The notes beneath the pieces were generated by a model. The model was given only the letters and a program-made list of their open reading frames with translations, had not been told where the DNA came from and ran no database searches. A stretch of 64,000 nucleotides of DNA from Candidatus Zhuqueibacterota bacterium (GTDB lineage: Bacteria > Zhuqueibacterota > Zhuqueibacteria > Residuimicrobiales > Oceaniaggregativiventaceae): positions 1 through 64,000 of the forward strand of contig WJMF01000154.1 of the NCBI GenBank assembly GCA_014728085.1. Direction: 5' to 3'. Of the stretch, positions 1-64,000 are shown piece by piece. A program made the position numbers and the translations under genes. Within the stretch, counting starts at the first letter, position 1; the number at the start of each line of letters is the position of its first letter.

Positions 1-909
1 GAATATCAGAGCGTGGTTGTTGCCGTCACCACCGGGAGAGGCTGCTGAACCCGAACCGATATAGGTGGCGTTCCAGATCTCGGGCGTAGCGTAAGGCGTA
101 CCGGTTTCCAGATCGTCGCCACCGTCGTGCTCGCCGCCGCGCCCGGCTTCATCCGTACCCTGTACCGAGAACCAAAACTGACCCTTGCCGCGAAATCCCT
201 GATCATAATCATAGGAATCATCGCCACAAAAGGCAGCAATCAGATTTTTACTGTTGACCGTACCGCCAAACCATTCATAACCATCATCAAAATTGGCAAA
301 AACCTCTATAAATTCGATGGTGGTTCCGCGTCCGACCGCACCCATGGTCAAACCGTTGATCTCGTCGCCGGGAACACCGCTGATGCTGAATCCACCATGC
401 CGGATCGACACATAGCGCAAGACACCGGAATTGTCATTATCATCATTGCCGCCAAAAAGGGCATTTTCAGTGGCCGGAATACCTTCGATCTGATTGTCCT
501 GGGTCGGCTGATTGGTGCTCGCCTTACCCAAAAGGATCAATCCACCCCACAAACCACGATCGCTGGGAAGTAAATCCGTGGGATCACTAACATCATCATA
601 TTCGCTGGTAAAGATAATCGGTGCATCGGATTTACCGTCGGCCATAATTTTGGCGCCACGACGTACGATTAATGCGGAAGCTCCGTCACCTGTGCTGATG
701 TTGGTCGATTCCAGTCCTTTGATAACGGTGCCCGGCTGAATAGTCAAAACAGCACCGTTGTCGACGAAAATCAAGCCATCCAGGTGATACTCGTTGTCCG
801 ACGTCCAGGTTGTGCTTTGTGTAACATCATCGGACACAACCACGACGCCGGCAAATGCAGAGCTTATCGCGAACAACGCGACAAGTAAAATGAGTGTACA
901 TTTTTGCAT
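1..909 (-). CDS. Secreted beta-helix-like surface protein (3' end outside window)
   Basis: This open frame runs from an ATG at 907-909 to the window edge without a stop (303 codons seen), so the C-terminus is missing. A GGAG ribosome binding site lies a few bases upstream. Residues 1-20 form a clear signal peptide ending in SAFA. The mature part is rich in Gly, Asp, Asn and Thr, with the turn-rich pattern of a right-handed parallel beta-helix. It contains GLWGGLILLG, a YVSIRHGG stretch and a NFDDGYEWFGGTV stretch. I recall such proteins from FCB bacteria, often with a C-terminal sorting domain; whether one is present cannot be seen here. It lies 135 bp downstream of a TonB-dependent receptor on the same strand, so the two may cooperate at the outer membrane. 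The substrate is unknown. Confidence 0.75.
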   Translation of the reverse strand, partial: MQKCTLILLVALFAISSAFAGVVVVSDDVTQSTTWTSDNEYHLDGLIFVDNGAVLTIQPGTVIKGLESTNISTGDGASALIVRRGAKIMADGKSDAPIIFTSEYDDVSDPTDLLPSDRGLWGGLILLGKASTNQPTQDNQIEGIPATENALFGGNDDNDNSGVLRYVSIRHGGFSISGVPGDEINGLTMGAVGRGTTIEFIEVFANFDDGYEWFGGTVNSKNLIAAFCGDDSYDYDQGFRGKGQFWFSVQGTDEAGRGGEHDGGDDLETGTPYATPEIWNATYIGSGSAASPGGDGNNHALIF

Positions 910-1044
910 TCTTGAAATCTCCTTTTTTTACCGGTTTTTGATTCTTATTATTTTGTAATGGAAAAAAATTCCTCGGAAAATGCGCTCGTTTTTGCCAACC
1001 TCCTTTCCAATAATTGTTATTGTTTGATTAATAATAATCCGATA

Positions 1045-3930
1045 TTATCGGCTATAATTCAACCCAATAGAAAACGATCTGCCGTACTGATATTCCTGGT
1101 AAATAAACTCTTTATCCTTAAATTCGTATGATTCTTTATATTTCGAATTCAGCAAATTTTTTGCAGAAACTTTGAGGCTGAGATTTTTCAATATGCCCTT
1201 GCTGGCGATAAAGTCGAGTTCACCGCGAGCGCGTTCATAAACATCCGGCGTACCTCCGATAGAGACATTAGACAATCTTTTTCCGAATACATTGAGATAT
1301 AAAGACATGGCCAAATCGCTTTTCAGATTTTCGTATCCAAAAGACAAATTGACAAGATAGGGAGATTGTCCCTGCAGCTCTCGAGTACCACTTGCCGAGG
1401 GATCTACAGCCTGTCTCACCTCAAGCTCGGTCTCCGCAATGTCGATTTCAGAATAGGCATAGGAGAAATTTGCACCGCCATGAAAGTTGGACAGTAGAGG
1501 TGAAAAAATATCCAGGTTTTTACGAACCTCAAATTCGAGACCGTAGACGATGGCCTGATCCACATTTTGATACTGGATTTGCCCGTTGGTTCCTCCAATG
1601 ATGGCTCTTTCAATGGGATTTTTCAAAACCTTGTAAAAAGTACTGACCGCTATAATTTCACCTGGTCGCATGAACCATTCCCACCGAATATCGTAATTGT
1701 CGATCAGGGTGCGCTTTAAATCAGGATTGCCGATAAAATAATTACCCTGAATAAATTCAAAGCTCTCGAACGGAGCGATCTCTCGAAAAGTGGGTCGGGC
1801 CAATGTTCGCGTAAAAGCTGTGCGTACATTCATATTTTCCCCGAGCATATAAACGAGATTGAGCGAGGGTAACCAGTCCTTTACGTCGACTTTACCATTC
1901 TTTTTGGTCGTATCCTCGCTGACCGTAGAGAGATCCGTTGTTTCGTATCGAGCACCACCGACAAATTTGAGCAATGGAGTAAATGGCAATTCCACCATAA
2001 AATAGCCGGCTGCAATATCCATCTTTCCTTCGTAATTGTTCTGTGCTTTGGAGCGGTCGGCAACGACATTGCCGAACGTATAACCATAACGGTCATTGTT
2101 CAGGGTGTCAATATCCACGACGCCCATCTTGTCTTCACCGAAATAGGCATAGGGATCTCCTTCGTAAAGCATTGTCGGTGATATGGTAAATATTCTCTCA
2201 TTAAAATCGCGTTCCTTATGATTCCATGTTCCGCCGAACTTGAACTTGCTGCTTAAACCGTTCCATTGTTTAAAAGGCAATGAATAATCAAGACTAAAGT
2301 ACTGGTTGGATTCGGTCATATCGCGAAAATAGCGGGCCGGATCTCTGAATCCTGAGTTTCTGGCTGAATAGCTGACACCATCCGGCTCGACTTTTTTTAT
2401 GTTGGCGAAAAAACGAAGATCTGGTTCCTCCTGGGTGTTGGTGGTGGTTGAGGCTGACCACTTAATCGTAGAGTTGAACAGGGGTTTGAACAGGTGTTCG
2501 CCGCTTAACTGAAAAGAGTATAGCTCACGCTCGATGTATTGTAAAACGCGATTTTCAAAAAAGGTTGTTGAATCATTAAGGGTAAACTCTTTGGGCCAGG
2601 CGCCGATCTGATAGCGAGCTTTATTCAGACCACTGCGCGAATAAACCGTATTGAACAGCACTTTATGATTTGGTGTCAATTTATAGCCGAGATTGAACAG
2701 ACCCCCGATATTGGTCTCGATTTTTCCTTCTGAATCATTCAGCAACATCTGTGGATTCAATCCTTCGGCATTTTTGTCACCCAGTGTATAACGACCGGTA
2801 AAACCGTCTTCATAAAAAGAAGCACTTCTGCTATAGCTTACACCAGCGAGATATCCAAACGGGCGCCCCAAAAAGGATGTTTGATTACCGATAGAAAAAT
2901 TATAGGATTGGTTCAATGGTCCGGTCTCGGCTACCGGGCCCATAATATTGTTGAAGGACTTTGAGGTCTGATCGACAAAGTCGGCCATTTCAACCTCTCC
3001 CCGGTTGGCCTTGAGGCGCGCCAGGGTTGAATTGGGCACCTCGACATCGGGGTCGGCTAAAATGCCGGGAATAGCACGAATGCCGTCGTCCTTGGCATAC
3101 CAGTCAGAATTGCCCCGTTTGTAGCCGAGAAAACCATCGTTAAATGTAGAATAGGTGTTGTAGGCTGCCGACGCCGACAGGGATAATGTAAAATATTCCG
3201 GAAAAGACTTTGTGCCGATATCCACCACTCCACCGGAAAAATTGCCCGGCTTATCCGGTGTGAATGTCTTCACCGTAACGATGTTCTCCAGCATATTGGA
3301 CGGAAAAAGGTCCATCTGAAATGCGTTTTTATCCGGATCCGCAGAAGGTAACTCTGCACCATTGAGATGGGTGCTCGAGTAGCGCTCTCCCAATCCCCGA
3401 ATATAGACATATTTTCCGTCGACCACGGAAGCGCCGGTAACCTGCTTCATGGCTTCAGCCGCGTCGCCACTGCCGGAACGGGAAATTGCTTCAGCACTGA
3501 TTGCATCGCTGATTGAGTTTGATTTTTGACGTTCTTTTAATAAAGCAGCTTCGGTATTCTCCAGCGCCTCGGCCGTAACAACCACTTCCTGACCCTCAAG
3601 GACCTCCATGCTCATAGCAAAATCAATTTCCTTGACAGCGCTGGGGATTACTTTAACATGCTCGATTTTCATCTGGGAATAACCGATATAAGTTGCTACT
3701 AAATTATAAGTGCCGGCAGGCATATTCGGAATACGATAAACCCCCTCCAGGTCTGTTGCTGAGCCCCGGTTGGTACCTTCCACAACAATGTTTACACCGG
3801 GGAGCGGGTCTCCCGTTTCAGCGTCTACCACCTTACCGTTAATCATGCCCTTGTCCTGAGCCAGAACAAGCGTTGTTGAAAACAATAAAAACGTGAAAAC
3901 GAATCTGTGAATTAAGGTTTTTCCTTTCAT
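1045..3930 (-). CDS. TonB-dependent outer membrane receptor
   Basis: The 961-residue protein begins with a signal peptide (about 1-24, ending LVLA). A carboxypeptidase-regulatory-like domain follows (about 28-110; GKVVDAETGDPLPGVNIVVEG), which is typical of FCB-group receptors. Next is a plug domain (about 120-245, with YIRGLGERYSSTHLNG) and a long beta-barrel ending in an aromatic-rich strand (GRSFSIGLNYSR). The family imports large or scarce substrates across the outer membrane using TonB energy; no TonB/ExbBD genes are in the window. It is divergent from a PhoB/PhoR-like pair, and a Pho-box-like repeat sits in the shared upstream region, so phosphate-linked regulation is plausible but inferred. 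The downstream secreted beta-helix-like protein may be a surface partner. The substrate cannot be read from the sequence. Confidence 0.92.
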   Translation of the reverse strand: MKGKTLIHRFVFTFLLFSTTLVLAQDKGMINGKVVDAETGDPLPGVNIVVEGTNRGSATDLEGVYRIPNMPAGTYNLVATYIGYSQMKIEHVKVIPSAVKEIDFAMSMEVLEGQEVVVTAEALENTEAALLKERQKSNSISDAISAEAISRSGSGDAAEAMKQVTGASVVDGKYVYIRGLGERYSSTHLNGAELPSADPDKNAFQMDLFPSNMLENIVTVKTFTPDKPGNFSGGVVDIGTKSFPEYFTLSLSASAAYNTYSTFNDGFLGYKRGNSDWYAKDDGIRAIPGILADPDVEVPNSTLARLKANRGEVEMADFVDQTSKSFNNIMGPVAETGPLNQSYNFSIGNQTSFLGRPFGYLAGVSYSRSASFYEDGFTGRYTLGDKNAEGLNPQMLLNDSEGKIETNIGGLFNLGYKLTPNHKVLFNTVYSRSGLNKARYQIGAWPKEFTLNDSTTFFENRVLQYIERELYSFQLSGEHLFKPLFNSTIKWSASTTTNTQEEPDLRFFANIKKVEPDGVSYSARNSGFRDPARYFRDMTESNQYFSLDYSLPFKQWNGLSSKFKFGGTWNHKERDFNERIFTISPTMLYEGDPYAYFGEDKMGVVDIDTLNNDRYGYTFGNVVADRSKAQNNYEGKMDIAAGYFMVELPFTPLLKFVGGARYETTDLSTVSEDTTKKNGKVDVKDWLPSLNLVYMLGENMNVRTAFTRTLARPTFREIAPFESFEFIQGNYFIGNPDLKRTLIDNYDIRWEWFMRPGEIIAVSTFYKVLKNPIERAIIGGTNGQIQYQNVDQAIVYGLEFEVRKNLDIFSPLLSNFHGGANFSYAYSEIDIAETELEVRQAVDPSASGTRELQGQSPYLVNLSFGYENLKSDLAMSLYLNVFGKRLSNVSIGGTPDVYERARGELDFIASKGILKNLSLKVSAKNLLNSKYKESYEFKDKEFIYQEYQYGRSFSIGLNYSR

Positions 3931-4016
3931 GCTTGATTACCTCTTTCGTTTAGTTTCTGCCACCCAATTAGTTGAGCCCAATATAAATTGTCAAGATTAG
4001 AAAATCATAAAGCGAA

Positions 4017-4033
4017 TGTTAAAAAATTGTTAA
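4017..4033 (-). promoter_or_regulatory. Pho-box-like direct repeat between the receptor gene and the two-component genes
   Basis: On the minus strand this reads TTAACA, five bases, TTAACA, which is two exact hexamers at 11-base spacing. It matches the PhoP-box pattern known from Bacillus (TT[ACT]ACA repeats, 5-base spacers). A TTGACA hexamer on the minus strand lies at 3989-3994, 22 bp closer to the receptor gene, but I see no convincing -10 behind it. The position allows control of the receptor, of the two-component genes, or both. Only two repeats are present, so chance in an AT-rich gap is possible. Confidence 0.4.
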
Positions 4034-4178
4034 GAGCATTGGGGGGGCGTCTGTAAGTTTTTGTTTTTCTGTTGTTGTTGCTTTTAAAGTTTCCGCGTGG
4101 GTAAAAATCTCTTGTTTAAAATAGAAAAAGACCTTACTTTTGATCACAAATTCATGTTGAACAATTGTGATTGGTGTT

Positions 4179-4871
4179 ATGGCAAAACATATACTCATTG
4201 TCGATGATGAAAAGGATATCATTGATCTGCTTCAGTTTAACCTTGAAGCTGAGGGTTATAAAACAAGCACGGCTTTGGACGGCGAAAAGGCGCTTGAAAT
4301 CGCCACGCGGTACAAGCCGGATCTGATTATTCTCGATATCATGTTGCCGGGAAAAGACGGATATCAGGTCATCCGCGATCTCCGGCAAGATTCAAAAAGT
4401 CAAAACATTCCGGTTATTTTCCTAACCGCCAAGGACAGCGAAATTGACGAGGTGGTCGGTCTTGAACTCGGTGCGGATGATTATATCATAAAACCAATCA
4501 GTATTCGAAAGCTTATCGCCAGGGTCAAGAATGTTTTGCGGAAATCGGTACAATCCATCGTTAAGGAAGAAGAGAAAATCATACACGGATCCCTCGTCGT
4601 TGATCCTCTCAGCTATTCCGTCACCAGGGAAGGGGAACAGACAAGTTTTACCAAAAAAGAGTTTGAAATATTAACCTTTTTAGCGCGCCGGCCCGGCCGG
4701 GTGGTTACCCGGGAGACGTTATTGAATCATGTTTGGGGCGATGAAGTTATCGTCATCGACCGGACAATTGACGTTCATATTCGCAAAATTCGGGAGAAAC
4801 TGGGACCACAATACATGAAGCTGATTGAAACGATCAAAGGGGTCGGTTACCGTTTTAAGGCTGAATCATAA
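4179..4871 (+). CDS. OmpR/PhoB-family response regulator
   Basis: Two-component DNA-binding regulator of about 230 residues from the ATG at 4179. An in-frame GTG at 4167 is possible, but the protein naturally begins MAKHILIVDDEKD. The receiver domain (about 1-120) shows the acidic pair DD at 9-10, the phospho-acceptor Asp53 in LILDIMLPGKDG-like context, and the conserved Lys in FLTAKD. The C-terminal winged-helix domain (about 130-228) contains TRETLLNHVWG, RTIDVHIRKIREKLG and IKGVGYRF, diagnostic of the OmpR/PhoB class. The kinase gene starts 3 bp after its stop, so they form one operon. Resemblance to PhoB is good, but the PhoB name rests on family similarity and the nearby Pho-box-like repeat, not on a pst/phoU context. 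Confidence 0.93.
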   Translation: MAKHILIVDDEKDIIDLLQFNLEAEGYKTSTALDGEKALEIATRYKPDLIILDIMLPGKDGYQVIRDLRQDSKSQNIPVIFLTAKDSEIDEVVGLELGADDYIIKPISIRKLIARVKNVLRKSVQSIVKEEEKIIHGSLVVDPLSYSVTREGEQTSFTKKEFEILTFLARRPGRVVTRETLLNHVWGDEVIVIDRTIDVHIRKIREKLGPQYMKLIETIKGVGYRFKAES

Positions 4872-4874
4872 AAG

Positions 4875-6314
4875 ATGAAAATATCCATTCGCAACAAGTT
4901 TATCCTCATTCAATTGTCCCTGCTGATCATCGTTACCGCTTTTGCCAGTATCATTTCAACTTATAATCTGCAAAGATTCTATAAGAGCCGGGTTCTGGAT
5001 GAATTGACCAAACATATCCACGCGGTAAAATATATCCTTTCCCAAACCGAAAACAACAGTGTTTCCGATAGTCTTAATTACAATTTTTTAAAGGGATATG
5101 CACAGGCTTCCGATTTACGTCTTACCCTGATCGATTCCTCCGGATGGGTCCTTTTTGACTCTCAGGTTCCGCGGGATTCTCTCCGCTTTTTGGAAAATCA
5201 TCTCTATCGGCCGGAAATCCAGGCTGCCCTCGATCAAGAGCTTGGAGCGGATACGCGACTGAGCGCGACCGTAAATATGCCGTTGTTTTATGCCGCCGAA
5301 AAAGTCAAAATCGACAAGATACGATTTGTGCGTTTTGCCATTCCATTGGTGGAAATTGAAAAAGTACTGGCCGATGTGCAATGGAAAATTTTTGCCGGCG
5401 GCGGTATCGCCTTGTTGTTGATCGGATTGATCACCTACCTGGCGGCGACGCGCTTTACGCGTCCGATCCTCCGGCTCTCCAAGTCTGCTGAATCGGTTAA
5501 AAAAGGCAATCTTGATGCGTACTTTGAAAAAATATCCCACGATGAAGTAGGCGAATTGGCGGATGTTCTGAATGAGATGCTCAGTAAACTCCGGCACGAC
5601 CTCATTCAAATGAGAAAGCTGGAAAAAATGCGCAGTCAATTTTTGGGCAATACCTCCCATGAATTGCGCACCCCTATCTTTACAGTACAGGGCATTCTCG
5701 AAACATTACAAGACAATCCGAATTGCGATTCCAAAACCTTTTCTTCCTTTATCTCCAAAGCGCATAGCCAAACCGTACGCCTCAACAATTTATTGCGGGA
5801 TTTGATCGATATTTCCCGAATTGAATCAGGTGAAATGAAATTGAATTCCTATCCCTTTAATATGGTAAAATGCTTGCAGGCACAAATTGAAGAGCTTCAA
5901 TCTACCGCAGCACAAAATGATGTAACCCTCTTGTTCGAAAAAAACAATCAGGCCGATTCGGTGATTATTCTCGGAGATCAGGAGAGACTTGGACAGGTAA
6001 TTATAAACCTTGTTGAAAATGCAATCAAATACAACAACCCCGGCGGCCGTGTTACGGTCGGTTATCATCTATACGATGAAAGCGTTGAAATCTATATCAG
6101 CGATACGGGAAGAGGAATTGCCGAAGAACATATACCCCGGATTTTTGAACGTTTCTATCGCGTCGATAAAGAGCGCTCCCGGGCCGTCGGCGGTACCGGA
6201 CTGGGACTGGCGATTGTTAAACATATCGTTGAGGCGCATGGCTCCAGGGTCTATGTAAGAAGCAAAGTCGGAGAAGGATCGACTTTTAGCTTTTCTCTGA
6301 AACGAAAATTATAA
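4875..6314 (+). CDS. PhoR-like sensor histidine kinase
   Basis: The 479-residue membrane sensor is cotranscribed with the response regulator. There is one transmembrane helix at about 9-29, an extracytoplasmic sensor region (about 30-171), a second helix at about 172-193 and a HAMP linker to about 245. The HisKA domain carries the phospho-accepting His262 in NTSHELRTP. The ATPase domain has the N box (NLVENAIKYN), G1 (DTGRGI) and G2 (GGTGLGLAIVKHIVEAHG). This order matches PhoR/WalK-type kinases. The signal is unknown; phosphate starvation is an inference from regulator type and the upstream repeat. The next gene (mnmA) starts 9 bp downstream and may be read through. Confidence 0.92.
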   Translation: MKISIRNKFILIQLSLLIIVTAFASIISTYNLQRFYKSRVLDELTKHIHAVKYILSQTENNSVSDSLNYNFLKGYAQASDLRLTLIDSSGWVLFDSQVPRDSLRFLENHLYRPEIQAALDQELGADTRLSATVNMPLFYAAEKVKIDKIRFVRFAIPLVEIEKVLADVQWKIFAGGGIALLLIGLITYLAATRFTRPILRLSKSAESVKKGNLDAYFEKISHDEVGELADVLNEMLSKLRHDLIQMRKLEKMRSQFLGNTSHELRTPIFTVQGILETLQDNPNCDSKTFSSFISKAHSQTVRLNNLLRDLIDISRIESGEMKLNSYPFNMVKCLQAQIEELQSTAAQNDVTLLFEKNNQADSVIILGDQERLGQVIINLVENAIKYNNPGGRVTVGYHLYDESVEIYISDTGRGIAEEHIPRIFERFYRVDKERSRAVGGTGLGLAIVKHIVEAHGSRVYVRSKVGEGSTFSFSLKRKL

Positions 6315-6323
6315 TACCCCGGG

Positions 6324-7394
6324 ATGATGGTAAAGAAAAATCCTCACAGCGTTGTTGCTGTCGCCATGAGTGGAGGCCTGGACAGCTCTGTGGCAGCCCT
6401 CTTGTTAAAGGAGCAGGGCTGGAACGTTTTTGGTATCACCATGCAACAAACGGATGATTGCATCGATAATGCCGAACGCGTGTGCAGAGAACTGGGCATA
6501 GAACACCATATCCTTGATTTAAGGACTGACTTTGCTCAATGCGTCATCGACAATTTCATTAAAGAATATCTGGCGGGCCGCACGCCGAATCCATGTGTTT
6601 TGTGCAATAAAACCATAAAATGGGGTCTCCTCCTTGACAATGCCCTTAAACTGGGAGCCAGTCATTTTGCCACCGGACATTACGCCCGTATCGTCTATGA
6701 TGGCCGCAGCAAACGCTTCCATCTGCTAAAGGGAATCGATCGCCAAAAAGATCAAAGCTATGCCTTGTGGCGTCTGGATCAATGCCAGCTGGCGAAAACG
6801 CTTTTTCCCCTGGGTGCACTGGAAAAAGTCAAGGTCCGGGAGATTGCCGGCAAATACAACCTCTTTATCACAAAACCGGAAGAGAGTCAGGATATTTGTT
6901 TTGTAGAAAACGATGATTATAAAGATTTTATCCTGCAACATCTGAGCGGAAAACAGGATTCTCTCAAACCAGGCCCCATCGTGGATCAGAAGGATAATAT
7001 TATCGGGGAACATAAGGGGCAGGCCTTTTACACCATTGGTCAAAGAAAAGGACTTGGAGTGGCTCTGGGCAAACCACAATATGTCACAGAAATTATTTCC
7101 GAGCGGAATGTTGTCCGCATCGGTGATAAAAGTGATCTGCTCAGCGCCGGATTGGTTGCTTCGAAGAGCAACTGGATCGCCAATGAGCACCCCCGGGAGG
7201 GTATGCGGGTAATGTGCCACATACGCTATAATGACCCCGGATTTAGCGCAGTCATATCAAAAGCGGATAATGACAACGTCAATGTTCTCTTTGAAGAGCT
7301 GCGCCCTGCCGTAACACCCGGCCAATCTGCTGTTTTTTATCAGGATGACACCGTTATCGGCGGTGGGATCATTTACAAAGCCATTAAGAAATAA
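6324..7394 (+). CDS. mnmA: tRNA-specific 2-thiouridylase MnmA
   Basis: This enzyme installs the 2-thio group on wobble U34 of Glu, Gln and Lys tRNAs, using ATP and relayed sulfur. The 356 residues show the PP-loop SGGLDSS (16-22), the catalytic Cys94 in NPCVLCNKTIKW, and the second catalytic Cys192 in ESQDICFV. They also carry FYTIGQRKGLG and the C-terminal beta-barrel. Length is normal. The start could be either of two adjacent ATGs (6324 or 6327). It lies 9 bp after the histidine kinase, with which it shares no obvious function. mnmE and mnmG, which modify the same uridine, lie about 22 kb to the right. Confidence 0.96.
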   Translation: MMVKKNPHSVVAVAMSGGLDSSVAALLLKEQGWNVFGITMQQTDDCIDNAERVCRELGIEHHILDLRTDFAQCVIDNFIKEYLAGRTPNPCVLCNKTIKWGLLLDNALKLGASHFATGHYARIVYDGRSKRFHLLKGIDRQKDQSYALWRLDQCQLAKTLFPLGALEKVKVREIAGKYNLFITKPEESQDICFVENDDYKDFILQHLSGKQDSLKPGPIVDQKDNIIGEHKGQAFYTIGQRKGLGVALGKPQYVTEIISERNVVRIGDKSDLLSAGLVASKSNWIANEHPREGMRVMCHIRYNDPGFSAVISKADNDNVNVLFEELRPAVTPGQSAVFYQDDTVIGGGIIYKAIKK

Positions 7395-7415
7395 CATTAA
7401 CATACGAACACATGT

Positions 7416-7436
7416 CGCCTGCCGGCGCTTTTTTTT
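7416..7436 (+). terminator. Possible intrinsic terminator after mnmA
   Basis: A short GC stem (CGCC at 7416-7419, loop TGCC, GGCG at 7424-7427) is followed by a run of eight T residues at 7429-7436, 22 bp after the mnmA stop. The stem is only four pairs, so strength is uncertain. Confidence 0.5.
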
Positions 7437-7456
7437 ATTACAGAAATTCAAGAAAT

Positions 7457-7486
7457 TTGTTTTTTTCTCTGATTTTTTTAACTTTG
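7457..7486 (+). promoter_or_regulatory. Bacteroidetes-type promoter candidate before queH
   Basis: TTG at 7457-7459, a 19-base spacer, then TAACTTTG at 7479-7486 matches the Bacteroidetes primary sigma consensus (TTG, 19-21 bases, TAnnTTTG). It sits between the likely mnmA terminator and queH (start 7555). The spacer is T-rich, so a chance match cannot be excluded. Confidence 0.4.
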
Positions 7487-7554
7487 TGTATAGCAGGGGG
7501 TTGTCTTGGAAATGGCCTGTGGAAGAGTAAAAATCAACAAAAAAATAATACAAA

Positions 7555-8097
7555 ATGAAAAATAAACAGATTCTTCTCCATGTGTGTTGCGCACCCTGCG
7601 CTACCGCCTCAATCGAACGTCTTGAGGAAATGGGATATAATATCGTCCTCTTTTTCAGCAACTCGAATATATTTCCCCGACAGGAATATGAAAAACGATT
7701 GTCCAATGCCGGAAAGCTGGCAAAACGATATAATCTGGTTCTTGTAGAAGACAATTATGATCATGATAAATGGCTGGAAAGTATTCAGGGCCTGGAGGAT
7801 TGTCCGGAAAAAGGTAAACGCTGCGAAAAATGTTTCCGCTTCAGCCTGGAGCGGAGCGCCCGAAAAGCAAAACAGATGAACATTCCGGCCTTTACCACAA
7901 CATTAACCGTGAGTCCTCATAAAGTATCGCGAATTATTTTTCAAATCGCCAGTCAGTTTGAAACGTTTGAGGCGATTAATTTTAAAAAACAAAATGGCTT
8001 TTTCAAGAGCCTGAAGCTGAGCAAAGAATGCGATCTCTATCGGCAAAATTATTGCGGCTGCGAATTCAGCATTCAAAAGAATAAAGATGAACAGTAG
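7555..8097 (+). CDS. queH: Epoxyqueuosine reductase QueH
   Basis: This is an iron-sulfur enzyme of the DUF208/QueH family that performs the last step of queuosine biosynthesis, reducing epoxyqueuosine in tRNA. It is non-homologous to QueG. The 180-residue protein begins with the family hallmark HVCCAPC (Cys11, Cys12, Cys15). It also has Cys83, the Cys90/Cys93 pair in RCEKCFRF, the TTLTVSPHK motif and a Cys-rich end (ECDLYRQNYCGC). Length is typical. It stands alone between a terminator-like hairpin and the sulfatase gene. Confidence 0.92.
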   Translation: MKNKQILLHVCCAPCATASIERLEEMGYNIVLFFSNSNIFPRQEYEKRLSNAGKLAKRYNLVLVEDNYDHDKWLESIQGLEDCPEKGKRCEKCFRFSLERSARKAKQMNIPAFTTTLTVSPHKVSRIIFQIASQFETFEAINFKKQNGFFKSLKLSKECDLYRQNYCGCEFSIQKNKDEQ

Positions 8098-8347
8098 AGA
8101 GAGACTTTTTACCACCATAAATTATAAAAAACCGGATCGTGTTTCGATTTCTCCACGCCTGTTTACTTTTAATGCTTGTATAAAATACAGACAATATTAA
8201 ATTATAGTAACAGGCGATACGATTCTGCCGAAACGGTTTGACACAAAGGAAATAAACCAAATCCGGCCCGGGTTGAACATTGTTAACCCAATAAGCGGCC
8301 GGGGGTCGTCTCGCTGGTTTTTCGGAGAAAATAACGGAAAGTTCATT
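8098..8347. other. Intergenic region with a nested inverted repeat
   Basis: No gene was found in these 250 bp. A nested inverted repeat lies at about 8263-8303: outer arms CCGGCC/GGCCGG and inner arms GGGTT/AACCC around GAACATTGTT. Without a T-run it does not look like a terminator; it may be an RNA hairpin or operator ahead of the sulfatase gene. An open frame can be extended upstream from the sulfatase start to 8273, but the added residues do not look like protein. Confidence 0.3.
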
Positions 8348-9796
8348 ATGATGAACAGGTCTCTCTTGAACCGTAGATTGTTTTTACGCAATATTTTGTA
8401 TAGCAGTGCAGCACTAACCGCGGGGTGTTCCTTGATCAAAAAAACCAAAAAGCCCAATATTCTTTTTCTCTTTACCGATGATCAGCGATATGATACCATC
8501 CGGGCCCTGGGAAATGATGAAATATTTACGCCCAATATGGATGCCTTGACGCAAAATGGCCTCTCGTTTACCAACGCATATATCATGAACGGTCAAAGCG
8601 CCGCTGTTTGCATGCCCAGCCGCGCCATGTTGCTGACCGGCCGTTCAACATTCAACCTACAGGAAAATGGCCGCTCGATTCCGAAGGAACATATTACCAT
8701 GCCGGAACAGTTTAAACAGGCGGGTTACACCACATTTGGTACCGGCAAATGGCACAATGGCACCGGGTCTTTTCAAAGAAGTTTCACCCAGGGGGGGAAA
8801 ATCATGTTCGGTGGCATGAGCAGCCATTATGATATCCCCATCTATGATTTTAATCCCCTTGGAGACTATGCCCCGGAAAAACAATATACTTTACAGGAAA
8901 AGCACTCCAGCAACGTGTATGCTGATGAAGCGATCCGGTTTTTACACCGATACGATGGTAACAATCCTTTTTTTATGTATGTTGCGTTCCAGGCTCCGCA
9001 TGATCCCAGAGAAATGCCTGAGGAATTTCTGCAGATGTACGATCCGGAGACCTTGAGCTTGCCTCCCAATTTTAAACCCCGGCATCCGTTCAACAACGGT
9101 GAGTTGACCGTGCGGGACGAAAAACTGGCCGAATGGCCAAGAACGCCACAGGAAATAAAACAGCATTTGGCCGCCTATTATGCCATGATCAGCCATCTCG
9201 ACCATGAGATCGGCAAAATTATCGATACGCTAAAGGCTAAAAAACGATACGATAATACCATCATTGTTTTAGCCGGAGACAACGGTCTTGCGGTTGGACA
9301 ACACGGTCTGATGGGAAAGCAAAACTGTTACGAGCACAGCCTTAAAGTTCCTCTACTTTTCTGCGGCCCCGGCATTCCCAAAAACGAGGAGCGAAACGCC
9401 TTATGCTTTCTGCATGATCTGTTCCCGACACTTTGTGATTGGCTCGGAGTTGAGATTCCCTCAACCGTCCAGTCCGCAAGTCTGATGCCCTGTTTTGGCT
9501 CTTCCTGTCAGGTTCATGACGAGCTGGTGTTTGCCTATAAAAATTTTCAGCGTGCTTTGCGATACAACAACTGGAAGCTCATTTGCTATAACGTTGACGG
9601 GGTAAAAACCGAGCAGCTCTTCAATTTGAAAACAGATCCGTGGGAAACCAATAACCTTGCCGATAAAGAAGAGTATCAGGATCTATTGCAATCGCTCAAG
9701 TCGCGCCTGCAAAAAGGACTGGAAACGGCCGGGGATAACGTCATTCTGGAAAAACCGGACTGGAACGTAGAGCCGATTCCGGCTTGGGGTCAGTAA
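8348..9796 (+). CDS. Exported sulfatase (formylglycine type)
   Basis: Sulfatase-family hydrolase of about 482 residues that cleaves sulfate esters, probably on sulfated glycans. I chose the ATG at 8348 (next ATG at 8351): a GGAAAG-type binding site precedes it, and the N-terminus then reads as an export signal with RRLFLRN and a lipobox-like LTAGC. This suggests a Tat-exported lipoprotein. The metal site (LFTDDQRYDT) and the catalytic motif CMPSRAMLLTGRS are present; the Cys of C-x-P-S-R is the residue oxidised to formylglycine. A downstream GDNGLAVGQHGLMGKQNCYEHS segment supplies further active-site residues. It resembles iduronate-2-sulfatase-like enzymes. No maturase gene is in the window. 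Neighbours do not form a polysaccharide-utilisation locus. Confidence 0.9.
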   Translation: MMNRSLLNRRLFLRNILYSSAALTAGCSLIKKTKKPNILFLFTDDQRYDTIRALGNDEIFTPNMDALTQNGLSFTNAYIMNGQSAAVCMPSRAMLLTGRSTFNLQENGRSIPKEHITMPEQFKQAGYTTFGTGKWHNGTGSFQRSFTQGGKIMFGGMSSHYDIPIYDFNPLGDYAPEKQYTLQEKHSSNVYADEAIRFLHRYDGNNPFFMYVAFQAPHDPREMPEEFLQMYDPETLSLPPNFKPRHPFNNGELTVRDEKLAEWPRTPQEIKQHLAAYYAMISHLDHEIGKIIDTLKAKKRYDNTIIVLAGDNGLAVGQHGLMGKQNCYEHSLKVPLLFCGPGIPKNEERNALCFLHDLFPTLCDWLGVEIPSTVQSASLMPCFGSSCQVHDELVFAYKNFQRALRYNNWKLICYNVDGVKTEQLFNLKTDPWETNNLADKEEYQDLLQSLKSRLQKGLETAGDNVILEKPDWNVEPIPAWGQ

Positions 9797-9884
9797 AGAC
9801 ATCAATCGAAATTCTGCCTTTCCGGCCGTGATGTTGGTAGACTGTCCCAAAAGGCTTTTTTGAGGAGAAAAACAGGAAGATTAA

Positions 9885-10634
9885 ATGAATAATTTGAATG
9901 AAATCGTTAAAAATGCCATCGAGCAGTATCAGCCAACCGATATTCAGAAGAAGAAAATCAACTTTACCAAAAAAGATATCTGTCAGGCTATCGATCACAC
10001 CTTATTAAAGCCGGACGCGACAGAGCCGAAAATTATTGCTCTGTGTGAGCAGGCGATAAACTATAATTTTACATCGGTTTGTGTAAACCCTGTCTGGGTC
10101 TCTACCTGTAAAACCCTGTTAAAAAACAGTTCAGTTGATGTTTGTACCGTCGTTGGTTTTCCGCTCGGTGCCAACCTTACAAAAATCAAGGTGGCGGAAA
10201 CTTTGCAGGCGCTCAACGATGGTGCTGATGAAATTGATATGGTACTAAATGTAGGACAGTTGCGAAGCGGAAATTACGATGCTGTCTATAATGACATTCG
10301 AAATGTGGTTACCACGGCATCCCTCGCTGTGGTCAAGATCATTATAGAAGCGTGTTTGTTGAGCAAAGAAGAAAAAATTACTGCCTGCAGTCTGGCATTA
10401 CATGCCGGAGCGGGCTATGTTAAAACCTCCACCGGCTTTTCTCTTCATGGCGCTGTAGCTGGTGATGTTGCTTTGATGCGACGTGTGGTCGGTGAAAAAA
10501 TGGGTGTAAAAGCTTCCGGAGGTATTCGCGATTTGGAAACCACAAAGAAAATGCTAATTGCCGGTGCTGATCGTATTGGCACCAGTTCCGGACTGGATAT
10601 TATTGAACAATTCATAAAGGAAGAGAGCCAATGA
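9885..10634 (+). CDS. deoC: Deoxyribose-phosphate aldolase
   Basis: DeoC cleaves 2-deoxyribose-5-phosphate to acetaldehyde and glyceraldehyde-3-phosphate in deoxynucleoside catabolism. The 249-residue TIM-barrel protein shows IDHTLLKPDAT, CVNPVWV, VVGFPLGA and DEIDMVLNVG. It also has the Schiff-base lysine in YVKTSTGF and the second catalytic lysine in GVKASGGIRD. About 30 N-terminal residues precede the core, as in several bacterial homologues. The stop overlaps the start of the next gene by 4 bp (ATGA), so translation is probably coupled to the LEA-type lipoprotein. Confidence 0.96.
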   Translation: MNNLNEIVKNAIEQYQPTDIQKKKINFTKKDICQAIDHTLLKPDATEPKIIALCEQAINYNFTSVCVNPVWVSTCKTLLKNSSVDVCTVVGFPLGANLTKIKVAETLQALNDGADEIDMVLNVGQLRSGNYDAVYNDIRNVVTTASLAVVKIIIEACLLSKEEKITACSLALHAGAGYVKTSTGFSLHGAVAGDVALMRRVVGEKMGVKASGGIRDLETTKKMLIAGADRIGTSSGLDIIEQFIKEESQ

Positions 10635-11470
10635 TTACAAAAAAACGCCTCTGGGTCATCGTCACAATCCTTCTCTTGTTATTATCGTGCGCACAAATGG
10701 ATCAGTTTCTGCAACGACCCGCTGTTAAGGTTGAATCGGTGTCTGTGCGGGATCTGGGGTTTTCGGATATCACCCTCGCCTTTAATCTTCTTATCCACAA
10801 TCCAAACAGTTTCGGCGTCAGTTTAAATCGCTTTGACTATCTGTTTAAAATAGAAGGAAAAACATTTCTCAGCGGCGTGGAAGACAAGGGCATACAAGTT
10901 GCCGCCGGGGAAAACAGCACAATTGAAATTCCGGTTACAGTCATTTACAGGGATCTCTATGATCTCTACAGCAACTTAAAAAACCGGGATTCACTATCCT
11001 ATGATTTTTCCGGATCTATACAACCGGGCGGTTTGCTGCAGACATTTGAAATCCCGTTTCACGGCAGCGGTTCGCTTCCCAACGTAAGAATTCCAAAGAT
11101 TTCCCTGGGTTCGCTTTCTGTTGCCTCCATCGGCATGAGCGGTATTCAATTGGCCCTCGCTATGAACGTGAGCAATCCCAATGTTTTTGGATTCGAAATT
11201 GGCAAATTTTCTTATGAAATTGATTTAGCGGGAAATAAATTTGCCAGCGGATTCACAGAAAATCTGGTTTTTCTTCCTGCAAAAAAAAGTGAGACCATTC
11301 GTCTGCCTGTCTCTCTCGATTTTACCGATGTTGCCTCTTCCATAAGATCTTTACTGATTTCCGATCGACAGACCTTGGTCGGACTGTCGGGATCAGCTGA
11401 TCTGAAGACACCGATGGGATTACTTCACCTGCCCTTTGCCGTGGAGGAAAGCGTCAGTATCAAGCGCTGA
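10631..11470 (+). CDS. LEA type 2 (WHy-like) lipoprotein
   Basis: The 279-residue predicted lipoprotein has a hydrophobic N-terminus (about 6-19) ending in a lipobox LLSC with Cys20. The mature part holds two repeats of a LEA2/WHy-type immunoglobulin-like fold (about 35-145 and 160-275). Each begins with a similar phrase: LAFNLLIHNPNSFGVSLNRFDY in part of the first, LAMNVSNPNVFGFEIGKFSY in the second. Such domains occur in water-stress and envelope proteins, but the bacterial function is not established. It is translationally coupled to deoC and converges on nagK, overlapping its 3' end by 11 bp. Confidence 0.75.
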   Translation: MITKKRLWVIVTILLLLLSCAQMDQFLQRPAVKVESVSVRDLGFSDITLAFNLLIHNPNSFGVSLNRFDYLFKIEGKTFLSGVEDKGIQVAAGENSTIEIPVTVIYRDLYDLYSNLKNRDSLSYDFSGSIQPGGLLQTFEIPFHGSGSLPNVRIPKISLGSLSVASIGMSGIQLALAMNVSNPNVFGFEIGKFSYEIDLAGNKFASGFTENLVFLPAKKSETIRLPVSLDFTDVASSIRSLLISDRQTLVGLSGSADLKTPMGLLHLPFAVEESVSIKR

Positions 11471-12437
11471 GTTTCGTTCTGGTTAATGTTTCAAGGAGCT
11501 CGTCGTTAATTGAGATACCTTCCTGTTGCAACCCCAGCAATGCAGAGCCGATAGCCGGTTCCCATCGGGGTTCAATAAAATCGATATGCCGGGATATCGG
11601 ATCGGTCTCTTTTTTAATAAAGGGCAACAGGACGTTAATCTGATTGAATATGCTTCCAATCAAAGCTACCTGAACGTTTTGATTTTCTTTTTTCATGCGT
11701 TTTGCCGTGGCAGCAACAATTTTTCCCAATTCAATACCTGCCTGTTGAATAATCTGTTCAGCTGCCGCGTCGCCTTGTTGAGCCAAATCAAAAACCAGTG
11801 GAGCGTTGCTCGCGATTTCGGTTCGATCTATTTGGCCCGAATAAATCGGTGAAATGATTAAATCAATCGAATCGAGATTGTATTTCTTTTCCAGCTCCGC
11901 CCGTAGCGCTGTTTTTACGCCGCGACCATCCAGATATTTCAGCGCAGCCATTATTGCTTGCTGACCGATGTAAAATCCACTACCTTCATCACCGAGAAGA
12001 TAGCCCCAGCCACTGCAGCGAACAACATTTCCCTGCTCATCTTTGCCAAAGCAGATGGCGCCTGTTCCGGAAATCACAATAATTCCGGAACCTCCGGAAA
12101 AAGATCCGGCCAACGCGGCCATGGCATCGGTATCAACTGTATAGGATTTGGTCAGGTTCAGGGCGTCAAAAACCCGAGCAACTCTTTCTTTGTCTTTGGG
12201 GCGGCCGGCACCGGCCAGTCCGGCATAGATATGGTCAATTTCGATATTCTCTATTTTCGCTTGTTTGAGCAACTCTTCAACCAGCGTCTTGAATGTATCG
12301 GCAAGCTCCTCTTCGCCAATTGCCTGAATATTCGAACTGCCCGCTACGGTTCGTCCCAACATTTCGCCATTGTTGTTCAGGAGAACGCCTACGGTTTTGG
12401 TTCCTCCACCATCCAGCCCGATGACGTGTTTTTTCAT
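11460..12437 (-). CDS. BadF/BadG-type ATPase, probable N-acetylglucosamine kinase
   Basis: The 325-residue sugar kinase belongs to the ASKHA superfamily (BadF/BadG/BcrA/BcrD group). It shows the phosphate-1 loop GLDGGGTKTVGVLL near the N-terminus, the phosphate-2 segment GIIVISGTGAICFG, and the adenosine region near the C-terminus (PRWEPAIGSALLGLQ). The closest functional class is N-acetylglucosamine kinase, which would feed recycled or imported amino sugars into metabolism. This fits murQ elsewhere in the window. Its start overlaps the bioY stop by 4 bp, giving an unusual bioY-nagK operon. Benzoyl-CoA reductase activators share the fold but carry other signatures, so kinase is the better call. 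Confidence 0.82.
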   Translation of the reverse strand: MKKHVIGLDGGGTKTVGVLLNNNGEMLGRTVAGSSNIQAIGEEELADTFKTLVEELLKQAKIENIEIDHIYAGLAGAGRPKDKERVARVFDALNLTKSYTVDTDAMAALAGSFSGGSGIIVISGTGAICFGKDEQGNVVRCSGWGYLLGDEGSGFYIGQQAIMAALKYLDGRGVKTALRAELEKKYNLDSIDLIISPIYSGQIDRTEIASNAPLVFDLAQQGDAAAEQIIQQAGIELGKIVAATAKRMKKENQNVQVALIGSIFNQINVLLPFIKKETDPISRHIDFIEPRWEPAIGSALLGLQQEGISINDELLETLTRTKLSA

Positions 12438-12982
12438 GGTATCACCTCATAGTTTTCCAGTTTTCGTACCATCCAGGCGGCTATATACGACTTGAATACT
12501 TCCACAGGAATAAAAACCAAAATGCCGGCCGTTAGTACCTTGATGAGTGAATAATTAATTGTCGAAATGATATTGACTATAAAATATAGATAAAAAGCAC
12601 CGATGAACAGGATAATCAGCGAGCCGGTAATATGTATTCCTGTTCTTTGCATGAGAGAGAGAGAACGATGGCTGTGACTCAGAGATGAAATGACAAAGGA
12701 AGCAATGGGTAAAGCGAGCAGGTATCCAAATGTCGGATGGAAAATATATTGAATACCACCGCCATTTGAAAAAATAGGCAAACCCAGCAATCCCAGACCG
12801 ATATACACCAACTGACTCGAAAAGGCCCACCCGGGTTTCAAAGTACCGCCGGCGAGAATTGTAAAAAATGTTTGCAGTGTAACCGGCACGATGTAAAACG
12901 GTATCCTGACAAATGCTCCGGCCGCGGTCAGTGCAGTAAAAATACTTGCATACAGGATATATTTTGTTGATTTTATTTTCAT
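12434..12982 (-). CDS. bioY: Biotin transporter substrate-binding subunit BioY
   Basis: Integral membrane S component of an ECF-type biotin importer, about 182 residues from the ATG at 12982. An upstream in-frame start at 13000 adds only six residues. Family features include the N-terminal helix ending GAFVRIPFYIVPVTLQTFF, the LAGGTLKPGWAFSSQLVYIGLGLLGLPIF stretch (two conserved Gly-rich parts), and GGGIQYIFHPTFGYLLA. About six transmembrane helices are expected. No ECF ATPase or T component is adjacent, so it may use a shared module or act alone. I saw no BirA operator or biotin-related element in the 100 bp upstream. Confidence 0.92.
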   Translation of the reverse strand: MKIKSTKYILYASIFTALTAAGAFVRIPFYIVPVTLQTFFTILAGGTLKPGWAFSSQLVYIGLGLLGLPIFSNGGGIQYIFHPTFGYLLALPIASFVISSLSHSHRSLSLMQRTGIHITGSLIILFIGAFYLYFIVNIISTINYSLIKVLTAGILVFIPVEVFKSYIAAWMVRKLENYEVIP

Positions 12983-13105
12983 AGAATCATAAAGGTACAA
13001 AAACGGCTCAAATGAATCAATGGCTAAATAAACCGTCAGAAAAAAGCAAACCTTGAAAAATTGATCTGGAATGCTATATTTAATGTTTATATTATCGGTT
13101 AGAAT

Positions 13106-15748
13106 ATGAAAAAAACAATTCCATATATTGCTATTTTTATTTTGCTGACAGCTTTTTCATATGGTCAGACGAAAAAGGATGTTGACCATTTATCTCTGAC
13201 CTTTGATGGCGTATTGCATCCTCCGTCCTCTCTGATCACCCATAAACGGCTGGCAAAAGCCCGGGTTGGTCTGGCTCTCAGCGGTGGAGGATTGCGCGGT
13301 GTTTCTCAAATCGGAGTACTTGAGGCCCTCGAATCAGCGAATATTGATATACATTCTATTGCCGGAAGCAGCATTGGCTCTGTGGTTGGGGGATTATATG
13401 CGAGCGGATATTCACCGGAAGAAATATGGAAAACATTAAAAACGCTTGATCTCAATGATATCCTTTCCGACACACCACAGCGCTCAAGCCAGTTTCTGGG
13501 AAAAAAAGAAGGCGTCAACAGATCTATTCTGCAATTTCGTCTGGAAAATTTCAATCTCACTCTGCCCAAAGCCTATACAGCCGGACAGAAAATCAACGAA
13601 TTATTTACCTATTTAATGCTCAACGCCCCTGTGCATGCACATGATTTCGCTAATCTCGAAGTTCCCCTGCAAATCATCGCCACAGATTTACTGAGCGGCA
13701 AAAAAGTAATTTTGAAAAAAGGTGATTTGGCTTTGGCCATGCGGGCATCCATTGCCATTCCCTTGCTTTTGGATCCGGTCTCGCTTGATTCCATGTTGTT
13801 GGCTGATGGCGGATTGCTGGATAACCTTCCGGTTGACGAAAACCAACGGATGGGTGCGGATTATGTCATCGCTGTCAATACCACGTCTCCATTGCGAAAA
13901 CAGGGCGAGCTGAATGCTCCCTGGGAAATCGCCGATCAGGTAACAACCATCATGCAGGTACCGTTTAAACAAAAACAACTCGACGCGGCTGAAATGGTAA
14001 TCGATTTTTCCGATATGAAGGGGACGTCGATGGATGTTGGTGAATCCCAAATAGATGATTTTTATCAGGAGGGAATAAATCGAACCGTTTCTCAACTTGA
14101 AAAAATGAAGAGACATTTGTCCCGCTTAACTCTCTCTAAACAAGTTAAGAACAACAAGAGCTACTTTATCACCTTTATGACGGTTGATTCAGCGAATATT
14201 AACATCAAAACAGATTCTCTTTATCGCAGCATAAGCGAACGCGAAATTTATTCAAAGCTGATACCTTTTTATGAGAGTGGTTCCTTCCGCAGGGTTTGCG
14301 CACAAATTAAGTGCGTCGATCAGGATACCTCTCTGCACTATCATCTCGAACCCTACCCGGTTTTGCGAGAAGTGGTTTTTCACGGGAATTCGCTGCTTGC
14401 AGATTCATTGCTCAAACCGTCCTTTAAGCCGCTAATCGGTATGCCGATAAATTATTATGCCGGCAAAAGCGCTTTGCAAAGCCTGGTTCGTCTCTATCGT
14501 CGACACGGTTTATCCCTTGCAGAAATCGATTCTGTATATTTCGATGAAAACGTTCAGCGCGCACACATTTTCATTTCGGAGGGAAAAATTCAATCGGTCA
14601 GCTATAGCGGTCAACAAAAAACCAAAAATTTTGTTATCGCCCGTGAATTTACCCTTTCGCCCGGAGAAATATTCGATATCAATACTGCACGTCAGGGCAT
14701 TAAAAACGTTTTTGCCACCGGACTGTTTCAATCGGTAAAATTAAAACCAATCGAAACAAGCGGCGGCTGGAATATTCATCTGATTCTGCAAGAGAAAAAG
14801 ACGCAACTCCTCCGCTTCGGACTCTATTATGATCGGGAGCGAAAAGGGAAAACCTACATTGAATTTTCAGAAGAAAATTGCTGGGGCACGGGTAATGATA
14901 TCACCACTCATTTTCAGTATGGCAATCGGGATAAAGTTATCTCCTTCAATTATCGCGCCGATCGAATCTTTAAAAGTTATCTAACCAATCAAATCAATAT
15001 CCACTGGGATAAAAGTAAGCATTATTACTATAAAAATCTGCACAGAATAGGAGAATATGAACGGCGCTCTTATGGTGTGAAACTTATCCTGGGGCAGCAA
15101 ATACAGCGTTTCGGCACGTTGTCCGGTTTTCTTCGCGCAGAAAAGATTCAAATTTCGGCTCTTTCGGGACATGGATACGATACCGGTTCCTTAATCATCA
15201 ATACGATTGGATTAACCTCGGTTATCGACACCCGGGATCAATTGCCATTTCCAAAATCGGGAAAATATCACCGCTTCTTTTATGAAGCGTCTTCGGGTTC
15301 TTTCCTGGGCGCTGATATTTCGTATTTCAAGGTTAAAAATCAATTATCGAGTTACTGGACAATAAGAAAGAGACATACTTTTTGTCCCCAGGCGATCTGG
15401 GGATTTTCAGATTTAACCACCCCTTTTTCGGAACAATTCCGTATCGGAGGGCAGGATTCCTTTGCCGGGTTGCGGGAAGGGGAATTGCAGGGACGACATC
15501 TTTTTATCGCCAGCATGAAATACCGTTACTTTTTTCCCATCAACACCGCTTTTACAGGATATCTCTTTCTACGTTTGGATATCGGGGCTGTGTGGGAGAG
15601 TGTTGTGGATGTTTCTCCTCAAGACTTTATCAATGGCCGCTCTTTCGGTTTTGCTTTGCAATCTCCGTTCGGACCGGTTTCCCTGTCCTATGGAATGGCC
15701 AGCAACAATCAAAAAAGGGTCTATTTTTCAGCAGGATATGATTTTTAG
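13106..15748 (+). CDS. Patatin-like phospholipase fused to Omp85-type barrel (type Vd-like)
   Basis: The 880-residue protein begins with a signal peptide (about 1-20, ending FSYG). The patatin domain (about 50-330) has the oxyanion loop GGGLRG, the nucleophile motif GSSIG and the catalytic Asp in ADGGLLDN, so it should be an active lipid acyl hydrolase. A region of about 370-560 looks like POTRA repeats (VVFHGNSLL, QSVSYSGQQ). The C-terminal third is a BamA/FadL-like 16-strand barrel segment with the Omp85 phrase FRIGGQDSFAGLREGE, ending in Phe (AGYDF). The layout matches PlpD-type (type Vd) autotransporters but is longer. The alternative is an outer-membrane enzyme facing the periplasm. It is a single gene, divergent from bioY. 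Confidence 0.88.
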   Translation: MKKTIPYIAIFILLTAFSYGQTKKDVDHLSLTFDGVLHPPSSLITHKRLAKARVGLALSGGGLRGVSQIGVLEALESANIDIHSIAGSSIGSVVGGLYASGYSPEEIWKTLKTLDLNDILSDTPQRSSQFLGKKEGVNRSILQFRLENFNLTLPKAYTAGQKINELFTYLMLNAPVHAHDFANLEVPLQIIATDLLSGKKVILKKGDLALAMRASIAIPLLLDPVSLDSMLLADGGLLDNLPVDENQRMGADYVIAVNTTSPLRKQGELNAPWEIADQVTTIMQVPFKQKQLDAAEMVIDFSDMKGTSMDVGESQIDDFYQEGINRTVSQLEKMKRHLSRLTLSKQVKNNKSYFITFMTVDSANINIKTDSLYRSISEREIYSKLIPFYESGSFRRVCAQIKCVDQDTSLHYHLEPYPVLREVVFHGNSLLADSLLKPSFKPLIGMPINYYAGKSALQSLVRLYRRHGLSLAEIDSVYFDENVQRAHIFISEGKIQSVSYSGQQKTKNFVIAREFTLSPGEIFDINTARQGIKNVFATGLFQSVKLKPIETSGGWNIHLILQEKKTQLLRFGLYYDRERKGKTYIEFSEENCWGTGNDITTHFQYGNRDKVISFNYRADRIFKSYLTNQINIHWDKSKHYYYKNLHRIGEYERRSYGVKLILGQQIQRFGTLSGFLRAEKIQISALSGHGYDTGSLIINTIGLTSVIDTRDQLPFPKSGKYHRFFYEASSGSFLGADISYFKVKNQLSSYWTIRKRHTFCPQAIWGFSDLTTPFSEQFRIGGQDSFAGLREGELQGRHLFIASMKYRYFFPINTAFTGYLFLRLDIGAVWESVVDVSPQDFINGRSFGFALQSPFGPVSLSYGMASNNQKRVYFSAGYDF

Positions 15749-15850
15749 GTTAACCGGAGTATGACTTTTTATGTGACTCGTCTTTGTCTTTGATCACTAT
15801 TAAACCTTGATTGGATCAATAACAGTAAAAGGCGTTAAGAGGGATTTTGA

Positions 15851-16996
15851 TCAATAGGTATAATTAAAATATTTTGAAAAAACAATATTGCCGAGTTTAA
15901 GGGCTTCGCGTGAAAACTTGTCGAGGTTTCTTTTCTCCAATTCACCATCTATGATCTGTTTGGCTTTTCTCCACTGATCTTCCTGATCGACTTTGTCCAT
16001 AAAATGAATGAATGCCTCTTCATCTTTTTTAAATAATTTTTTCACCAGGGTTTTATAATCTTTTTTTTCGATCAGGGTATATACGGATGGATAAGGACCC
16101 GGGGGCTGTTTTTCAATCTTTTTGCGTTTTATTTTAATCGATTTATCATCATCCGAATAAATGACCCGCGGCAAACTGATGATTTCATCGGTATCATCGT
16201 CCCGGACGAGTGGTCGCTTTTCAAGTCTTGGATTTAATACGAATGAAAAAATATCCACGATATCTTCCGTTCGCCAGGCTTTTTTTCCCTGCAGCTCTTT
16301 TTTCTTGACAACTTTCAGGGCCTGCTTTAATCCCCGCGCCATCAGCATGGTTTGTACAATTTCTCCGCTGAGCCCGCGTCTGTAGGTCATTTCATCCGTT
16401 TTGAACAGACTGAGAAGAAGGTCAAATTCAGATACCAGTGCGTTTTGTTCTTGTTGCGTGTATAGCTCTCTTTCTGCCGCCTCTATATGTTTTTTAAAAC
16501 TGTTACAATAAACGGGTTTTTGATGATCTTTAACTTTTGTCAATACCTTTTCGATGAACGGACTGCCATGATCCAGTCTTTGTAAAGAACGGCAAAACAG
16601 CGTATTATCATATTCTTTATCCTCTTCCTGAAAGAAGATATTCTCAAGAGTTTTTGCCGGATCAATAAGCAGGTCGATGCGCCGGTTGATTGCAAAAGTA
16701 ATGTTTGCTTTGGCCTCTTCTTTGCTGAATAGAACATTATTGAGAAGGGCCAACATCAACGCTTCCATTGCTTCTTTGATTTCCCGGTCGTCATAGTCAA
16801 TGCCGGCATCGAAATTGATTTCCAGAGGTTTCTCTTTTTTTATTCGTTTTCTTGCCGAAATATAAAAATGTTCCTTAATGAATTGAGGCAAGTTGGTGTG
16901 GGTGATTTGCCGATAGGTTAAATGGTCTCTCCCTCCCAGCGTTTTTTCAATAAAATTTGCCGTTATCCGCTTTTTACCGCTTTCGAGGTTTTGCAC
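15851..16996 (-). CDS. Uncharacterised charged protein downstream of gyrA
   Basis: I do not recognise this 381-residue protein. It begins at a GTG preceded by AAAGGA at a good distance. It has no signal peptide or membrane segment and is rich in Lys, Glu and Asp; most of it should be helical. An acidic/basic linker lies near 265-300 (RDDDTDEI..., then KIKRKKIEKQPPGP). It follows gyrA by 48 bp on the same strand and so is probably the last cistron of the dnaN-recF-dciA-gyrB-gyrA unit. That position suggests, but does not show, a role linked to replication or the nucleoid. Confidence 0.75.
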   Translation of the reverse strand: MQNLESGKKRITANFIEKTLGGRDHLTYRQITHTNLPQFIKEHFYISARKRIKKEKPLEINFDAGIDYDDREIKEAMEALMLALLNNVLFSKEEAKANITFAINRRIDLLIDPAKTLENIFFQEEDKEYDNTLFCRSLQRLDHGSPFIEKVLTKVKDHQKPVYCNSFKKHIEAAERELYTQQEQNALVSEFDLLLSLFKTDEMTYRRGLSGEIVQTMLMARGLKQALKVVKKKELQGKKAWRTEDIVDIFSFVLNPRLEKRPLVRDDDTDEIISLPRVIYSDDDKSIKIKRKKIEKQPPGPYPSVYTLIEKKDYKTLVKKLFKKDEEAFIHFMDKVDQEDQWRKAKQIIDGELEKRNLDKFSREALKLGNIVFSKYFNYTY

Positions 16997-17044
16997 AGAA
17001 TTTCATCCTTTTTCTTTTTTCCGCTTGCAAATTGTCCCGGAAGA

Positions 17045-19453
17045 CTATAAAGAAACGCCGGGACGCTTAACAATCTCAATCACTTCATCGCCTTTTGCAA
17101 TGGATGCTACTGGTAAACCCTGGGATGCTCGGCTCATAATTTTTATGTCTTTAATTTTGACCCGTTTTTGTCTTCCTTTTTTGGTGATTAAAATGCATCG
17201 ACTCTTGTCCGTTGTCTCAATAACATCGATAACATGTCCAACCTTTGGAGAAACTTTATAATTAATTATACCTTTGCCGCCCCGTCCTATCAAAGAATAT
17301 TCAGCGAGATCACTTTTCTTTCCATATCCTGTCCGCGTAACCGAGAAAATCTCTGATTTGGTGTGCTTTATTGCAAAGGCATTTACAATAAAATCATCCT
17401 TGTCAACATTCATACCTCTGATGCCGCCGGCCGAAAGTCCCATATCTCTGATGTCCTGTTCGGAAAAACGAATCGCTTTGCCATTCGTGCTGGCCAGCAA
17501 AACTTCATTTTCTCCGGTGGTCAGAAACGCGGCGGACAGTTTATCGCCGGATTTGATTTGAATAGCGGTCAAGCCCCCATCTGATTTGCGATTGAATTGA
17601 TCCAGCCGGGACCTTTTAACCAGACCATTGCGCGTGGCAAAAAAGATGAAATGCTTGTCGTCAAAAGCCGGAATTTCGATATATCCGACAATTTTATCCT
17701 TACTATTGAGCAATTTCTGAATCGATATTCCACCATTGGATGTCGATGCCAAAGGTATATAACTCGACCGTGCCGTATAACATTTCCCCCCCTCATCAAA
17801 AAACAGGATATAATTGCTGTTCGAAGAGGTAAAGGCATACTTTACAAAGTCGTTCTGATCAGAACGTTTCAAACTATCGGAGGAGGCTTTATACTCCATT
17901 TCGGTAAACCGTCGCCCGACCCATTTATGCGTGAGGGTTATAACAACTCTTTCTTCGCTTGTCATTTGTTGTTTTGCTTTGCTCTTCTTCTCAAAGATGC
18001 GTGTTTTTCTCAAATCTCCGTATTTCTCCTTCAGAGCCAAAAGCTCATCCTTTATTAATTGCATGCGAAGCTTTTTACTTGAGAGCAAAGACTTTAATTT
18101 TTGTATGAGTTTAATAAGCTGTAAGTATTCTTCCTCGATTTTCTTGCGTTCCAGTCCGGTTAATTTTTGTAAACGCATATCCAGAATTGCCTGAGCCTGA
18201 ATCTCGCTTAATTTAAATTTTTTCTCCAAATTCGTTCTGGCGGTTTCTATGGTTCGGGATCTTTTTATCGTCGCAATAATTTCGTCGATATTATCGAGAG
18301 CGATTTTTAGTCCTTCCAAAATATGGGCTCTGGCTTCCGCTTTTTCCAGATCGAATTTCAGGCGACGCAAAACCACCGTGTGGCGGTGTTTAATAAATTC
18401 GGATAACATCTCTTTGATATTCAGAATCCGGGGCTGTCCATCCACCAGAGCCAGGAGAATAACACCAAAGGTGGTTTGCATTTGGGTCTGTTTATAGAGA
18501 CTGTTTAACAGATTATTGGTATTGACCCCTTTTCGCAATTCCATAACGATGCGCATGCCTTCACGATCGGATTCATCGCGAATTTCGGTAATCCCCTCGA
18601 TTTTTTTGTTTCGAACCATGCTGGCGGTTCGCTCGATCAAACTGCTTTTGTTGACCTGATAGGGAATTTCGGTAACGATAAGACGCTGACGGCCTCCTCT
18701 TATATCCTCTATGTGCGCTTTTGCCCGCAGAATAAGCTTGCCACGACCGCTTTTGAAATAGGAATAGATTTCCTCCTTGTTGATGATAATGCCGCCGGTG
18801 GGAAAATCCGCTCCCTGCAGGTGGGTTATCAAATCCCGAAGCCTAATCCCCGGTTTGTCGATCATGGCGGCACAGGCATCTATGACTTCATTCAGATTGT
18901 GAGGAGGAATATTGGTTGCCATCCCAACAGCAATTCCGGATGCGCCGTTGACCAGCAATGTGGGTAGCAATGACGGCAATACTGATGGTTCTTTTAACGT
19001 TTCATCAAAGTTGGGTACAAAAGGAACCGTTTCTTTTTCGATATCCTTTAGAACCTCTTCCGCGATCGGAGCCAGCCGGGCTTCTGTATATCGCATGGCA
19101 GCCGGAGAATCTCCGTCAACAGAACCAAAATTTCCCTGTCCATCTACCAGGGGATAGCGCAATGAAAAAGGTTGCACCATTCTGACCATGGTATCGTATA
19201 CAGCGGAATCACCATGTGGGTGATATTTACCCAATACCTCGCCGACGATTCGGGCGCTTTTTTTATAGGGAGAATTCGGCCGCAAGCCCAATTCCATCAT
19301 ACCAAACAATACCCGTCTGTGGACGGGTTTGAGTCCATCCCTGACATCGGGAAGCGCGCGCGCAACGATTACAGACATTGAATAATCAATGTATGAATTG
19401 CGCATCTCTTCTTCTATTAAAACAGGAATGATTTTATTACCGTTGATTACCAT
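17045..19453 (-). CDS. gyrA: DNA gyrase subunit A
   Basis: Catalytic breakage-reunion subunit of gyrase, 802 residues. The active-site Tyr lies in [16 protein letters not shown]. The quinolone-determining region reads [16 protein letters not shown], with the usual Ser and Asp positions unmutated. A coiled-coil tower follows (about 330-490). The C-terminal DNA-wrapping beta-pinwheel contains a GyrA-box, GRGGKGI, which separates it from topoisomerase IV ParC. It lies 22 bp downstream of gyrB, reading away from the origin. Confidence 0.97.
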
Positions 19454-19475
19454 TTCTCACTCGCTCTATATTCGA

Positions 19476-21395
19476 TCAGACATCTAAATTGCGGACGTAT
19501 TTGGCATTTTCTTCAATAAATTTCCTGCGCGGCTCGACATTGTCTCCCATTAGGGTTGAGAAGGTGTGATCTGCTTCAAAAGCCTCTTCAATAGTCACTC
19601 TCAAAAGCGTTCTGCCATCCGGGTCCATGGTGGTTCTCCATAGCTGTTCCGGATTCATTTCCCCCAAACCTTTATAGCGCTGAACGTTAACCTTGTTTTT
19701 TGCCGATGCAGTCAGGCTTTTATAGACTTTTTCTCGTTCTTCTTCATCATAAACATAATGTTCGCTGTTTCCGGCCCAGATTCTGTACAACGGGGGTTGC
19801 GCGATGTAAAGATGACCCTGTTCAATCAATGTACGCATATGGCGAAAGAAAAAGGTCAACAAAAGGGTTCTTATATGAGCACCATCGACATCGGCATCGG
19901 TCATGATAATGATCTTGTTATAGCGCACTTTTTCTATATCAAAATCAGACCGCCCTATTCCCGTACCCAGAGCGGAGACAATTGTCCGTATTTCTTCATT
20001 GGAAAGCATCTTTTCCACACTGCGCCTTTCAACGTTGAGAATTTTTCCCCGCAGAGGTAAAATAGCCTGAAAACGACGGTTTCTACCCTGTTTGGCGCTG
20101 CCGCCGGCTGAATCCCCTTCGACCAAAAATATTTCTGTATTCTCCTTGTTCTGAATTGAACAATCTGCAAGTTTACCGGGCAGCGTATCATTTTCGAGTG
20201 CGGATTTTCTCCTGGTTAATTCCTTTGCCTTGCGCGCAGCCTCTCTTGATTTGGCCGAGGATTTGCATTTCTCGATAATTTTACGGCCGATGGAGGTGTT
20301 TTTCTCCAAATAAAGAGAGAGTTTTTCATTTACAATTCCCTCCACAATCCCCTTTACCTCGCTGTTACCGAGCTTGGTTTTGGTTTGTCCCTCAAATTGA
20401 GGATCGGCCACCTTGCAGCTTATAACCGCTGTCAATCCCTCCCTGACATCTTCACCGATAATATTGGGGTCTTTACCTTTTAATAATTTATTTTTAATTG
20501 CAAACTGATTCAAACTACGGGTTAAAGCGGTTTTAAAACCGACAAGATGCGAACCCCCTTCTATGGTATGGATATTATTAACATAGGAATAGATATTTTC
20601 CGTATAGCTATCATTATAGGAGAATGCCACTTCAACAGGGACCCTGTCTCTTTCAGCTGAAAAATAGACCGGTTTGCGTATGACAGGATTGCGTCCCTGA
20701 TCCAGATACTGGATAAATTCCAACAATCCACCCCGGTAGCGAAACGTTTCCTGCTTTCCGCTTTTTTCCTCCTGAATAGCAATCTTTAATTCACTGTTTA
20801 AAAAAGCAAGCTCTCGAAGGCGCTCCGAAATAATATGAAAACTGAAATTTCGTTTTTTAAATATCTCACCATCCGGAAGAAAAGTAATCTTTGTGCCTGT
20901 TGTTTTTCTTCTCCCAACCGTTTTTATCGATGTGACCGGTATCCCCCGCTCATATTCCTGCCGGTATACCTTTCCATCTCTGGAAACTTCCGCAACCAGC
21001 CATTCTGACAGGGCATTGACAACTGAAACCCCTACTCCATGTAATCCGCCGGAAACCTTGTAGGCTTTTTTATCAAATTTACCGCCGGCATGTAAAACCG
21101 TCATGACGATTTCAAGGGCCGATCTTTGTTGATCGGGATGAATATCGACGGGAATTCCTCTGCCGTTATCCTTTACCGTTACAGAACTATCTTTATTAAT
21201 GATAACCTCAATGGAATTGCAATAACCGGCCAACGCTTCGTCAATACTGTTATCAACCACTTCGTTGACCAGGTGATGAAGTCCTCGAATGGATACATCA
21301 CCTATATACATTGCCGGTCGCCGCCTTACAGCTTCCAGTCCTTTGAGAATTTGAATCTGACTTGCATCATAGGTGTCGATTGTTTTTTGCGCCAT
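19476..21395 (-). CDS. gyrB: DNA gyrase subunit B
   Basis: ATPase subunit of gyrase, 639 residues, the short form without the long insert of enterobacterial GyrB. The GHKL ATPase motifs are visible: EVVDNSIDEALAG, DNGRGIPVDIHP and GGLHGVGVSVVNALS. The TOPRIM region shows EGDSAGGSAKQGR and the metal-binding DADVDGAHIRTLLL. The tail RYKGLGEMNPEQLWRTTMDP is standard. It is cotranscribed between the dciA-like gene and gyrA. Confidence 0.97.
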   Translation of the reverse strand: MAQKTIDTYDASQIQILKGLEAVRRRPAMYIGDVSIRGLHHLVNEVVDNSIDEALAGYCNSIEVIINKDSSVTVKDNGRGIPVDIHPDQQRSALEIVMTVLHAGGKFDKKAYKVSGGLHGVGVSVVNALSEWLVAEVSRDGKVYRQEYERGIPVTSIKTVGRRKTTGTKITFLPDGEIFKKRNFSFHIISERLRELAFLNSELKIAIQEEKSGKQETFRYRGGLLEFIQYLDQGRNPVIRKPVYFSAERDRVPVEVAFSYNDSYTENIYSYVNNIHTIEGGSHLVGFKTALTRSLNQFAIKNKLLKGKDPNIIGEDVREGLTAVISCKVADPQFEGQTKTKLGNSEVKGIVEGIVNEKLSLYLEKNTSIGRKIIEKCKSSAKSREAARKAKELTRRKSALENDTLPGKLADCSIQNKENTEIFLVEGDSAGGSAKQGRNRRFQAILPLRGKILNVERRSVEKMLSNEEIRTIVSALGTGIGRSDFDIEKVRYNKIIIMTDADVDGAHIRTLLLTFFFRHMRTLIEQGHLYIAQPPLYRIWAGNSEHYVYDEEEREKVYKSLTASAKNKVNVQRYKGLGEMNPEQLWRTTMDPDGRTLLRVTIEEAFEADHTFSTLMGDNVEPRRKFIEENAKYVRNLDV

Positions 21396-21404
21396 AAGCC
21401 TCTT

Positions 21405-21680
21405 TCAAATAAATCTGATGTCCTGAATGATGTTTTTACCGAACAGTTGATTAATTTTTTCTATAATCTGCGGTTTTTGCATCATTAATTCTGTTTTCCA
21501 AACCGACCTTTTTACTTTAACAATCAGGGTTTTTCCTTCGATCCGCCTGGCCTCTGAAATTTTGCCTATGTTGTTTCCCACTACGTCTGGCCATTTTTCC
21601 ACAACCCGGCATTTTTCTACTTTTTCATCGATTCCATAGGCTTTAAAGAGATCGCTTAATGTTTGATTTATATGCTTCAT
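21405..21680 (-). CDS. dciA: DciA-like helicase-loading protein (DUF721)
   Basis: Small 91-residue protein of the DUF721/DciA family. DciA promotes loading of the replicative helicase DnaB at the origin in bacteria lacking DnaC or DnaI. The KH-like core is seen in CRVVEKWPDVVGNNIG, IEGKTLIVKVKRSVWKTELMM and the end KINQLFGKNIIQDIRFI. The conserved Trp residues are present. The gene sits between recF and gyrB, a classical position for this family, with gaps of 6 and 9 bp. It implies that this organism uses the DciA route of helicase loading. Confidence 0.88.
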   Translation of the reverse strand: MKHINQTLSDLFKAYGIDEKVEKCRVVEKWPDVVGNNIGKISEARRIEGKTLIVKVKRSVWKTELMMQKPQIIEKINQLFGKNIIQDIRFI

Positions 21681-21686
21681 TGAATC

Positions 21687-22814
21687 CTATACACTGACAA
21701 CCGTTTTACCTTCTTTAACAATATATACTTTCTGCCTTTGATCGTTGATTTCGTTTTTCATAACATTCAGATCAAAGGTTGTACCGGTTATGAACATTTG
21801 GCTTGATGAAGAAAAAAGAACCAGCGCTTCCTTGACCCGCTCGATATCCAATTCCGAATAAAGATCATCCAGGAGCAAAATGGGTGACATTGAGGTTCTT
21901 TTTTGCAAGAGATTCGCTTCTGCAGCCTTTAGGCTGACCAGAGCGCTTTTATGTTCACCTCGCGATCCATAGCGTCGAAGATCTTTGTTATCTATATAAA
22001 AAACAAATTCATCCCGCTGAGGCCCTATTAAAGATGTACCTTGAAATTTTTCCTTTGCGTAATAATTTTCGCATTTTGTACGAAAATTAGCAATACTCTT
22101 TTCGCGATCCGGGCAAATTTCAACATCGGGCCTGTAGGCTATGCGAAAATCAGCACGGGATAGCGATATTTGACGGTAATAGGGTTTTATATACTCATTT
22201 ATCTCTTCCACAGCCTTATGCCTGGCCATGTTCAGCAAATATCCTTTCTGAATCAGCTGTTCTGTCCACACCTCGAGCTGTGGATGATGATTTCGAGACG
22301 GATGTTTGGAAATTTGCGACAGAATAAAATTGCGCTGTTTCAATATTTTTTCATATTCTTTCAAATGCTGCAGATAGACAGTTGAACATTGACACAAAAG
22401 AATATTAAAAAATCTTCGCCGCTGAGCCGGAGGACCATTGGTAATAGAATGATCATCTGCGGATAAAATAATTACCGGAAATTGTCCGATCAGTCGGGAC
22501 AGGGGTAACAGCCGCTTGTTATTGCTCTTATAAACTTTGCCTTCTTTTTTGCTGTAGCTTAGTGCATTTTTAATATCTAAATCATTCCGATCGAACCATC
22601 CCTCAAGATAGTACTGATCCCCCTGTAAGGGAATAAGGTCGGAGTCATCTCTGCTTTTAAAACTGCGCGCCAAACACAGACAGTATATCGACTCGAGAAT
22701 ATTTGTTTTACCTTGGCCATTATCGCCAAAAAAATAATTTTTTTGGCGATCGAATTCGAGTTTAAGATCTGAAAGATTGCGGAACGCATGGATATGCAGC
22801 GATTTTAGAATCAT
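21687..22814 (-). CDS. recF: DNA replication and repair protein RecF
   Basis: SMC-like ABC ATPase acting in the RecFOR pathway, loading RecA at single-strand gaps. The 375 residues include the start MILKSLHIHAFRNL, Walker A GDNGQGKTNILESIY, the signature-type segment GSRGEHKSALVSLK, and Walker B LLLDDLYSELD. Its start overlaps the dnaN stop by 4 bp, indicating translational coupling. Confidence 0.96.
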   Translation of the reverse strand: MILKSLHIHAFRNLSDLKLEFDRQKNYFFGDNGQGKTNILESIYCLCLARSFKSRDDSDLIPLQGDQYYLEGWFDRNDLDIKNALSYSKKEGKVYKSNNKRLLPLSRLIGQFPVIILSADDHSITNGPPAQRRRFFNILLCQCSTVYLQHLKEYEKILKQRNFILSQISKHPSRNHHPQLEVWTEQLIQKGYLLNMARHKAVEEINEYIKPYYRQISLSRADFRIAYRPDVEICPDREKSIANFRTKCENYYAKEKFQGTSLIGPQRDEFVFYIDNKDLRRYGSRGEHKSALVSLKAAEANLLQKRTSMSPILLLDDLYSELDIERVKEALVLFSSSSQMFITGTTFDLNVMKNEINDQRQKVYIVKEGKTVVSV

Positions 22815-24004
22815 TCTTCGGTTTCAGTTTCCGTCGCTTCCGTTTCTTCCTCTTCTGCTTCGTCTGTACTTTCACCAGTTTCTTCATTCAGTCGAATCGG
22901 CATTAACAACATAATATGATTCTCATTTTCATTTTGTTCGGCTGGATAGATAATGGCTGAACTCAGACTATCTTTGACTTCAAAAATCACGTCTTCATGT
23001 TCTATATGTCTCAGAACATCCATTAAATAATTTGAATTATAACCGATATGAAGGGATTCATCGGTAAAAGAGGCATCAATGGTCTCCTTGCCCTCGGCGC
23101 CAAATTCAATATCTTCAGAACGAATGGTCATTTGATTTTTACTGATAATCAACCTCACCTGATGCGTGAGTGAGCTTGAAAAAATGGAAACCCGGCGCAG
23201 GGTTGAAATAAATAAATCCTTGTTGACCTGTAATTTTTGGTTATTATCTTTGGGAATAACGCGGTCATAATTCGGATACGTACCGTTGATCAATTTGGAA
23301 TAAATGACGCTTTTATCCATATTGAAAACGATATGATCTTCACCGATACGAATGGAGATGCTTTCCTGCTTTTCCGGATCTGCGTTTCTCAAAAGCAGAT
23401 TCAGAGTTTTTGTCGGGATGATCATATTTTTTTGTAAATCCTCCGGCCCTTCAAAATCAGACAGGATGATCTTAGACAAACGGTGTCCGTCTGTGGCGAC
23501 AAAACGCAATTCATTGGCGAGCATTTCCATGTTGATTCCGGTCAGGGCAGGACGCAATTCATCCATAGAAACGGCAAAAATAGTTTGATTTGTCATTCTG
23601 ACCAAAACATCGGTTGCCATATCAAACTCAAAGCCATCCTCTTCCACATTCACTTTGGGAAAATCTTCTTTTGGTTGAGTGGAAATTTTGTACTCGCCTT
23701 TTTCGGTTTTTAAAACCAGTTTATTTCCTGATTCGGTATACAGGGTTAGGGGAATATCCGGTAATTCCCGAACGATATCCGCCAGAATTTTAGCAGGCAC
23801 AGCCACTGTACCATCCTCTGTTCCGTCAACCTCGATCAATGTTTTGATGGAAATTTCGAGATCAGTACCCATAAGGGATAACTGATTACCATCCAAATCA
23901 AGCAAAATACAGGTTAAAACGGAAATGGTGGTTTTTTGCGGTACAACACCAATTACTTTGTTCAAGGAATCGTGAAAAACAGATTTTGAAATTGAAAAAT
24001 TCAT
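22811..24004 (-). CDS. dnaN: DNA polymerase III beta subunit (sliding clamp)
   Basis: Ring-forming processivity clamp, about 397 residues. The ATG at 24004 is preferred over 24019, because the five extra codons of the longer frame contain the GGGAGGA ribosome binding site. Three clamp domains are visible, for example FSISKSVFHDSLNKVIGVV at the start, ATDGHRLSK in the middle and IMLLMPIRL as the usual C-terminal end. An odd Glu/Thr-rich acidic tail of about 26 residues follows this normal end and would extend from the partner-binding face. The position between dnaA and recF is canonical. Confidence 0.96.
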   Translation of the reverse strand: MNFSISKSVFHDSLNKVIGVVPQKTTISVLTCILLDLDGNQLSLMGTDLEISIKTLIEVDGTEDGTVAVPAKILADIVRELPDIPLTLYTESGNKLVLKTEKGEYKISTQPKEDFPKVNVEEDGFEFDMATDVLVRMTNQTIFAVSMDELRPALTGINMEMLANELRFVATDGHRLSKIILSDFEGPEDLQKNMIIPTKTLNLLLRNADPEKQESISIRIGEDHIVFNMDKSVIYSKLINGTYPNYDRVIPKDNNQKLQVNKDLFISTLRRVSIFSSSLTHQVRLIISKNQMTIRSEDIEFGAEGKETIDASFTDESLHIGYNSNYLMDVLRHIEHEDVIFEVKDSLSSAIIYPAEQNENENHIMLLMPIRLNEETGESTDEAEEEETEATETETEE

Positions 24005-24064
24005 AAAACTTCCTCCCATGGGATCATAAACCAGAAATTAGACAAATCAAAGAAAATTTTCAAG

Positions 24065-24319
24065 TACTTTATATCTATATAATATATTTAAAAAAAGAGT
24101 AATAGATATAGAAGCTGTGGATATGTTGAAAACATGTAAAAAAATGATATATCTTGTTGTTTTTTCTTGTTAAAAATTATTTTTTAATCAACATTTATAT
24201 GTGAATGAACTGTTGGTAACATGCCTTTTTTACACAACATTATTTAAAGCATTAATGTTTGGTGGATAAAGAGCCACTTTTCCACAAGTTTTATACACTT
24301 TATCAACTCTTTATTCACA
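24065..24319. other. Probable replication origin core in the dnaA-dnaN gap
   Basis: The 315 bp between dnaN and dnaA hold four DnaA-box-like nonamers, each one base off TTATCCACA: 24116-24124 (minus), 24261-24269 (minus), 24278-24286 (plus) and 24311-24319 (plus). The box at 24116 is followed, reading on the minus strand towards dnaN, by a short GC step (24112-24115) and then a DnaA-trio-like run (plus-strand TAATAGATATAG at 24100-24111). A nearly pure A/T stretch comes next (24067-24098). That order (box, GC, trios, AT-rich) is the basal unwinding arrangement described for Bacillus subtilis, in the same dnaA-dnaN gap. Function is inferred. Confidence 0.65.
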
Positions 24320-25669
24320 TTATAATTGAGAAATTTCAATTTTATTTTTTATTTTTTCCACAGCTTCGCCAATAGCAATATCTCTGTTAATCAGTTCTTC
24401 AATGGTATTGATTGCATGTATCACCGTGCTGTGATCCCTGCCGCCAAAATGAAGCCCTATGGTTTTAAGAGAACTATCCGTTAATTTTTTGCACAGATAC
24501 ATGCATATTTGTCTTGCCTGTGCAATTTCTTTTTTTCTGGTTTTTGCTCTTAATTGGTCTTCAGGAAAACCAAAATATTCTGCGGTTGCCTTTTGAATAA
24601 TTTCTATGCTGATTGCCTTGCTCTTTTTTATACAGACATCACGTAAAACCCGTTTGGACAATTCGATGGTTATATCCTCTCCATTTAGAGAAGCGTATGC
24701 GAGCAGGCGAATCAATGCTCCCTCCAGCTCTCTAATGTTTGAGGTAATGTGGGTGGCAATAAAATGAAAAATATCCCCCGGTAACTCTATACCATTTTCT
24801 TCTGCTTTTCGCTGTAAAATTGCTTGTCTGGTTTCGAGGTCCGGTGGCTGAATATCCACAACCAGCCCCCATTGGAATCTGGATATCAAACGTTCCTCCA
24901 TGCCTTGTAATTCTTTTGGCGGGCGGTCGGAAGACAAGACGATTTGCTTTCCCTTTTGGTGTAGAGTATTAAAGGTATGAAAAAATTCCTCCTGGGTTCT
25001 TTCTTTATTGGCAAAAAATTGTATATCATCCACCAGCAAAAGATCTACGTTTCGATAAATATCGCTAAACTCGGTGGTTTTATTCTTTTGAATACTGTTG
25101 ATAAAATCCATTGTGAATCTTTCGCTGTCGACGTAGAGGACTCGATGCGAGTTGGTTTCATATTTTGCCAAATTGCCTATTGCCTGAATGAGATGTGTTT
25201 TTCCCAATCCGACACCACCATATACGACCAACGGGTTAAAGGTTGTTTTCCCTGGTGATTTTCCTACGGCTGTGGCTGCGGCCTTGGCGAATTTGTTGCT
25301 TTCTCCTTCGACAAAACTATCAAATGTGTAGCGATCGCTGAGGTTATCTCGAACATTATCCTGGGGTGCTTTGGTTTTTTTTAAAGACGGAAGCTGTACC
25401 GGATCCATAGTTGAATCCATTAAAATAGAATAGAGAAGCTTATAATCAGACCCCAGTATTTGCTGAATCGCTTCATTGAGCACAGTGCTATAATGTTGTT
25501 CCAGCCATTCATAGAAAAATTGACTTGGTACCTGAATCGTAATTGCGCTGTTTTCGATTTTGAGGGGTTTGATAGGTTTAAACCAGGTAACAAAGCTATT
25601 TGAATTTGTATTTTCTTTAACAATTTGTAAAACCTGGCCCCAGGCTTTTTCAGCATCCATTTGCCCCAT
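24320..25669 (-). CDS. dnaA: Chromosomal replication initiator DnaA
   Basis: AAA+ initiator that binds DnaA boxes and melts the origin, 449 residues. Domain I (about 1-85) contains SFVTWFKPIKPL and FFYEWLEQHY. The AAA+ domain has Walker A GGVGLGKTHLIQAIGN, Walker B LLLVDDIQFF and the sensor segment RFQWGLVVDIQPPDLETR. Domain IV shows the DNA-binding signature GGRDHSTVIHAI. Both flanks carry DnaA boxes, so autoregulation is likely. The gene reads leftwards, with dnaN 315 bp downstream. Confidence 0.98.
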   Translation of the reverse strand: MGQMDAEKAWGQVLQIVKENTNSNSFVTWFKPIKPLKIENSAITIQVPSQFFYEWLEQHYSTVLNEAIQQILGSDYKLLYSILMDSTMDPVQLPSLKKTKAPQDNVRDNLSDRYTFDSFVEGESNKFAKAAATAVGKSPGKTTFNPLVVYGGVGLGKTHLIQAIGNLAKYETNSHRVLYVDSERFTMDFINSIQKNKTTEFSDIYRNVDLLLVDDIQFFANKERTQEEFFHTFNTLHQKGKQIVLSSDRPPKELQGMEERLISRFQWGLVVDIQPPDLETRQAILQRKAEENGIELPGDIFHFIATHITSNIRELEGALIRLLAYASLNGEDITIELSKRVLRDVCIKKSKAISIEIIQKATAEYFGFPEDQLRAKTRKKEIAQARQICMYLCKKLTDSSLKTIGLHFGGRDHSTVIHAINTIEELINRDIAIGEAVEKIKNKIEISQL

Positions 25670-25775
25670 AAGTACAATCCTTTATGTTAAATCCACATAT
25701 GACGTTATAATAAACAAGATATCAACATATTGTGTTATTCATAACAACAGTAACAATATTATAACAAAAACCGGC

Positions 25776-25945
25776 TTATCCACAAAAAAGACACTTATCC
25801 ACACAACCCCCAAAAAACAAAAACACAAAACAAATAACTGTAAAATAGTAAGTTAAAAAAGGCGGGAAAACGGAGTTATCAACACAAGAAAAAATGAGAT
25901 AAAGTTCATTTTAAAATGGTTAAACATAAAGTAAAGTTATCCACA
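25776..25945 (+). other. DnaA-box cluster upstream of dnaA (second origin subregion)
   Basis: The 447 bp between dnaA and rpmH contain no gene. They hold three perfect DnaA boxes TTATCCACA on the plus strand (25776-25784, 25795-25803, 25937-25945) and one near-match TTATCAACA (25876-25884). A GC cluster (GGCGGG, 25861-25866) and TAGTAAG (25846-25852) lie beside the near-match. The rest, especially 25970-26095, is very AT-rich. The dnaA promoter and the rpmH promoter should also lie here, but I could not assign hexamers with confidence. Together with the dnaA-dnaN boxes this suggests a bipartite oriC around dnaA. Confidence 0.8.
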
Positions 25946-26116
25946 AGTTACCAATTACTCCTCTTTCCTGTTAAAATTAGAGATTCACATCAGTAATGTC
26001 AAGATTAAAAATTGATTTTTAAATAAAATTCAAATAAATAAAAGGCTTGATTTTTTTATTCTTTTTTATTACTTTATATGGTTTTAAAAGAACTAAAATA
26101 ATGAGGATATAAGTAT

Positions 26117-26266
26117 ATGAAACGCACATTTCAACCCAGTCGCCGCAAACGCGTCAACAAGCATGGTTTTCGTGCGCGTATGGCCAGCGCCAATGGACGG
26201 CAGGTTCTTAAAAGACGCCGCGCCAAGGGACGAAAAAAATTGACTGTTAGTGATGAACGCAGATAA
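26117..26266 (+). CDS. rpmH: Ribosomal protein bL34
   Basis: A 49-residue, very basic protein. It starts [18 protein letters not shown] and continues [19 protein letters not shown], the invariant bL34 pattern. A few extra residues (TVSDERR) extend the usual end. It is the first gene of the rightward operon next to the origin and precedes rnpA by 6 bp, the standard bacterial order. Confidence 0.98.
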
Positions 26267-26272
26267 AGTCAA

Positions 26273-26632
26273 GTGAAACCGTTTGCTCTTCCAAAAGATG
26301 CAATCATAAAATCTCCTGTTGACTTTTATAAACATTATAAGGGCGGTAAAGTTTTCAAGGGTAAACTTTTTATTCTATTCATACGCAAATCTCCTTCTCA
26401 TAAGATCGGCTTTACCGTTGAAAAAGGTATAAAATCAGCCGTCAAAAGAAACAGAATCAAGAGAAAAAGTCGGGAAATATGGAGGCTTTACGCGCGTCAA
26501 TACCATCCCGTCTCTATGATCATGTTGGCCAGGGAGTCTGTCTTTTCTGCGTCCTTTATAGACCTAAGGAACGATTTTATTTCCATCATGACGAAGGTTC
26601 ATTTTTTTTATGAGAGAAAATGGTATGAATAG
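26273..26632 (+). CDS. rnpA: Ribonuclease P protein component
   Basis: Protein subunit that assists RNase P RNA in trimming tRNA 5' leaders; 119 residues from a GTG start 6 bp after rpmH. The family RNR motif is seen in [18 protein letters not shown], preceded by the beta-strand [17 protein letters not shown]. The position between rpmH and yidD is canonical. The 3' end overlaps yidD by 23 bp. The N-terminus ([24 protein letters not shown] in two parts) is normal. Confidence 0.95.
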
Positions 26633-26843
26633 ATTTTTCAAAAAAAGTCTTATTTTTATTATTGTTTTCTACAAGCGCTTGTTATCCCCTTTGTTACCCA
26701 ATTCCTGCCGTTTCTATCCTTCCTGTTCATCTTATGCTATTCAGGCTATAGAAAAATACGGCGCTTTAAAGGGACTGTTGAAAAGTACCTGTCGCCTTTT
26801 ACGATGTAACCCCTTCTGCAAAGGAGGATATGACCCAGTATAA
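26610..26843 (+). CDS. yidD: Membrane protein insertion efficiency factor YidD
   Basis: Small 77-residue amphipathic protein that helps YidC-dependent membrane insertion. Family motifs are [20 protein letters not shown] and the tail [16 protein letters not shown], with all conserved Cys residues. Either the ATG at 26610 or the one at 26625 could be used; the latter gives MNRFFKKS. It overlaps rnpA and is followed by yidC after 21 bp. Confidence 0.95.
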
Positions 26844-26864
26844 ACAACGCGAGGATAAAGAATT

Positions 26865-28652
26865 ATGGATTTTGACAAAAGAACCATTATCGCTTTTCTT
26901 CTGATCGGTTTGGTACTCATTTTTGTACAAACCCCTTTGTATAAAAAAATATTTCTTCCAGAGGCTTATAAACAGGAAATAGCGCAAAAACGCGCTCTTG
27001 AAACGGCACAGACAAACCCGGATAGTATAACGGTTCCCCCGATAAAGACCGCCCCGGAAAAAAATCCTGATATAAGCGCTTCCGATGCACAAAGCGATCC
27101 GCTACAGTCGACACAGCGTAATGTGATCCCGATGGAAACACCTTCCCTGGTCCCGGACGAATTGCCTGAAAAAACGATTCGGGTCGAAAGCGAGCATTAC
27201 AGTGCGGTTTTTAGCAGCCAGGGTGCTTCCTTAATTGAATGGGTTCTAAAGGATTATGATGGTCCAAACAACCAACCCTTACAAATGCTGCCGGATGATG
27301 CTTACGGAACCCTTGGTATCAGTTTTGTGAACCCATCCGGAGATACCATCCAGACGCGAAACTGGAGTTTTACTCCTGACCGCCAATCGGATATTGTTCT
27401 ATCCGGAAACGAGGAAAAGCGATTGCTCTTCCGTACCACCCTCGATGGCAATCAGGTCATTGAAAAGGAATTTATTTTTAAAAATCAGTATTATGCTTTT
27501 GATATGAATGTGACCTTAAAAAATATGGGAGATATGATTGCCGACAAATCTTATTTTATAAATGCTCCCGCCGGATTACTTCCCACCGAAAAACGTATCG
27601 AAGATGATATGTATTATGCCAAAGCCGTCGTCTCCGCAGGAGAAGATGTGGAAAAGGGCTATAAACCCAATGGTGAATGGCACACCGAAAAAGGAACGAT
27701 CAACTGGATTGCAGCGCGCACAAAATATTTTATGCTCGCCATTATTCCCAGAGAAAAACGCGGAAGCGGTGCCAATGTCTACGGAGAAAAAATACCCATT
27801 ACTGAAAACCGGGAAGAATGGAAAAAATTTAATATTCAGCTGGTTATGCCCTATCTCAACAATCGCCTGGAACAACAGCAATTCACCGTATATTTCGGAC
27901 CTCTGGATGTAGATGTTCTGAAAGCCTATCAGGTCAATCTGGAAAAGGCGATGGATTTCGGAGCCAAAATTCTACAGCCCTTTAGTTATGCCATTCTCTG
28001 GACCTTCAAGTTTATTCATAATTTTATTCCAAACTATGGTATTGTAATTATTATTTTTTCTTTTTTGATCAAGATTCTGGTTTATCCCTTGACGCATAAA
28101 AGCTATGTTTCCATGAAAAAAATGCAATCGCTATCTCCCAAACTCAACGAATTGCGCGAAAAATATGGCAAAGATCCTCAGCGGATGAACAAAGAAACGA
28201 TGAAATTATATAAAGAACAGGGTGTAAACCCGCTCGGTGGTTGTTTGCCGATGCTGTTACAAATGCCCCTGTTATGGGGATTGTTTATTGTTTTTCGTTC
28301 CACCATCGAACTTCGCGGAGAGGGATTTTTACTCTGGATTAACGATTTGTCTGCGCCGGATACGATTGCCACATTGCCGTTCAGTATTCCGTTGTATGGG
28401 GATATGGTTAATATTCTTCCCCTGATAATGGGGGCAACCATGCTTTTGCAACAAAAAATGACCACCACTGACCCCAAACAAAAAGCGATGGTTTATCTCA
28501 TGCCGATTTTTCTCACTCTTCTCTTTAACCGTTTTCCGTCGGGATTGAATCTGTACTACGCTCTATTCAATATTCTGTCGATTCTGCAACAAAAGTATTT
28601 AATTAAAGATCCTGGCGAAGAAAAGAAAGAGGTGAAGAAAAAGCGATTATAG
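26865..28652 (+). CDS. yidC: Membrane protein insertase YidC
   Basis: Inner-membrane insertase acting alone or with SecYEG; 595 residues, the long Gram-negative form. An N-terminal helix (about 7-24) precedes a Pro/Thr-rich linker and the periplasmic beta-sandwich domain (about 95-345). The conserved C-terminal helices begin around 375 (AILWTFKFIHNFIPNYGIVI) and include NPLGGCLPMLLQMPLLWGLF and FPSGLNLYYALFNILSILQQ. The charged loop KMQSLSPKLNELREKYGKD lies after the first of these. A basic tail (KKEVKKKRL) may contact ribosomes. A hairpin-T terminator follows. Confidence 0.97.
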   Translation: MDFDKRTIIAFLLIGLVLIFVQTPLYKKIFLPEAYKQEIAQKRALETAQTNPDSITVPPIKTAPEKNPDISASDAQSDPLQSTQRNVIPMETPSLVPDELPEKTIRVESEHYSAVFSSQGASLIEWVLKDYDGPNNQPLQMLPDDAYGTLGISFVNPSGDTIQTRNWSFTPDRQSDIVLSGNEEKRLLFRTTLDGNQVIEKEFIFKNQYYAFDMNVTLKNMGDMIADKSYFINAPAGLLPTEKRIEDDMYYAKAVVSAGEDVEKGYKPNGEWHTEKGTINWIAARTKYFMLAIIPREKRGSGANVYGEKIPITENREEWKKFNIQLVMPYLNNRLEQQQFTVYFGPLDVDVLKAYQVNLEKAMDFGAKILQPFSYAILWTFKFIHNFIPNYGIVIIIFSFLIKILVYPLTHKSYVSMKKMQSLSPKLNELREKYGKDPQRMNKETMKLYKEQGVNPLGGCLPMLLQMPLLWGLFIVFRSTIELRGEGFLLWINDLSAPDTIATLPFSIPLYGDMVNILPLIMGATMLLQQKMTTTDPKQKAMVYLMPIFLTLLFNRFPSGLNLYYALFNILSILQQKYLIKDPGEEKKEVKKKRL

Positions 28653-28665
28653 CTCGACTGAATAT

Positions 28666-28700
28666 ACGCCCGGCTTTAGCAGCAGGGCGTTTCTTTTTTA
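28666..28700 (+). terminator. Rho-independent terminator after yidC
   Basis: ACGCCC (28666-28671) pairs with GGGCGT (28685-28690) across a 13-base loop. TTCTTTTTT follows. It lies 13 bp after the yidC stop and 10 bp before mnmE, so it may attenuate rather than fully block reading into mnmE. Confidence 0.65.
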
Positions 28701-28710
28701 TGGATATACT

Positions 28711-30090
28711 ATGTCGTTCGATCATAACATTGTTGCCATTGCCACTCCGCCCGGACGTGGTGCAATTGGAATTGTCAGAATTAGTGGCAACAACTCTTAT
28801 TTGCTGGCTGAAAGACTGGTCGGGCAAAAGGAAAAGTGGCGACAAAGCGACACTCGATCACTACAGCTCTTTTCAGTCATTGATGCCGACGGGAAACCGG
28901 TCGACGATGTTTTAATGGTAAAATTTAAATCACCGCATTCCTTTAGCGGAGAAGATATTGTTGAAATCCACTGTCATGGCAGTTTTTATATTCTTCATAA
29001 AATAGTAGACCTTTTACTCGACCACGGGGCGCGGCTGGCCGAACCGGGGGAGTTTACAAAACGCGCTTTTTTAAACGGCAAAATCGATCTGGTGCAGGCA
29101 GAATCGCTCGATGATCTTATTGCTTCCAAATCACAGTCCGCTGCACAACTTTCGCTGGAAAACCTGCATGGACATTTATCCGAAAAGCTGTTGCAGATAC
29201 GAACCTATTTAAAGGAACAATGTGCGCTGCTCGAGCTTGAGCTGGACTTTGCTGAAGAAGATGTAGAGTTTGTTTCCCGCAATGAATTTATTCACAAAAC
29301 TACTAATATATTAGTAGATATACGGGATTTGCTCTCTTCTTTTCAAATGGGCCGCATTTTACAGGAGGGTGTTTATGCCGCCCTTATCGGCCGACCCAAT
29401 GTTGGAAAATCCAGTTTACTAAATTGTCTGTTAAAAGCCGACCGCGCCATCGTAGCGGAAGAGCCCGGCACCACGCGTGATACCTTGCAGGAACAAATTG
29501 ACATCCGCGGCATTTTATTTAATTTAATCGATACCGCCGGCTTGCGGCCGACGCATTCTCAAATTGAAGCGCTCGGTATTTCCAGAACCCAAAAGGCCAT
29601 CGACCGATCCGATATTTTGATCTTTATTTTTGATGCCCATGAAACATTACAGCCTGAGGACAAGAGGCTTTTACAGGAATCCGGATCCTGGCCGGTTCCA
29701 AGGATATTTGTCCTAAACAAGAAGGATCTGCAGCAGAACATCGAATCAGATGAATTAAAAACGTTTTCACCGAATGCCATGGTCTCCCTTTCCGCCAAAA
29801 ACGGAAAAGGAATCGAGAAACTTGAAGAGATTCTTTATCAGCTTATTTACCAAAAACATTCGGCGGCAGGACAGACTTTTTTCATCACTCGAAAGCGTCA
29901 TCAACAGGAATTGCTGCAAGCGCAGAAAGAACTGGAAAATGCTCTGGCTTCCTTGAAGCAGAATTTTTCTTCAGAATTTGTTGCCGCCGATCTGTATCGC
30001 GCTCTGGATCATATCGGTTCGATAACCGGACATGTCGCGCGCGAAGAGATTTTGAATGATATTTTTACATCTTTTTGTATTGGCAAGTAA
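28711..30090 (+). CDS. mnmE: tRNA modification GTPase MnmE
   Basis: Partner of MnmG in adding the carboxymethylaminomethyl group to wobble U34; 459 residues. The N-terminal folate-binding domain includes ATPPGRGAIGIVRISG and HSFSGEDIVEIHCHGS. The G domain shows G1 GRPNVGKSSLLN, G2/G3 EEPGTTRDT and DTAGL, and G4 NKKD. The C-terminal catalytic CxGK motif is present as FCIGK. Its stop codon directly abuts the mnmG start, so the pair is expressed together. Confidence 0.97.
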   Translation: MSFDHNIVAIATPPGRGAIGIVRISGNNSYLLAERLVGQKEKWRQSDTRSLQLFSVIDADGKPVDDVLMVKFKSPHSFSGEDIVEIHCHGSFYILHKIVDLLLDHGARLAEPGEFTKRAFLNGKIDLVQAESLDDLIASKSQSAAQLSLENLHGHLSEKLLQIRTYLKEQCALLELELDFAEEDVEFVSRNEFIHKTTNILVDIRDLLSSFQMGRILQEGVYAALIGRPNVGKSSLLNCLLKADRAIVAEEPGTTRDTLQEQIDIRGILFNLIDTAGLRPTHSQIEALGISRTQKAIDRSDILIFIFDAHETLQPEDKRLLQESGSWPVPRIFVLNKKDLQQNIESDELKTFSPNAMVSLSAKNGKGIEKLEEILYQLIYQKHSAAGQTFFITRKRHQQELLQAQKELENALASLKQNFSSEFVAADLYRALDHIGSITGHVAREEILNDIFTSFCIGK

Positions 30091-32010
30091 ATGGTTTCAC
30101 GTGAAACAAAACAACATTTTTCCGCAATTGGATCAGAGGATTATCGCTTTGATGTCATTGTTATCGGAGGCGGACATGCCGGTTGTGAAGCCGCTCTGGT
30201 AGCAGCGCGCATGAAAGCCCGAACCCTGCTTTTGAGCATGAATCTTTTTTCCATCGCCCAGATGTCCTGTAATCCGGCCATCGGCGGGCTGGCCAAAGGA
30301 CACCTGGTCAAGGAAATTGATGCCCTGGGAGGTCAGATGGGCGAGGTGGCGGATGACAGCGGTATTCAGTTTCGCATGTTAAACACCTCCAAAGGCCCCT
30401 CTGTATGGTCTCCGCGTTCTCAGAATGATCGAATTGATTATTCTATACGCATGAAGGAGATTCTGGAAAATCAGGATCACCTCAGCTTGCGCCAATGTCA
30501 GGCTGTCGATCTGATTATTGAAAAGGGAATAATTAAAGGCGTTGTAACGGATATCGGTACGGCGATTTCCGCTAAAGCGGTTATCCTCGCCAGCGGAACA
30601 TTCTTAAATGGAACGCTCTTTGTCGGATTAACATCCTTATCCGGTGGACGCGCCGGTGAACCTGCGTCTCACGGCCTTTCCGAATGCCTGAAAAAAGCCG
30701 GCTTTATCGTTGGCCGCCTGAAAACAGGAACGCCTCCACGCGTTGACGGCAAGAGTATTGATTTTATGTCAACAAAAGTACAGTCCGGTGATCCCGACCC
30801 CGTTCCCTATTCCCATAAACATGATTCTATCGATGTTGACCAAAAACCCTGCTACCTGACACAGACAAACAGCAAAACCCATGATATCTTGCGATCCGGC
30901 CTCGACCGGTCTCCCCTGTTTGGCGGAATGATCAAGGGCATCGGACCGCGCTACTGTCCGTCGATTGAAGATAAAATTCACCGTTTTGCCGACAAGCCAA
31001 GTCATCAAATTTTTCTCGAGCCGGAAGGACGGCAAACCCGGGAATATTACGTCAACGGATTTTCCTCCAGCCTTCCGGAAGATATACAGATCAAAGCACT
31101 GCATACCATCCCGGGCCTGGAAAAAGCGCGCATTACCAGGCTGGCATATGCTATCGAATATGATTATTTTCCACCATCACAATTAAAAGCCACCCTGGAA
31201 ACCAAGCCGGTTGCGCATCTCTATTTTGCCGGACAAATCAACGGCACGTCCGGATATGAAGAAGCTGCGGCTCAGGGATTAATGGCCGGGATCAATGCCG
31301 TTCTGAAACTTCGGTCCCAGCCACCGTTTGTTCTCGATCGTTCTGAAGCCTATATTGGGATACTGATCGATGATTTGGTCACCAAAGAATTAACCGAACC
31401 CTATCGCATGTTCACTTCGCTTGCAGAACACCGCCTGTTATTGCGACAGGACAATGCCGATTTGCGCCTTTTCAAATACGGACACGCTTATAGGTTGATC
31501 GGGGATCAGCATTATCGCGATCTACGGGAACGCCAGAAAAGCATCAAAGAAATGACCGACTGGTTGAAAGGATATAGAATCCGTCCGAATGATATTAATT
31601 CAATTTTGCAACAGCGGCAAACAACGCCTATATCGGAAGCGGAAACGGTTATCACCCTTTTACGTCGTCCCCAGGTAAAGCTAATTGACTTTGAAAGTGT
31701 AATCGACCATCCGCTTTTCAACAGCTCTTGCCGTTTTTGGCAAAAGGTTCGAGAGCAAATTGAAATCGAAATCAAATATGAAGGCTTTTTGCATCGCCAG
31801 CGACGACAAATAGAGAAAATGAAGGAGATGGAAAACCTTACCATTCCGCCTCGATTTGATTATAAAAGTATACACTCGCTATCCACAGAAGGAAAAGAAA
31901 AGCTGATCAGAATACAGCCTCGAACCCTGGGGCAGGCATCGCGGATTTTAGGTGTGTCACAATCTGATTTGATGTTGGTAATGATGCATATTCAACAGAA
32001 ACCAAAATAA
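30091..32010 (+). CDS. mnmG: tRNA uridine-5-carboxymethylaminomethyl synthesis enzyme MnmG
   Basis: FAD-dependent partner of MnmE, 639 residues. It has the dinucleotide-binding motif [49 protein letters not shown] and [20 protein letters not shown]. The C-terminal helical domain ends [19 protein letters not shown]. The ATG immediately follows the mnmE stop. Codons 2-6 (VSRET) are encoded by a parS-like palindrome, an unusual sharing of coding and chromosome-segregation information. No separate ribosome binding site is apparent. Confidence 0.97.
30093..30108. promoter_or_regulatory. parS site inside the start of mnmG
   Basis: The 14-bp perfect palindrome GTTTCACGTGAAAC (30094-30107) followed by A matches 15 of 16 bases of the ParB-binding consensus TGTTTCACGTGAAACA. 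It lies about 4.2 kb right of the DnaA-box cluster. ParB nucleating here would spread over the origin-proximal region. Confidence 0.88.
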
Positions 32011-32026
32011 TGTTTCACGTGAAACG
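32011..32026. promoter_or_regulatory. parS site between mnmG and rsmG
   Basis: This site reads TGTTTCACGTGAAACG, 15 of 16 bases of the parS consensus, directly after the mnmG stop. It also contains the start of a six-codon micro-frame (32010-32030), which is probably incidental. It is the second parS within 2 kb and lies on the right side of the origin. Confidence 0.9.
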
Positions 32027-32032
32027 TTAAAA

Positions 32033-32683
32033 ATGTTATCGCAAAACAAATCCGATCTTGAATTGTTTTTTCAAGAACGCTCCCTTACAACCGTACAGCA
32101 GGGTCAATTTACCCGATATGTCGAATTGATTGAACGGTGGCAGGGTAAAGTTCATTTGGTTTCTAAAGCAGATATTTATCGATTGGTTTCAAAACATATT
32201 CGGGAGTCTCTGTGGTTTGCCGACCGCGATTTGATTTCACAACAGGAGCACGTATTGGATTTGGGCTCTGGAGCCGGGTTTCCGGGAATACCGATTAAAA
32301 TTCTGTATCCCGAAATCCATATAACCCTGGTGGAATCAAAAAGAAGAAAGGCCCTTTTTCTGCAACAGGTGTGTGCGGACTTGAATATCCGCAAAGCAGA
32401 CATTTTTACACAACGGATGGAAACACTCTCTTTGTCTGATCTCGCTTCGCCGGTGGATGTTGTGGTGGCCCGGGCCGTGGCAGGACTGGAGATATTATGG
32501 TCCTGGAGTGTTCCTGTTCTGGCCGGCAAGGGACGCCTGATGACGATTAAAGGAAAAGAGTTTACAGAACAGGTTGACGAGCTGCAGCGTTTATTTCCCC
32601 ATACGCGTTACCACTCCATTCCCCTAAGGGATGAAGAAAAATATTTAATTGTGGTGCAATCCCGGGCCGTTGAATCATTATGA
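32033..32683 (+). CDS. rsmG: 16S rRNA (guanine527-N7)-methyltransferase RsmG
   Basis: SAM-dependent methyltransferase modifying G527 of 16S rRNA; 216 residues. It shows VHLVSKADIYRLVSKHIRESL, the SAM-binding motif VLDLGSGAGFPGIPIKILYP, LVESKRRKALFL and the conserved VVARAVAGLEILW. It follows mnmG with a parS between them, the usual order. In many genomes parA and parB come next; here murQ does. Confidence 0.96.
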   Translation: MLSQNKSDLELFFQERSLTTVQQGQFTRYVELIERWQGKVHLVSKADIYRLVSKHIRESLWFADRDLISQQEHVLDLGSGAGFPGIPIKILYPEIHITLVESKRRKALFLQQVCADLNIRKADIFTQRMETLSLSDLASPVDVVVARAVAGLEILWSWSVPVLAGKGRLMTIKGKEFTEQVDELQRLFPHTRYHSIPLRDEEKYLIVVQSRAVESL

Positions 32684-32695
32684 GGAGGAAAAATC

Positions 32696-33607
32696 TTGTC
32701 GAAAACAATATTTGACGAAATAAAAAATTTGGTAACGGAAAAACAGAATGAAGCGACAATGGATATCGATAAAAAATCGGTTAGAAAAATTCTGGAAATG
32801 ATCAATGATCAGGATAAAAATGTCCCTTTGGCAGTGGAAAAAGAAATCCCCTATATCGAAAAAGCGGTTCATGTCGTGGTGCATTCTTTTAAAAATAACG
32901 GACGTTTTTTTTATGTCGGTGCCGGGACCAGCGGCAGATTGGGGGTATTGGATGCTTCCGAATGCCCCCCCACTTTTGGCGTCTCCCCGGAGTTGGTTCA
33001 GGGAATTATTGCCGGTGGCAACAAAGCACTGATTCGGGCTCAGGAGGGCGCAGAGGATCTCCCCGAAAAAGGCGCAGAGGATTTGCTTGAGAGGGGATTT
33101 ACAAAAAACGATGTTCTCTGCGGTATTGCCGCCAGTCGCAGAACGCCCTATGTTATCGGCGCGATAGACCAGGCCCGCAAGCTCGGTGCGAAAACCCTTT
33201 ATGTGACGTGTACACCGAGAAGCGAAATGAATATTAACGTCGATGTTGCTATTTGTCCGGTGGTCGGCCCTGAAGTGATTATGGGATCGACACGGCTTAA
33301 AGCCGGGACAGCAACAAAGCTCGTATTAAATATGATTACCACAACCAGCATGATCCGGCTCGGAAAGGTATATGGTAATATGATGGTCGATTTGCTAATG
33401 ACCTCAAAAAAACTTCAGGAACGGTCGAAACGAATCGTAATGATGGTTAGCGGTCTGAGCTATGATGAGGCAACGGACTATCTTGAAAAAGCCGGCGGTC
33501 ATGTAAAAACCGCACTGGTTATGATTTTGGCTCAGGTGGATGAAAAATGCGCAAAAAAACGATTAAAGAACGCTGACGGGTTTATCTATAAAGCGATAAA
33601 GGACTAG
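32696..33607 (+). CDS. murQ: N-acetylmuramic acid 6-phosphate etherase
   Basis: MurQ removes lactate from MurNAc-6-phosphate to give GlcNAc-6-phosphate during peptidoglycan recycling. The 303-residue SIS-domain protein shows VGAGTSGRLGVLDASECPPTFG (in two parts, with the catalytic Glu), EGAEDLPEKG, and GPEVIMGSTRLKAGTATK. It starts at a TTG with a strong GAGGAGG binding site just upstream, which decides the start. It sits between rsmG and mfd. With the nagK-type kinase at the left it suggests amino-sugar salvage. Confidence 0.95.
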   Translation: MSKTIFDEIKNLVTEKQNEATMDIDKKSVRKILEMINDQDKNVPLAVEKEIPYIEKAVHVVVHSFKNNGRFFYVGAGTSGRLGVLDASECPPTFGVSPELVQGIIAGGNKALIRAQEGAEDLPEKGAEDLLERGFTKNDVLCGIAASRRTPYVIGAIDQARKLGAKTLYVTCTPRSEMNINVDVAICPVVGPEVIMGSTRLKAGTATKLVLNMITTTSMIRLGKVYGNMMVDLLMTSKKLQERSKRIVMMVSGLSYDEATDYLEKAGGHVKTALVMILAQVDEKCAKKRLKNADGFIYKAIKD

Positions 33608-33615
33608 ATCTTTTT

Positions 33616-36600
33616 ATGAATGCGCTCTCATTATTAGATATTATTAAACAACGCTTTCAAAAAAACGCCTCCTATCGTACCCTTTTGCATCAAATTGTAT
33701 CCGGGCAACAAGTCAGCATTACCGGGGCTGTGGGATCTGCTCCGGCTTTTTTGATTTCATTGTTCTCTGAACAGGTTCACTCCCCGCTGGTCTGTATTCA
33801 GCAAGAAGACGATGCGGCAAGATCCCTTGCGGAGGAACTCAAATCAATAACAAGGGCTCCGGTGCTTTTTTTTCCCGCTCTTTCAAAACACAGGTGGAAT
33901 GAAATAGGTCCGCCGGCTTCAGTCATCGGTCGCCGGTTGTCGACCATGAAAGCAATAAAAGCCGGCAATCATCCGCTTGTCATTACCAGCGCTGAGGCAT
34001 GTCTGGAAAAAATTGCTTCTGCTGCTCAAATTCAGGAACACACGCTGACGCTGGCCACGGACGAAGAATTTTATTTTGATCTGCTGGTAGAGTATTTGGT
34101 CGATGCCGGATATAGCCGGGAAGAACGCGTGGACCAGCCCGGAGATATGAGCGTCCGCGGTGGAATCATCGATATCTATATGTATGATGCTTTATATCCG
34201 GTTCGAATTGAATTTTTTGGCGATGTTGTCGACTCGATACGGCAATTCAACGTGGAGACACAACAATCCATAAAGACCTTGCAACAGATTTCATTTATCC
34301 CCTTGAGCGCTTCCGGACGTCCCGGACCGATGGACGAAGAAAGAATCAATGAACTCGACCTGCACAGCAGTATTCTGGATTTTTTTTCACCGCCTGCCAA
34401 CGTTTTTGCTTTTGATTATCAACTTTTAAAGTCAACGCTGCAGGCCTATCAAAAATCCACGTTCCAACAAATCGATAAATACCAGTTTGAAAAAAAGCAC
34501 GCGATAGACTTTCACGCCTATTTCCTGGAGGCCTCACAGGTGCTTGACAAACTGGAAAAATCAATGGTGGTTGAATTTAGTACGGTTCTGCCACATTTCG
34601 AACAAACCTACCATCTCTCTATGCAAGTTTCAGAACATTATTCTGCAAATTTGAATCAATTTAAAAAAGATATCAAAACGAAATCTCAACCCAAAGCACT
34701 GATCGCCATTGTTTGTGACTCTGAATCCCAAACAAAACGGATGCAAGCCATTGCCGCGGATGAGAACTTTTCATCACATGTACGGATAGACACCATCGAT
34801 CTGGTTGAAGGATTTCTATGGCCCGAAGAACATCTCTATATCTATACCAATCAGGAAATTTTTGACCGAAAGCGCCTTTCAAAACTCGATTCTCTTGAAA
34901 CGCGTTCGGTTTCTTTTCGTGAGCTTTTGGAATATAAACCCGGCGATTTTGTCGTCCATACCGATTATGGTATTGGCATTTATCGTGGCCTGAAACATAT
35001 AAACGCCTATAACCGCGAAAGAGAATGTTTAATTATCGAATATAAAGATAATGATGTTTTGTACGTTCCCCTCGAAAAAATGGATTGCGTGCAGAAATAT
35101 TCTTCCCGGGATAGTACCCTCCCGAGTCTGAGTAAGCTCGGCGGCAATGCCTGGCAACGCCTCAAAACTCGGGCAAAGAAAAATGTAAAGGAAATCGCCG
35201 AACAACTTGTAAAATTATATGCCATTCGGCGAGTGGAAAGCGGATATGCCTTTGCCGGGGATACGGTTTGGCAAAGTGAACTGGAAGCCTCATTCCAATA
35301 CGATGAAACGCCGGATCAGCTTGAAGCGGTTCATGCGATTAAAAAAGATATGGAGAATCAGAAGAGCATGGACCGGTTAATCTGCGGCGATGTCGGATTC
35401 GGTAAAACAGAGGTGGCAATCCGGGCCGCGTTTAAAGCGATCAATAACGACAAACAGGTCGCTATCCTGGTGCCAACCACGGTTCTGGCACAGCAACATT
35501 TTATTACATTTGCAAACCGGTTAAAATCTTTTCCGGTACGCGTTGAAATGCTCTCACGTTTCCGCTCTGCACAACAACAAAAGAAAATCATTGAAGATTT
35601 GAGAACAGGAAAAATCGATTTAATTATCGGTACACATCGATTGTTGTCCAAAGAGATTAATTTTACAGATCTCGGATTGTTGATTATAGACGAAGAACAG
35701 AAATTCGGAGTGCTGCATAAAGAAAAATTAAAAATGCTTAGGAAAAACGTGGATACCCTTACGCTTACCGCCACCCCCATACCCAGAACCCTGCAAATGG
35801 CCCTGGTGGGAGCACGGGATATGTCCGTGATCAATACCCCTCCGAGCAACAGAATCCCCATTAAAACGCAGGTGTCCCGTGTTGATAAAGAATTAATCCG
35901 TGAAGCCATTTTACATGAAATCAACCGTAATGGTCAGGTCTTTTTTGTTCATAATCGCGTTCAGAGCATCTATGCAATAGCCAATATGTTAAGGGATCTA
36001 TTGCCACAGGTATCATTCGCCATTGCGCACGGACAGATGAAAGCCGAAGAGCTGGAACGGGTAATGATCAAGTTTACCAAAGGCGAAATTCAATGTCTTA
36101 TCACTACAATGATTATTGAATCCGGAATTGATATGCCGAATGCAAACACTATGATTATCAATCGTGCTGACCGGTTCGGCCTTGCCCAGCTTTATCAACT
36201 GCGCGGACGCGTTGGGCGATCGAATCAGCAGGCGTTTGTATATCTCTTAATTCCGCCTCTCAAGCGCCTGACTCGGACGGCGATTAAACGGTTGCAAAGC
36301 ATTCAGGAATATTCACACCTTGGGTCGGGTTATAAAATTGCCATGCGAGACCTGGAGATCCGGGGTGCAGGCAATATTTTTGGGGCCAAACAAAGCGGTT
36401 TTGTCGATGCGCTGGGTTATGAATTATATAGTAAGATTATTGAAGAAGCGATTCATGAAATCAAGAGAGAGCATAATATCCCAACCACAACCAAAGAGGG
36501 TCGCGAAGACCAAACAGATTCAAAAGTACTGATAAACACCAACGCCTATTTACCGGAAGACTATGTGAGATCATCAGCAGAAAGAGTCGATCTCTATAAA

Positions 36601-36963
36601 CGGCTTGCAGCAGCCAGGTCCCTAGATGAAATCACTAACCTGCAAAAAGAGGTGGTTGACCGCTTTGGCTCTTTGCCAAAAGTCGCTCAAAGTTTATTTG
36701 ATTATATAAGTATAAAATTGCTGAGCAAAGTGAATTCAATTGCTGAACTCTCTCTGCAAAATCATCTAATTAAAGGCAAATTTAATAATAATACCATTCC
36801 CGCCGGAGATCATTTTAAAGAATGGATCGCCCGGTTGGTAAAAGCCGGTGGCAGTAAGTTGGAGCTCGAGCAAACAGAAAACCAGCTTTCTTTTTCTGTG
36901 CCTCTAAGCGAAAAGGAAAATGAGCTTGAGACGACGAAAAATTTCTTGCAAAGAATGACATGA
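33616..36963 (+). CDS. mfd: Transcription-repair coupling factor Mfd
   Basis: SF2 translocase that removes stalled RNA polymerase and recruits UvrA; 1115 residues. The N-terminal UvrB-like domains include MSVRGGIIDIYMYD. The RNA-polymerase-interacting domain carries KPGDFVVHTDYGIGIYRGL. The motor shows Walker A CGDVGFGKTEVAIRAAF, the DEEQ box IIDEEQKFGV, TLTATPIPRTLQMAL and QLRGRVGRSNQQAF. The C-terminal TRCF domain follows (YVRSSAERVDLYKRLAAARS). Length and order are normal. It starts 8 bp after murQ. Confidence 0.97.
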   Translation: MNALSLLDIIKQRFQKNASYRTLLHQIVSGQQVSITGAVGSAPAFLISLFSEQVHSPLVCIQQEDDAARSLAEELKSITRAPVLFFPALSKHRWNEIGPPASVIGRRLSTMKAIKAGNHPLVITSAEACLEKIASAAQIQEHTLTLATDEEFYFDLLVEYLVDAGYSREERVDQPGDMSVRGGIIDIYMYDALYPVRIEFFGDVVDSIRQFNVETQQSIKTLQQISFIPLSASGRPGPMDEERINELDLHSSILDFFSPPANVFAFDYQLLKSTLQAYQKSTFQQIDKYQFEKKHAIDFHAYFLEASQVLDKLEKSMVVEFSTVLPHFEQTYHLSMQVSEHYSANLNQFKKDIKTKSQPKALIAIVCDSESQTKRMQAIAADENFSSHVRIDTIDLVEGFLWPEEHLYIYTNQEIFDRKRLSKLDSLETRSVSFRELLEYKPGDFVVHTDYGIGIYRGLKHINAYNRERECLIIEYKDNDVLYVPLEKMDCVQKYSSRDSTLPSLSKLGGNAWQRLKTRAKKNVKEIAEQLVKLYAIRRVESGYAFAGDTVWQSELEASFQYDETPDQLEAVHAIKKDMENQKSMDRLICGDVGFGKTEVAIRAAFKAINNDKQVAILVPTTVLAQQHFITFANRLKSFPVRVEMLSRFRSAQQQKKIIEDLRTGKIDLIIGTHRLLSKEINFTDLGLLIIDEEQKFGVLHKEKLKMLRKNVDTLTLTATPIPRTLQMALVGARDMSVINTPPSNRIPIKTQVSRVDKELIREAILHEINRNGQVFFVHNRVQSIYAIANMLRDLLPQVSFAIAHGQMKAEELERVMIKFTKGEIQCLITTMIIESGIDMPNANTMIINRADRFGLAQLYQLRGRVGRSNQQAFVYLLIPPLKRLTRTAIKRLQSIQEYSHLGSGYKIAMRDLEIRGAGNIFGAKQSGFVDALGYELYSKIIEEAIHEIKREHNIPTTTKEGREDQTDSKVLINTNAYLPEDYVRSSAERVDLYKRLAAARSLDEITNLQKEVVDRFGSLPKVAQSLFDYISIKLLSKVNSIAELSLQNHLIKGKFNNNTIPAGDHFKEWIARLVKAGGSKLELEQTENQLSFSVPLSEKENELETTKNFLQRMT

Positions 36964-37040
36964 TTCAATAAATTAAAATCTATAATGATTTAAAAACGTC
37001 ACAAATAATTGTTTTTTATAAACTTACAAAAGAGGGTTAA

Positions 37041-38411
37041 ATGCTGTTTAGGATAGGGTTGAGTTTAATACTGCTTTTTATGTTCTGTTTGGGCTGCGAT
37101 AATACCTCGAACAGACTCGTCCGCGTGGGGAATACATTTATCTATGCCGAGCAGGTATCCAGAGAGGCAAACGCGCTGACAAAAGCAATTGAAAACAGGT
37201 TAATGCTTCTCGATGCGGAAAAAACAAAACTTGCAGAAACCCCTACCGTAAAAAAGCGCCTTGAGCAGACCGCACGAAAACAATTGTATTATTTCACGGC
37301 TGACAAAGAAATCGCCCGAAAAATTATTACAGAAGAGGATGTCCGGGAGGCTTATAAGAGAGAGCTTTATGAAATCAGAATGCGCCATATATTTTTACCA
37401 ACGTCTATGGATAAAAAGGCCGCAATTGAAATTCTCAGTTCATTACGTCAGAGAATTTTACGAGGAGAAGCTTTTACCAACCTGGTCAGGTCATTCTCCC
37501 GCGATACATTGACTCTGGGTAAAGGAGGCGACCTTGGTTTCATTAAATATGGAGAAGGTGATTTTGGTACGGAATTCTATGAAAACGTTATGAGGATGAA
37601 AAAAGGATTCGTATCTCCACCTTTACAATCGGAAAAGGGATATCACCTTGTTCGGGTCGAACAACGCCGAAAAACAGCGATTCCCTCCTATGACGATTAT
37701 TATGATCAACTGCGTCAAAAACTTGAACGCAGCAACGCCCGAGAATTAAACAAAGCATTTCAGAGCTTTATTGACCAGTTGAAGAAAAAATATGAGACCA
37801 AAGTCAACGATGACGATCTTGTTCATATCTCTTCAAGGGTGAAAGCGCTTAAGAAGGAATTACCAAAGGAAAAGACGATTGACCTGTTGCGTCAGCTAGC
37901 GGCTGCCGGTGAAAAAACCGCCCTCATCCATTTCAAAAAAAAGAATTATACTCTGGATGATTTTATCGCTCTTCTGGAAGAGATTCCATCGTATGAAAAC
38001 CTTCCGGTGGAGGAGATTGACGTGTTCAAAGAGTTTTTAGATCGAGCGATACCGCTCATCCTGATTATTAAATATGCCCATGAAAAAAATTATCATAAAA
38101 CAGAGGCATTCCACGCGAGAATGAAACCTTACAGGGAAAAAATTCTTCTCGAAGCGATACATCAAAAGCAAATCGAAGACAAGATAACCGTAGAGGATGA
38201 GAAACTTGAAGCTTTTTTCGACAAGCATAAAAGTGATTATATTGACAATCAAGACAAAGATAGCGAGACCTTAAAAACAGACCGGTTCGAAGAGGTAAAG
38301 GGACGTGTCCTGGCTGATTATAAAAAAGAGAAAAGACAAGAACGACAACAACAATGGCTATCTGATTTAAAAGCCGATATACCTATTGTCTATTACGAGG
38401 AAAGAAAATAA
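37041..38411 (+). CDS. Parvulin-type peptidyl-prolyl isomerase lipoprotein
   Basis: The 456-residue predicted lipoprotein has a signal helix with a cysteine at FCLGCDN. A SurA-N-like helical region (about 35-110) precedes one parvulin domain (about 115-220). That domain has MRHIFLP, a FTNLVRSFSRDTLTLGKGGDLGF segment (read in two parts) and EKGYHLVRVEQR. A long charged helical C-terminus follows. Such foldases assist outer-membrane protein assembly from the periplasm. It is the first of three tandem parvulin genes after mfd; a 77-bp AT-rich gap upstream may hold the promoter. Confidence 0.85.
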   Translation: MLFRIGLSLILLFMFCLGCDNTSNRLVRVGNTFIYAEQVSREANALTKAIENRLMLLDAEKTKLAETPTVKKRLEQTARKQLYYFTADKEIARKIITEEDVREAYKRELYEIRMRHIFLPTSMDKKAAIEILSSLRQRILRGEAFTNLVRSFSRDTLTLGKGGDLGFIKYGEGDFGTEFYENVMRMKKGFVSPPLQSEKGYHLVRVEQRRKTAIPSYDDYYDQLRQKLERSNARELNKAFQSFIDQLKKKYETKVNDDDLVHISSRVKALKKELPKEKTIDLLRQLAAAGEKTALIHFKKKNYTLDDFIALLEEIPSYENLPVEEIDVFKEFLDRAIPLILIIKYAHEKNYHKTEAFHARMKPYREKILLEAIHQKQIEDKITVEDEKLEAFFDKHKSDYIDNQDKDSETLKTDRFEEVKGRVLADYKKEKRQERQQQWLSDLKADIPIVYYEERK

Positions 38412-38412
38412 A

Positions 38413-39306
38413 ATGAACGGAATTAAAAAAAGGCTGTTGTTGACAAAGGCACTTTTCCTTCTCACGGTGATTCTTGTCGTGATATTATCCTGCCAGCGCG
38501 ATCAAAAGCAAGCCGAAATAATTGCCCGGGTACGCAACCATACACTCACGGTGGAAGAGGTCAAAGCTGACTTGCCCAAACACCCTGGTCTCAACATTTC
38601 AGAGGTTCAGGTGGAAAACTATATAAAACGCTGGATTGAAAAAGAGCTGGTTTATCAGGAAGCCTTGAAAAACCGCTATGATAAGCTACCTGATATTCAG
38701 AAAAAGCTTGACGATATCAAACGGGATTATATCGTGGCCTCATATTTGGAACAGCTTATCAATAAAAACGTTAAAGTAGACAGTACGGATCTGATGGAAT
38801 ATTATGAGGAAAAAAAGTCAGAATTTATCCGGAAAAATGATTATTATCAGGTTTATTTGATTTTGGTGTCTTCTTATCAGGATGCCAATATATTGCGGCG
38901 CGACATTTTAAATGGACTGGATTTCAATCAGGCGGCTGAAGAATCTTCAATTGATCCCAGTTCACAAGAGGGCGGATATCTTGGATGGTTAATGCTTGAG
39001 GATGTTTCTTCTACTTTGGCCAGACGAATTCCGCAATTACCCCTGAACAGCGTTTCCCGGCCGATAAAAACAGAGATTGGCTATGCGCTTGTGAAAGTAA
39101 CAGGAATTCGCAAAAAGGATGAACCGCAGACATTGGAAGAAGCCAAAGAAAAAATACGATGGCGGATCGAGTCGCAAAAACGAGAATTACTGTATCGCCA
39201 ATTGATTTCAGTATTGGGTGATGAATATGCCATCGGAACCAATTGGGAGCTCGTGAGTGACGTTTTACCGGATTCTGCAGAAATCAAGTCATTAAATAGA
39301 GACTAA
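38413..39306 (+). CDS. PpiC/SurA-like lipoprotein with a weak parvulin domain
   Basis: The start at 38413 is chosen because GAGGAAAG precedes it and the N-terminus then forms a lipoprotein signal ending VILSCQ. The protein is about 297 residues. A SurA-N-like helical region (about 30-120) is followed by a divergent parvulin domain (about 130-235). It keeps the frame of the family (FNQAAEESSIDPSSQEGGYLGW, in two parts, and IGYALVKVTG) but lacks the usual HIL motif, so it may be a chaperone without isomerase activity. It begins 1 bp after the preceding stop. Confidence 0.75.
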   Translation: MNGIKKRLLLTKALFLLTVILVVILSCQRDQKQAEIIARVRNHTLTVEEVKADLPKHPGLNISEVQVENYIKRWIEKELVYQEALKNRYDKLPDIQKKLDDIKRDYIVASYLEQLINKNVKVDSTDLMEYYEEKKSEFIRKNDYYQVYLILVSSYQDANILRRDILNGLDFNQAAEESSIDPSSQEGGYLGWLMLEDVSSTLARRIPQLPLNSVSRPIKTEIGYALVKVTGIRKKDEPQTLEEAKEKIRWRIESQKRELLYRQLISVLGDEYAIGTNWELVSDVLPDSAEIKSLNRD

Positions 39307-39334
39307 AACCTACTAAAATAACAGGTGAGCAAAA

Positions 39335-40633
39335 ATGCAAAAATATGTTCTATATCTTTTAATCTTTATGTTGAGCTTTTCTTTCGCATCCGCGCAGCAG
39401 GTTCTGGATAGAATTATTGCTATCGTAGATAAAGATGTTATTCTGGAATCAGAGGTTGTTCAATTTGCCTATTTGGAAGCATTAAATCGACAGATTGATC
39501 CGGCGAAGGATCCGGCTGCTTTTCAAAAATTAAAATCGGAATCTCTGGAAAATTTGATCAATAAAAAAGTACTACTCATTCAGGCGGAAAAAGACACCAT
39601 AGAAGCCGATAAGCGAATGGTTGACTTTCAGCTTGAGCAACAGATGCAGAACATTTTACAGCAGATTGGTGGTGAGGAGAAGGTTGAAGAGTATTTCGGT
39701 ATGAGTATTACCAAAGTACGCAAAAATTACCGGGAACAGATTGAAGAAGAGATGCGGATAAGAGCTGTACGAAGTTCAAAAATTTCCGATGTGAATATCA
39801 CCCGCCGGGAGATAAAGGAGTTTTATACTAGTTATAAAGATTCGTTGCCATCCATGAAAGAGACGGTGGAGATCGGTCATATATTGGTTACACCGGAACC
39901 CGGAGAGGTGGCCATGAGCACTGCCAGAGAACAGATCGAACAAGTACAGGAAAAAATCAATGCAGGGGAGGTGTTTGAAGAGCTGGCAAAAACCTACTCC
40001 GAAGACCCCGGATCCGCATCACGTGGTGGTGATTTGGGTTTCATGGCCCGTGGTGGTTTTGTAAGAGAATTTGAAGAGGTCGCCTTTTCTCTCGAGCCCG
40101 GCCAGGTTTCAGATATCGTAAAAACACAGTTTGGATTTCATATCATAAAACTCGTCGATCGCCGCGGTGAAAAAATTCACTGTAAGCATATTCTTATTTC
40201 CCCCGAACCCAGCAGGGAAGATGAGGTTGCGGCTGCTGAAAAGATTAAACAAATTCACAAAGAGCTGATTAACGGAGCGCCTTTTGAGGAAATGGTGGTA
40301 AAATATTCCCAGGACGACGTCTCCCGCGAGGAAGATGGCTTTTTGGGACGGTTTGAAATGGATCAACTCAGAGAAACGGCGAAAGAATTCGTCTATGCTC
40401 TGAATGGGGTGGCCCCCGGTGAATATTCAGATCCGGTCAGAACGCAATACGGTTTTCATGTTCTTAAACTGTTAAAGCGGGATGAACCCAGAGCGCTTGA
40501 TCTGGAAAAAGATTGGCAGCGGATTTCCACAGTGGCGAGAGAACAGAAAATGCAAAAAGAATTTGAAACGTGGTTGTCTGAAATCAAAGAAAAAGTCTTT
40601 ATTGAAATCAAACACGATATAAATGAATCATGA
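39335..40633 (+). CDS. SurA-like periplasmic foldase with two parvulin domains
   Basis: The 432-residue secreted protein has a signal peptide ending SFASAQ and a SurA-N domain with the phrase LDRIIAIVDKDVILESEV. Two parvulin domains follow: about 178-275 (IGHILVTPEPGE, SRGGDLGFMARGGFV, FGFHIIKLVDRRG) and about 280-385 (CKHILISPEPSRED, GFLGRFEMDQL, YGFHVLKLLKRDE). This is the SurA layout, which escorts unfolded outer-membrane proteins to the Bam complex. Its stop overlaps the next gene by 4 bp, coupling it to the DUF4159 protein. Confidence 0.9.
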   Translation: MQKYVLYLLIFMLSFSFASAQQVLDRIIAIVDKDVILESEVVQFAYLEALNRQIDPAKDPAAFQKLKSESLENLINKKVLLIQAEKDTIEADKRMVDFQLEQQMQNILQQIGGEEKVEEYFGMSITKVRKNYREQIEEEMRIRAVRSSKISDVNITRREIKEFYTSYKDSLPSMKETVEIGHILVTPEPGEVAMSTAREQIEQVQEKINAGEVFEELAKTYSEDPGSASRGGDLGFMARGGFVREFEEVAFSLEPGQVSDIVKTQFGFHIIKLVDRRGEKIHCKHILISPEPSREDEVAAAEKIKQIHKELINGAPFEEMVVKYSQDDVSREEDGFLGRFEMDQLRETAKEFVYALNGVAPGEYSDPVRTQYGFHVLKLLKRDEPRALDLEKDWQRISTVAREQKMQKEFETWLSEIKEKVFIEIKHDINES

Positions 40634-41307
40634 GCAGAAGGTCGATTAAAACGTTCTTGTTGATCATTTTTTCTGCTCTTCTTGTGGGATATGCCATGGG
40701 AGCAGACAGCTCATACCGGTTAGGCCTGATCCGACTAAAATATAGCGGTGGTGGGGACTGGTATAACGACCCATCCTGTATTCCCAACCTGTTACGCTAT
40801 ATGGAAACGCATGTTCAGCTCAAAACAGCGCAAGCAGAACAGCAGGCATCGCTTTTGGACAAAACCCTTTTTTCCCATCCCGTGTTGTTTTTAACAGGCC
40901 ACGGACGCATATTTTTTTCGCAAAAGGAAGTAAAGAGATTGCGTACCTATTTGATGAATGGGGGGTTCCTGTTTGCAGATGATGATTATGGTATGAATAG
41001 ATACTTTCGCGAGGAAATGAAAAAAGTGTTTCCCGATAAAGAGCTGCTGGAAATCCCCTTTGATCACCCTGTTTATCATTTAGTCTTCAACTTTCCTAAC
41101 GGCCTGCCTAAAATACATGAGCATGATGGCGGCCCTCCAAAGGGATATGGTTATTTTCATCAGGGGCGCATGGTGGTTTTCTATGCTTTCAATACCAATA
41201 TCTCGGATGGTTGGGCGGATCCCGCGGTTCATGGTGACCCGGAAGAGGTTCGTGAAAGAGCCCTACAGATGGGCACGAACATTGTCATTTATGCCTTGAC
41301 CCATTAA
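40630..41307 (+). CDS. DUF4159 secreted protein
   Basis: The 225-residue protein has a signal peptide (about 1-24). The mature part matches my memory of DUF4159: it opens LGLIRLKYSGGGDWYNDPS, then FLTGHGRIFFSQKEVKRLRTYL, GGFLFADDDYG, FDHPVYHLVFNFPNGLPKI and a GYGYFHQGRMVVFYAF segment. The fold resembles class I amidotransferase-like domains. No activity is established. It is coupled to the SurA-like gene upstream and followed after 4 bp by the DUF4175-like protein; DUF4159 and DUF4175 proteins are also neighbours in other phyla, there with MoxR/VWA genes, which are absent here. Confidence 0.8.
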   Translation: MSRRSIKTFLLIIFSALLVGYAMGADSSYRLGLIRLKYSGGGDWYNDPSCIPNLLRYMETHVQLKTAQAEQQASLLDKTLFSHPVLFLTGHGRIFFSQKEVKRLRTYLMNGGFLFADDDYGMNRYFREEMKKVFPDKELLEIPFDHPVYHLVFNFPNGLPKIHEHDGGPPKGYGYFHQGRMVVFYAFNTNISDGWADPAVHGDPEEVRERALQMGTNIVIYALTH

Positions 41308-41311
41308 TGAT

Positions 41312-44300
41312 ATGAGAACATCAAACGCTATATATGAGAGACTGGTTAAAGAGCTTGACCGGTTTCGAAAACACAGCAATTTTCTGTCGCTTTTAAAAGT
41401 GCTTTTTCGCTTTCTGGTGCTGAGCCTGCCCATCCTGTTTTCCAGTCTGCTACTTGAGGCCGTTTTTAATTTTCAGCCCATAGCGCGGTTGTGTTTGAGT
41501 TTATGTACTCTGTTTGTGTTGATCATTCTCCTGATTCGGGTTGCGGGGTCCCAACTGTACATCTTTATCAAACCCAACACCCCCCCCCTCAACGAAATTG
41601 CCCTGACAGTTGGAAAATTTTATAAAGGAATTAATGACCGCCTCGCCAATACCCTGCAGATGTTCGCAAAACACGAACAAAACCGGGAAAATTACTCCCG
41701 CGAATTAATCAGCCACTCTCTTGTTCAGATCAATGAGACATTTGAAAAGACCGATTTTGTTCAATTTCTTGACAGGCGACCTGTCATCAGGTGGAGTCAG
41801 TATACAGGAGCTGTCCTGATGTCCGTTCTCTTTCTGGTAATTTTATTCAAATCCGTTTTTCTCCCATCCTTCCATCGCCTGGCTCATCCCTTACGAGATT
41901 ATTCCAACAAGGCACAGATTCAGGTTTTTCTGACGCCGGGCGACATCAAAATCGTTAAAGGAAACCCCTTAACAGTAAAGATTTGGACAAATTCTGAAGA
42001 GCAACAAAGGTTTCAGTTAAAGTTTATGCACAGCAGGCGTTCCTCCGTGCAGGCGTTTCAAGCATCACAACAGGACACCTTCAAGCATGTTATCCGAAAT
42101 ATTCAGGATTCTCTTCAATACCAGATAGCCGGATATTCACCTCCTTATATGATTTCTGTTGTCGAGTTACCCATGATTCGACAAATGCAATTAAAATTGG
42201 TTCCTCCCCCCTATACAAATCAGGACCCGATAGTGTTGGAAAAAAATGTAGGCAACGTAACCGCCCTGAAGGGCTCTGAGGTGCATATCAGCGGCAGGGT
42301 GAACAAGGTCATAAAGAATATCAAGCTTCATTTTAATAATCGCAAGGCAATAGACATCGAATCGGAGGGACCGTTTTTTCGAGGTGTGTTTGAGGTAAGC
42401 CGGGATGATCAATACCATTTTTTACTTGAAGATTTTGAGGGTTATCAAAATTCGAATCCGATCGTATACAGAATAGAAACGCTGGCTGATCGTCATCCAT
42501 TTATACAGGTTCTCAATCCCGGCAAAGATATTGAATTGAATGAGGATATGAATATTCCTCTTTTGATACACGCAGAAGATGATTATGGCGTATCTGAGAT
42601 AAGGCTGGCATCGCTTAAGATTGGAAGCGAAGAGACGATAGATTCTACAAAATTTCAATATTCAAGCCTGTACGCTTCCAGGCAGCCGCAAGAAAGCATA
42701 AACTTGAATCACATCTGGAGCCTGTTATCCTATGATATGCTGCCGAATGAGGAGATTGTTTACTATCTCGAAGCGTTTGATAACGATGACATAAATGGAC
42801 CAAAATCTGCAAAAACGGATTTTTACAGAGCCAGGTTTCCCTCGATCTATGAAATCTATCAACAGGTTGCGTTTCAACAGGACGAGGCCATACAGCATTT
42901 TGAAAATATTTATGACAAAAGTCAGGATCTCAAGAAGGAAATCGATCAACTATCTTTGCAGCTAAAACGCGCCAAAGAACTCGAGTGGCAGGAACGACAG
43001 CAAGTCAACGATGCGCTTGTACGAAAACAGCAAATTCAGAAAGAAATCCGGGAACTCTCCGACCAACTCGATAATATGGTTGAGAAAATGGAAGACAATC
43101 AGTTGTTGTCCATGCAAACCCTGGAAAAATATAAAGAGCTGCAACGCCTTGTTGATGATGTCATGACCCCCGAATTGCGCAATGTCATGAAGAATTTGAC
43201 CAAAGCTATTGAAAACATCGATCAGAATATGATCAACCAAACGCTGGAAAAGTTAAGCAAAGGAGAAGATGAATTCCAAAAGCGTCTGGATCGCGCTATC
43301 GAAATTTTCAAGAACCTAAAACTCGAGCAACAACTCGATCAGGCCATTAAAATGACACAAGGTCTGAAGGAAAAACAAAAGTCGCTGCAAGAAGCAGGGT
43401 CAAAAAAAACCAACGAAGACATTCTAAAACGCAATGAAAACTCGATCAAGGAGGCCGATAACCTGGAATCTCTGCTTCGGGAAATCTATGAAAAAATGTC
43501 TGAAACCGAGAATACGGCAAAGGATTCTGTTGATCGCGCCCTTGACATTTTTGAGGAAGAAGAGGTTAAATCAAAAATGCAAAACATTCAGAAACAGCTT
43601 TTATCATCAAGCGATCCGGCTGGCGTGAACAAACAGTCAAAGCAGATAGAACAATCCCTGCAAAAAATGGAGCAGCAATTGCAGTCCGCCAAGAATTCAA
43701 TGAGTGGTCAGGCTATGAAAAAGGCCATTGCGGCCATGCGCAAGGCATCCAGAGATTTGATACGGTTATCCGAGGAACAAGAACGCAATTTAGTCAACAC
43801 GGAGGGGATGATGACACCGGATGTTCCAAAACTGGCAACATCGGAGAATGATCTGATTCAGGCGTTGGGGCGGGTTACAGAAGAGCTGTTCATTGCCGCA
43901 AAACAAAACATATTTATTCAGCAAAAAGCAGGCAAAAGCCTTGAAAAAGCAAAAACGCACATGGAGAACGGCAGAGATGCTCTGGTTGAACGCCGCCAGT
44001 CCCGGTCTCTGATCGAGCAAAAACAGGCAATGCAAGAAATCAATAAAACGGTCAAGATATTAATAGACAACATGCAGCAGATGATGATGCAGGGCAGCGG
44101 TAGCGGAATGAGTTTTGAACAATTTATGCAGCAGATGCAAAAACTCGGTCAAATGCAACAGGGCATCAATCAGCAGACCATGGGCATGGCGCAGCAATTG
44201 ATGGAACAGGCAGCGATGTCGAGGATGGCGGCCAAACAGGGGCAGGTGCGGAAATCCCTGCAGCAGCTGGCTGAAGAAGCAAAGGAGATGTCCAATGTTC

Positions 44301-44647
44301 TCGGTGATCTCGACAGGATTGTTGAAGACATGAAAAAAGTGGAAGATGATTTTAGCGATCAAAAAGTCAATCGGCAAACCATTGAACGGCAAGAAAAAAT
44401 TTTGTCCCGGATGCTTGATGCACAAAAATCCATCCGTGAACGGGAATTCAGCAAAAAGCGCAAAGCGGAAACCGGGAAGACATACCAGGCGGCGAGTCCT
44501 GAAGCGCTTCCCTCTGACTTTGACCACGAAGATCAATTGACACAGGGCCTTTTGAGAGCTAAAAAGCAGGGATTCAGTAACGATTATCTCAAGTTAATCG
44601 AACAATATTTTAGGTCTCTTTCGGAACGGCAAAATGAAAAAAAGTAA
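41312..44647 (+). CDS. Large membrane-anchored coiled-coil protein (DUF4175-like)
   Basis: The 1111-residue protein has three N-terminal hydrophobic helices (about 27-48, 52-74 and 166-188). A periplasmic beta-rich region (about 200-520) follows, with repeated Ig-like strands such as VHISGRVNKVIKNIKLHFN. Then comes a very long Gln/Lys/Glu-rich coiled coil (about 530-1090), with a Met/Gln-rich stretch near 920-960. This matches the DUF4175 type known from Alphaproteobacteria. It could span or scaffold the periplasm. The 3' end overlaps the TPR gene by 14 bp. The function is unknown. Confidence 0.72.
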   Translation: MRTSNAIYERLVKELDRFRKHSNFLSLLKVLFRFLVLSLPILFSSLLLEAVFNFQPIARLCLSLCTLFVLIILLIRVAGSQLYIFIKPNTPPLNEIALTVGKFYKGINDRLANTLQMFAKHEQNRENYSRELISHSLVQINETFEKTDFVQFLDRRPVIRWSQYTGAVLMSVLFLVILFKSVFLPSFHRLAHPLRDYSNKAQIQVFLTPGDIKIVKGNPLTVKIWTNSEEQQRFQLKFMHSRRSSVQAFQASQQDTFKHVIRNIQDSLQYQIAGYSPPYMISVVELPMIRQMQLKLVPPPYTNQDPIVLEKNVGNVTALKGSEVHISGRVNKVIKNIKLHFNNRKAIDIESEGPFFRGVFEVSRDDQYHFLLEDFEGYQNSNPIVYRIETLADRHPFIQVLNPGKDIELNEDMNIPLLIHAEDDYGVSEIRLASLKIGSEETIDSTKFQYSSLYASRQPQESINLNHIWSLLSYDMLPNEEIVYYLEAFDNDDINGPKSAKTDFYRARFPSIYEIYQQVAFQQDEAIQHFENIYDKSQDLKKEIDQLSLQLKRAKELEWQERQQVNDALVRKQQIQKEIRELSDQLDNMVEKMEDNQLLSMQTLEKYKELQRLVDDVMTPELRNVMKNLTKAIENIDQNMINQTLEKLSKGEDEFQKRLDRAIEIFKNLKLEQQLDQAIKMTQGLKEKQKSLQEAGSKKTNEDILKRNENSIKEADNLESLLREIYEKMSETENTAKDSVDRALDIFEEEEVKSKMQNIQKQLLSSSDPAGVNKQSKQIEQSLQKMEQQLQSAKNSMSGQAMKKAIAAMRKASRDLIRLSEEQERNLVNTEGMMTPDVPKLATSENDLIQALGRVTEELFIAAKQNIFIQQKAGKSLEKAKTHMENGRDALVERRQSRSLIEQKQAMQEINKTVKILIDNMQQMMMQGSGSGMSFEQFMQQMQKLGQMQQGINQQTMGMAQQLMEQAAMSRMAAKQGQVRKSLQQLAEEAKEMSNVLGDLDRIVEDMKKVEDDFSDQKVNRQTIERQEKILSRMLDAQKSIREREFSKKRKAETGKTYQAASPEALPSDFDHEDQLTQGLLRAKKQGFSNDYLKLIEQYFRSLSERQNEKK

Positions 44648-46418
44648 TATAATATATGTTTTGATTGGCTTGCTTTTTTCGGGGTTGCTTGCCCAGGATA
44701 ATACGGCCCGGTTAAACAGAACCGAACTGTTGAGACTGGCAACACAGTTTGAGAGGCGGGGCCAGTATCAAATGGCTGCAGAATATTATGCTCGAGTCAG
44801 CATGAAAAATCCGGATGAACTTGCCGGCTATTTGGGAGCAAAACGATGTTTTTATCAACTGACACACTATGACCAATTTATCGAGTTTGTTAAAAAGCTA
44901 CAAACAAAAAAACGGCATCTTCGATATCAGGTTGATATAGCTGATGCCATTTATCGTCAGGGTGACCGCAAGCAGGCATTTGCGTTATGGCAAAGAGTGC
45001 TGGATGAAAATCAGGGAGTTAAGCAAGCCTATGAGCTCATTGGCTCGGCACTGATGCAACTGCAACAGCTGGACAAAGCAAAAGCTGTCTTTCAAAAAGC
45101 TCGTACCGTATTCAAAACTAAATCATTGTATGTTCACGAATTGGCTGCTATCTACGCCAATCAGCAGGACTTTGATCTTATGGCCCGAGAGTATCTAAAT
45201 CTGTTACAATTGGATTCAAATCAACTTTCCTATATCGAATCGCGCTTTTTATCGTACTGCGAAGAGCCTCAAATTGCCCAAAAGATCGCAACGGCTCTTA
45301 AAAAGCAGCTAAAGCCGTTTCAATCGCTGGAATCCCCGATTCGATCGATTTTGGCCAATATACTGGTGGTGGCAGATGATTATGAAAGTGCTCTTGAACA
45401 ATATCTTGTTCTGGAAAAAAAGTCTGATGAAAAAGGACGACACTTGTTCGCCTTTGCCCAAACAGCGGCAAAACAGGACCAGGCCGCTTACGCCCGGCGA
45501 GCCTATCAGCTCATTATCGATCGTTATCCCAATAGTGCTTATTTTATTCCATCACAACACGGTCTTGCCAAGATATATGATGATCAGGGTGATTATGAAA
45601 AAGCTCTGCATGCTTATGAGCAATTCAGTCGTGCATTTGCTCAATCTTCCCAGGCGATTCAAGTCTTGCTGCGAATGGGAGATATATACCTGAACGTCTT
45701 TTTTGCCGCAGATACCGCTAAAACGTTTTATCAAAAGGTGATCAAAAAGTGGCCCGGGACCAGATATTATCATACTGCCTTTTTTCAATTAGGCAAATGT
45801 TACATCGTCGAGGGAAATTTGCAGCGGGCAGAGGACATTTACAAGGATTTTGCTGAAAAAAAACATGGTGATTCATATTACCATCCGGCAATGTGGACCC
45901 TGGCAAAAATCAATATGTATCGCGGGCAGCCCTTTGAAAGCATGGATACTCTTGGAAAAATGATCAAAAAAGATTCTGATCTTTCCGATAAAGTCATCAA
46001 CGATGCGTTGCACCTTTTTATGATAATCAAGGAGAATCAGACAGACTCTCTCTCCCTGGTGCATTATGGGTGGGTTTTATATTCGATTGAACGGCGAAAA
46101 TATACCGAGGGCCTGGAGACCATCGAAGAGGAATTGAAAAAGAATAATACCCTCAAAGATGAGTTTCAATTTTTGGCAGTATCTATCTATCGTATGCTCG
46201 AAGAACCGCAAAAAGCCATAAAGAGGCTCGAGACAATTGTTGCTGATGAAAACAGCCTATATCACGACCGTGCCTCTTATCTTATGGCCCAGCTTTATGA
46301 GCGGGAACTGCAAGAGCAAGAAAAAGCTATTGCTCTTTATGAAACTATCCTGGAGAAATACCCAAAAAGTATTTATATTGAAAAAGCACGAAAACGTATA
46401 CGGGATATTAGAGGATGA
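44634..46418 (+). CDS. Secreted tetratricopeptide-repeat protein
   Basis: The 594-residue protein has a signal peptide ending GLLAQ and then at least ten TPR-like helix pairs. Examples are QMAAEYYARVSMKNPDELAG, ALHAYEQFSRAFAQSSQAI and AIALYETILEKYPKSIYIEKA. The repeats with 'YP' between helices resemble BamD/YbgF-type periplasmic TPRs. It overlaps the DUF4175-like gene by 14 bp and the following gene by 4 bp, so the four genes from 40630 to 47677 are tightly coupled. It is probably a periplasmic adaptor; the partners are unknown. Confidence 0.82.
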   Translation: MKKSNIIYVLIGLLFSGLLAQDNTARLNRTELLRLATQFERRGQYQMAAEYYARVSMKNPDELAGYLGAKRCFYQLTHYDQFIEFVKKLQTKKRHLRYQVDIADAIYRQGDRKQAFALWQRVLDENQGVKQAYELIGSALMQLQQLDKAKAVFQKARTVFKTKSLYVHELAAIYANQQDFDLMAREYLNLLQLDSNQLSYIESRFLSYCEEPQIAQKIATALKKQLKPFQSLESPIRSILANILVVADDYESALEQYLVLEKKSDEKGRHLFAFAQTAAKQDQAAYARRAYQLIIDRYPNSAYFIPSQHGLAKIYDDQGDYEKALHAYEQFSRAFAQSSQAIQVLLRMGDIYLNVFFAADTAKTFYQKVIKKWPGTRYYHTAFFQLGKCYIVEGNLQRAEDIYKDFAEKKHGDSYYHPAMWTLAKINMYRGQPFESMDTLGKMIKKDSDLSDKVINDALHLFMIIKENQTDSLSLVHYGWVLYSIERRKYTEGLETIEEELKKNNTLKDEFQFLAVSIYRMLEEPQKAIKRLETIVADENSLYHDRASYLMAQLYERELQEQEKAIALYETILEKYPKSIYIEKARKRIRDIRG

Positions 46419-47677
46419 AGAGATTATTCGTACCACTGATATTGGTCTGTCTGTTTTTTTCGTCAGGTCACTCTCAGAAAATTTTGATTCAAATGGATCT
46501 TCAGCAAACCGATCATTTAAAAGCGTATGGATTGGCATTCTGGATTTTGCAAAAGAATGTAACTGTTGAATGGCTGTTAAACTACCGCGGAGGATCTTTT
46601 CTTGTCGATTATTATGCATTTATTGAACGGGAGTGTCGTGTTCGCGGCATTTCATTCGAAATAACCGAGGGAGCCGCCGTACGGAAAATTTATGCCCAGA
46701 TAGAACAGGAAAACATGGACTCCATTCTGCTCGAAAAAGCCCCGTCCATCGCAATTTATGCTCCCCCAAACAAACAGGCCTGGGATGATGCTGTGCTTTT
46801 AGCATTAGAATATGCCGAGATACCCTATAGCCTGCTCTGGGACGAGGAGGTACTGAATGGTGAGCTGCAGGAATATGACTGGTTGCATCTGCATCACGAA
46901 GATTTTACCGGACAATATGGAAAATTTTATGCAAATTATCGAAACACAGACTGGTATCAGGATGAAGTGAAAAAGAACAGTGCCATGGCGCGACAAATGG
47001 GATTCCAAAAGGTTTCTGATCTTAAAAAAGCAGTAGCCCTGACCATTCGCGATTATATGGCGAGTGGCGGCTTTGTTTTTGCTATGTGTTCCGCCACAGA
47101 CACCATTGATATCGCTCTGGCAGCATTAAACACCGATATCGTTGCAAGCGTATTCGATGGTGACCCGGTTTCAGGCGATGCTCAGCAGAAACTGGATTAT
47201 ACACAATGTCTGGCTTTTACAGATTTTAAAATTTTACCCGATCCACTGGTCTATGAATATTCTGACATTGATATACCGCCGAGCTATTCAGCTCCCCTGT
47301 TGGGTGCGGAAGCAGAGTATTTCAGCTTGTTCGAATTCTCAGCTAAATATGATCCTGTCCCGACCATGTTGACTCAGAATCATGTGTCTGTTATCAAGGG
47401 ATTTATGGGGCAGACCACTGGATTTCGCAAGGAGTTGATCAAGACGAACGTTCTCATTATGGGTGAATCGGAAGGCACACAACAGGTAAAATATATTCAC
47501 GGAAATTATGGCAAGGGAACCTATACGTTTCTGGGAGGCCATGATCCGGAAGATTATCAGCATTATGTAAACGACCCCCCCACTGAGCTGGAATTGCATA
47601 AAACATCTCCTGGATACCGTTTGATATTGAATAATATCTTGTTTCCCGCTGCCCGCAAAAAAAAGTTAAAAACCTGA
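46415..47677 (+). CDS. Secreted amidotransferase-fold-like protein ('asparagine synthetase B-like')
   Basis: The 420-residue protein has a signal peptide ending SGHSQ. Homologues in Bacteroidota are, as I recall, often labelled 'asparagine synthetase B', but neither an N-terminal glutaminase Cys nor an ATP-pyrophosphatase SGGxDS loop is visible. The label is therefore probably wrong. Features seen are APSIAIYAPPNKQAWDDAV, YDWLHLHHEDFTGQYGKFY, GGFVFAMCSATDTIDIAL and a C-terminal GKGTYTFLGGHDPEDY. These resemble the class I amidotransferase-like fold also suspected for the DUF4159 protein. It is translationally coupled to the TPR gene. Likely periplasmic; activity unknown. Confidence 0.7.
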   Translation: MKRLFVPLILVCLFFSSGHSQKILIQMDLQQTDHLKAYGLAFWILQKNVTVEWLLNYRGGSFLVDYYAFIERECRVRGISFEITEGAAVRKIYAQIEQENMDSILLEKAPSIAIYAPPNKQAWDDAVLLALEYAEIPYSLLWDEEVLNGELQEYDWLHLHHEDFTGQYGKFYANYRNTDWYQDEVKKNSAMARQMGFQKVSDLKKAVALTIRDYMASGGFVFAMCSATDTIDIALAALNTDIVASVFDGDPVSGDAQQKLDYTQCLAFTDFKILPDPLVYEYSDIDIPPSYSAPLLGAEAEYFSLFEFSAKYDPVPTMLTQNHVSVIKGFMGQTTGFRKELIKTNVLIMGESEGTQQVKYIHGNYGKGTYTFLGGHDPEDYQHYVNDPPTELELHKTSPGYRLILNNILFPAARKKKLKT

Positions 47678-47690
47678 GACAAGGAGCCAT

Positions 47691-48089
47691 ATGAAAGAAT
47701 TAACCATTCATTCCAACAAAAGAGAAGAATTTATTATACTCGACCAAAAACTGCAATCCTTTATTGATGAGAGCAATGTACAGGATGGAGTGCTGACGAT
47801 ATTCGTTCCGCACACGACGGCAGCGGTGACCATTAATGAAAATGCGGATCCGGATGTAACTCGGGATATTATCAATCATCTTGGCAAAATGGTGCCACAC
47901 CATGCCGGGTTTAGCCATAGCGAGGGAAATTCGGATGCACACATAAAATCGTCATTGCTCGGTCCTTCTCTGCAGTGTTTGGTCTCTGATGGCCGTCTGG
48001 TTTTCGGTACCTGGCAATCGGTCTATTTTTGCGAGTTCGATGGTCCCCGCAGCCGAAAGATATTTCTAAAACTCGTTGAAGAAAAGTGA
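47691..48089 (+). CDS. YjbQ/UPF0047 family protein
   Basis: The 132-residue protein is of the YjbQ family, annotated as secondary thiamine-phosphate synthase because homologues can complement thiE loss; the physiological role is uncertain. Motifs are TIFVPHTTAAVTINENADPD, FSHSEGNSDAHIKSSLLG and DGRLVFGTWQSVYFCEFDGP, with the conserved His residues of the metal site. Length is normal. It lies 13 bp after the amidotransferase-like gene, and its stop overlaps the GTG of the next gene. Confidence 0.92.
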   Translation: MKELTIHSNKREEFIILDQKLQSFIDESNVQDGVLTIFVPHTTAAVTINENADPDVTRDIINHLGKMVPHHAGFSHSEGNSDAHIKSSLLGPSLQCLVSDGRLVFGTWQSVYFCEFDGPRSRKIFLKLVEEK

Positions 48090-48856
48090 GCGTCACACAA
48101 AAAGAAAAATTCGTTCAGCCGTATACGCATCTGGCAGAGATATATGATGATGTTATGGATCATGTCGATTATGAAAAGTGGGCCCATTATATTGATAAAA
48201 TTGCCAGATCACACAACCTTGAACGCTCTGATATGCTCGATATTTCCTGTGGTACGGGGTCGCTCTGTTTTTATCTCGAACAGCTCGGATACAACGCATT
48301 TGGAAGCGACTCAGCGGTGCTGATGCTTCGCCAGGCACGAAGACGGGCGAGACAGAAGGAATATTGTGCGCATTTTTGGTGTGCAGACATGGTCCGCCCG
48401 AGTACAAGAAAACGGTTTAATCTCATCGTTTCGCTTTATGATAGCATGAACTATCTCCTTCATGACGAGGAATGGCTGTCCTGTTTTAAAGTTGTAGCGA
48501 ATTCTCTAAGCTCAACAGGACTATTCATTTTTGATATCAGTACGATTAAAAATTCTTTGCGATATTTTAATGCCTTTGTTCATCAGGAAAAAATCAGGCA
48601 GGGCAAGTATAAACGGCATAGCTATTTTGATGTCAACACAAAGATACAAACGAATCTCTTTAAAATATTCTTTCATCGGATTCCCGAGCTGATTTTTATT
48701 GAAGAGCACCGGCAGCGCATCAGAACCCTGAAAGAAATATTAAAAATAATTAACCAGAGTCCCCTGGACGTTTTAGCATATTATGATGATTTTAATTTTC
48801 AAAAAGGATCAGAAGACTCGGATCGCATCCACTTTATCCTGAAAAAAACGGAATAA
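48086..48856 (+). CDS. Class I SAM-dependent methyltransferase
   Basis: The 256-residue soluble protein begins at a GTG overlapping the yjbQ stop (GTGA). The Rossmann-like SAM motif I is MLDISCGTGSLCFYLEQLGY, followed by the acidic GSDSAVLMLRQAR. LIVSLYDSMNYL is the family phrase that follows motif III in many small-molecule methyltransferases. A beta-rich insertion near 170-215 is typical of this subgroup. The substrate cannot be inferred. The ftsE gene begins 4 bp later. Confidence 0.85.
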   Translation: MSVTQKEKFVQPYTHLAEIYDDVMDHVDYEKWAHYIDKIARSHNLERSDMLDISCGTGSLCFYLEQLGYNAFGSDSAVLMLRQARRRARQKEYCAHFWCADMVRPSTRKRFNLIVSLYDSMNYLLHDEEWLSCFKVVANSLSSTGLFIFDISTIKNSLRYFNAFVHQEKIRQGKYKRHSYFDVNTKIQTNLFKIFFHRIPELIFIEEHRQRIRTLKEILKIINQSPLDVLAYYDDFNFQKGSEDSDRIHFILKKTE

Positions 48857-48860
48857 AGCC

Positions 48861-49517
48861 ATGGTGGAGTTGCAAAATGTAAGAATCACCTATCCGACCG
48901 GTGATGGTGTGTCCCGGATTACCTTCCAGGTTCCTGCGGCTGCTTTTGTTTTTTTGGTTGGCCCCAGTGGAGCGGGTAAATCGACGATATTGCGAGCGAT
49001 TTACATGGATAGATTTCCGGATGAGGGTCATATTAAAGTTGGAGCGTTTAGTTCGTTATTCATTAAAAAACGGGAAATTCCATTTTTGAGGCGACGGTTG
49101 GGAATTGTTTTTCAGGATTTTAAATTGTTTACCGACCGCGATGTGTTTGAGAATGTAGCGTTTACACTTCGGGTTATCGGCAGCAAGGAAAAAGTGATCA
49201 AAAAACGCGTGTTAAGAGTGCTGGCTGATGTTGGGCTGAGTCACAAATCAAGAAAAAATCCTGCGGAATTATCAGGCGGCGAACAACAACGCGTTTCTAT
49301 TGCACGCGCAATCGTAAATGAACCTTATTTGTTGCTTGCGGATGAACCGACCGGGAATTTAGACCCGGAAACCGCTAAAGAGATCATGCGGATTCTGTTT
49401 CGAATTAATGCAAGAGGAACCACCGTCATTATGGCCACTCACAATTATGAGATGGTGAAAAACTATCCCGGACGGGTCATACATATAAATAATGGAAGAA
49501 TCGTAAATATTGGATAA
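48861..49517 (+). CDS. ftsE: Cell division ATP-binding protein FtsE
   Basis: ABC ATPase that, with FtsX, couples the divisome to septal peptidoglycan hydrolase activation. The 218 residues show Walker A GPSGAGKST, the Q-loop in GIVFQDFKLFTDRDVFENVAF, the signature LSGGEQQRVSIARAI and Walker B LLLADEPTGNLD. The standard H-loop MATHNYEMV is present. Unusually, ftsX does not overlap but starts 138 bp later. Confidence 0.95.
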   Translation: MVELQNVRITYPTGDGVSRITFQVPAAAFVFLVGPSGAGKSTILRAIYMDRFPDEGHIKVGAFSSLFIKKREIPFLRRRLGIVFQDFKLFTDRDVFENVAFTLRVIGSKEKVIKKRVLRVLADVGLSHKSRKNPAELSGGEQQRVSIARAIVNEPYLLLADEPTGNLDPETAKEIMRILFRINARGTTVIMATHNYEMVKNYPGRVIHINNGRIVNIG

Positions 49518-49655
49518 TCCTTTCACTGATGATGATCAGAGCTGCAAGTTATCAAAAAGAATGGCGGTAAACAGCTTGCCAGAGGTCAGGCGACAGAGAG
49601 GGCGGATGGTGTTGTTCAGTTGCCGTTGTAAAGAGAAAACGACGGGATATTGCTC

Positions 49656-50507
49656 ATGTTAAATCTGAGATACATTATTCGTGAAACCCGGGACGGTTGG
49701 CGCCGCGGTCGGCTCTCTTTTCTGTTTTCGGTCCTGATAATGACCTTTTTGCTGATCCTGGTTGGTGTTATTGGAATTTTGTCTCTAAACACCGATCGCA
49801 TCGTCGAGGTGATAAACACCAGATTTGATATTCAGGCTTTTGTCGCCAACACTCTGAATGAAAAAGAAATTTCCAGGCTGGGAACGGCGCTGCGGGCATT
49901 GCCGGGTGTTGATAGCGTCGATTTTTTTTCCAAAACAGAGGCCGCGGAGCAATTCAGCCGTGAATTTGGCGAGGATTTGTTTAATGTTGTCGGAGAAAAC
50001 CCATTGCCCTCTTCTTTTTTGGTGAAATTAACGCCGGATAATCAAACGTTTGAACACATATACGAAATCGCCGAACAAATCCAGGCGATCGACGGCATCG
50101 AGGAAGTCGTCTACCACGAGGAAGCGCTTCGCATTTTATCCGGTTATTCGAGTATCGCAAAAACCGTTCAGGGTATTGTTCTTGTCTTCGTCATCATCGG
50201 TTCTTTGGTCATCATTTTCCATAATGTTCGATTGGCGATTATGTCTAAACAACAAATCATAGAAACGATGAAATTGGTTGGCGCCACCAGGCGCTTCATT
50301 CGTATACCCTACTACCTGCAGGGATTCGTGCAAGGTATCCTTGGCGGTATTGTTGCGTTTATGCTCTTGTATGCCCTGGTTCGTTTTATCAACCAGCAGG
50401 TTCCGAATTTCTTATACGTTCCATTGAGCAGTTTTTTCATGGTGATTGCGCTGGGTGGATTGTTGGGGTTGTTGGCAAGCGCCATTGCTATCCGGCGGTT
50501 TTTATAA
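49656..50507 (+). CDS. ftsX: Cell division protein FtsX
   Basis: Membrane partner of FtsE, about 283 residues from the ATG at 49656 (a TTG at 49650 is also in frame). It has the FtsX topology. A cytoplasmic N-terminus (YIIRETRDGWRRGRLS) leads to helix 1 (about 22-45) and an extracytoplasmic domain (FDIQAFVANTLNEKEI...). Three further helices lie between about 170 and 280, with KLVGATRRFIRIPYYLQGFV as the conserved cytoplasmic loop. The extracytoplasmic domain would bind a murein hydrolase activator, none of which is adjacent. Confidence 0.93.
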   Translation: MLNLRYIIRETRDGWRRGRLSFLFSVLIMTFLLILVGVIGILSLNTDRIVEVINTRFDIQAFVANTLNEKEISRLGTALRALPGVDSVDFFSKTEAAEQFSREFGEDLFNVVGENPLPSSFLVKLTPDNQTFEHIYEIAEQIQAIDGIEEVVYHEEALRILSGYSSIAKTVQGIVLVFVIIGSLVIIFHNVRLAIMSKQQIIETMKLVGATRRFIRIPYYLQGFVQGILGGIVAFMLLYALVRFINQQVPNFLYVPLSSFFMVIALGGLLGLLASAIAIRRFL

Positions 50508-50528
50508 AATATGGCCGGGAAATTTCTC

Positions 50529-50557
50529 TTGACAACTCGTTTGAAATTCTCTATCTT
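50529..50557 (+). promoter_or_regulatory. Sigma-70-type promoter of hrcA-grpE-dnaJ
   Basis: TTGACA at 50529-50534, a 17-base spacer and TATCTT at 50552-50557 form a strong vegetative promoter 34 bp ahead of hrcA. It separates the ftsX unit from the heat-shock operon. Confidence 0.7.
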
Positions 50558-50579
50558 ACATAGATTTTAACATAAGATA
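50552..50579. repeat. Inverted repeat overlapping the hrcA promoter
   Basis: TATCTTA (50552-50558) and TAAGATA (50573-50579) are perfect 7-bp arms separated by 14 bp. The left arm is the -10 hexamer. The canonical HrcA operator CIRCE (TTAGCACTC, nine bases, GAGTGCTAA) is not present. This may be a divergent or different operator. Confidence 0.45.
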
Positions 50580-50590
50580 TTTATTGGATC

Positions 50591-51625
50591 ATGGTACTCG
50601 AAGAATTAACAGAACGAGAAAAACAGGTTTTTTTGGCAGTTGTCGATACGTTCGTGCGTACCGGAGAGCCGGTCGGGTCTCGGTATTTGGCCAGACACTA
50701 TAAACTGGGGATCAGTCCTGCGACCATTCGAAATGTGATGACTGACTTGGAGGAGAAGGGGTTGATCACCCACCCTCACACGTCAGCCGGACGAATTCCA
50801 ACAGATGTTGGTTACCGCCAGTATGTGGATGGTCTTGAAAGTGTTTTTCCGCTTACCAGCGAAGACAAGAACGCGATTGTCGAACAGTTGTCAAGGTTTT
50901 CTCAAGACGTCGACACTATTGTGGAAAAAGCGTCCCGTGTATTGAGCAATATCTCCCACCAGCTCGGCGTTGCCCTGGCACCACGCTTTCAAAAGGGCAT
51001 GGTCGAGAAAATTGAACTGGTGAGGCTGGCTGAAAGCAAAATCTTGTTTATTTTGAGTATCAAAGCCGGGTTGGTCAAAACGGTGATTGTTGAAATTAAC
51101 GAAGCGTTGCCTCAACATTTGCTGGAGACCACCAATCAATTGTTGAATGAGCGATTATACGGATTGACCGTGAGCGAATTGAAAAATTCGCTAAAAGAAC
51201 GCTTTCGGGATGTCGATGCACAGAGTAAAATAGTGATTGATGCCCTGCAGGCACAATCCAAGAATATAACCACAGCATATACTACCGACATTTTTCACTT
51301 TGCCGGAGCTAAAAATGTATTACAGAACCCGGAATTTAGTTCGGGTAATAAAATCGGAAAAATCATTGAATTAATAGATCGTAGAGATATTCTCGTTCGC
51401 GTCTTATCCGAACATGAATCCGAAGGCGTTTCTATCGTTATCGGCGATGAGAATCAGGAAGATTTGATGAAAAACTGCAGCCTGATCGCAACCACATATC
51501 GCTATGAAGATGCGATCGGAACGGTTGGGGTTATCGGACCGACGCGAATGCAGTATGATAAAATCATTGCCCTTGTACACTTTATGTCGGAGACATTGGG
51601 GTATTTGATGGGCAAATCAAAATAA
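50591..51625 (+). CDS. hrcA: Heat-inducible transcription repressor HrcA
   Basis: Repressor of class I heat-shock genes, 344 residues. The N-terminal winged helix contains EPVGSRYLARHYKLGISPATIRNVMTDLEEKGLI (in three parts) and HPHTSAGRIPTDVGYRQYVD. The GAF-like core ends in IGTVGVIGPTRMQYDKIIALV. It is the first gene of hrcA-grpE-dnaJ; dnaK, usually between grpE and dnaJ, is missing from the operon and from the window. Confidence 0.97.
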   Translation: MVLEELTEREKQVFLAVVDTFVRTGEPVGSRYLARHYKLGISPATIRNVMTDLEEKGLITHPHTSAGRIPTDVGYRQYVDGLESVFPLTSEDKNAIVEQLSRFSQDVDTIVEKASRVLSNISHQLGVALAPRFQKGMVEKIELVRLAESKILFILSIKAGLVKTVIVEINEALPQHLLETTNQLLNERLYGLTVSELKNSLKERFRDVDAQSKIVIDALQAQSKNITTAYTTDIFHFAGAKNVLQNPEFSSGNKIGKIIELIDRRDILVRVLSEHESEGVSIVIGDENQEDLMKNCSLIATTYRYEDAIGTVGVIGPTRMQYDKIIALVHFMSETLGYLMGKSK

Positions 51626-51641
51626 AGGATGGTGAAGCAAC

Positions 51642-52172
51642 ATGCAAGAAAAAGAAAGGGAAACATTAGAAACAGAAGGAGAAAATCAACAAGAGGAAAA
51701 TCTTGTTGAAGGACAAGAAAAGATTGAAGAAGAAAACGATATATTAAAAAGAGAAAATGAAGCGCTACGGGATAAATTCATGCGGCTTGCCGCTGAATTT
51801 GATAACTTTAAAAAACGCGCTGACCGGGAAAAACAGGAGCTTATAAAGTATTCCAACGAAGATTTGGTTACGGCGCTTTTACCGGTCATAGATGACTTTG
51901 AAAGATTTTTAGCTGCGTCACAGGAAAACAGTGATGATTCTCTGCTCGAAGGAATCGAGATGGTATATAAGAATTTGGTCAAGATTTTGGAAGAGCAGGG
52001 GGTTAAGAAGATGGTGTCTCTTGGCCGGGATTTTGATCCCGAAAAGCACGAAGCGCTGATGACGGCCAAAGTGAGTGATGTAGAGTCGAACAAAGTGGTT
52101 GAAGAGCATCTCGCGGGATATTACTATAAAGATAAAGTGGTTCGTCACGCCAAGGTGGTGGTGAGTGAGTAG
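51642..52172 (+). CDS. grpE: Nucleotide exchange factor GrpE
   Basis: Cochaperone releasing ADP from DnaK, 176 residues. An acidic, Glu-rich N-terminus leads into a long coiled coil (about 20-60; [20 protein letters not shown]). The beta-wing domain follows, with [25 protein letters not shown] and [21 protein letters not shown]. It lies 16 bp after hrcA and 2 bp before dnaJ. Confidence 0.96.
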
Positions 52173-52174
52173 CT

Positions 52175-53299
52175 ATGATTGAACAAGATTATTATGAAAT
52201 ATTGGGGGTCAAAAGAGACGCTTCAGAAATGGAAATTAAAAAGGCCTATCGCAAAAAGGCCATGGAGTATCATCCAGACCGGAACCCCGACGATGAGGCC
52301 GCCGAGGATCGTTTCAAGCAGGTCGGCGAGGCTTATTCGGTATTGTCAAACCCCCAAAAGCGGCGCCAATACGACCAGTTCGGCAAATCCGGAATGCGCG
52401 GAGCGGGAGGGTTTGGTGCCGGAACCGGCGGGTTTGATCCCTTTGATATTTTTCGCGAGGTTTTTGGCGGTGGATTCGGCGATATTTTTGGCATGGGAGG
52501 AACTTCGGGCCGCCGCAGTAGAGTTCAGCGCGGTTCGGACCTGCAGATTCGTTTGAAACTCACCCTCGAAGAAATTGCCGAGGGTGTTTTAAAGAAAATT
52601 AAAATCAAGAGATATAACCGATGTGAAACCTGTTCAGGAAGCGGTGCGAGTCCTGGAACAGGTCACACAACCTGTTCAACCTGCCATGGACGCGGTGAGG
52701 TTGCTTATCGACAGGGATTTTTTACTGTCAGTCAAGCTTGTCCGGCCTGTAAGGGCGAAGGAAAGACGATCGAAAAGCCCTGCAACGACTGCGGGGGTGA
52801 CGGCCGTATCCGGGGCGAGACAACGGTGGAAGTACAGGTTCCGCCCGGCGTTTCACAGGGCCAGTATTTAACCCTGCAAAACACCGGCAATGCCGGGCCT
52901 CGTGGGGGACCCCACGGTGATGTAATTGTCTTAATTGAAGAGTTACCGCACAAGTACTTTGAGCGACACGGTGATGATTTGATTTATACATTGCATCTTG
53001 GTTTTACCCAGATGATTCTGGGAGATGAAGTACAGGTTCCGACGTTGACCGGTAAAGCAAAAATAACGATTGCACCCGGCACCCCAAATGACAAGATTCT
53101 GCGCATGCGAGGAAAAGGCATTCCGCATCTGGATCGCGGGGGGGCAGGAGATGAACTGATACGCGTATCTGTTTTTATACCCGCAAAAGTGGATCAGAAA
53201 GAAAAGAAACTCCTTCGAGAGTTATCACAATATGAGACCATGTATCCTCAAAAAGGCGAAAAAGGATTTTTTGAAAGGATTAAAGAGGCTTTTAGTTGA
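52175..53299 (+). CDS. dnaJ: Chaperone protein DnaJ
   Basis: Full-length type I J-protein, 374 residues. The J domain (about 1-70) carries the HPD motif in [13 protein letters not shown] Gly/Phe region follows (about 76-115). The zinc domain has four CxxCxGxG units: [24 protein letters not shown] and CNDCGGDG. The C-terminal substrate-binding domains include [17 protein letters not shown] and [10 protein letters not shown]. All parts are intact. The next gene begins 2 bp after the stop. Confidence 0.97.
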
Positions 53300-53301
53300 T
53301 C

Positions 53302-53736
53302 ATGCTCGGTTTTTCTAAACAAGAACAGCGATTGTTGTTGTTCCTGTTGTTTGCGTTTCTTGTAGGGTTGGTAGCAAAACAGATAAAGAATCAACAGGAC
53401 AAAAAGCCGAAGCTGTCCTGGGAAGAACGATATTCCGCGTTTTATCAGACATTTACGGAGAAATCTCGGGCGCAAGAGAAAGCAAACGTTTTTCCTGAAA
53501 CGACAGCCGGACAAAAATCCGATCTTAAGAAAGCATTGATCGGTAGGATCAACATCAATGCGGCGACCGGCGAACAATTACAGATTTTGCCGAGAATTGG
53601 TCCGTCAATGTCTCAGCGCATTATCCAATATCGGCGAGAACACGGTCCCTTCACTTCTATCGATGCTATTAAAAAAGTAAAGGGTATCGGTGATAAAACG
53701 TTTGAAAAAATTAAATCTCAAATAACCATTGATTAG
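53302..53736 (+). CDS. ComEA-like membrane-anchored helix-hairpin-helix protein
   Basis: The protein is about 144 residues from the ATG at 53302. One N-terminal transmembrane helix (about 9-26) precedes a charged linker. The C-terminal ComEA-type double HhH domain (about 80-144) shows INATGEQLQILPRIGPSMSQRI (in two parts), IIQYRREHGPFTSID and the closing KVKGIGDKTFEKIKSQI. ComEA binds incoming DNA in natural transformation, but this family is also found in proteins of unknown role. It directly follows dnaJ and precedes a PilM/PilNO-like locus, which makes a pilus or DNA-uptake link attractive but unproven. Confidence 0.82.
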   Translation: MLGFSKQEQRLLLFLLFAFLVGLVAKQIKNQQDKKPKLSWEERYSAFYQTFTEKSRAQEKANVFPETTAGQKSDLKKALIGRININAATGEQLQILPRIGPSMSQRIIQYRREHGPFTSIDAIKKVKGIGDKTFEKIKSQITID

Positions 53737-53760
53737 CTAATACGTATACTAGGAGGAAAA

Positions 53761-54447
53761 ATGGCCAAGAAAGTTAAAGCGAGGGGCTCGATTATTTATA
53801 AAATTATTATTGTTGCGCTGGTTGTCGGGCTGATATGGTCGATTGAATACCCGAAATCCTTATGGAAAAACGAAGAAAAAAATGCACAAATATGCCGAAA
53901 TCATATGGAGCATATTCTTTATGCTGAATTGATCTATCTGTCCTACAGCGGTGCAGACACGTACACAGACACCCTCAAAAACGCGATTGATTTTATTAAA
54001 AACGATACCACCGGCCTTCTTCTGAAACGCTTTACCGATATTGACTCTACCCTGGCTGAAAGAATATATGACGTTCTGGAAAAAGACACCACTGCAGCGG
54101 CAATTATCGACACGCTCTATGATTATGGTTATGCCATGGATTTGGATACCACCAATGTGCTCATCCTGGATTCATTGCGGACCTATGAAAAATACAAACG
54201 GGTTATTGATTCCATGGCGTTGAATGTGCTTGATGAGCTTTTTCTCTGTCCGACGGTGCTTGATTCGTACAAAATTGTTGCTCTGGACACATCGGTTATT
54301 AAAGAACTCTATATCTACTGTCCGATTGATTCTCTGGACAGCTTGAGAGTCGCCAAGGATTTTCTGCTTAACAAAATCGGTGGATTGAGAATTTCAAATC
54401 ATGGCGCTATTGAAAACGGCGACCGTTCTTGGAGTGAAGAGGATTAA
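53761..54447 (+). CDS. Unrecognised protein with one N-terminal membrane helix, pseudopilin-like layout
   Basis: This 228-residue protein is preceded by a good AGGAGG site. After a short basic start (MAKKVKARGS) comes one hydrophobic helix (about 11-27). A helical region (EEKNAQICRNHMEHILYAEL) and an acidic Asp/Thr/Leu-rich remainder follow. Two CP pairs occur in FLCPTVLDSYKI and IYCPIDSLDS. The layout of helix then 'amphipathic run with YLSYSG' recalls type II secretion pseudopilins, but the prepilin peptidase site (G-F/M-T-L-x-E) is absent. It is probably a bitopic inner-membrane protein facing the periplasm. It is the first of three co-directional genes ending with PilM- and PilN/PilO-like proteins. 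Confidence 0.6.
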   Translation: MAKKVKARGSIIYKIIIVALVVGLIWSIEYPKSLWKNEEKNAQICRNHMEHILYAELIYLSYSGADTYTDTLKNAIDFIKNDTTGLLLKRFTDIDSTLAERIYDVLEKDTTAAAIIDTLYDYGYAMDLDTTNVLILDSLRTYEKYKRVIDSMALNVLDELFLCPTVLDSYKIVALDTSVIKELYIYCPIDSLDSLRVAKDFLLNKIGGLRISNHGAIENGDRSWSEED

Positions 54448-54466
54448 ATAACAAGAGGTAACTTGA

Positions 54467-55411
54467 ATGGCCATAGGGGATGGTGAAATCCTGCTCGGGT
54501 TGAATTTTGTCGGAAAGCGTCTTCGTGCCATCGAAGGGGAAATCCTGGGTGAACAGGTTCGGATCAAATCCGTTGCTGAATCCCGACTCGATTTGCCCTT
54601 TGATCAGCAAACAATAGAGAACGAAGATTATGTTCCAACATTTTCAAGCGCGATTAATAAATTACTGGACGAACAATCCATTTTGGCAAATAGCGCTCAT
54701 TTTGCCCTTGACCGGCGAATGGTTTTTTTAAAACGCATAACCATTGACAAGGGCTTGAATGAAGAGCAAATACGCAATCATATCGAGTGGGAAGTCGAAC
54801 AATGGCTTGCTGCATCACGCGATGAATTCAACGTTATCTATGATAAGGAACGATCTGATTTTGGTCAATCCGATACCGTATTGATAGCAGCTGTTCGCAA
54901 ACGTATAATCGATTATCTCAAACGAATTTTTGTTCGTACACCATTAACCTTAAAAGTTGTCGATATTGATGTTCTCGCTGCGATTCGAGGCTTGATGGGA
55001 AACCGGCCGAAACCGGATAGACTCGCAGCACTGGTAGACATCCATAAAAATCTGGATATTCTGTTGGCTAAAGACGGAAAATTTGCCTACCTTAATGAAG
55101 CCAGCGGGGAAAAAGAGGGTGACCTGGAAAATGCCGAAAAAATGGCCAACCGGATTCATGAAGAATTGTTAAAAATTTTCAAAGAGTATGCCGAAGAATT
55201 TGGTTCCCTTAATCTAGATACAATCTATCTGTCTGGTGACAAAGCAGACGTGGAAGTAATCCCCTATCTTCAACAATTACAAAAAAATGCCGATATTCGA
55301 TTCGCAGATCCCTTTGAAAGAGTAGAGCTGGCGACCGGTACTGAGCTTGATCCATTAATTAAAAACAACCCGGAAAAATTTCTTATATCTGTTGGCATGA
55401 TAATACATTGA
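54467..55411 (+). CDS. PilM-like actin-fold protein
   Basis: The 314-residue cytoplasmic protein resembles PilM of type IV pili and the cytoplasmic domain of GspL. It begins with ILLGLNFVGKRLRAIEGE as a degenerate phosphate-1 strand, then SAHFALDRRMVFLKRITIDKG. The PilM hallmark IRNHIEWEVEQWLAASRDEF (compare 'WExEQYIPF') and VLIAAVRKRIIDYLKRIF follow. A second actin-like half is seen in RLAALVDIHKNLDILLAKDG and LDTIYLSGDKADVEVIP. The nucleotide-binding Gly/Thr residues look eroded, so ATP binding is uncertain. The next gene is a likely partner. Confidence 0.68.
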   Translation: MAIGDGEILLGLNFVGKRLRAIEGEILGEQVRIKSVAESRLDLPFDQQTIENEDYVPTFSSAINKLLDEQSILANSAHFALDRRMVFLKRITIDKGLNEEQIRNHIEWEVEQWLAASRDEFNVIYDKERSDFGQSDTVLIAAVRKRIIDYLKRIFVRTPLTLKVVDIDVLAAIRGLMGNRPKPDRLAALVDIHKNLDILLAKDGKFAYLNEASGEKEGDLENAEKMANRIHEELLKIFKEYAEEFGSLNLDTIYLSGDKADVEVIPYLQQLQKNADIRFADPFERVELATGTELDPLIKNNPEKFLISVGMIIH

Positions 55412-55433
55412 TTGACCAAGAGTAAGGGATTAC

Positions 55434-56456
55434 ATGAATTTATTAGAGGACTATAAAGAAAAGAAGGAAGAACCGATCATCGATGAACAATTCTCGGATG
55501 AGAGTTCAGCGTATCTGGAAGAGAGCGAGAACTATGAAACCGATGTTCGGGATTTCCATCGCACCTCGGAATATTCCAGTTATAATCAACGCAAGAAAAC
55601 AATGTTGCCGATACTGGCATTTGTTCTGGTGATTATAACAGTTATTCTTGTTCTGTTTTGGGGTGACTTGTGGGAAGGGGATAAAATTCCAGACACCTAT
55701 TTTCAAACAACAGAGCAACCAACAGAAGAGAAAACCGGGGATCAAACGTTACAACCATCCGAAGAACAACCGGAAGAAGAAAAAGATGTATTAGACAGGG
55801 CCGCCTCTGAAACGACCGAAACAAAAGATGTTTTAGCACAGGAAAGTGAGCCTCGCCGGCCGGTATCACCTCCGTCCTCTGTTGCAAGCGTTTCTACAAC
55901 CATCGCGGGATTGACTCTTGTATCTGATGTAATGAGCGTCTTTTTGCGAACGGCCGGATCCATCCAGGTGGACGCCCTGATATTGGATGATTATTCTATA
56001 GAAGCGGAAATCTCTGCAAAATCGCGCGATGAGTTGGAAACCTTTTTTAGCAATTTGAAAGAAAAATTACCCGGCAACCTCTCTTTTGCCCCCTCCCCAA
56101 CCGCATCAACGGAGGCTAAAGGTCTGTTGATTGGAATGCTGGCCGATCCGGTTTCAATCGAGACGCTGAAAAGTGATCAAACGCCGGCAACCGTACTGCA
56201 GGAACTGAGAACCCTTTCCGAACGTTTTGATTTGAGATTTATTGAGGGCTCTATGGAAAAACGCCTTTCCAGGGATGGTTATACCATAACGCCTTTATAT
56301 ATCAAGTGCCGGGGATTAATGCCGGCTTGTAACGCATATTTGGCAGAAATTTCCAATCGGCAGTTTAAGATAAAGGTTTCCAAGGTGCTTTTAATTGCTA
56401 ACCATACAGAATCCGCTAATTTTGTACTTCGTTTTAAAGTGATCAATGCGTCTTAA
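55434..56456 (+). CDS. PilN/PilO-like bitopic membrane protein
   Basis: The 340-residue protein has an acidic cytoplasmic N-terminus (about 1-55), which in PilN binds PilM. One membrane helix (about 60-81; LAFVLVIITVILVLFWG) and a Pro/Glu/Thr-rich linker (about 90-145) follow. Two small alpha/beta modules come next: about 160-215 (VDALILDDYSIEAEISAKSR, like PilN) and about 235-338 (SERFDLRFIEG, like the PilO ferredoxin-like domain). It may thus be a fused PilN-PilO equivalent. No motor ATPase, platform, peptidase or secretin gene is near. Function is inferred from layout. Confidence 0.55.
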   Translation: MNLLEDYKEKKEEPIIDEQFSDESSAYLEESENYETDVRDFHRTSEYSSYNQRKKTMLPILAFVLVIITVILVLFWGDLWEGDKIPDTYFQTTEQPTEEKTGDQTLQPSEEQPEEEKDVLDRAASETTETKDVLAQESEPRRPVSPPSSVASVSTTIAGLTLVSDVMSVFLRTAGSIQVDALILDDYSIEAEISAKSRDELETFFSNLKEKLPGNLSFAPSPTASTEAKGLLIGMLADPVSIETLKSDQTPATVLQELRTLSERFDLRFIEGSMEKRLSRDGYTITPLYIKCRGLMPACNAYLAEISNRQFKIKVSKVLLIANHTESANFVLRFKVINAS

Positions 56457-56531
56457 ACCCGGAACCGCGAATAGACGAATCCTTTGCCCTGCAGGCTGGT
56501 TGTTTTTATTCAGTCGGGGGCATTTGTTTTA

Positions 56532-57080
56532 ATGCGAGTCATAGCGGGACAGTACAAAGGAGCCCGGCTCTATACTCCAAAGAACCTCCATATACGGCCG
56601 ACGACCGACCGGGTAAAGGAGTATATTTTTTCCTGTTTGATGAATCGTATTTCGAGTGCGACGATTCTTGATCTTTTTGCCGGAACCGGCAGTTTGGGAA
56701 TTGAGGCAAAAAGCCGCGGTGCTGCACGGGTTGATTTTGTAGACCAGGCAGATCAAGCCGTCAATATTATTAAAATGAATATGCAAAAGCTGGGTTTAGG
56801 CGAAAACATATTTAAAATGAATGCATTGACATTTATCAGTTATGCTTATGAACGCGGTTTTTGCTATGATCTGATATTTTGTGATCCGCCCTATGGTTTT
56901 GAGTTTTCAACCGTGTTGCAGGCGTTTATGCATAAAACCATTACAAGCCCGGATGGATTGATTGTTTACGAGTCAAATGCCCAACACACCAATCCTGTTA
57001 TCCATGAATCCGTTATCGTAGAAAAAGAGAAAAAACTGGGCAACACGAAAATAACGTTTTTTAAGATGTCAACCTTATGA
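56532..57080 (+). CDS. rsmD: 16S rRNA (guanine966-N2)-methyltransferase RsmD
   Basis: SAM-dependent methyltransferase of G966 in 16S rRNA, about 182 residues. The ATG at 56532 is chosen because the family begins MRVIAGQYKGARL; the longer in-frame TTG start at 56484 adds unconserved residues. Motif I is ILDLFAGTGSLGIEAKSRGA and the catalytic motif IV is FCDPPYGF. RPTTDRVKEYIFSCL is the conserved N-terminal segment. The stop overlaps coaD by 4 bp, the usual rsmD-coaD pairing. Confidence 0.94.
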   Translation: MRVIAGQYKGARLYTPKNLHIRPTTDRVKEYIFSCLMNRISSATILDLFAGTGSLGIEAKSRGAARVDFVDQADQAVNIIKMNMQKLGLGENIFKMNALTFISYAYERGFCYDLIFCDPPYGFEFSTVLQAFMHKTITSPDGLIVYESNAQHTNPVIHESVIVEKEKKLGNTKITFFKMSTL

Positions 57081-57577
57081 TGAAACCCCATAAAATTCGC
57101 ATCGCGATTTATCCGGGATCATTTGATCCGATCACCTATGGACATATCGATATCATTAAAAGAGCCTGTTTTTTATTTGACAAGGTCATTATCGCTGTTG
57201 CGGTTAATCCTCAAAAGTCGCCCCTCTTTAGTCAGGAGGAACGCGTTGATATGATTGAAAAGTCCATAACCGAATTTTCCGGTGTCCAGGTCGACAGCTT
57301 TCATGGTCTCCTGGTAGAGTATGCCAAAGAAAAAGACGCCACCGCCATCATCAGAGGGTTACGCGCAGTAACAGATTTTGAGAATGAAATGCAAATGGCT
57401 CTGGTCAACAGAAAACTGGATGAAAATATCGTCACCACGTTTTTAATGACACATGATAAATATTCTTATCTGAACTCAAGTATCGTCAAAGAGTTGATAT
57501 CTCTTGGCGGCGACGCAAAGTGCTTTGTTCCTTTGCATGTAAATAAACGATTGATCGAAAAACTGAGGAAACAATGA
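57077..57577 (+). CDS. coaD: Phosphopantetheine adenylyltransferase
   Basis: CoaD converts 4'-phosphopantetheine and ATP to dephospho-CoA, the penultimate step of CoA synthesis. The 166 residues show [20 protein letters not shown] with the nucleotidyltransferase (T/H)xGH motif, [19 protein letters not shown], and the SSIVKEL segment. Its start overlaps rsmD and its stop overlaps pta, both by 4 bp. CoA made here is a substrate of the next enzyme. Confidence 0.96.
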
Positions 57578-58551
57578 ACCTTATCGAGAGCATTCGGCAA
57601 AAAGCCAAACAGACCCCCAAAACAATTGTCTTTCCTGAAGGTGAAGATAAAAGAGTTTTACACGCGGCAGCAATTTGTTACCGGGATAAACTGGTAAGAC
57701 CGATATTAACCGGCAACACCGAGCGTATTTATCAAGTGGCACAAAACGAGGACATTGATATCGATGCGCTGGAGATCATTGATCCTTCGCAAGATTCCGC
57801 TTTTGATGAATATGCGAAAGAGTATTATGAAAAGCGCAAACACAAGGGCCTCGATCAAGACGCGGCAGAAAAGCAAATGATAAATCCTCTATATTATGGA
57901 GCCATGTTGGTTCACAAAGGCCGGGCAGATGCGAGTGTAGCCGGTGCGGCACACCCGACCGGTGATGTTCTTAGGGCGGCCATACAAATTATCGGCGTTG
58001 CTGAGGGGTTTTCCATTGTTTCCAGTTGTTTTCTTATGGTATTGCAAAACGGACAAAACCTCTCTTTTGCCGATTGCGCTGTTGTTCCTCAACCCACAGC
58101 CGACCAGCTTGCCGATATCGCTTTGGCGACGGCGGAAACGCATAAATATCTCACCGGCGAGGATCCCAGAGTCGCTATGTTGTCTTTTTCAACCAAAGGC
58201 AGCGCTTCACATAAACTGGTTAATAAAGTACAAAACGCAACGGAATTGGCCCATAAGCGCGCACCGGAACTTTTGTTGGATGGTGAATTGCAGGTCGATG
58301 CCGCTTTATTGGAATCAATCGCAAAGCGCAAGGCACCCGACAGTCCGGTTGCCGGTCGTGCAAACGTGCTGGTGTTTCCGGATCTGCAAGCGGGAAATAT
58401 TGGCTATAAACTGGTCCAACGACTCGCCGGTGCCTCCGCGGTTGGTCCGGTTATTCAGGGGCTGGCAAAACCGGCAAATGATTTGTCCCGCGGCTGTAGC
58501 ATTGATGATGTTATTAATGTCGCCTGTATCTGTAGTTTAAAGAGCAAATAA
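57574..58551 (+). CDS. pta: Phosphate acetyltransferase
   Basis: Interconverts acetyl-CoA and acetyl phosphate; 325 residues, the short single-domain form. It shows [17 protein letters not shown], the [14 protein letters not shown] segment, [19 protein letters not shown] and [20 protein letters not shown]. It is translationally coupled to coaD. An acetate kinase gene is not present in the window. A phosphate butyryltransferase would lack several of these stretches, so phosphate acetyltransferase is preferred. Confidence 0.94.
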
Positions 58552-58566
58552 AACCCGGAAAAAGCC

Positions 58567-59757
58567 ATGATAAAGTTATCTCAACAATTTTCACAGATCA
58601 GCGAATCACAAACGGTTGCCCTTAGCGGGATGATGGCCGAATTGAAACGGGACGGGGTTGATGTCGTTGCTCTGGGAGCGGGGGAACCCGACTTTGATAC
58701 GCCGGATTCGATCAAAGAAGCAGCCATCACCGCCATCCATAAGGGGTATACGAAATATACCCCCGCTGATGGCATATTCGAGCTCAAGCAGGCGATCACG
58801 GAATGGCTTGCAGATGAGTACGGCGCGGAATATGATCCCTCACAGATCGTTATTACTTGTGGCGCCAAACATGCGGTTTATCAGGCGATCGCAGCGGTGT
58901 GTAACCCGGACGATCAAGTTCTCTTGCCCGCGCCTTACTGGGTGAGTTATCCGGAACAGATCAAGCTTGCAGGCGCGCATCCCGTAATTTTGCCGGCAAA
59001 ACAGGAACAAGGATTTAAAGTTACGCCGGAGCAATTGGAAAACGCCCTTAATGACCGGATAAAATTGATTATTTTGAATAATCCTTCAAATCCAACCGGG
59101 GCGGTATACAGCGAGACGGAACTGAACTCTCTCGTTGATGTTTTGGCGTCAAAGTCTGTTTTTGTATTGGCTGATGAAATTTATGATAAAATTGTGTTTA
59201 AATCCAATTTTGTGAGTTTGTTAAAGTTTTCTTCCATTCGCGAGCGCTTGTTGCTGATTAATGGCGTCTCCAAGAGTTTTGCCATGACGGGTTGGAGAAT
59301 CGGGTTTTTGGCTGCTGACAAAAGCATTATCGCCGGTATTCGAAAATTTCAGGGGCATACCACTTCGAACCCGGCTTCTGTTTCTCAATATGCCGCTCTG
59401 CAAGCCTATCGGGGAGACAAGACATTTATCTCAAAAATGGTTGCAGAGTTTGCCAAAAGAAGAGAGTATTTATATGACCGGTTGATGAATATTGCCGGGA
59501 TCGAATGCGTCCCGCCGCAAGGGGCCTTTTATTTTTTTCCCGATGTTTCTGTCTTTTTTGGAAAAAAAGGCAATGGACAGCCCATTAAAAATTCGCTTCA
59601 ACTTTGCCAATATCTCCTCCAGGAGCACAAAGTTGGCGCGGTACCGGGATCGGCATTCGGGATGGATACACATGTGCGTTTATCGTTTGCCACCTCAATG
59701 GAAATTCTTGAAAAAGCAATGGATCGCATTGAGGAGGGGTTAAATGCTTTACAATGA
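58567..59757 (+). CDS. Class I PLP-dependent aminotransferase (aspartate aminotransferase type)
   Basis: The 396-residue fold-type I aminotransferase has LGAGEPDFDTPDSIKEAA, YTPADGIFELKQAI and NNPSNPTGAVYSETEL. The PLP-binding lysine lies in NGVSKSFAMTGWRIGFLAA. The C-terminal LSFATSMEILEKAMDRIEEG carries the carboxylate-binding Arg. It belongs to the AspC/AspB-like (Thermus-type) subgroup, most often aspartate or aspartate/prephenate aminotransferase; the exact substrate is not certain. It begins 15 bp after pta. Confidence 0.92.
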   Translation: MIKLSQQFSQISESQTVALSGMMAELKRDGVDVVALGAGEPDFDTPDSIKEAAITAIHKGYTKYTPADGIFELKQAITEWLADEYGAEYDPSQIVITCGAKHAVYQAIAAVCNPDDQVLLPAPYWVSYPEQIKLAGAHPVILPAKQEQGFKVTPEQLENALNDRIKLIILNNPSNPTGAVYSETELNSLVDVLASKSVFVLADEIYDKIVFKSNFVSLLKFSSIRERLLLINGVSKSFAMTGWRIGFLAADKSIIAGIRKFQGHTTSNPASVSQYAALQAYRGDKTFISKMVAEFAKRREYLYDRLMNIAGIECVPPQGAFYFFPDVSVFFGKKGNGQPIKNSLQLCQYLLQEHKVGAVPGSAFGMDTHVRLSFATSMEILEKAMDRIEEGLNALQ

Positions 59758-59790
59758 TTGCGTTATGATAGTTTTCTAAAGGAGCTGGAA

Positions 59791-60063
59791 ATGCCTACTT
59801 ATGAATATCGATGCAGGGCTTGCGGACACGAGTTTGAGAAATTTCAAAGCATCGTTGCAGATCCAATAAAAACATGTCCGGTTTGTGGTAAAGAAAGCGT
59901 TTCTCGTTTGGTCGGCGGTGGTGCCGGTTTGTTATTTAAAGGATCGGGTTTTTATATTACCGATTATAAAAATTCAAAGCCAAAAACCGAAAAGCCAAAA
60001 ACGGAAAAACCAAAAGCCGAAAATTCTAAAAACGAAAAAAGCGACACAAAAACAAAAAAGTAG
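59791..60063 (+). CDS. FmdB-type zinc ribbon protein
   Basis: Small protein of 90 residues. The ATG at 59791 is preceded by AAAGGAG and gives the family start MPTYEYRCRACGHEFE. Two CxxC pairs (CRAC, CPVC) form a zinc ribbon in residues 8-38, followed by SRLVGGGAGLLFKGSGFYITDY. The C-terminus is a repetitive Lys/Pro/Thr/Glu tail (KPKTE units from about 67), disordered and lengthened by short DNA repeats. FmdB-like proteins are proposed regulators, but the function is not known. Confidence 0.9.
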   Translation: MPTYEYRCRACGHEFEKFQSIVADPIKTCPVCGKESVSRLVGGGAGLLFKGSGFYITDYKNSKPKTEKPKTEKPKAENSKNEKSDTKTKK

Positions 60064-60071
60064 TTCCCAAA

Positions 60072-61217
60072 ATGTCTAAAGACAACGTGGACATTGGTTT
60101 CAACGATACCATCAAAGTCGGTAAACGGAAACTTCATATCGAAACATCTATGGTTCCGGAGCCTGCCCGCATTGTTTCGAGCATTTTTGATGGTGGTGAA
60201 CTGGTAGACAAGCAAGAGATGTCCCTGGATGAAGACCTCACTGAAAAAGAGGTGAAAGATGAGATCGGGCAGTTTCATACTTTTATTATCTCAGATCTGG
60301 AATTGTTATTCCTCGTTGCCACCAAAGTAAAGGAAACCAAGAGTGCCTCCTCCATAAACAAGTTGGGATTGTTGTTTTTTGAAAAGAATTTATATTCCGA
60401 GGCCATAGAACAGTTCCAACTGGCTTTAAAATTGAATGAGACGATTGAGAACGGCAATTACATGCTGGGACAGACATTTTTCAAGGCCCGGCAATATAAA
60501 AAAGCAATGGAGAATCTGCAAAAAGCAGTTGAAAAAACACCGGATTATCCCGACGTCCATCTTCTTCTGGGAAAAACCTACTGGCATCTGGAAGAATATG
60601 CAAATGCCATTCAGGCACTGGAAAAAGCTGTTGAGCTGAATTCTGAATATCACGAAGCCTGTTACACCCTCGGTCTCTATTTGATTCAAAGCAAATCCAA
60701 AATTCCCAAAGGTAAAACCCTCAAGCCGCCGATTGAACGAATGAAGGATGCACAAAAATATTTGAAAAAGGCGGCCGCTCTCTCCGCTGAATATGATGAC
60801 AAACTGATGGAAGCAGGATTTGAAAAGCTCGAACTTAAAGACCAAGACGACAGCGGGTTGCAGGAATTTAAACAAGCTTACAAACCCTATAAAATACACC
60901 GGAAAACGATATTAGCCAATGCAGAATTTTATCTCAAGTTTATGTTTGCCGGCCTGGACAAGGACAAAAAATCCCTTGATCATTACATTACCAACCTGGA
61001 AAGCAGTGTAAAGCGACACTCCAATTATCCGGACCTCCATAAAAGTCTGGGAACGGCTTATATGATAAAAAGCTGGCATCTTTTTGCCAAAGCCGTTGAA
61101 GAATACAGAAAAGCTGTACAGATCAACTCTTCTTTTCAAGTTGCGCAAAAAAATTTAAAACTTCTTGAAAATGAAACCAAAGGTTTGTTAATTTTATTAA
61201 AAGCCATTTTGGAATAA
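60072..61217 (+). CDS. TPR-repeat protein
   Basis: The 381-residue cytoplasmic protein has no signal peptide. An N-terminal beta-rich module (about 1-75; ISDLELLFLVATKV follows) precedes TPR units from about 95 to 230 (for example AIEQFQLALKLNETIENGNY, AMENLQKAVEKTPDYPDVHL, AIQALEKAVELNSEYHEA). A helical middle section and a final TPR near 325-370 follow. It starts 8 bp after the zinc ribbon gene. Likely an adaptor of unknown partner. The N-terminal module resembles a domain with 'GG.LV' in post-transcriptional proteins only loosely. Confidence 0.75.
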   Translation: MSKDNVDIGFNDTIKVGKRKLHIETSMVPEPARIVSSIFDGGELVDKQEMSLDEDLTEKEVKDEIGQFHTFIISDLELLFLVATKVKETKSASSINKLGLLFFEKNLYSEAIEQFQLALKLNETIENGNYMLGQTFFKARQYKKAMENLQKAVEKTPDYPDVHLLLGKTYWHLEEYANAIQALEKAVELNSEYHEACYTLGLYLIQSKSKIPKGKTLKPPIERMKDAQKYLKKAAALSAEYDDKLMEAGFEKLELKDQDDSGLQEFKQAYKPYKIHRKTILANAEFYLKFMFAGLDKDKKSLDHYITNLESSVKRHSNYPDLHKSLGTAYMIKSWHLFAKAVEEYRKAVQINSSFQVAQKNLKLLENETKGLLILLKAILE

Positions 61218-61325
61218 GCGCAACCGAGAGGAGCAAACACCCTCAAAAACTATCCAATAATCCTTCGGATTTCGAGTTTGGCAACAAGGGATTCGGGCAG
61301 CATGATATCGCTTTCCACCACTCTG

Positions 61326-61354
61326 TTGACATCATTTGAATTAATTGGTATTAT
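61326..61354 (+). promoter_or_regulatory. Strong sigma-70-type promoter ahead of the secreted protein pair
   Basis: TTGACA at 61326-61331, a 17-base spacer and TATTAT at 61349-61354 are close to consensus. The expected transcript has a leader of about 130 bases to the ATG at 61493. The leader contains arms TTCCTG/CAGGAA (about 61403-61427) but no recognised riboswitch. The rest of the 275-bp gap shows nothing else. Confidence 0.7.
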
Positions 61355-61492
61355 ATTTGCACAACATCAACAGGTGTGTAAAATACGCTTGTAAAGTGCA
61401 ATTCCTGTATCAGGACAGCACAGGAAAAATGTATTGAAACATCTTTATTCATCGGGCATATAACTATTACAAAACTCATCGGTGATGATTAA

Positions 61493-61936
61493 ATGAATAA
61501 AATTTATCTTTTTTTTCTGTTGTTTCTGAGCGTTGCTACGCTTCAGGCTCAATCCATGCAAATAACGACGGCGCTGTACCATCCCCGTATTGCGACCATA
61601 TACGATTTTGTGATTTCAATCAATGAGGATGTCCCGTCAAAATCGCAAATTCTATTGATATTTCCCTCTCAATTTGATCTGAGCAACGTTTCTGTGGCTG
61701 ATTCACGGACGCTGGATGGCGGGCTGGAGGTCAGCGTAAAGAGCGATACGGTTGAGATCAAAAGAAGTGGACGGGGAAAGAATATAAACGCCAACACCCC
61801 GATCGATCTGAAAATAGGTTTGATTGTAAATCCTGCCGATATGCAAGAAGAATACCTGATTGATTGTGTTCTTCGACAGGAAGACCGCGTTTTACAGGAA
61901 GAAAGTATGCGAACATCTATTGAAATGAGAAAGTAA
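61493..61936 (+). CDS. Small secreted protein sharing a domain with the next gene
   Basis: The 147-residue protein has a signal peptide (about 1-19, ending LQAQ). The single mature domain of about 125 residues is beta-rich and includes ILLIFPSQFDLSNVSVADS and DLKIGLIVNPADMQEEYLID. The same order of phrases appears in the first domain of the downstream giant protein (YPKLTGLDLSNIMIASS, DIKISIGLVGNPL), so the two are paralogous in this region. No known family is recognised. It is the first gene after a strong promoter and is followed by the giant gene after 4 bp. Confidence 0.7.
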   Translation: MNKIYLFFLLFLSVATLQAQSMQITTALYHPRIATIYDFVISINEDVPSKSQILLIFPSQFDLSNVSVADSRTLDGGLEVSVKSDTVEIKRSGRGKNINANTPIDLKIGLIVNPADMQEEYLIDCVLRQEDRVLQEESMRTSIEMRK

Positions 61937-61940
61937 CCTC

Positions 61941-64000
61941 TTGGCCGCAAGCGCAAAAAAATATTATTTTCTTTTATTTTTGCTCATACCTCTTTATGCA
62001 GCGATGGGGTCGATTACCGTCACTTCGGTTGACCTGGAATCCAATCAGGCCGGAGACTATACCCTCTGGACCTTTACCTACAGTTCAAGTGGCGTGGCCG
62101 TACATTTGCCTGATTCGGGGAAAATTGCCATATGGTATCCCAAATTGACCGGTCTCGATCTTTCTAATATCATGATCGCTTCTTCAATGGATTATGGCAA
62201 ACTCAATGGCGGCTTTAGCAATGTTGAGACACTTACCCTTACAAATTATTATGTCGTTGTTCTGACAAGGGATGGTACCGGAGATCCGGTGTTACAAAAT
62301 GTCTCCGACATCAAGATCAGCATCGGCCTGGTCGGAAACCCCCTGTCAACGATTTTTGCGAACCAGATCAGGATCGAAACGTATAATGAAAGCGATAATC
62401 CGGGAACAGCCGATATTCCCATAGAAGGGGGTTATGTCCAATTCCCCATAAATATCGTCAGTGGGGATGTCGTTGACAGCTTTGATTTGGTCGATCTGCC
62501 CACCGCTGTAACAGCCGGTCAGCCATTTACCATTAGCGTTCAAAACGTGCAGGATTCCGACGGTGATCCTGTATCGGGAAGCTTAATTTATCTTTCATTT
62601 AATGATGCCAGCGATCATGATGCTCCGGACGGCACGGCTCCCATTTTAAGACCTATTGTGGTGCGCAATGGAAGCGGATCCTCAAATTCTGTTTTATATA
62701 AATCCGGCGAAACCATCCAGATCAAGGCTGAGAGCGAAAACAATATAACCGATGTCAGCACCTCCACAACAGTGCTTCCTGCCGACCTCGGGGGTTTTGA
62801 GGTGTCGGGTTATCCGGCAAAGATTTTAAAAGGAAACACCTTTCCCAATGATGTTACGGTTGAGGCGTATGATCTGTATGAAAACGAAAAAACAGATTAT
62901 GCCGGGACGATAGCCTTTGCCGGCTCTGATCCATCGGCGCAACTGCCCTCCTCCGGTCTTACCTTTGCCGGATCCACCAAGGTGTTTAGCGGTTCTCTTT
63001 TTGCCTTCAACACGGCCGGCACACACTATTTTACCGTCTCGGACGGCGGAATACAGGCGCAGTCCGAAGATGTCCAGGTGAATTCTCTGGTGGTTTGGGA
63101 AATCCGCTGTGAAACAGACAAGGTGGGAGAGAACCAACAAGACGTTCGGGTATTGATGGATGTAAGAAACCTGGGCAGTAAGCCATTTACCCTGGCCGCA
63201 CAAAATTTATTCTTTCGGGATTTTCTAAATCCCAGTATTTCCCTGGACACCGATTTTCAGGAATCATATTTGAACAACATCACCGAGATCCAGGCAGGAG
63301 AGACGGCCACTCTTGAATTTGATGTCGATGTCTTGAGTCCTTCTCCCGGAAGCCAGGTTTCCATCAGTGGTAAGGTATACGGGGTTGTCGACGGACTGAA
63401 TGTGGAAAGCGATCATACTGAATTTCCCTTTAACTACTGGACGGTTTATGGCGAAGCTGAATTGGCAATAGATTCTGTTGCCGTTATCCCGGACGACATT
63501 TTTCAGGGGCAGAGCAATAAAAAAATCGAGCTTACCGTTGAGCATACCGGCCAGAGCGGCACTTCTGCTGCGGCGAGGATTTCCACCAATCCCGACTTTA
63601 ATCCTTTTGTTCTAAAAAACGCAAATAACGAGTTTGTTCTCGATGGTTCATTTGAAGTTTCGCGGGATCCTCTGAATAATACCAGTATCGTTTCTGCGTC
63701 GGATGATAAAGTCGTCCTTGATTATCTCATTTCCGCCAGCAACACCGCCCAAACCGGCAAAATCTATGTCTACGCATCCCTGCCCTATACGGATGTCATT
63801 ACCGGAGAGACCAAATATGCCAGCAGTACAGCTGCTGTCGACAGCTTTCAGTCGCGAAAAACAACCACCATTCAGATCACTGATATCTCCCCCACTCAAT
63901 CACAAGTAACGCGCAACCAGCTTCGGAACTGGTATGTCCGGGTGGCCGTAAAAAACACAGGAAACGCTGATATCGAAATAAATCCGGATTCGTCCAAAAC
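61941..64000 (+). CDS. Large secreted multidomain beta-rich protein (3' end outside window)
   Basis: An open frame continues to the window edge (686 codons seen). The likely start is a TTG at 61941, since it yields a signal peptide (KKYYFLLFLLIPLYAAMG); the first in-frame ATG (62004) would remove it. The first domain (about 25-165) is homologous to the preceding protein. Ig-like/adhesin-type modules follow, such as DLPTAVTAGQPFTISVQNVQ and GYPAKILKGNTFPNDVTVEA. CARDB-like segments with VLMDVRNLGSKPFTL and RVAVKNTGNADIEI come later. It is probably a surface or secreted adhesin-like or cargo protein, possibly with a C-terminal sorting signal beyond the window. Confidence 0.7.
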   Translation, partial: MAASAKKYYFLLFLLIPLYAAMGSITVTSVDLESNQAGDYTLWTFTYSSSGVAVHLPDSGKIAIWYPKLTGLDLSNIMIASSMDYGKLNGGFSNVETLTLTNYYVVVLTRDGTGDPVLQNVSDIKISIGLVGNPLSTIFANQIRIETYNESDNPGTADIPIEGGYVQFPINIVSGDVVDSFDLVDLPTAVTAGQPFTISVQNVQDSDGDPVSGSLIYLSFNDASDHDAPDGTAPILRPIVVRNGSGSSNSVLYKSGETIQIKAESENNITDVSTSTTVLPADLGGFEVSGYPAKILKGNTFPNDVTVEAYDLYENEKTDYAGTIAFAGSDPSAQLPSSGLTFAGSTKVFSGSLFAFNTAGTHYFTVSDGGIQAQSEDVQVNSLVVWEIRCETDKVGENQQDVRVLMDVRNLGSKPFTLAAQNLFFRDFLNPSISLDTDFQESYLNNITEIQAGETATLEFDVDVLSPSPGSQVSISGKVYGVVDGLNVESDHTEFPFNYWTVYGEAELAIDSVAVIPDDIFQGQSNKKIELTVEHTGQSGTSAAARISTNPDFNPFVLKNANNEFVLDGSFEVSRDPLNNTSIVSASDDKVVLDYLISASNTAQTGKIYVYASLPYTDVITGETKYASSTAAVDSFQSRKTTTIQITDISPTQSQVTRNQLRNWYVRVAVKNTGNADIEINPDSSK

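Follow-up and report, generated by a model that had tools for sequence, protein, structure and literature searches.

In Bacillus subtilis, the basal unwinding system (BUS) of incC, made up of DnaA-boxes 6/7, a spacer and DnaA-trios, lies between dnaA and dnaN (PMC6669920). The BUS has been shown in Gram-negative species as well, and changes of the equivalent ISM and arginine-finger residues of DnaA abolished unwinding in the species tested (PMC8287927). A bipartite origin has also been described in H. pylori (PMC4285127). The known non-Bacillota origins used here for comparison have a DnaA-box and trios in the same way as the present locus, in a lineage unrelated to it, and their DnaAs unwound DNA with ADP too. 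In Escherichia coli, oriC stands apart from dnaA, and its BUS score was reported to be relatively weak (PMC8287927).

The window, meaning the whole 64-kb stretch of DNA that was analysed, contains a gap between dnaA and dnaN that shares its location with the B. subtilis BUS (PMC6669920) and resembles it in the tandem boxes, the short G/C-rich spacer, the CTA-type trios and the A/T-rich DNA that follows. Distal and proximal box groups and a second box cluster upstream of dnaA are further points of likeness, and the layout matches the bipartite origins of B. subtilis and H. pylori (PMC4285127). Unlike B. subtilis, the window has weaker boxes, one off-pattern trio and a Bacteroidetes-like dnaN promoter motif that ends the A/T tract. 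On the comparative evidence below, the gap is very probably that half of a bipartite chromosomal origin which carries the DUE, and it would act as a Bacillus-type BUS (probability roughly 0.92). The mechanism is not new, the window being a further case of the published BUS already known in Gram-negatives. What is new is comparative: the cassette appears to be separable and able to leave dnaA together with the origin while its fine structure is kept. The window also provides one well-supported case of a BUS origin in an FCB-like lineage that is uncultured, with its parts placed at base level.

Organization of the dnaA-dnaN gap

On the minus strand of the window lie gyrA, gyrB, a small ORF, recF, dnaN and dnaA, and on the plus strand rnpA, yidC, mnmE and mnmG, with mnmE identified from its position and synteny. 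The start of dnaN was set at the ATG of MNFSISK, which comes just after GGAGG, because the ATG of a longer ORF (to 24019) precedes this ribosome-binding site. Counted up to that start codon, the gap covers 24005-24319. On the minus strand, it runs from the distal boxes beside dnaA through weaker middle boxes to the box pair, spacer and trios, located about 130 nt ahead of the dnaN start codon, and then into the A/T tract (Table 1).

The core of the cassette reads, 5' to 3' on the minus strand, TTTTCAAC, ATATCCACA, GCTT, CTA TAT CTA TTA CTC TTT and TTTTAAATATATTATATAGATATAAAG, or without breaks TTTTCAACATATCCACA-GCTT-CTATATCTATTA-CTCTTT followed by the A/T tract. An earlier note on this DNA had described a box, a GC step, trio repeats and an A/T tract in this order, and all of them are present within the gap, as are the three near-consensus boxes that it placed beside dnaA (one mismatch each; Table 1). 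It had overlooked the upstream box TTTTCAACA, however; TTTTCAACATATCCACA (24132-24116, minus strand) is formed by two DnaA boxes that are offset by 8 bp and so overlap, and what is conserved as a unit is this tandem. The same note called the box one base off. The mismatch in ATATCCACA is real, but it is normal for the family and can hardly count as a defect, since the A in question is the base common to both boxes and is found in 37 of 44 relatives.

Where a BUS is defined by a box with at most two mismatches, preferably in a tandem pair, the window has ATATCCACA with one mismatch and TTTTCAACA with two, overlapping by 1 base. For the spacer, for which 0-16 bp are allowed, homology gives 4 nt, and the published rule gives 10 nt when the uninterrupted run CTA TTA CTC TTT TTT alone is counted. 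At least three consecutive 3'-NAN-5' trios (consensus 3'-GAT-5') are expected, and a run of five was found that starts at the third trio. One of the four trios (ATA) was rightly noted before as off pattern; it is the second, wrong at its middle position, and in the aligned register it interrupts a longer run.

Table 1. Coordinates of genes, DnaA boxes and other elements around the dnaA-dnaN gap of the window
Feature	Position	Strand	Remarks
dnaN	22811-24004	minus	start at the ATG of MNFSISK
Probable dnaN promoter, CTTGAAA-N17-TAATTT	24035-24064	minus	ends the A/T tract; outside the BUS
A/T tract (putative unwinding region)	24065-24099	minus	
DnaA-trio block, CTA TAT CTA TTA	24100-24111	minus	second trio off pattern; CTC, TTT continue the frame
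Spacer, GCTT	24112-24115	minus	4 nt
Downstream box of the pair, ATATCCACA	24116-24124	minus	1 mismatch; one base common with the upstream box
Upstream box of the pair, TTTTCAACA	24124-24132	minus	2 mismatches to TTATCCACA; 8-bp offset pair kept in relatives
Weaker intermediate boxes	24185-24236		24185-24193, 24200-24208, 24211-24219, 24228-24236; 2 mismatches each
Distal box cluster	24261-24319	both	beside dnaA
Distal box, TTATCCACC	24261-24269	minus	1 mismatch
Distal box, TTTTCCACA	24278-24286	plus	1 mismatch
Distal box, TTATACACT	24291-24299	plus	
Distal box, TTATCAACT	24300-24308	plus	
Distal box, TTATTCACA	24311-24319	plus	1 mismatch
dnaA	24320-25669	minus	449 aa
Second box cluster, upstream of dnaA	25776-25945	plus	
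Perfect boxes, TTATCCACA	25776-25784, 25795-25803, 25937-25945	plus	
One-mismatch box, TTATCAACA	25876-25884	plus	

Significance and conservation of the box-spacer-trio element

For 47 genomes, that of the window and 46 others of its class, either the dnaA-dnaN gap or the matching cassette was extracted. From 36 relatives, with the whole family of the window excluded, we derived a position matrix that spans the box pair, the spacer and four trios (33 positions). Loci L033, L035-L037, L039, L045 and L048, which belong to distant families, were left out of the matrix because the element was, or may have been, wrongly placed in them by the tandem-box finder; most of these remain in the 44-row column counts, which are therefore slightly conservative. 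The window site scored 36.8 bits, and no other place in the 64 kb scored above 5.0. With the same matrix, the best score was 18.6 among 60 dinucleotide-shuffled windows and 15.8 among 5000 shuffled gaps. A consensus pattern with up to three mismatches had a single match in the 5.19-Mb genome, at the dnaA-dnaN gap, and its reversed control had no match there. A search of the 22 genomes of the order with up to two mismatches allowed gave exactly one match in 14 of them and no match of the control pattern in any; in G020 (86% complete), neither cassette pattern matched. The gap furthermore holds four DnaA boxes with no more than one mismatch, where dinucleotide shuffling predicts 0.14 and the highest number among 1000 shuffles was 3. 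As evidence by itself, the published rule for BUS searches was tried and set aside as non-discriminating, being satisfied at 110 places in the window.

Conservation of the box-GC-trio order among relatives had been predicted, and order and spacing are indeed kept in f1 (the window's family), in f2 and f3, which belong to its order, and in most other families of the class. Comparison of 44 relatives showed that the box pair, the 4-nt spacer and the CTA trios are conserved, with box columns of about 0.9-2.0 bits each and a spacer that is G/C-rich but variable (GCCC, GCAT, GGCC). The trio blocks of the three f1 relatives read CTA CTA CTA TTA, CTA TAA CTA TAT and CTA CTA CTA CTA, and the broken second trio is common to the window and G001. 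In Bacillus, Planococcus, Paenibacillus and Clostridium, whose loci were found by DnaA similarity, the register is the same, with an 8-bp distance between the boxes and 4 nt before CTACTA or CTATTA.

By itself, the trio block of the window is a modest signal. It scored 8.1 bits, the weakest of the blocks compared (11.8-15.8 in f1 and f4), with p of about 0.002 against random 12-mers of local composition and about 0.01 against permutations of its own letters. These values and the one bad trio leave some room for a real box cluster followed by a chance A/T pattern, but this is very improbable in view of the relatives. The block stands at the conserved spacing, and its first trio is near-invariant among the 44 relatives, with the middle T in 42; 12 of the relatives lack this T at trio 2, and 21 lack it at trio 3. 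The third-position A of trios 1-4 was counted in 38, 41, 35 and 30 of them, and past the third or fourth trio the signal dwindles into the A/T background.

DnaA and the proposed opening of the gap

The DnaA of the window retains the ssDNA-binding isoleucines I190 and I193 and the arginine finger R264 (Bacillus numbering), and I190 (ISM) and R264 are present in all 28 aligned relatives as well. In a DnaA tree, the class grouped with the rows of Latescibacterota, Calditrichota and Bacteroidota and away from those of Bacillota and Acidobacteriota, which agrees with the FCB-like character ascribed to it earlier. A DnaA search of named relatives gave distant matches only, the best of them, a MAG, at 58% identity.

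The proposal that the same basal unwinding mechanism operates here as in Bacillus is well supported by the conserved order and spacing, by co-location with the skew switch in relatives and by the conserved DnaA residues, and it probably holds. Sequence-level support covers the parts, their order, spacing and conservation, their uniqueness in the genome and the co-location with the skew switch in relatives; binding, oligomerisation, opening and helicase loading we infer. DnaA domain IV would bind the overlapping box pair, supplied by the distal box cluster beside dnaA. An ATP-dependent AAA+ oligomer would reach over the 4-nt spacer onto the trios of the plus strand (3'-GAT ATA GAT AAT-5'), the predicted ssDNA-binding strand, and would stretch it, opening the A/T tract towards dnaN, where the helicase could then be loaded.

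Probable relocation of the cassette in family f4

In f4, a sister family in the order of the window, the six genomes with dnaN beside dnaA have a dnaA-dnaN gap of just 80-130 bp, in which no box under two mismatches and no trio run was found. The cassette was located elsewhere (L144-L151, and contig C1 of G006, L231-L244). It lies 17 kb from dnaA in G017, 94 kb in G006 and 111 kb in G010, the only three f4 genomes with both on one contig, the assemblies being drafts; in G012, G014, G016, G018, G019 and G021, it lies on contigs or stretches that have no dnaA or dnaN in the part examined. Eight relocated cassettes score 37.0-49.3 bits, all eight being in the matrix training set too, and that of G006, matched only by a loosened pattern (2 mismatches), is the weakest of the relocated sites. 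The left flank is of two main types: G006, G016, G018, G019 and G021 have a carbamoyltransferase-SxtJ-like pair, and G010, G012 and G014 a dGTPase-like HD-domain phosphohydrolase. The right flank is variable.

Two synteny blocks are recognised in f4, one near dnaA (gyrA-gyrB-recF-dnaN-dnaA) and the other consisting of yidC-mnmE-mnmG and the genes that follow, about 50 kb of the right side of the window. The cassette is some 6-20 kb from yidC in G010, G006, G016 and G017. Relative to the yidC block, the dnaA block of G017 is inverted, so that the move is not explained by a simple inversion that took the gap with it; the cassette itself shifted relative to both dnaA and dnaN. The eight f4 rows of the DnaA tree form a group (support 93/96) that is sister to f1 and f2, and f3, with its cassette directly before dnaN, seems to keep the position in the gap. 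Given this sister relationship, and the cassette being in the gap in most other families of the class, its position in f4 is most simply read as derived. It is likely that, within one order, the whole BUS cassette left the gap as a unit, while dnaA, dnaN, the dnaN promoter and the upstream cluster stayed together elsewhere. The literature yielded general statements only on a relocation of the f4 type.

GC skew and the box cluster upstream of dnaA

GC skew was computed locally, per contig and not for a whole chromosome, the window's genome being in 244 contigs. An origin at the gap is not refuted by the skew, which flips in this region of the 82-kb contig; the cumulative minimum of this noisy contig lies at 31.7 kb, 7.6 kb off the BUS at 24.1 kb. 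The f1 member G002 is consistent with it, the flip falling between 60 and 100 kb and the BUS at 67.6 kb. The skew switch of f4 is clearer and follows the cassette and not dnaA. In G016, the cumulative minimum is at 53,068 and the cassette at 53,471; in G006, they are at 121 kb and 111 kb, and dnaA (17 kb) belongs to an arm that is negative throughout; and in G010, the cassette (174 kb) falls inside a flat minimum of about 80-190 kb, and dnaA (285 kb) lies beyond it, where the arm is positive. The skew of G017 is too noisy to tell the cassette from dnaA, 17 kb apart. Because the switch accompanies the relocated cassette, the cassette is probably the origin core.

The cluster upstream of dnaA lay outside the finding of the earlier note and is stronger than the gap boxes, with three perfect boxes against none. 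As a second cluster beyond dnaA, which a bipartite oriC should have, it holds four boxes with at most one mismatch (0.18 expected), and such clusters were observed in 14 of 14 loci examined of f1, f2 and f4. With an A/T-rich stretch between it and dnaA, it could be thought the real opening site, the gap boxes being accessory. We consider this very unlikely, for the best box-trio score beside those boxes is at most 3.2 bits against 36.8 in the gap, and the f4 clusters remain with dnaA while the skew switch follows the moved cassette, so that an upstream cluster alone is no mark of the origin. With the gap kept as the opening site, the upstream cluster would be the second half of a bipartite origin and/or serve dnaA autoregulation.

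The promoter-like motif before dnaN

In 38 of 45 genomes, the last 115 nt ahead of dnaN contain the motif TTG-N17-20-TANNTT, where 4.0 would be expected from shuffling, and we take it to resemble the Bacteroidetes -33/-7 promoter. It is still ahead of dnaN in all six of the short f4 gaps examined, and CTTG[AT] was found beside none of the eight relocated cassettes tested; the element is therefore separate from the cassette and, in the window, only borders on the A/T tract. A DnaA-controlled dnaN promoter in place of an origin, which the frequency of the motif and its contact with the A/T tract might suggest, is the least credible reading of the boxes and the tract, given this separability in f4 and a skew switch that accompanies boxes and trios.

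Comparison with E. coli

The f4 origin, like oriC of E. coli, would be apart from dnaA, on the yidC-mnmE-mnmG side. Unlike E. coli (PMC8287927), the relocated cassettes keep strong box-trio signals. If the relocation is true, f4 amounts to a natural experiment: the origin would be defined by the cassette alone, and its departure from dnaA would have left the trio mechanism unweakened, unlike the case proposed for E. coli. This suggests that the loss of BUS signal in E. coli was no necessary result of oriC leaving dnaA. Comparison of sister families can in this way tell the origin core from its usual companions, such as dnaA-proximal boxes and the dnaN promoter.

Additional observations

A family of small proteins (about 200 aa, with a motif like ILIAEFxYARETA) recurs near the f4 cassette, at L149:7162-7773, L151:3181-3804 and in similar ORFs, and had no Pfam match. 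In L007 and L008 (G012 and G020), no dnaN follows dnaA in the stretch examined, and the dnaA-dnaN pair may be broken in this f4 subgroup. In G007 of family f5 (L212, contig C525:18-44), the cassette stands at a contig end behind the apparent end of an unrelated coding sequence that is not dnaA; the f5 origin may also have moved, or the f4 event may be common to f5.
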